From: Candidatus Adiutrix sp.
Lineage (GTDB): Bacteria; Desulfobacterota; Desulfarculia; Adiutricales; Adiutricaceae
NCBI GenBank assembly: GCA_031273445.1
Contig: JAISRV010000218.1
Span: 1 to 20,285, forward strand
DNA length: 20,285 nucleotides
Reading direction: 5' to 3'
Under the pieces are notes generated by a model. That model was given only the letters and a program-made list of their open reading frames with translations, did no database searches and was not told where the DNA came from. Made by a program: the position numbers and the translations under genes. Each line of letters starts with the position of its first letter. The stretch's first letter is position 1. This document shows positions 1 to 20,285 of this stretch, in pieces.

Positions 1-308
1 TCGCCCGGCCGGTGGTGTTTCTCGACGTGCAGCTTTATGTAGGGGAACAGTTCCGGCGCGTATTGAACTTCGTCAATGAACACTGGCGGCTTGTGCAATT
101 GGAAGAACATAGCCGGATCAGTTTTGGCCAGGGAGCGCTCATTGAGATCGTCCAGCGAGATGTATTCTCGTTTTTCGCTTTGCCCGGCCGCCAGTTTCTG
201 CAGCATGGTCGTCTTGCCGACCTGCCTGGGCCCGGTAATCAAAATGGCGGGATATTCCCGGCTCAAACCGAGGAAGACCTCCTCCAGGCTGCGTTTGATG
301 TATGACAT
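1..308 (-). CDS. AAA_14-family ATPase (DUF4143-type), N-terminal part, cut by window edge
   Basis: Only the first 102 codons are present; the frame runs open off the left edge. The start ATG is at 308. Residues 26-33 read GPRQVGKT, a Walker A P-loop, and residues 77-80 with flanks read VFIDEVQ, a Walker B with the glutamate and glutamine typical of the AAA_14 family, which normally continues into a DUF4143 C-terminal domain of about 400 residues in total. These are widespread ATPases of poorly defined role, often duplicated in genomes of anaerobes and sometimes described as mobile or toxin-antitoxin-like; nothing here decides the function. A very good sigma70-type promoter lies just upstream at 345-374, so the gene appears to be transcribed alone, divergently from cobQ. 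The family call is firm from the motifs; the rest of the protein cannot be seen. Confidence 0.85.
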   Translation of the reverse strand, partial: MSYIKRSLEEVFLGLSREYPAILITGPRQVGKTTMLQKLAAGQSEKREYISLDDLNERSLAKTDPAMFFQLHKPPVFIDEVQYAPELFPYIKLHVEKHHRPG

Positions 309-344
309 AGGCTCACTTTATCGGCTGATATTTGATACAGTCAT

Positions 345-374
345 ATTATAGCCGAAACAATGCCTTTTGGTCAA
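345..374 (-). promoter_or_regulatory. sigma70-type promoter for the AAA_14 ATPase gene
   Basis: On the minus strand TTGACC (369-374) is followed after 18 bases by TATAAT (345-350), a 5/6 and 6/6 match to the consensus. Transcription would start near 338, about 30 bases ahead of the ATG at 308. Read from sequence only. Confidence 0.7.
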
Positions 375-488
375 GGTTCTTGGCCTTCAGCCTCGCCGCA
401 AAGCGATAATGCCCGGTAAAGACGAAAAGAGAGCGGGCGAAAATAAAGGGGCGGGAGGAAGGTTATGGTAATGCTGAGCGAGGCGGCG

Positions 489-518
489 TTGATAAGAGAG
501 GCGACGGCATGGTATAAT
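489..518 (+). promoter_or_regulatory. sigma70-type promoter for cobQ-rmlA
   Basis: TTGATA (489-494), an 18-base spacer and TATAAT (513-518) make a near-consensus promoter. The predicted start near 525 leaves a leader of about 50 bases before cobQ. No cobalamin riboswitch (conserved B12-box) is recognisable between 309 and 576, so B12 feedback at this site is not evident. Confidence 0.7.
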
Positions 519-576
519 CAGACCCAGGCCGGAATATCGGCCCGATTTCAAACGCCAGTATGGAGCGTCTTCAAAG

Positions 577-2109
577 ATGAGCGCCAAAACTCTGATGGTC
601 GTGGGCACGGCCTCGTCGGTGGGGAAAAGTCTTCTGGTCGCCGCCTTCTGCCGTATTTTCAAACGTCGCGGCTATGCGGCGGCGCCTTTCAAGGCCCAGA
701 ACATGTCGCTTAACTCCTTCGTCACCGAAGAGGGGCATGAAATGGGGCGGGCGCAGGCCTCGCAGGCTGAAGCGGCCGGGCTCAGGCCCTCCGCCCTGAT
801 GAACCCGATTCTGCTGAAGCCCACCACCAACAGCAAAAGCCAGGTCATAGTCAACGGCAAAGCGCGCGGCAACATGTCGGCGGCGGAATACTACGCCTAT
901 AAGGACAAGCTCCGGCCGGAGGTCATGGCCGCTTTCAGCGCCCTGGCCCAGGCCTATGACCTGGTGCTGATCGAAGGGGCGGGCAGCCCGGCCGAGATCA
1001 ACCTTATGGACGGCGATTTCGTCAACATGGGCATGGCCGCCCTGGCCGGCGCCCCGGTCATTTTGGTCGGCGACATCGACCGCGGCGGGGTTTTCGCCTC
1101 GCTCTACGGCACGGTCAAACTGTTGCCTGCGGAAGATCAGGCCCGCATCAAGGGCCTTCTGATCAACAAATTCAGGGGCGACGTCAAAATTCTGGAGCCT
1201 GGATTGCGGCAGATCGAGAATTTGCTGCATATCCCTGTTTTGGGGGTCATGCCTTACGACCGCTTCGCCCTTGACGAGGAAGACAGCCTGACCGACCGGC
1301 TGACCGCGCGCGGCGGCGGCGGCTCCGTTAATATCGCGGTTCTGCGTCTGCCCAGAATCGCCAATTTCACTGATTTCGCCGTGTTCGACAGCCTGCCGGG
1401 AGTCTCTTTGACCTATGTGGACGAGGTTTGCGACCTGGCCGCGGCTGATATGATCATCCTGCCCGGCTCCAAAAACACCATTGAAGATATGCGCCATTTG
1501 CATGAAAGCGGCCTGGCCGGCGCCATAAAAAAGCTGGCGGAAGAAGGCCGGGTCGTGGCCGGAATCTGCGGCGGCTTTCAGATGCTGGGCAACTTCATTC
1601 ACGACCCTTACGGGATGGAGAGCGACCAGCCCAGCATCGCCGGGCTGGGGCTTTTGGACCTGGAAACATCTTTCGCCCGCGACAAGCACACGACCCAGAC
1701 CACCGTCGTCGCCCGGGCCTTGCCGGGCGTTCTGGAAGGGCTGGAAGGGGAAAGTCTCTCCGGCTACGAAATCCACATGGGGCAAACGGCGGTGGGCCCG
1801 GGGGTCGCCCCGCTGGCCGACGGCGGGGACGGCCCCTTTGGCGCGGCCAGCCGCGGGGGCAACGTTTTCGGCACTTATCTGCACGGCTTTTTCGACAATT
1901 TAAGCTTCACCCGCCGTCTTCTGAACAACATCCGCCGCGCCAAAGGGCTTGACGCGGCGACGGGCAATGACGAGACGGCCGTCTATCAACAGTTAAAGGA
2001 GCGGGAATACGACCGCCTGGCCGACATGGTGGAGGCGCATCTGCCTTTTGAAACGCTTTTAAAGATCATCAACGGCTTTAGCCCCTGTAAGGAAATTTTT
2101 GATGAATAA
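577..2109 (+). CDS. cobQ: cobyric acid synthase (glutamine-hydrolysing amidotransferase) CobQ
   Basis: CobQ amidates four carboxyl side chains of adenosylcobyrinic acid a,c-diamide, using glutamine and ATP, to give adenosylcobyric acid in cytoplasmic cobalamin synthesis. The N-terminal dethiobiotin-synthetase-like domain begins with the P-loop GTASSVGKS (10-18) and has the family stretches [10 protein letters not shown] and [10 protein letters not shown]. The C-terminal class I-like glutaminase domain has the nucleophile Cys331 in [10 protein letters not shown] and the catalytic His436 in GTYLHGFF. At 510 residues it is full length. The ATG at 577 has GGAG 11 bases upstream and follows a strong promoter. 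The stop overlaps rmlA, so the two genes are probably co-transcribed; no other corrin gene is in view. Confidence 0.97.
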
Positions 2110-2977
2110 ACGTTGCGGACTGATTCTGGCCGGCGGCGCGGGCTCCCGGCTGCATCCGGCCACCTTGGCTGTTTCCAAACAGATGTTGCCGGTGTTCGAT
2201 AAGCCCATGATCTATTATCCGCTTTCGACGCTGATGCTGGCCGGCATACGCGAAATATTGATCATTTCGACCCCTCGCGATCTGCCGTCGTTCCGCCTGC
2301 TTCTGGGCGACGGGAGCCGGTGGGGCCTGTATCTGTCCTATGCCGAGCAGCCCCGGCCCGAAGGGCTGGCCCAGGCCTTCATTATCGGCCGGCAGTTTAT
2401 CGCCGGGCGGCCTTCGGCCTTGATTCTGGGCGACAACATATTTTATGGGCACCATCTGGCCGCGCTCCTGGAAGAAGCCATGCCGGATCAGGTCGGGGCC
2501 ACGGTCTTCGCCTATCGCGTGAAAGATCCTGAAAGATACGGCGTGGTGGAGTTCAATCAGGCCGGCCAGGCTGTGAGCATAGAGGAAAAGCCTCGCGAGC
2601 CGCGTTCCAACTTTGCGGTCACCGGCCTGTATTTCTATGATCATAAAGTCTGTGATATGGCGGCGACCCTTAAGCCTTCGGCGCGCGGCGAGCTTGAAAT
2701 AACCGATCTCAACCGCCTGTATCTGGAGAGAGACCAGATGCGGGTCAAACTCATGCACCGCGGTTTCGCCTGGCTGGACACCGGCGCCCACGAAAGCCTT
2801 TTGGCCGCCGGGCAGTTCATCGCCGCCCTCCAGTTGCGCCAGGGTCTTAAAATTTCCTGCCCTGAGGAAATAGCCTATCGTAACGGCTGGATCAACGAAA
2901 GCGAATTGGCGCGGCTGGCCCAGCCTTTGGCGCAAAACGACTACGGCCAATACCTGTTAAGCCTGCTGCAAATGTAA
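2102..2977 (+). CDS. rmlA: glucose-1-phosphate thymidylyltransferase (RmlA/RfbA)
   Basis: The enzyme makes dTDP-glucose from dTTP and glucose-1-phosphate, the first step toward dTDP-rhamnose and other deoxysugars of surface polysaccharides. The start has the nucleotidyltransferase signature [13 protein letters not shown], followed by [18 protein letters not shown]; further on are LGDNIFYG and EEKP, all characteristic of RmlA rather than of GalU or GlgC. Length, 291 residues, is typical. I chose the ATG at 2102 because AAGGA lies 8 bases upstream; a TTG at 2099 would leave only 5. It overlaps the cobQ stop by 8 bases, so translation may be coupled. The usual partners rmlB, rmlC and rmlD are not adjacent, an unusual pairing with a cobalamin gene. 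A repeat-borne terminator at 3203-3232 is the likely end of the transcript. Confidence 0.95.
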
Positions 2978-3046
2978 ATGATCGGCTTGGCCGGCTGGGT
3001 CGTAGCCAGGCAAAAAATGCGATTTTTGCCTGGCCAGGGGCCTTTT
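2978..3046. repeat. palindrome repeat, copy A
   Basis: This begins at the base after the rmlA stop. Its core is a perfect 12-bp inverted repeat, GCCAGGCAAAAA (3005-3016) against TTTTTGCCTGGC (3023-3034), with a 6-base loop. The same block with small differences recurs at 13824-13889 (copy B), including the flanks TGGCCGGCTG and CCAGGGGCCTTT. The A and T tracts lie inside the stem, so it is a cruciform-like palindrome and not a standard terminator. Confidence 0.85.
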
Positions 3047-3073
3047 ACCCACATCAACCAGTCGCTTCGCTCC

Positions 3074-3103
3074 GTCGCCCCTCTCCGGGGGCGACTTGCT
3101 TTT
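3074..3103 (+). terminator. terminator-like hairpin, first copy
   Basis: GTCGCCCC (3074-3081) pairs with GGGGCGAC (3088-3095), 8 bp with a 6-base loop, followed by TTGCTTTT. It lies about 100 bases past the rmlA stop. The T tract is interrupted, so it is weaker than the second copy at 3203-3232. Confidence 0.5.
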
Positions 3104-3130
3104 AAAAATGTTAGCCCATAACAGAGAAGC

Positions 3131-3194
3131 GCCGGCTGTCAGCACCTGAATTGGCGGGGCGTAACGAACGGAACTAATGAGCGATGAGACAAAA
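3131..3194. repeat. 64-base dispersed repeat, copy 1
   Basis: Copy 1 of a family with four members here. The constant parts are GGCTGTCA near the left end and a right block AACGAACGGAAC plus TAATGAGCGATGAGACAAA. Between them lies a variable small hairpin, here CCTG-AATTGG-CGGG, with one T-G wobble pair. Confidence 0.85.
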
Positions 3195-3202
3195 TTCGCT
3201 CC

Positions 3203-3232
3203 GTCGCCCCTCTCCGGGGGCGACCTTTTTTT
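3203..3232 (+). terminator. rho-independent terminator downstream of rmlA
   Basis: GTCGCCCC (3203-3210) pairs perfectly with GGGGCGAC (3217-3224) around a TCTCCG loop, followed by C and seven T (3226-3232). It is repeat-borne: the same stem occurs at 3074-3095 with a poorer T tract. It would end the cobQ-rmlA transcript. Confidence 0.7.
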
Positions 3233-3240
3233 AAAGAAGC

Positions 3241-3303
3241 GTTGGCTGTCAACCCCTGAAATGGCGGGACGCAACGAACGGAACAAATGAGCGATGAGAC
3301 AAA
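3241..3303. repeat. 64-base dispersed repeat, copy 2
   Basis: It differs from copy 1 at about 8 of 63 positions, nearly all in the variable hairpin segment and the first bases. The hairpin is CCTG-AAATGG-CGGG. The last base of the repeat is immediately followed by the complement of the lptG stop codon. Confidence 0.85.
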
Positions 3304-4398
3304 TTATTGGCGCACATAGGAAAAAAGGTAGGCGCCGAAAAGAAGAAAAATCATATTCGGCAGCCAGGCGGCGACGGGCGGGGGCAAAAGGGCGGCATAA
3401 CCCAGCGACTTGGCCAGTTCCATGGTTATCAGATAGACGAACGACAGGGCCAGGCCCAGACTCAGCCCCAAGGGCACGCTGCCGCCTCTTTCTTTCCAGA
3501 AGCCTATGGGCAGACCCACGGCCAGCATTATCAACGGCAAGAGCGCGAATGAAAATTTGAACTGCAGATCCACCCGTTGCCGAACCGGCCCGAAGCCTTC
3601 GGCGGCCAGGCGGTCAATGGTTCTCCAGAGCTGGGCCACGCTAAGTTCGTCGCTGTCCTGGTCGGTCCGGCCGAAGCCGGGCGGCGGCGGCGGCCAGTCG
3701 GCAAGGACTAAAGTTTGATGGCGCTTTAAAACGAAAAATTCCGGCCGGCCGTCGGTCGGCCGGGTGTAGATTTTTTCCAGAACGTGGTTCAACCGCAGCT
3801 GGCCGTCGACATAACGCCCGCTTTCAGCCTCCAGGCGGCGCGAAAGATCCATGTCGTCGTTCATGAAGACCAGCGTCGCCCCCGTGATCGAACCGTCGGC
3901 CTCGTCGTAAGAGTCCAGGTGCTGCATCTGTTTGATCGCCTTGAGCCAGACGTCACGAACCACGGTGGAGGTATCCAGCCGCTCTTTGACCTGGCCCTGC
4001 CAGATGTAATTGGCCACGGCGGTGGTGTGCGGAGCCGCCATGTCCGACAGGATGAAAACAAACAGGCAGATCAGGCCGGCGACGGCCAGAAGAGGGGAGC
4101 TCAAACGGTAAAGGCTGACGCCGCCGGCTTTGAAGGCGATTATTTCAGAGGCCCGCGCCAGAATCGACAGGGTAATCAGGGTCGCCACCAGGGTGGCGAC
4201 CGGCGTCATGAGCACGACTATTTTGGGGAGCTGCATCGTGAAATACAACAGGATGGTTTCCAGCGGAATGTTTTTGGCCAGGAAGGCGTCGATCTTTTCC
4301 ACAAAGTCGACGGAGGTGTAAAAAACGATGAATCCGGCCAGAGTCATGAACCAGATGCGCAAAAAAGTGACGACCATATAGCGGCTGACGATGCTCAT
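3304..4398 (-). CDS. lptG: LPS export ABC transporter permease LptG
   Basis: LptG is one of the two inner-membrane permeases of the LptB2FG complex that extracts lipopolysaccharide and passes it to the LptC/LptA bridge. The 364-residue protein has three N-terminal helices (about 11-31, 52-80, 101-121), a periplasmic region of some 150 residues with the family's beta-jellyroll character, and three C-terminal helices (about 283-302, 309-329, 344-361). MSIVSRYMVVTFLRIW and the segment ARASEIIAFKAGGVSLYRL are typical of YjgP/YjgQ permeases. I placed the start at 4398; a longer open frame reaches 4743 but that extension is antisense-like coding noise inside lptF. Its ATGA overlaps the lptF stop by 4 bases, showing coupling. 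LptF versus LptG identity is assigned by gene order and is less sure than the family. Confidence 0.92.
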   Translation of the reverse strand: MSIVSRYMVVTFLRIWFMTLAGFIVFYTSVDFVEKIDAFLAKNIPLETILLYFTMQLPKIVVLMTPVATLVATLITLSILARASEIIAFKAGGVSLYRLSSPLLAVAGLICLFVFILSDMAAPHTTAVANYIWQGQVKERLDTSTVVRDVWLKAIKQMQHLDSYDEADGSITGATLVFMNDDMDLSRRLEAESGRYVDGQLRLNHVLEKIYTRPTDGRPEFFVLKRHQTLVLADWPPPPPGFGRTDQDSDELSVAQLWRTIDRLAAEGFGPVRQRVDLQFKFSFALLPLIMLAVGLPIGFWKERGGSVPLGLSLGLALSFVYLITMELAKSLGYAALLPPPVAAWLPNMIFLLFGAYLFSYVRQ

Positions 4399-5597
4399 GC
4401 CGGCCTTGCCTGTGAGCCGGCGCGCGGTTTGCCGAAACCGGAGATGATGCGGCGCAGGAGCTCGAGCGGGTCGCCCGGCGCCCCGCAGTTGATGCGCCTC
4501 AAAGTCGCCAGGCCGAAAACGGTCAGGACGATGTTGCTCAGCCAGACGCCCATAAAGGGCGGCAGAATTTCCCTTTCCGCCAATGACCAGCCTAAAGTAA
4601 ACAGCGCGTAATAGCCGATAAAGACGGCTATGCCTATAATCAGGGCGAAATTGCGGCCGCGCACCCGGAAGCTGGCCCCCAGGGGCAGCCCGATGACGGC
4701 CATGATGAAGGCCGTGAAGGGCTGGGCCCAGCGGCGGTGCCACTCCAGATAACAGGTAATGATGATGCCTCGGGCATTTTCCCGATCCAGCGAGTCGGCC
4801 AGGGCAATCAGTTCGCGCGTCGGCACTTCCGCCCGCCCCCTGAACTCGCCGCCGCCTTGGTTTCCCTCGAATTCGGAACCCGGCGAGACCTTCAGCTCGT
4901 AAGTTTCAAAAAAAATGCTGTCGGAGGTCTCGCGGTCGGCGTAGACCCGGTCTATGACGCCGTCTTCCAGGTGGAAAATAAGGGCCTCTGATTCCAGGTC
5001 AAGACCCAGGCGGCCGCGCCGGGCCACGATGACGGAACTTTCGTCCTCGCTGCGGTCGTCGTGAATGAAAACCTTTTCCATTTCCCCTGAACCGGGCGGG
5101 AACTGACCCACGTAAAACACCAGGCCGGGAAAATTGCGCACGAACACCTGTTCCGTGATGGCCAGGTCGGCCCTGGCCTTGGCCAGTTCCAATAACTGGT
5201 TTTTGAACTTCCAGTTATATTCCGGGGCCAGCCAGACGGAGAAAACCCCCGTGAGCAAGCCCACCAGCAGGCCGAAGACCAGAACCGGCGGCGACATCTG
5301 GTAAAGAGAGACCCCGGAAGCCCGCAGAACCGTCAGCTCCGAGTCGGCGGAAAAGCGCAGAAAAGCCATGAGCACGGCCAGAAGAGTGCCCATCGGCAAG
5401 GCCATGGCCAGCACCCGCGGCAGGGCCATCGCGAAAATTTTCGCCACCACGTCCAGCCCCACGCCTTTGGATATGACCAGACTGGTCAGTTCCATCATCC
5501 TGGCCATCAACAGAATAGAGGTGAACACCAGGATGTTCACCATGAAGCCGGGCAGAATTTCGGCCGCGACATATCGATTTAATATAGAAACGCGCAT
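4395..5597 (-). CDS. lptF: LPS export ABC transporter permease LptF
   Basis: This is the partner permease of LptG in the LptB2FG lipopolysaccharide extractor. The start MRVSILNRYVAAEILPGF is typical of LptF; helices lie at about 15-35, 54-82 and 103-123, then a periplasmic jellyroll region of about 150 residues, then three C-terminal helices including RWAQPFTAFIMAVIGLPLGA. The coupling-helix stretch SADSELTVLRASGVSLYQM, which contacts the LptB ATPase in characterised homologues, is present. At 400 residues it is slightly longer than usual because of a polar C-terminal tail of about 25 residues. The gene begins 9 bases after the mltG stop and ends in a 4-base overlap with lptG. The ATPase gene lptB is not in the window. 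No strong Shine-Dalgarno is seen, consistent with coupling to mltG. Confidence 0.93.
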   Translation of the reverse strand: MRVSILNRYVAAEILPGFMVNILVFTSILLMARMMELTSLVISKGVGLDVVAKIFAMALPRVLAMALPMGTLLAVLMAFLRFSADSELTVLRASGVSLYQMSPPVLVFGLLVGLLTGVFSVWLAPEYNWKFKNQLLELAKARADLAITEQVFVRNFPGLVFYVGQFPPGSGEMEKVFIHDDRSEDESSVIVARRGRLGLDLESEALIFHLEDGVIDRVYADRETSDSIFFETYELKVSPGSEFEGNQGGGEFRGRAEVPTRELIALADSLDRENARGIIITCYLEWHRRWAQPFTAFIMAVIGLPLGASFRVRGRNFALIIGIAVFIGYYALFTLGWSLAEREILPPFMGVWLSNIVLTVFGLATLRRINCGAPGDPLELLRRIISGFGKPRAGSQARPA

Positions 5598-5606
5598 CGG
5601 AGCCGT

Positions 5607-6764
5607 TCAGTTCTTCTTTCCGCCGCCCCGCTGATATTTATTGACCATGCGGTTGTGTTCGGCCAGCGTTTCCGAAAAGTGATGCGTGCCGTCGTTTTTG
5701 GAGACGAAAAAATAGTGCTTTGTTTTCATTGGTTTAAGCACAGCGGAAATAGCCGCTTCGCCGGGATTGGCGATCGGCCCCGGAGGCAGCCCCTGTATTA
5801 TATAGGTATTGTAGGGGTGAGGCGTCTGCAGGAGTTTTCTAGTTATATTCCCGTCGTAATCAGCCACATTGTAAATAACCGTGGGGTCGGTTTCCAGCCT
5901 CATGCCTTTGGCCAGGCGATTTAAAAAAACTCCGGCGATCAGGGGACGTTCATTGGCGGCGCCGGTCTCTTTTTCTACAATGGAGGCCAGGGTCAGCACT
6001 TCGTGACGGCTCAGGCCGCTTTGGGCGGCCAGGTCGTCATAGCGCTTCCAGACATTGAAAAACTGGTCGGTCATGGTTTTGATGATGTTTTTAAGCGGCG
6101 TGCCGGCGGGAAAACTGTAGGTTTCCGGAAATAAATAGCCTTCGAGGCTTTCGACCTCCAGACCCAGAGAGCCGATGAAATTCCTGTCGAGGCACAGAGC
6201 CAGAAAGTCGGCGCCGGAACCCAAGCCGGCGGCTTCCGCCATTTTGGCTATTTCAAACATATTGCGCCCTTCCGGGACCGTGAAGCCATATGCTTTTATA
6301 TATCTGCTCTGCGTCAGGCGGTCGATGTTTTGCCACACGGACAGCGACGGGTCAAGAATCATCTCCCCCGCTTTCGGCGTCACCGGTTTTTTTGAAATTT
6401 TGGCTTTTATTCTGAAAGCCCATTTCCAGGCCCAGGCCGATTTTATGACGCCTTTTTCTTCCAGAATCAGGCCTATGCGGTCGGCGCTGGCGCCTTCGGG
6501 AATGGGGACCACTATTTCCCGGCTCTCTTCCTCGGGGGGGAGGAAGAGCGTGCTGTATTTCAGGCCGGCCAGAAAAGCGAAAATCAGGGCCAGCACCACC
6601 ACGATGCCGATTGCTCCAAAGACGCGGCTAAGGCAGCCGGGGCCGGTTTTAGCCTTTTTCTCGCCGAAGCCGGCCGCGCCGGAAGGGGCTGAGTCGGCAG
6701 TAAGCGGAAGGCGCGTTTTCGCCGCCGTCCCGCCGCCTGTCTCATTTTTATCTGCCTGCATCAT
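5607..6764 (-). CDS. mltG: endolytic peptidoglycan transglycosylase MltG (YceG-like)
   Basis: MltG cleaves nascent glycan strands and sets their length; it is anchored in the inner membrane with its active site outside. Residues 1-45 are a polar, low-complexity cytoplasmic tail, 48-68 a single membrane helix, and the rest the YceG domain. The active-site motif SIVEKETG (261-268) holds the catalytic glutamate, followed by ERPLIAGVFLNRL, MRLETDPTVIY, TPHPYNTY, GLPPGPIANPG and YFFVSKNDGTHHF, all hallmarks of the family. Length, 385 residues, is normal apart from the long tail. The ATG at 6764 follows GGGA at good spacing; GTG 6776 and ATG 6761 are alternatives. It overlaps the end of ruvX by 17 bases, so it sits in the same operon. 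Confidence 0.94.
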   Translation of the reverse strand: MMQADKNETGGGTAAKTRLPLTADSAPSGAAGFGEKKAKTGPGCLSRVFGAIGIVVVLALIFAFLAGLKYSTLFLPPEEESREIVVPIPEGASADRIGLILEEKGVIKSAWAWKWAFRIKAKISKKPVTPKAGEMILDPSLSVWQNIDRLTQSRYIKAYGFTVPEGRNMFEIAKMAEAAGLGSGADFLALCLDRNFIGSLGLEVESLEGYLFPETYSFPAGTPLKNIIKTMTDQFFNVWKRYDDLAAQSGLSRHEVLTLASIVEKETGAANERPLIAGVFLNRLAKGMRLETDPTVIYNVADYDGNITRKLLQTPHPYNTYIIQGLPPGPIANPGEAAISAVLKPMKTKHYFFVSKNDGTHHFSETLAEHNRMVNKYQRGGGKKN

Positions 6765-7188
6765 CGTTTTTCCCACGCGCTAAAAAATTTAGATAGCCGT
6801 CCAGAATCAGGGCCGCCGCGGTCTTGTCCACAATCGCCCGGCGTTTTTCGCGGCGCACGTCGCCTTCGATAAGTATTCTTTCGGCCGCCGCCGTGGTCAG
6901 CCATTCGTCCCAGGTTTCGCAGGCGAAACCCAGCTTGCCCCTGATTTCGCCGGCCAGGGCCAGCACTCTTTGCGCCTCCGGCCCCTTTTCGCCGGTCGTG
7001 CGCCTGGGCAGCCCCAGCAGCACCAGCGAGACCTCATATTCCACAACCAAGGCGGCCAGGCTTTTTAAAAAATCGGCGTGAGGGCGCCGCGGCAGAACCG
7101 TCAGCGGTTGGGCGGAATAACCAAGAGGATCGGAAACCGCGACGCCGACGCGTTTTTCGCCCACATCCAGGGCCAGAATGCGTCCCAT
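6748..7188 (-). CDS. ruvX: RuvX/YqgF-family Holliday junction resolvase-like nuclease
   Basis: The YqgF family has an RNase H fold; members act in 16S rRNA 5' processing or as putative Holliday-junction resolvases. The 146-residue protein has LDVGEKRVGVAVSDP (7-21) with the first catalytic Asp8, LLGLPRRTTGEKGPEA in place of the usual GLP-x-MDGS-x-G-x-x-A loop, DEWLTT (94-99), and the last acidic motif VDKTAAALILDGYL with Asp121. Position 96 is Trp where the family usually has Arg (DER-LT/ST), a deviation worth noting. The ATG at 7188 is decided by GGAGGA at 7199-7204; the frame is open further upstream to 7296 without family resemblance. It is the first gene of the ruvX-mltG-lptF-lptG operon. 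Confidence 0.92.
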   Translation of the reverse strand: MGRILALDVGEKRVGVAVSDPLGYSAQPLTVLPRRPHADFLKSLAALVVEYEVSLVLLGLPRRTTGEKGPEAQRVLALAGEIRGKLGFACETWDEWLTTAAAERILIEGDVRREKRRAIVDKTAAALILDGYLNFLARGKNDDAGR

Positions 7189-7198
7189 TATGATTACG

Positions 7199-7204
7199 TC
7201 CTCC
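7199..7204 (-). promoter_or_regulatory. Shine-Dalgarno that sets the ruvX start
   Basis: GGAGGA on the minus strand lies 10 bases before the ATG at 7188. It overlaps the in-frame ATG at 7206, which makes that upstream ATG an unlikely start. Confidence 0.75.
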
Positions 7205-7419
7205 ATGAGCGGGCGGCTGACCCCGGGCAAGGCCATTATGCGAAAATAATACAGACGGCGAAAAGCCTTTTTAAGCCAGATCGTCAATTTTACCATTCAA
7301 GGCCGACAAAAACAAGGCAGCGGTTTTTAAAACGGCGGCGCTTCATTCTCCGCCAGGCCTCCAAGGCAAAATTAAGAATTGCGGTTAAGAGAGGCGCGCC
7401 ATTTTAGGAATTTTAGTAA

Positions 7420-7447
7420 ATATTAAGTTATTTTATCATGTTAACAA
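7420..7447 (-). promoter_or_regulatory. possible promoter for the ruvX-mltG-lptFG operon
   Basis: TTGTTA (7442-7447) and TAATAT (7420-7425) are separated by 16 bases on the minus strand in an AT-rich patch. The match is moderate, and AT-rich sequence gives such matches easily. Confidence 0.35.
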
Positions 7448-7471
7448 AAGAAGCCGGCGTCTAAAAAATAA

Positions 7472-7500
7472 TTGCTATTAAGACTCAATCGCGATATAAT
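7472..7500 (+). promoter_or_regulatory. sigma70-type promoter for the MATE-ApbE gene
   Basis: TTGCTA (7472-7477), a 17-base spacer and a perfect TATAAT (7495-7500). Transcription would begin near 7507. That rules out the TTG at 7472 as a translation start, because it lies inside the promoter. Confidence 0.65.
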
Positions 7501-7633
7501 AAATCCAACTTCGCTTCCGCTCCGTTATTGGCCACGGCCGGCCAAGCCCAGGCTTGACCTCCACCTCCTGACCGAAAACTCTGCCGCCCCTTCGGCTCCG
7601 GCCGGGCCTTTCGGTCGTCAGCGGATTTTACGG

Positions 7634-10138
7634 ATGAAAATGAAACCAACGCCCCGCCCGCCCTATGCCGCCCTGGTCAGCCCGCCCAGCCTTGGGGCCG
7701 GCCTCGGCCTGACGGCCGCGGCGGCCGTGCCCTTCATGCTTTCATCCGGGGCCACGGCCCTGAAACTCTCCTGCGACCGTTTCATGCTGGCCCGCTATTC
7801 CTCAGACAGTCTCTACGCCGCCGTCTCCGGCGGCATGACGGCCTATATGGCGGCCAGCCTTCTGGTCGGCCTGGTCGCCTATACTTCCGTCTTCGTCTCC
7901 CAATACCACGGGGCCGGCCTGGACCGCCGGATCGGTTTGTGCGTCCGGCAGTCGCTGATTTTCAGCCTGGCGGCCGGCCTCCTTCTGGCCCTGCTGGCCC
8001 CGGCCCTGGCCCCGGCCTTCAGCCTCCTGGGCCACGCCCCGCGCCTGGCCGAGCTGGAGGGCCAATATTTCTCCATACTGACCGCCGGGGCCGTCTTCAG
8101 CCTTCTGAACACCTCGCTCATGGCTTTCTTTACCGGCCGGGGCGAGACCTGGCTCGTGGTTCTGGTCAACCTGGGCTCCATCGCCGCCAACGCCGCCTTA
8201 AACGGCTTATTGATCTTCGGGGCTCCGGGTCTGTGCCCGGCCCTGGGCATTGTCGGGGCCGGCCTGGCCACGGTCGCGAGCGACGCGGCCAAGACGGCCG
8301 TTCTGGCGGCCCTGTTTCTAAGCCCGACCAACCGCCGCGTCTACCACACGGCCCGGGGCCGGCTTTTTGAACCCCGGCTATTCCTGAAACTGGCCCGGAA
8401 GGGCCTGGACAATGGTTTTCAACTGTTCACCGGAGTAAGTTCCATGGCTCTCTTCAACCTGGCGGCCGGCCAGGCGGCCGCCCCGGCCGGGGCGGCCGCC
8501 TCCGGCATCGCCTTCAGCCTGGTCACGGCCGCCTCCATCCCGGCCATAGGCCTGGGCTCGGCCGTGGCCATGCTGGTGGGTCGGGCCGTAGGGGCCAACG
8601 ACCGCGACCTGGCCCGCCGCAACGTGCGCCAGGCCGGCCGCCTGGCCGCCGGCTACGGCGCCCTGGTCGCCCTGATCTTCCTGGCCTGGCCGCCGGCCCT
8701 GATCAAACTCTTCGGCCCCGGCCTGGCCCCGGCCGGCCGGGAGTTGGCCGGGGAGCTCGTGGGCCCCGCCGCGGTTTTTTTCCTGGCCGAAACGGCGGCC
8801 ATGCTCTACGGCGGGGCTATCCGCGGGGCCGGCGACAGCGCTTACGCCATGAGGGTGGGGGCCGGCGCCGGGGCCCTCATGGCCGGCCTGTCGCTAATGG
8901 TCTTGGGCGCCGGAGCCCCGGTCAGGACTTTGTGGGGCCTGGCGGTCCTTCTGACCGCGCTCAAGGCCTGGGCCCTTTACGCCCGTTACCGGAAAAACGA
9001 CTGGCTGGATCACCGGCTGGTGGAAGACGACCGCCGGCCCAAAAAAATTGCCGCCCATAAATGCTCGACCATGACGACGCTGTTGGCCGCGCTCATTTTC
9101 GGGCTCCTCGGGTCCGCCAGGCCGGCCCTGGGCCAGTCTGAGCCGGGGTTCCGGGGCGAGACGCGGGTGTTTGGGGCCATGCATACCCGGATTGAGCTTA
9201 AAATCCCGGAAAATTCGGGCTCGGCCCTGAGCGCCCCGGCCCTGGCCGACCTGGCCGAAGCGGCCGTCAGAAAATGCGACCTGCTCCTCTCGCCCTTCGG
9301 CGAAAAGAGCGACATAAGGCGCCTCAACGAGGCCCCGGTCGGGGAATGGGTCGAGACGGACTCCCTGACCATGGCCGTGACCCTGGAAGCATTGGCCTGG
9401 AGCCGGAGAACCGGCGGACTTTTCGAACCCACCATCGGGCCTTTGAAACGCCTGTTCCGCTTCGAGGGCCAGACCCTGACCAGCTGGCCCTCGGCTGAGG
9501 CTCTGGCCCGGGCCAAGGCCATGGTGGGGGCCGACAAGCTCCTGACGGACGCGGCGGGCAACCGGCTGGCCCGAAAGGTCGAGGGCCTGGTTCTGGACCT
9601 GGGCGGCATAGCCAAGGGCTACGCGGCCGACCTGGCCGCCGAGGTTCTGGTCAGCCAGGGCGTGCGCCAGGCCCTGATCAACGTGGGCGGGGAAATGCGG
9701 GTTTTAGGACGGAACACCGGGCTGACGCCCCCCCAACCCTGGCTGGTGGGCTTGGCCGACCCCTTGGGCCGGACGAGCGGCTACGCCGTTGAAATCGCCG
9801 ACCGGGCCGTGGCCAGTTCCGGCAACTACGAAAGCTGGTTCGAGCATGAGGGCCGGCGGTACTCGCACATCCTCAATCCTCTGACCGGTCTGCCCCTGGA
9901 CGACCATCTGGCCGGGGTGACCGTGATTCATCCCCAGAGCGCCACGGCCGCCGACGCCCTGGCCACCTTTTTCTCCGTAGCCGGGACGGACGGGGCCGTC
10001 AATTTTCTGAAAGCCGACGGGGCCGGGCTTTTTCCCCAGGGGCTGGAAGTGATCATGTTCGTCAAGGAGGGCGAAGGCCTTAAAACCCTCCACCTGAAGC
10101 TCGACGGTTCGGGGGAATTGAGCCTGAACCGCCCCTGA
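7634..10138 (+). CDS. fusion protein: MATE-family transporter plus ApbE FMN transferase
   Basis: One uninterrupted frame of 834 residues. Residues 12-450 are a full MATE/DinF-type antiporter with about 12 hydrophobic segments in two halves; FMLARYSSDSLYAAVSGG and AIGLGSAVAMLVGRAVGAND are family-like. Residues 451-478 form a basic linker, 480-501 (MTTLLAALIFGLLGSARPALGQ region) a further membrane or signal-anchor segment, and 505-834 an ApbE domain: LDLGGIAKGYAAD (655-667), NVGGE, SSGNYESWF and YSHILNPLTGLP (about 728-755) and TAADALATFF. ApbE moves FMN from FAD onto Ser/Thr of exported proteins. With even-numbered MATE helices and a basic linker inside, the extra helix would place ApbE in the periplasm. 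ATG 7634 is chosen because it lies after the promoter; ATG 7640 is possible and neither has a strong Shine-Dalgarno. An internal start at 9071 also lacks one. The transported substrate is unknown; flavin is my inference. Confidence 0.88.
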   Translation: MKMKPTPRPPYAALVSPPSLGAGLGLTAAAAVPFMLSSGATALKLSCDRFMLARYSSDSLYAAVSGGMTAYMAASLLVGLVAYTSVFVSQYHGAGLDRRIGLCVRQSLIFSLAAGLLLALLAPALAPAFSLLGHAPRLAELEGQYFSILTAGAVFSLLNTSLMAFFTGRGETWLVVLVNLGSIAANAALNGLLIFGAPGLCPALGIVGAGLATVASDAAKTAVLAALFLSPTNRRVYHTARGRLFEPRLFLKLARKGLDNGFQLFTGVSSMALFNLAAGQAAAPAGAAASGIAFSLVTAASIPAIGLGSAVAMLVGRAVGANDRDLARRNVRQAGRLAAGYGALVALIFLAWPPALIKLFGPGLAPAGRELAGELVGPAAVFFLAETAAMLYGGAIRGAGDSAYAMRVGAGAGALMAGLSLMVLGAGAPVRTLWGLAVLLTALKAWALYARYRKNDWLDHRLVEDDRRPKKIAAHKCSTMTTLLAALIFGLLGSARPALGQSEPGFRGETRVFGAMHTRIELKIPENSGSALSAPALADLAEAAVRKCDLLLSPFGEKSDIRRLNEAPVGEWVETDSLTMAVTLEALAWSRRTGGLFEPTIGPLKRLFRFEGQTLTSWPSAEALARAKAMVGADKLLTDAAGNRLARKVEGLVLDLGGIAKGYAADLAAEVLVSQGVRQALINVGGEMRVLGRNTGLTPPQPWLVGLADPLGRTSGYAVEIADRAVASSGNYESWFEHEGRRYSHILNPLTGLPLDDHLAGVTVIHPQSATAADALATFFSVAGTDGAVNFLKADGAGLFPQGLEVIMFVKEGEGLKTLHLKLDGSGELSLNRP

Positions 10139-10161
10139 GGTTTCATTTAGGCTTTTCAACC

Positions 10162-10188
10162 GGTCGCCCCGCCTTTAACGGGGCGGCC
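10162..10188. terminator. hairpin between MATE-ApbE and the autotransporter gene
   Basis: GGTCGCCCCG (10162-10171) pairs with CGGGGCGGCC (10179-10188) over 10 bp with one G-T pair and a 7-base loop. Only TT follows, so it may be a weak terminator, an attenuator or an mRNA stabiliser. No clear promoter is visible between it and the next gene, which leaves read-through from 7495 plausible. Confidence 0.4.
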
Positions 10189-10248
10189 TTCAGGTCCCGC
10201 CCCGCGTCAGAGGGGGCCGGATATTTATCGACAGACAAGGAGAAGGAA

Positions 10249-13200
10249 ATGAGTAAAAGCATCAAGATGCGGCCGCTAGCGGCGGCCGCGGCGGTCTGCG
10301 CCCTGTCCGGCTGGCTCTGGAGCGCCCAGGCCCAGGCCCAGGCGACCGACGGCCAGGAGCTGCACGACGCCCTGGCCGCGGCCGCCGCCGGCCAGACAGT
10401 CGTCCTGGCCCCCGGGGCCGAGATCGACCTTTATCAAAACGGGGTCGAATTCAGCGCCCCGAACGTCACCCTGTCCGGCTCGGCCGACTACGACCTGGGG
10501 GCCAGGATCAGGGCTGAAGCGGCGGCCATCGTGGCCCAGGGCCGCGACGCCGGCCAGGCCGGTCTGTCGGACCGGCTGACTTCCATAGTCGCCGATTTAT
10601 TGGACAATCTGCCGGATAACCGCATTTTCAACAGTCAGCCCAAGGGCTACGGCTCCGGCGTGGTCTTCAGGAACCACGCCACCGGCGCGATTATGCCCGC
10701 CCCCAACGCCAGGGGCGGCGACAGCTTGACGGCGCCCATAAGCGGAACCGACTGGACCACCATAACGAACGGCGGCAGCGTGTCCAGCGCGACGACCATC
10801 AACTATGGCCCCAACCACGCCCTCTATCCTGGCCAGTCAATAGTTGTTGACGCCATATACGACCGCGAGGCCCTGGATCACGGCGCCGACAGCGGCATTT
10901 CGGCCGTCGGCGGCGGATTTGTCCTGAAAAATATCAATTTTGAGGGCACACACGGCACGGTCAGGGCTGCCGACGCCATTTCCGGAGCCTCCGTGGTTTA
11001 CCAGGGCCTGGTGGGCAGCAACCTCAGGCGCGCCGCCGGCGTCGCCTCCAGCGGAATGCAAGGCCTGGAGAACGTGACCTTTGTCGACAACGTCATTGAG
11101 ACCGAGGGCGCCGTCCAAACCGTGGGCAACGTGCTGTTTTTCAGCCAGCGCAAGTACCCGGGCACTGATTTCGCCTCCGGCGGCGAAACAATTCCAAACT
11201 CGCCGCCTTATAATTACATTGAGACCCTGGACTACATCAAGGGCTCGGTCTTTCGGGGCAACAAAATCTACAACGACCTGAACGCCAGCGTCGGGATGCG
11301 CACCCCGGCGGCGGCCGGGGCCGGCTGGGTCAACATCGGCCTCATTGAGGACAGCCTCTTCGCCGACAACTTCAACCAGGGCCACCACGCCTTCGGCGGG
11401 GCCATCTACGCCCAGAGCCTCGGGGACGTGGTTAACTCCGTCTTCTTCAACAACGTCAACACCACCGACCACGAGGCCTGGGGCGGGGGCATCATGGCCA
11501 ACTCCATCAACGGCATCTCCGGCAGCGTCTTCATCGGCAACAGCGCCCGGGGGCTCAAGGTTTTGACTCAGAACGCCAACGGCGCCATCGACGCCGATGT
11601 GGGCGCCCTGGGCGGGGCCGTCTATGCCGGCGGAGGCATAAGTTTCATAGAAAACAGCCTCTTTGCCTACAACGCGGTCTTTAACGACACGCCGGCCAAC
11701 GGCGCCGGCGGCGGGGGCGGCGACGCCACCGGCGGGGCCGTCGGCTCCGGACTGATCGGTTCCATAAAAAACAGCAGCTTCATCGGCAACGCGGCCCAGG
11801 CCGACACCTTCGCCTCTGGCGGGGCCATCAACATGAGCACGGGTTCAGGCGTCGCCCCGACCACCTCCATCATCAACAGCCTGTTTCTCGACAACTCGGT
11901 CGAGGCCCGGGATGAAGCCTCCGGCGGGGCCCTGAACATAAGCCTCGGGGGCAGCCCCTTCACGCTGAACCTGACGGCTGAAGACGGCGGCCTGACCGCC
12001 TTCGCCGGCAACACCGTCAACGGCGAGCCCAACAGCATCACCGCCAGCGGCGGGCAGAACATGACCATTAACGTCGACGCCGGCCCCGGCAGCCGGGTGG
12101 AGCTGATTGATCCCCTCCTGATCGACCTCGACGGCTCGGCCGCCTTCGCTTTGAACAGCGCCGGCGCCGGCGCCTTCATCTGGGGCGGCTACAATGACCT
12201 GAACGCCGCCGGCGGTTCCGCCGTGAACCTGGCCGGCAACGGCCTGACCGTTCTGGGCGCCGATTTCACCCTGGCTTCCTCAAAGCGCAACCCTGTCTCC
12301 GTCGACCTCTCTTCCAACGCCGGCGAGATCAGGCTTGACCTCAAAGGCCGCGACCTTGATCAGCCTTTTTTCAGCGGCGTTGACTTCGCCGGCCTGGCCG
12401 ACGCCAATATAACCGGCGAGTATTTGAGCCTGACCGACGTCTCGGCCAGCTTCGCCTTCGCTTCCGAAAGCGGCGGGGTGCAGGCCTTCAGCTCCACTTT
12501 GACCGACGCGGCCACCGGCGTCAGCACGACCATCAGCGTGGGGACTGACGGCCAGGGCCGCCTGGAATACCAGGGCCCCGTCGCGGCCTTCAACGCGGCC
12601 GGAACCAACGCCCTCCTGGCCCGGCCGGCCCTGGCCCAAGCCTGGGAAAATCTGTCCGAGAGCCTGACCGTTGAGGAAAGCGGCGCCTTCTTCCCGGTCA
12701 TCGTCGGCGACCTGATCAACTCCACGGCCGAGCCCTTCGCGGCCAGCGGCCAGGCGGTTCTGGCCTCGGTCGGCAGCGTGGTCAGCCAGGTTCTCAAGGG
12801 CAACCAGATCAGCCGCGGGGCTTCCCGCTACGCCCCGGCCGCCGGCGACGGCGACGGCCTCCGGCCCCGCCTCTGGGTCGATTACATCGGCAGTTTCATC
12901 GACCAGAAAAACAGCGACGGCCGGAACGGCTATGAAAATCGCCAGAACGGCCTGAGCCTGGGGCTGGCCCTGGACGTCAGCGACGACCTGTCGGTGGGCG
13001 CCTGGACGGCCTACAGCAGCGGCAAGCTCAAATTCAAGAATCTGGCCTCCAATATCGACACAGACATTATCCAGGGCGGCATGTTCGCCCAATACAGACC
13101 TGTGGAGGGCGGTTTCGGCGGCACGCTGGATTTGTCGCTGGCCAGGGCCGACAACGATTCCAGCCGCTATTTCGCGGGCAGCCTCTACGAAGCTTCCTAT

Positions 13201-13713
13201 AACCAGCAGCTTTTCGGGCTGGGCCTCACGGTCGGCTACGAATTCGACGTCTTCAGCGGCGCCCAGTTAACCCCCTACCTCTCGGCGCGTTTCCAGCATC
13301 TCGCGCAGGATTCCTTCAGAGAGCAAACGCTTGACCCCCTGGCCGGCTTCGCCATCGAGTCCGACTCCGCCTCGGGCGACGATTTCACCGCCACCCTCGG
13401 CCTCAACCTGGAAAAAGCCTTCGACGTCGGCGCGGGGCGCCTGGTCCCGGCCGTCAACCTGGGTTGGCGGCATCAGTTCGGCGACGAGGAAATCATTTCC
13501 AACTACCGCTTCCGTGGACCAGGCGGTCTCACCACGGCCATGGCCACGGCCCGGTCGGCCGAATCCAGCGACGCCGGAGTGCTGGGGCTGTCCCTGACCC
13601 TGACCCCCGGTTCATCCGACGCGGGCTTGTCCCTCAAACTCGGCTATGACGGGGCCCTGAGTTCCGATCGGACCGAACACAACTTCTACGGCGGCCTGGA
13701 GTACAGTTTTTAG
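10249..13713 (+). CDS. autotransporter with beta-helix passenger (type Va secretion)
   Basis: The 1154-residue protein is built for export to the cell surface. A Sec signal peptide covers residues 1 to about 31 (hydrophobic core AAAAAVCALSGWLW, then AQAQA). The passenger, about 35-860, has degenerate repeats such as NSVFFNN, GSVFIGN, NSLFAYN, NSSFIGN and NSLFLDN, each near a GGAI/GGAV turn, as in pectin-lyase-like or Pmp-like right-handed beta-helices. From about 870 to 1154 lies an autotransporter beta-barrel domain beginning PRLWVDYIGSF and ending in an aromatic-rich strand with C-terminal Phe (GLEYSF), the outer-membrane beta-signal. AAGGAG sits 6 bases before the ATG. Residues 242-248, DAISGAS, match the ApbE flavinylation consensus; the gene upstream encodes an ApbE. 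No catalytic motif is evident, and adhesin or surface scaffold is the usual guess. Confidence 0.92.
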   Translation: MSKSIKMRPLAAAAAVCALSGWLWSAQAQAQATDGQELHDALAAAAAGQTVVLAPGAEIDLYQNGVEFSAPNVTLSGSADYDLGARIRAEAAAIVAQGRDAGQAGLSDRLTSIVADLLDNLPDNRIFNSQPKGYGSGVVFRNHATGAIMPAPNARGGDSLTAPISGTDWTTITNGGSVSSATTINYGPNHALYPGQSIVVDAIYDREALDHGADSGISAVGGGFVLKNINFEGTHGTVRAADAISGASVVYQGLVGSNLRRAAGVASSGMQGLENVTFVDNVIETEGAVQTVGNVLFFSQRKYPGTDFASGGETIPNSPPYNYIETLDYIKGSVFRGNKIYNDLNASVGMRTPAAAGAGWVNIGLIEDSLFADNFNQGHHAFGGAIYAQSLGDVVNSVFFNNVNTTDHEAWGGGIMANSINGISGSVFIGNSARGLKVLTQNANGAIDADVGALGGAVYAGGGISFIENSLFAYNAVFNDTPANGAGGGGGDATGGAVGSGLIGSIKNSSFIGNAAQADTFASGGAINMSTGSGVAPTTSIINSLFLDNSVEARDEASGGALNISLGGSPFTLNLTAEDGGLTAFAGNTVNGEPNSITASGGQNMTINVDAGPGSRVELIDPLLIDLDGSAAFALNSAGAGAFIWGGYNDLNAAGGSAVNLAGNGLTVLGADFTLASSKRNPVSVDLSSNAGEIRLDLKGRDLDQPFFSGVDFAGLADANITGEYLSLTDVSASFAFASESGGVQAFSSTLTDAATGVSTTISVGTDGQGRLEYQGPVAAFNAAGTNALLARPALAQAWENLSESLTVEESGAFFPVIVGDLINSTAEPFAASGQAVLASVGSVVSQVLKGNQISRGASRYAPAAGDGDGLRPRLWVDYIGSFIDQKNSDGRNGYENRQNGLSLGLALDVSDDLSVGAWTAYSSGKLKFKNLASNIDTDIIQGGMFAQYRPVEGGFGGTLDLSLARADNDSSRYFAGSLYEASYNQQLFGLGLTVGYEFDVFSGAQLTPYLSARFQHLAQDSFREQTLDPLAGFAIESDSASGDDFTATLGLNLEKAFDVGAGRLVPAVNLGWRHQFGDEEIISNYRFRGPGGLTTAMATARSAESSDAGVLGLSLTLTPGSSDAGLSLKLGYDGALSSDRTEHNFYGGLEYSF
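10972..10992 (+). other. ApbE-type flavinylation motif (DAISGAS) in the autotransporter passenger
   Basis: Codons 242-248 read D-A-I-S-G-A-S and satisfy the known acceptor consensus D-x-x-[ST]-[GS]-A-[ST], in which FMN is esterified to the last Ser/Thr. It is the only match I found in this protein. The surrounding residues do not resemble a normal FMN_bind domain, so function at this site is a hypothesis. Confidence 0.4.
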
Positions 13714-13774
13714 TGCTGTCAGCCTTTGAAATGGCAGGGCCTAACGAACGGAACTAATGAGCGATGAGACAAAA
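13714..13774. repeat. 64-base dispersed repeat, copy 3
   Basis: It starts at the first base after the autotransporter stop codon (TAG, 13711-13713). It carries the constant GCTGTCA and the block AACGAACGGAAC with TAATGAGCGATGAGACAAA unchanged from copy 1. The variable hairpin is here CTTTG-AAATGG-CAGGG, held by T-G wobbles. Confidence 0.85.
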
Positions 13775-13775
13775 G

Positions 13776-13811
13776 GCCAAGCCCGACCTCCGCAAGGAAG
13801 TCGGGCTTGGC
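13776..13811. terminator. strong hairpin with GCAA tetraloop after the autotransporter gene
   Basis: GCCAAGCCCGAC (13776-13787) pairs perfectly with GTCGGGCTTGGC (13800-13811). Three further pairs follow after one C-A mismatch, closing a GCAA tetraloop. On the plus strand no T tract follows (TATTG); on the minus strand CTTTTG follows. It is probably the 3' end structure of the autotransporter message, possibly serving both directions. Confidence 0.55.
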
Positions 13812-13823
13812 TATTGAAATGTG

Positions 13824-13889
13824 AATGCTCGGCCTGGCCGGCTGACCGTAGCCAGGCAAAAATGTGATTTTTGCCTGGCCAGGGGCCTT
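13824..13889. repeat. palindrome repeat, copy B
   Basis: Second copy of the block at 2978-3046. The 12-bp arms GCCAGGCAAAAA (13851-13862) and TTTTTGCCTGGC (13868-13879) are identical to those of copy A, while the loop differs in length and sequence (TGTGA here, ATGCGA there). The arms are conserved and the loop is free, which points to selection on, or recent spread of, the palindrome. Confidence 0.85.
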
Positions 13890-13893
13890 TACT

Positions 13894-13962
13894 GCCGGCT
13901 GTCAGGCCCTGAAATGGCAGGGGGTAACGAACGGAACTAATGAGCGATGAAACAAAAAAAAA
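13894..13962. repeat. 64-base dispersed repeat, copy 4
   Basis: Copy 4 follows copy B of the palindrome repeat within 5 bases. It shares the constant blocks with copies 1-3 apart from one change (GATGAAACAAA instead of GATGAGACAAA), and its hairpin is CCCTG-AAATGG-CAGGG. It ends in a run of nine A at 13954-13962, directly against the nth stop codon; on the minus strand this is a T9 tract right after nth. Confidence 0.85.
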
Positions 13963-14667
13963 TCAGAGACCGATACGGGGGCAGGAGGGGGCGAAGGGGC
14001 AGCTTTCGCACAGGGGGCGCCGGGCCTTGCACAGGGCCCGGCCGTGGTGAATGGCCTGATGGGAAAAAAGAGTCCACCGGGCTTGGGGGATCAGCGCCGC
14101 GAGGTCGGCTTCGACTTTGGCCGGGTCCGTATGGGCGCTGAGGCCCAGACGGCGGCTGACCCGGCCCAGGTGGGTGTCGACCGTCAGGCCCGGCAGGCCA
14201 AAAGCGTTGCCGAGCACCACGTTGGCCGTTTTGCGGCCCACGCCGGGCAATTGCGCCAGTTCCTCCAAAACGGCGGGGGGGCAGCCGCCGTAGCGGCTCG
14301 CGAGCGCCGCGCTCATGCCGATGAGGTTTTTGGCCTTGTTATGGTAGAAGCCGCAAGGGCGGATGAGGGCTTCCACTTCGGCCGGGTCAGCCCCGGCCAG
14401 GGCCTGGGCGTCGGGATAGCGGGCGAAGAGGGCCGGAGTGGTGCGGTTGACCCTCTCGTCGGTGCACTGGGCGGAAAGAATAGTGGCCGCCAGGAGTTCG
14501 AAGGGGTTGCTGAAATTAAGGGCGCAGCCAGCCTCAGGATAGTGCGCGTCAAAAAAAGCCAGCATCAGGCGCACAAAAGCCGGCTTCGGGCCGACCGGAG
14601 GTTTTTTGGAGGCGCCCTCGCCGCTTTTTTTTTCAGCCCCGCCGCCCCTGTCTTTTTTCACGCCCAC
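13963..14667 (-). CDS. nth: endonuclease III (DNA glycosylase/AP lyase)
   Basis: Nth removes oxidised pyrimidines and cuts the abasic strand in base-excision repair. The helix-hairpin-helix reads LPGVGRKTANVVL (140-152) with the Schiff-base Lys146, followed by VDTHLGRVSRRLGL with catalytic Asp164. Cys213, 220, 223 and 229 give the C-x6-C-x2-C-x5-C ligand set of the [4Fe-4S] cluster. ILSAQCTDERVN (63-74) is also typical. The 234-residue frame is longer than the usual 210 because of a Lys/Gly-rich N-terminal tail of about 28 residues; GTG 14667 with AAGGG 6 bases upstream is my choice, and GTG 14661 is also possible. It is the last gene of a four-gene run after the CooT-like gene, 9 bases from that stop. 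An odd partner for nickel and zinc proteins, probably only co-transcribed. Confidence 0.95.
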   Translation of the reverse strand: MGVKKDRGGGAEKKSGEGASKKPPVGPKPAFVRLMLAFFDAHYPEAGCALNFSNPFELLAATILSAQCTDERVNRTTPALFARYPDAQALAGADPAEVEALIRPCGFYHNKAKNLIGMSAALASRYGGCPPAVLEELAQLPGVGRKTANVVLGNAFGLPGLTVDTHLGRVSRRLGLSAHTDPAKVEADLAALIPQARWTLFSHQAIHHGRALCKARRPLCESCPFAPSCPRIGL

Positions 14668-14676
14668 CCGCGGCCC

Positions 14677-14889
14677 TTAAGAGCCGGCTGTCGCGGGGGG
14701 CTCGAAAATGATGCGATGGTTCACCAGATGCATGGAGCGAATGCGCCCGTCCACAATCTTTTGTTCGCCGAAAATGCTCTTGATCCGCCACAAATCCGGA
14801 CCTTCCGGCATGATTTCGTCCACCGCCTCCATGACCAGACGCTCTTCGCCTTCTTCCGGCCCGGCCATATAAACATTTTGTTCGCACAT
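14677..14889 (-). CDS. CooT-family small nickel-binding protein
   Basis: The 70-residue protein begins Met-Cys (MCEQNVYM) and continues with EAVDEIMPEG, IFGEQKIVDGRI and MHLVNHRIIFE, the pattern of the CooT family. In Rhodospirillum rubrum, CooT is a dimeric nickel chaperone linked to carbon monoxide dehydrogenase maturation, and Cys2 binds Ni(II); that cysteine is present here. The start is fixed by GGAGG 6 bases ahead of the ATG at 14889 and by the Met-Cys end; the frame is open a little further, to 14910, without family likeness. It lies 29 bases past the DUF3842 stop and 9 bases before nth. No CODH genes are in view, so a role in nickel delivery to CODH or another nickel enzyme of this organism is inferred. 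Many CooT homologues occur without a coo cluster. Confidence 0.82.
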   Translation of the reverse strand: MCEQNVYMAGPEEGEERLVMEAVDEIMPEGPDLWRIKSIFGEQKIVDGRIRSMHLVNHRIIFEPPATAGS

Positions 14890-14895
14890 GATCCC

Positions 14896-14900
14896 CCTCC
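14896..14900 (-). promoter_or_regulatory. Shine-Dalgarno that sets the CooT-like start
   Basis: GGAGG on the minus strand, 6 bases before the ATG at 14889. It supports a mature protein starting Met-Cys, which matters because Cys2 is the metal ligand in this family. Confidence 0.75.
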
Positions 14901-14918
14901 AATGCTCCAATAAAAATA

Positions 14919-15365
14919 TTAATCGCCGCGGCCCAAAAGGGCCAGCTGGCGCACGGCTTCGGTCACCAGGTGCGGCAGGGGCTCGCTTTTAAAGCCCGCC
15001 AGCGTCACCCCTTCCTGGGACAGGGGAATGAGTATCTTGGGCGCGGCCGCGCTGGTCACGGCCTCGGCCAGGGCCGGGGTGATTTCGCCCATCATGGCGT
15101 TGGCCCAGGTGACGGCAATGGGCCCCATCACCACGTCGGCCTTGGCCAGACAGACGCGCGCCGCGTTCTCGCCGGTGGCCCCCCGGTTGGCCTTGGCTTT
15201 CATCATGGCGCTGGTGGCCGTGGAATTGGCCCCCAGGGCCCAGACTTCCGCCGCTTCGCCGAAATGCTGGCGCAACTCTTTAATGATGGCCGCGCCGAAG
15301 CCGCCGCCCTGCCCGTCGATAACCGCCACCACCAGGGCCCGCCCGTCATTTTTATCTTTCATCAT
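14919..15365 (-). CDS. DUF3842 family protein
   Basis: This is a 148-residue cytoplasmic protein of unknown function. VVAVIDGQGGGFGAAIIKEL (12-31) is a glycine-rich nucleotide-binding-like start, followed by WALGANSTATSAMMKAKANRGATGENA, ADVVMGPIAVTWANAMMGEITP and PKILIPLSQEGVTLAG, which together match DUF3842 along its whole length. The family occurs mostly in anaerobic Firmicutes and deltaproteobacteria. The first ATG (15365) shares its A with the upstream stop (TGATG), so translation is probably coupled to the zinc-ribbon gene; ATG 15362 is an equal choice. Its place between an FmdB-like and a CooT-like gene suggests a shared metal or C1-related role, but this is inference from neighbourhood only. 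Confidence 0.85.
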   Translation of the reverse strand: MMKDKNDGRALVVAVIDGQGGGFGAAIIKELRQHFGEAAEVWALGANSTATSAMMKAKANRGATGENAARVCLAKADVVMGPIAVTWANAMMGEITPALAEAVTSAAAPKILIPLSQEGVTLAGFKSEPLPHLVTEAVRQLALLGRGD

Positions 15366-15694
15366 CAGTCTTTCGCATTATTTTTTAGGGCGGCGAAAGT
15401 CTCGGGCCGGCGGCGGTCGAGATATTTCTCTTCGCCGTGGCGGCGGGTGACGTTCTCAAAGACGCCGTCATCCACCCGCACCAGCTTGCTGAAACCCATA
15501 TCTTTAAGTTCGCAGTTGAACTTGCGGCTGATGATGGACGAAGCCGCCAAAACCCGTTCAACCTGCCCCCCGCAGTGGGGACAGCAAAACAGCGGCAGGT
15601 CGGCCGCGGGCTGCTCCCAGTCGAAGCGGGCGCCGGCCGGGCAGGCTTCAGCCGCGTTTTTATCCAGATGCTCGTAATCGTAAACAGGCGACAT
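15365..15694 (-). CDS. FmdB-like zinc-ribbon protein
   Basis: The 109-residue protein starts MSPVYDYEHLDKNAAEACPAG and continues LFCCPHCGGQVERVLAASSI, the layout of FmdB-type zinc ribbons, which were first seen as putative regulators of formylmethanofuran dehydrogenase and amidase genes. The second knuckle is intact (Cys38-x2-Cys41, with an extra Cys37). The first usually has two cysteines, but only Cys18 is present, so zinc binding may be altered or use another ligand. The C-terminal 60 residues are charged and unrecognised. I chose ATG 15694 because the family similarity begins there; the frame is open to 15769. It ends in a TGATG overlap with the DUF3842 gene and is the first gene of the run ending with nth. 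Confidence 0.7.
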   Translation of the reverse strand: MSPVYDYEHLDKNAAEACPAGARFDWEQPAADLPLFCCPHCGGQVERVLAASSIISRKFNCELKDMGFSKLVRVDDGVFENVTRRHGEEKYLDRRRPETFAALKNNAKD

Positions 15695-15710
15695 AAGGCC
15701 ATCCCGCGCT

Positions 15711-15741
15711 ATAATATTGAATCTACGAATGAACATATCAA
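15711..15741 (-). promoter_or_regulatory. possible promoter for the zinc ribbon-DUF3842-CooT-nth operon
   Basis: TTGATA (15736-15741) and TATTAT (15711-15716) lie on the minus strand, 19 bases apart. The spacing is long and the leader before ATG 15694 would be only about 10 bases, so this is a weak call. Confidence 0.3.
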
Positions 15742-15791
15742 GCGTGGTTTCGTCAAAGCCCGAAATCACGAGACTTTTGCCGCCGCGACGT

Positions 15792-15820
15792 TGCGATATT
15801 CAATAGCCGGCGCTATAATA
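15792..15820 (+). promoter_or_regulatory. sigma70-type promoter for the gene at 15889
   Basis: TTGCGA (15792-15797), a 17-base spacer and TATAAT (15815-15820). The start would be near 15827, with a leader of about 60 bases. Confidence 0.6.
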
Positions 15821-15888
15821 AGAAGCGCGGCCCGCCGCGTCCGATCCAGCTTAAAGCCATTATAACACAAAAAACAGGCTGAGGCGAC

Positions 15889-16440
15889 ATGTCCGTCAAA
15901 ATAGCTCTCATCGTCAGCGCCCCGATTGAACTTACCCTGAACGCCGGCCGGGAAGAAATAGAGCCCGGCCCGCCCGCGCCCTACCGGTCGCCGGACGACC
16001 CGCCTTTTCTGAATATCGGCCTGGCGGAGACCGACGAACTGCACTTTAGCGGCGCCCTGATCGGCGACCCCGAACATCTGGCCGCCGCGCTGTCCATCGC
16101 CTATTATTTCCCCGACGAAGAGAAGGCCGGCGAAGCCCGTCCGGTCGATCTGGCCGAAGCCCGCCTCGTCGTCCGGACGACGCCCCGCCAGAAAGCCGCT
16201 CCGGGCTGGCGCTGGCGCTACCGCCTCGAAAGCCGCCGCCCCTATCGTGAAATAAAAATATATGAGGGCGGGTTCCAGCCGCCCTTCAAGGCCTCGGATC
16301 TGACCCTTCAGTTGGAACACCTCATCAATTACAATTACGACGGCTACATCCTGTCCCGGGTGGACTATCTCCACAAAGCGCCGGCCTACACCGAGGCCGA
16401 CTGGCGCTTCCCCCAACCGGAAGCCGAAGGCTTCCTCTAG
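15889..16440 (+). CDS. hypothetical protein, 183 residues
   Basis: I do not recognise a family. The protein is soluble-looking, without a signal peptide or membrane helix, and rich in Glu, Pro, Arg and aromatic residues. The N-terminal MSVKIALIVSAPIEL is a likely beta strand; later segments LVVRTTP, RWRYRLESRR and REIKIYEGGF alternate charged and hydrophobic residues as in beta sheets, and LEHLINYNYDGYILSRVDYL is a probable helix followed by a strand. The gene is supported by a good promoter at 15792-15820 and GAGG just before the ATG (4-base spacing, rather short). It stands alone between the divergent zinc-ribbon operon and a convergent methyltransferase. Codon use resembles its neighbours. 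Confidence 0.7.
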   Translation: MSVKIALIVSAPIELTLNAGREEIEPGPPAPYRSPDDPPFLNIGLAETDELHFSGALIGDPEHLAAALSIAYYFPDEEKAGEARPVDLAEARLVVRTTPRQKAAPGWRWRYRLESRRPYREIKIYEGGFQPPFKASDLTLQLEHLINYNYDGYILSRVDYLHKAPAYTEADWRFPQPEAEGFL

Positions 16441-16761
16441 CGCTTGGGCCGCGCGGCCCCGGATGCTCCGCATCCTGTCCGTAGGGGCTGGGTAGGCGGG
16501 CGGCAGCGGGTCGGCCGGGGCGGGTCGGCCTTGGCCCGGCCCGCGGTTGCCCGCCGGCCCAGCGACTGCGGGTCGGATGCGGAGCATCCGGGGTTCAGGG
16601 CGGAACCCTAGCCGGCAAGGCTCGCTTTATTCAAATAGCCCTTCGATTTGAAAGCCCCGGCCGACCAAAACCCGCCCGCCGACCAGGCCCCTGCGGGTCG
16701 GTTGCGGAGCATCCGGGGTCCAGGGCGGAGCCCTGGTCCGGGGTCTAGGGCGGAGCCCTGG
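16441..16761. repeat. GC-rich repeat cluster filling the junction 15889-gene/methyltransferase
   Basis: No gene is supported in this stretch. CCCCGGATGCTCCGCATCC (16457-16475) is the exact reverse complement of 16575-16593. A block beginning CTGCGGGTCGG occurs at 16566-16611 and again at 16691-16735, each with GGAGCATCCGGGG and a following hairpin; a third, shorter piece is at 16738-16761. The hairpin CCAGGGC-GGA-GCCCTGG is perfect in the second copy, and its first-copy version uses GGGTTC/GAACCC instead. A separate stem TTCAAAT/ATTTGAA lies at 16630-16652. The last piece touches the methyltransferase stop codon. Confidence 0.8.
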
Positions 16762-17784
16762 TCAGAGTTTATCGCCAATTATGACGCCGCAGTCTGGGGC
16801 CAGCGGAACCGGCGGCAGACGGCGCGGATTTTTCAGCCCGCCCCTGGTCATCATTTCCATTAACTCCGCCTGGGCGTAAGCCTGTCCGCCGGGGGTCTGC
16901 AACAGCATATTCAGAGAAAAAAGAGCGGCATGGGCCGGGCCGCGCCGGTCGTCGTCCAGAATGAATTCCTGAATGCACAAAAGGCCGCCTTCATTTAAGG
17001 ACTGTGCGGCCTTTTTGATCAGCTCGGCGGCCTCGCCTGGAGACTCGCCATGCAGCACCTGGGAAATCCAAACCACATCGTAATTTTTCGGCAGCTCATC
17101 ACTGTGGAAGTCCCCGCCCACAAAATTAAGGCGATGCGCCAGCTCATAGCGGGCGAAAATTTTGGCGGCGAATTTTTCCGTCTCCGGCTGGTCGAATACG
17201 GTGGCCGTCAGCTCAGGATACCGGCGGCAGAAAAAAACCGCGTAAGTGCCCGGACCGCCGCCAAGATCCAGCAGCTTTTTCCGGCCGCCTAATTCCAGGG
17301 CGGCGGCCGTCTGGTCAGCCTGCTGCCTGGCGACATTGAACATGCCCATTAAAAAGGCTTCCCGCTCGACTTCGTTACGGCTGTCGGCGGCCGACTCGCC
17401 GGCCACGCGTCGGCCGCTTTTCAGGGCCTGATCCAGGCGGGTCCAGGCGGGCAGGATATCGGCGGTGTGCTTGATGATATAACCGTAATAATCATCCGAC
17501 TTCGCCGACAGATATTTTTGGGCGGCCCCGGTCAGACGCACGGCCCGACCGTCGCGCTCCACGAACTCCAGCGCGGCCAAGGCCGTAACCAGCATGTCCA
17601 GCGCCCGCTCATCGCACTCCAGGCGCCCGGCCAGGTCGGCGATCAAAAGCGCCTCGTCAACCGCGCCGGCCTCATCAAGCGCGGTGAAAAAATCCAGCCT
17701 CACCGCCGCCTGTAGAGCGCAACCGGCCCAAGTGCTGGAAAAAAGTTTGAATATGTCGCCCGGCGTCCAGTTTTTACCGCTCAT
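16762..17784 (-). CDS. SAM-dependent O-methyltransferase (Methyltransf_2/COMT type)
   Basis: The 340-residue protein transfers a methyl group from S-adenosylmethionine, probably to a hydroxyl of a small aromatic or isoprenoid substrate. Residues 11-90 form the winged-helix dimerisation domain common to plant COMT, hydroxyneurosporene and acetylserotonin methyltransferases. The Rossmann part has motif I LLDLGGGPGTYA (171-182), an acidic residue after it in VFDQPE, GGDFH (223-227), and His245 in ISQVLHGE at the place of the general base. The ATG at 17784 follows GGAGGG at good spacing. It is transcribed alone. The substrate cannot be named from sequence. Its 3' end abuts the repeat cluster. Confidence 0.85.
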   Translation of the reverse strand: MSGKNWTPGDIFKLFSSTWAGCALQAAVRLDFFTALDEAGAVDEALLIADLAGRLECDERALDMLVTALAALEFVERDGRAVRLTGAAQKYLSAKSDDYYGYIIKHTADILPAWTRLDQALKSGRRVAGESAADSRNEVEREAFLMGMFNVARQQADQTAAALELGGRKKLLDLGGGPGTYAVFFCRRYPELTATVFDQPETEKFAAKIFARYELAHRLNFVGGDFHSDELPKNYDVVWISQVLHGESPGEAAELIKKAAQSLNEGGLLCIQEFILDDDRRGPAHAALFSLNMLLQTPGGQAYAQAELMEMMTRGGLKNPRRLPPVPLAPDCGVIIGDKL

Positions 17785-17814
17785 TGATACCCTCCTGTTT
17801 ATGTGAATGATTTT

Positions 17815-17843
17815 ATTATAACACGCCGACTCTCTTAATTGAA
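17815..17843 (-). promoter_or_regulatory. promoter for the O-methyltransferase gene
   Basis: On the minus strand a perfect TATAAT (17815-17820) lies 17 bases after TTCAAT (17838-17843), a weak -35. The leader would be about 25 bases and includes the GGAGGG ribosome site. Confidence 0.5.
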
Positions 17844-17889
17844 GCGCCCATCTGAGAACTGCCGGCTGGTTCTGCCGCCGCTTTTTTTA

Positions 17890-17898
17890 TGATATACT
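17890..17898 (+). promoter_or_regulatory. extended -10 promoter for adenine deaminase
   Basis: TGA-TATACT is an extended -10 (TG-N-TATACT). The matching -35 region (TTCTGC, 17870-17875) is poor, as is common with extended -10 sites. A start near 17905 leaves a leader of about 100 bases before the ATG at 18004. Confidence 0.45.
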
Positions 17899-18003
17899 AC
17901 TGGTTATCGCCTGGCGGCCCTGTCTGGTTTCTTCAGCCTAAGCGGGAGGCCGGGCGGCGGTTTCGCCTTGCAACCAGGGCCTATCCTGAAGCTGGAGCTG
18001 AAT

Positions 18004-19725
18004 ATGCGCGCAAAAAACCTGGAAAGACTGATAGACGTGGCCCAAAAGCGGGAGGCCGCCGAGTTGGTCATAAAAAACGCCAAATTTTTCAACGTCTTCA
18101 CCGGTCGGTTTGTGGACGGAGATGTGGCCGTGGACGGCGGCTATATTGCGGGGACGGGGCGATATGAAGGGCTCAATGAGTTTGACGCGGCCGGGGCCTA
18201 TCTGACGCCCGGCTTTTTTGACGGGCATGTGCACATAGAGAGCGGCATGGCTTCGCCGGGCGAATTCGCCCGAATCCTGGCCGCCTGCGGCACCACCACC
18301 ATAATCGCCGACCCGCATGAAATCGCCAACGTAGCCGGCGCGGCCGGGATCGAGTATATCCTGGAAGCGACCGAAGCGGCGCCCGTAAACGTCTATGTCA
18401 TGCTGCCCTCCTGCGTTCCGGCCACCCCCCTGGAACGGGGCGGGGCCAAGTTGGACGCCGCCGATCTGGCTCGCTTTATGGATCACCCGCGTGTCTTAGG
18501 GCTGGGGGAGATGATGAATTTCCCGGGCGTTCTCTCCAAAGACCCGGAGGTCATGGCCAAGCTGCGTCTGGCCGGGGGCCGGCGGATCGACGGCCACGCC
18601 CCCGGCTTAAGCGGCCCGGCCCTGGCCGCCTATGCGGCGGCCGGCGTCAGAAACGACCATGAATGTTCCAGCGCCGCCGAGGCGAGCGAGCGGCTGGCGC
18701 TGGGCCTGGCGGTGATGCTGCGTGAAGGCTCGGCCGCCCGCAACCTTCTGCATCTGCTGCCGGCGGTGACGCCCGACACCGCGCCGTTCTGTTTTATGGC
18801 CACCGATGACCGTCACCCTGAAGACCTTCTGGGGCAGGGCAGCATAAATCACCTGGTCAGACTGGCCGTCAAAGACGGCCGGCTTAATCTCAGCGCTATT
18901 TTAAAGCTGGCCACGCTCAATGGCCCGCGCCACTTCGGCCTGACCGAGTTGGGGGCCGTTGCGCCGGGCTATCGGGCCGATCTGGCCCTTTTCCCTGACC
19001 TGGAAAATTTCCGCCCGGCCCGCGTTTGGAAAGACGGCCGCCTGGCGGCGGAAAACGGGCGCTGCCTTTATGAGGCCGGCGCCGTCGATGAGGGCAAAAT
19101 TCGCGCCGGCCTTAAACTTGGCCCCATCAGCCTCGACAGCTTTAAAATCCCGGCCCGCGGCCCCCATGTCCGGGTCATGGGACTTATTCCAGGCGAACTG
19201 ACGACCGAACACCTGATTCTGTCGCCGGCCGCCGTCGACGGCTGTTACGTCGCCGAACCCGAAGCCGACCTGGTCAAAGCCGCCGTTTTCGAACGCTACA
19301 AAGGCGACGGCCGCCATGGCCTGGGCTTTTTGAAAGGCCTGGGGCTGAAAAAAGGCGCTTTGGCCTCGACCGTGGCCCACGATTCCCACAACCTGGTGGT
19401 CGCCGGGGCCAACGATGCGGACATGCTGGCGGCGGCGGAAGAAATAAGGCGCATTGGCGGCGGTTTGGCCGTGGTCGAAAACAAACAGGTTCTGGGCAGC
19501 CTGCCGCTGCCCCTGGGCGGCCTCATGTCCGACCGCCCGATGGAAGAAATCCGCGCCAAACTGGCCCGCATGCAAGAGGCGGCGCGCGGCCTGGGCCTGC
19601 GCGAAGGCCATGACCCCTTCATGACCCTGGCCTTCATGAGCCTGCCGGTCATCCCGAAACTGAAACTGACCGAAGCGGGCCTGGTGGACGTGGAAAAATT
19701 CGCGGTCGTCCCCCTGACCTTTTAA
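18004..19725 (+). CDS. ade: adenine deaminase
   Basis: The enzyme deaminates adenine to hypoxanthine and ammonia in purine salvage. The 573-residue protein is of the bacterial Ade type in the amidohydrolase superfamily: PGFFDGHVHIESG (69-81) with metal ligands His75 and His77, IADPHEIANV (101-110), the DGHAPGLSG loop, the RNDHE segment and TDDRHPEDLL, then the Ade-specific C-terminal domain with AHDSHNLVVAGAND and LPLPLGGLMSD. Length fits the family (about 570-590). I chose the ATG at 18004, 6 bases after GGAG, over a TTG at 17968. It stands alone, with divergent methyltransferase and convergent activator neighbours; only 18 bases separate it from the latter. Confidence 0.96.
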   Translation: MRAKNLERLIDVAQKREAAELVIKNAKFFNVFTGRFVDGDVAVDGGYIAGTGRYEGLNEFDAAGAYLTPGFFDGHVHIESGMASPGEFARILAACGTTTIIADPHEIANVAGAAGIEYILEATEAAPVNVYVMLPSCVPATPLERGGAKLDAADLARFMDHPRVLGLGEMMNFPGVLSKDPEVMAKLRLAGGRRIDGHAPGLSGPALAAYAAAGVRNDHECSSAAEASERLALGLAVMLREGSAARNLLHLLPAVTPDTAPFCFMATDDRHPEDLLGQGSINHLVRLAVKDGRLNLSAILKLATLNGPRHFGLTELGAVAPGYRADLALFPDLENFRPARVWKDGRLAAENGRCLYEAGAVDEGKIRAGLKLGPISLDSFKIPARGPHVRVMGLIPGELTTEHLILSPAAVDGCYVAEPEADLVKAAVFERYKGDGRHGLGFLKGLGLKKGALASTVAHDSHNLVVAGANDADMLAAAEEIRRIGGGLAVVENKQVLGSLPLPLGGLMSDRPMEEIRAKLARMQEAARGLGLREGHDPFMTLAFMSLPVIPKLKLTEAGLVDVEKFAVVPLTF

Positions 19726-19743
19726 AAATATTCGCCAGAACTG

Positions 19744-20285
19744 CTAGGCCGTCAAGTCCTCTTTGTATTTTTTATACAGAGAGCGAAAACGGTGGTAGGT
19801 CAGGCCCAGTAAGGCGGCCGCCTCCCTTTGATTGTAACGTGCTTTGAGCAGGGCCTTTTTGATGAGGTCAACGGCGGCGGCGGCTACCAGCCGGTCGAAT
19901 TCGTTTTCAGCCAGGGGCAGGCCGGGCGCGGGATCGCGCCGGGAGCCCCCGGCGCCGGAGGCGGCCGTGAGCGCGGATTCCCCGGTCGAGGCGGGGGCGG
20001 GCAGGGTCGGCGGCGTCAGTTCCAGGTCGGCGGGCGTGATGACCGGCGCCTCCACACGGTAAACCGCCCGCTCAACCACGTTTTTCAATTCCCTGACGTT
20101 GCCGGGCCAGTCATATTTTTCCAGGGCCTCAAGGGCTTCAGGAGTGAAAGCCGGCGTTTCCGGCAGAGACATCTCCGCGGCCATGCGCCCGGCGAAAAGG
20201 TGGGCCAGAAGAGAGACGTCCCCGACGCGTTCGCGCAGAGGCGGCAGGACAATTACTTCAAAACTGAGGCGATCCAAAAGGTCGG
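19744..20285 (-). CDS. PspF-like sigma54-dependent transcriptional activator, C-terminal part
   Basis: The gene runs off the right edge; about 180 codons of the C-terminal end are visible. DLLDRLSFEVIVLPPLRER is the end of the AAA+ sigma54-interaction domain with its sensor and arginine-finger region, followed by YDWPGNVRELKNVVERAVYR, the lid helix region. A Pro/Ala/Gly-rich linker comes next, and then a Fis-type helix-turn-helix, NQREAAALLGLTYHRFRSLYKKY, whose wording is closest to PspF, the enhancer-binding activator of the phage-shock envelope stress operon. No receiver or other sensory domain can be seen because the N-terminus is missing. If PspF is right, pspA should lie beyond the edge. 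The gene converges on ade with an 18-base gap and no repeat or terminator. Confidence 0.85.
   Translation of the reverse strand, partial: DLLDRLSFEVIVLPPLRERVGDVSLLAHLFAGRMAAEMSLPETPAFTPEALEALEKYDWPGNVRELKNVVERAVYRVEAPVITPADLELTPPTLPAPASTGESALTAASGAGGSRRDPAPGLPLAENEFDRLVAAAAVDLIKKALLKARYNQREAAALLGLTYHRFRSLYKKYKEDLTA

Follow-up and report, generated by a model that had tools for sequence, protein, structure and literature searches.

A conserved MATE–ApbE–autotransporter cassette in Candidatus Adiutrix and relatives, with the autotransporter as a plausible new substrate for flavinylation

Gene organization of the locus

The stretch of DNA analysed here, hereafter the window, comprises 20,285 nucleotides of contig JAISRV010000218.1 from Candidatus Adiutrix sp. 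(assembly GCA_031273445.1). On its plus strand it carries the gene for a fusion of a MATE transporter and the flavin transferase ApbE, followed after 110 bp (10139–10248) by the gene for an autotransporter (Table 1). This direct succession on one strand had already been pointed out in the initial annotation, and the identity of the fusion is borne out by Pfam matches to both MatE and ApbE. The genes flanking the pair on both sides are on the opposite strand and look like housekeeping genes, with YqgF, MltG/YceG and LptF/LptG upstream and an endonuclease III-like gene downstream (Pfam assigned YceG; the others were named by inspection). Near the cassette, no electron donor was recognised. The window also contains a 69-nt interspersed repeat in four copies (3125–3193, 3235–3303, 13705–13773 and 13888–13956), of which three are 80–88% identical to the remaining one, taken as reference. 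A 33-nt repeat occurs at 3013 and 13858 (97%), and direct and inverted repeats of about 60 nt, rich in GC, at 16457–16734.

Table 1. Features of the MATE–ApbE–autotransporter locus (positions in the window)
Feature	Position	Strand	Evidence or remark
MATE-ApbE fusion ORF	7472..10138	+	888 aa as called; Pfam MatE and ApbE over cut-off
MATE transporter part, proposed FAD exporter	7724..9028	+	PF01554; aligns with stand-alone MATEs of sister loci
Hydrophobic segment linking MATE to ApbE	9062..9133	+	aa 531–554; hydropathy scan
ApbE flavin transferase domain	9179..10015	+	PF02424, 5.4e-70
Autotransporter	10249..13713	+	1154 aa; PF03797, 2.2e-42; signal-peptide-like N-terminus (by inspection)
Beta-helix-like rungs	10924..12003	+	aa 226 to ~585; repeated [ILV]-x-N-[SV]-x-F-x-x-N ... 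GGA[IV]; fold predicted from sequence
DAISGAS, candidate ApbE acceptor site	10972..10992	+	D242–S248, Ser248 as acceptor; matches D-x-x-[ST]-G-A-[ST]
His379-His380	11383..11388	+	conserved in 9/11 homologues
Asp407-His408	11467..11472	+	one rung after His379-His380; conserved in 9/11 homologues
Autotransporter beta-domain (outer membrane barrel)	12871..13617	+	PF03797, aa 875–1123
Hairpin, 16 pairs	13776..13811	.	3' of the autotransporter gene; terminator-like on the minus strand

The TTG at 7472 called as the start of the fusion probably lies too far upstream, since a promoter-like sequence (TTGCTA-17-TATAAT, 7472–7500) overlaps it, and translation from one of the downstream in-frame ATG codons, at 7634 or 7640, is likelier. 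The MATE part belongs to the MATE family by its PF01554 score (85.4 bits, cut-off 24.9), and reaches 132.4 bits with TIGR00797, below the 147.4-bit cut-off of that model; that it transports FAD is suggested by its fusion or linkage with ApbE. The hydrophobic segment that follows would place the ApbE part in the periplasm. The ApbE part is clearly assigned (PF02424, 232.5 bits, cut-off 25.6) and, when aligned with the ApbE of Vibrio cholerae (6nxi), for which S241, H257 and D285 are given as the catalytic triad (PMC12052999), it matches at the catalytic Ser, His and Asp, so that its active site looks intact. The S-T-Y of the V. cholerae and P. stutzeri enzymes is replaced by S-P-F in the window protein, and the position of this Tyr, which probably corresponds to Y60 of Escherichia coli Ftp, varies among the linked ApbEs (F, F, Y, I, R).

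The second protein is a type Va autotransporter, its beta-domain scoring 146 bits with PF03797 against a cut-off of 26. This domain is the sole Pfam match in the protein at E-values up to 0.01, with no known flavin-binding family among the matches. FMN_bind (PF04205) gave no match, which argues against membership of that family and agrees with the initial annotation, where the absence of the FMN_bind fold had been noted. No solved structure related to the passenger was found by sequence, and the series of rungs with a repeated pattern suggests that the passenger is a beta-helix. It carries a patch formed by His379-His380 and Asp407-His408, which could, speculatively, be a metal site.

The candidate flavinylation motif

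The initial annotation had singled out a DAISGAS sequence at residues 242–248 of the passenger, which is indeed present. It conforms to the ApbE acceptor motif D-x-x-[ST]-G-A-[ST], of which the seven residues are reported to suffice (PMC12052999). The slightly wider pattern D-x-x-[ST]-[GS]-A-[ST] has a single match across the 14 proteins of the window that were scanned, and the core [ST]GA[ST] by itself occurs also in two others, the LptG-like one and the MATE part. When the autotransporter was shuffled 20,000 times, D-x-x-[ST]-G-A-[ST] arose in 3.1% of the cases, the wider pattern in 4.7% and the core in 38%, in line with the few percent previously estimated for a chance match. Since a shuffled protein yields the motif in 3–5% of the cases, the match on its own is weak and outside support is needed; chance is not rejected from the window alone, and the homologues described below make it less likely.

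The core SGAS sits in the first rung found by pattern (residues 226–272), at the position of the GGA[IV] turn, and the His-His/Asp-His patch lies three to four rungs beyond it. This location brings in the strongest objection to a role as acceptor site, namely that the conservation of the Gly-Ala pair may be partly structural. The Ser/Thr found where other rungs mostly carry Ile, Val or Leu would not be explained by structure.

Conservation of the gene cassette

In a search of 60 related genomes, including that of the window, close homologues of the passenger were found at five places, and all five are accompanied on the same strand by apbE and a MATE gene (the window, G010:C15, G022:C55, G022:C199 and G033:C304), with 110–261 bp between the autotransporter gene and apbE. 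The gene order is MATE-ApbE-autotransporter in the window, G010:C15 and G022:C55, and TonB-dependent receptor-autotransporter-ApbE-MATE in G022:C199 and G033:C304. As the order differs between loci, the linkage has survived rearrangement. In the latter two sister cassettes, the TonB-dependent receptor genes (L067:2540-4675 and L069:2645-4723) lie directly upstream of that of the autotransporter, and both receptor-linked autotransporters have lost the His-His/Asp-His patch. MATE and ApbE are fused in an intact form only in the window. In the remaining four linked loci they are encoded by two adjacent genes. Genome G022 has two cassettes, within each of which the autotransporter and ApbE are of the same lineage. 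Over the ten pairs formed by the five loci, the pairwise identities correlate at 0.95 for autotransporter and ApbE, 0.93 for autotransporter and MATE, and 0.82 for ApbE and MATE, with much of these correlations driven by the close pair of G033 and the G022:C199 locus (G022b).

Two of the matches are partial. The autotransporter of G004:C127 has a 29% match over residues 369–1154 (profile 2.6e-101), lacks the core motif, and comes from a genome with no ApbE match. We treat it as a border case and count it as a control; counted as a homologue, it would bring the linkage to 5/6. The G033 protein also matches that of the window only in part (residues 335–1154, 32%), and neither it nor the G004 protein was recovered with the passenger alone. 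G033 was kept as a homologue on account of its 57% identity to G022b and of an N-terminal part that can be aligned. A search of 395 sampled genomes of the phylum, seven of which gave a match (the window's included), added no close passenger homologue; it is to be read as a sample only, as its matches do not include G010, G022 and G033.

Two further observations concern related loci. In G008:C201 (L070), a region with ApbE and MATE is broken by stops and frame changes and has no autotransporter match, which reflects either decay of the cassette or an assembly error. Three ApbE loci were found in Litchfieldella and Halomonas, at 32–35% identity.

Conservation of the acceptor site

We compared the motif position in 11 homologues with a comparable passenger (Table 2). 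P0002 is taken as the G010 protein, P0007 and P0009 are partial proteins, and P0008, P0010 and the remaining database matches, being more distant, were excluded from the counts. The full motif is present in five of the 11 proteins, the core [ST]GA[ST] in nine, and a Ser or Thr at the acceptor position in all; for the five homologues with known ApbE linkage the corresponding numbers are one, three and five. P0003–P0006, which carry the full motif and whose ApbE linkage is not among the five known, are mutually 47–55% identical. The loop preceding the core is of variable length.

Table 2. Sequence at the candidate acceptor site in the homologous passengers
Homologue	Site	Known ApbE linkage
Window	DAISGAS	yes
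P0002	ATDTGAS	yes
P0003	DATSGAS	
P0004	DSASGAS	
P0005	DSSTGAS	
P0006	DNTTGAS	
P0007	IGATGAS	
P0009	AATTGAT	
G022:C55 (G022a)	SAYSSSS	yes
G022:C199 (G022b)	NSTTGAT	yes
G033	NSTTGTT	yes

Conservation of the exact motif falls short of what the initial annotation had hoped for. It had suggested an alignment of orthologues together with a check of the pairing, from which the gene linkage and the acceptor residue, as Ser or Thr, emerge intact and the full motif does not. It had also held that linked orthologues devoid of the motif would speak against flavinylation, and this is partly the case: none of the other four has the full motif, two of them keeping the core (ATDTGAS, NSTTGAT) and two, G022a and G033, having SSSS and TGTT in its place despite their ApbE linkage. 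In our view this test is too strict, because an Asp to Ala exchange in the acceptor motif is described as having a minor effect on flavinylation by ApbE (Bertsova 2019 via PMC12052999), and so orthologues without the Asp may still be modified. That G022a and G033 have lost Gly or Ala weakens the case for modification. According to the same source, Thr is a better ApbE acceptor than Ser (PMC12052999).

Among 871 four-residue windows of the passenger alignment, the core ranks 3rd in conservation when Ser and Thr are pooled, 10th when wider groups of residues are used and 44th by exact identity. The 11 passengers contain 174 other GA dipeptides. Ser/Thr stands before 13.8% of them and after 9.2%, the residue after GA being most often Ile, Ala, Val, Gly or Leu. 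Four of the 174 form an [ST]GA[ST] (in P0002, P0005, P0006 and P0007). Ser/Thr on both flanks is thus unusual even for a beta-helix turn, with the reservation that homologues are not independent samples.

As a control, we took 21 autotransporters from the same genomes (21,984 residues), which have no full motif and five cores; shuffling predicts 0.37 and 5.3, respectively. These represent 21 of the 30 places with non-cassette autotransporters (left out were G009, G022:C68, G026:C49, G026:C126, G026:C96, G026:C131, G013, G002 and G048); four of the control frames are shorter than 550 aa, and in six cases the genome has an ApbE of the other type (three from G024, and one each from G019, G030 and G033).

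Distribution of ApbE and its substrates

Of the 37 genomes in the taxonomic family, 10 contain ApbE, with 13 genes counted. Six of these genes are of the cassette type, all six adjoining a MATE gene (broken in G008) and five adjoining such an autotransporter. Three of the substrate families, FMN_bind, NQR2_RnfD_RnfE and DUF2271, were searched for (others are DUF3570, Flavodoxin_4, FMN_red and the extracytosolic fumarate reductases), and none of the three has a match in the 37 family genomes, whereas 4, 4 and 1, respectively, of 14 control genomes do. Completeness is 72% for the genome of the window and 81–84% for G010, G022 and G033, so another substrate may be missing from the assemblies and its absence is not proof, although accidental loss of the same families from all four genomes is unlikely. 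Of the family genomes, 12 reach a completeness of 90% or more with contamination of 5% or less; ApbE is absent from all of them, and thus no high-quality genome tests the claim of an orphan enzyme.

Other ApbE proteins were also seen in these genomes. A second ApbE near the G010 cassette (L065:12144-13232) has Asn at the expected catalytic His (YSNVLDP), and for that reason probably lacks transferase activity. Six further ApbEs, of a different type and from genus g7 (L068, L072-L076), have no matching MATE or autotransporter alongside, and by inspection seem to lack a signal peptide.

Relation to known systems

New ApbE substrates have been found from an orphan apbE and a neighbouring gene whose product has a conserved [ST]GA[ST], as described in the eLife 2021 survey, in which the share of genomes with orphan apbE fell from 17% to 4% (670 genomes) and rarer substrates were presumed still unidentified (PMC8238504). 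The DUF3570 and DUF2271 proteins from that work are a close parallel: they are linked to ApbE, have no FMN_bind domain but a conserved [ST]GA[ST], occur in genomes with apbE and no known substrate, and were flavinylated on co-expression, as reported there (PMC8238504). In contrast to these, which belong to other families and have experimental proof, the candidate in the window is a type Va passenger known from its sequence. NqrC/RnfG and other FMN_bind proteins share the acceptor motif, but FMN_bind has no match either in the autotransporter or in the 37 family genomes.

On the side of the transporter, the MATE FAD exporter of Shewanella (Bfe) is a possible parallel as a flavin exporter of Gram-negative bacteria. 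Bfe is not known to occur fused to ApbE. A Gram-negative flavin exporter is mentioned in PMC9973259, citing Kotloski and Gralnick 2013, and is there contrasted with ECF exporters, which are often found beside apbE. The PplA-FmnB-FmnA/EetB system of Listeria, as outlined in the same source, is similar in that a single cluster encodes the transferase, the FAD exporter and an extracytosolic acceptor (PMC9973259). It differs in using an ECF exporter and a Gram-positive protein, where the window has a MATE fused to ApbE and an outer-membrane autotransporter.

Modification of autotransporter passengers by dedicated enzymes has precedents in AIDA-I/Aah, TibA and Ag43, where a small group is added to Ser/Thr, in TibA mostly in beta-helix loops, and the modified proteins are still secreted (PMC8151025). 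A small adduct therefore need not block export. Those heptosylated autotransporters receive a sugar while in the cytoplasm, and at many positions (18 in Ag43), whereas a flavin would be added here in the periplasm at one proposed site. A flavinylated autotransporter was not found in a search of the full-text literature that covered mainly papers outside subscription. In the papers found to mention both autotransporters and ApbE, ApbE appears only in a table row or a reference, and those naming autotransporters with covalent FMN or flavin look unrelated.

Proposed mechanism and alternatives

The data point to a real and conserved cassette, and make the autotransporter a plausible new substrate of ApbE. 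The covalent flavinylation originally put forward is favoured by the gene pairing, by the lack of matches to three known substrate families in the family genomes and by the rank of the core, and is disfavoured by the rarity of the full motif in linked orthologues. On balance we lean slightly towards it, and propose that ApbE, drawing on FAD exported to the periplasm, links FMN to Ser248 while the autotransporter is in transit. The MATE part would export FAD from the cytoplasm, and the periplasmic ApbE part would move FMN from FAD onto the Ser of SGAS in the still unfolded passenger. The beta-domain would then carry the modified passenger through the outer membrane, resulting in a covalent FMN on the cell surface, near the N-terminal rung of the folded passenger. 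More tentatively, the FMN would probably have a redox role, passing electrons to an acceptor outside the cell, perhaps iron. The TonB-dependent receptor in two of the cassettes hints that a chelate or similar compound is taken up. It is unlikely, though, that the surface FMN and the His-His/Asp-His patch together form a centre for reducing or capturing a metal, with the receptor importing the product in those two cassettes, and the iron story is weak because both receptor-linked proteins lack the patch.

Several other explanations of the cassette have to be considered. It is possible, but rather unlikely, that SGAS is nothing else than the GGA[IV] turn of the first rung, that ApbE modifies some other protein, and that the autotransporter is co-located for a different reason, such as co-regulation. 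The layout of the rungs, the absence of the core from two ApbE-linked orthologues, its modest rank by exact identity and the incompleteness of the genomes are all in keeping with this reading; yet the Ser/Thr at the acceptor position in 11 of 11 passengers departs from what follows most other GA pairs, the linkage persists despite the changed gene order, and the three known substrate families are unmatched in the 37 genomes. The Ser/Thr-flanked core would likewise be left without a reason if ApbE were mainly a periplasmic FAD pyrophosphatase of the Treponema Ftp type, with MATE and ApbE together supplying free FMN as a diffusible shuttle or cofactor and the autotransporter binding it non-covalently or being an adhesin. 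The S-P-F sequence and the variable Tyr position of the linked ApbEs fit this idea, in that exchange of Y60 for Ala or Asn is reported to turn E. coli Ftp towards FAD hydrolysis, but both Ftp types flavinylate protein substrates according to the same study (PMC4767422), and we regard a mainly hydrolytic role as quite unlikely.

Finally, FMN might be attached for a purpose other than redox chemistry, as a stabiliser of folding or a mark on the passenger, comparable to the heptoses of AIDA-I, TibA and Ag43. The cassette has no recognised redox partner, and other autotransporters that are still secreted have Ser/Thr residues of their beta-helix loops modified by dedicated enzymes, some of which share a transcript with their target, as summarised for the heptosylated proteins (PMC8151025). 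The ApbE substrates described in the sources consulted are, however, redox proteins or presumed to be so, and a non-redox purpose seems very unlikely to us.

Implications

If the autotransporter is flavinylated as proposed, outer-membrane autotransporters would constitute a new class of substrates for ApbE, and an orphan apbE lineage would be explained, of the kind left open by the 2021 survey (PMC8238504). To judge from the full-text literature searched, no covalent flavin has been described before on any type V secreted protein, so that this one would be the first. It would also be a genetically simple route for placing a flavin on the Gram-negative surface. Should the surface-redox reading hold as well, these bacteria would possess a cytochrome-free redox group outside the Gram-negative cell.
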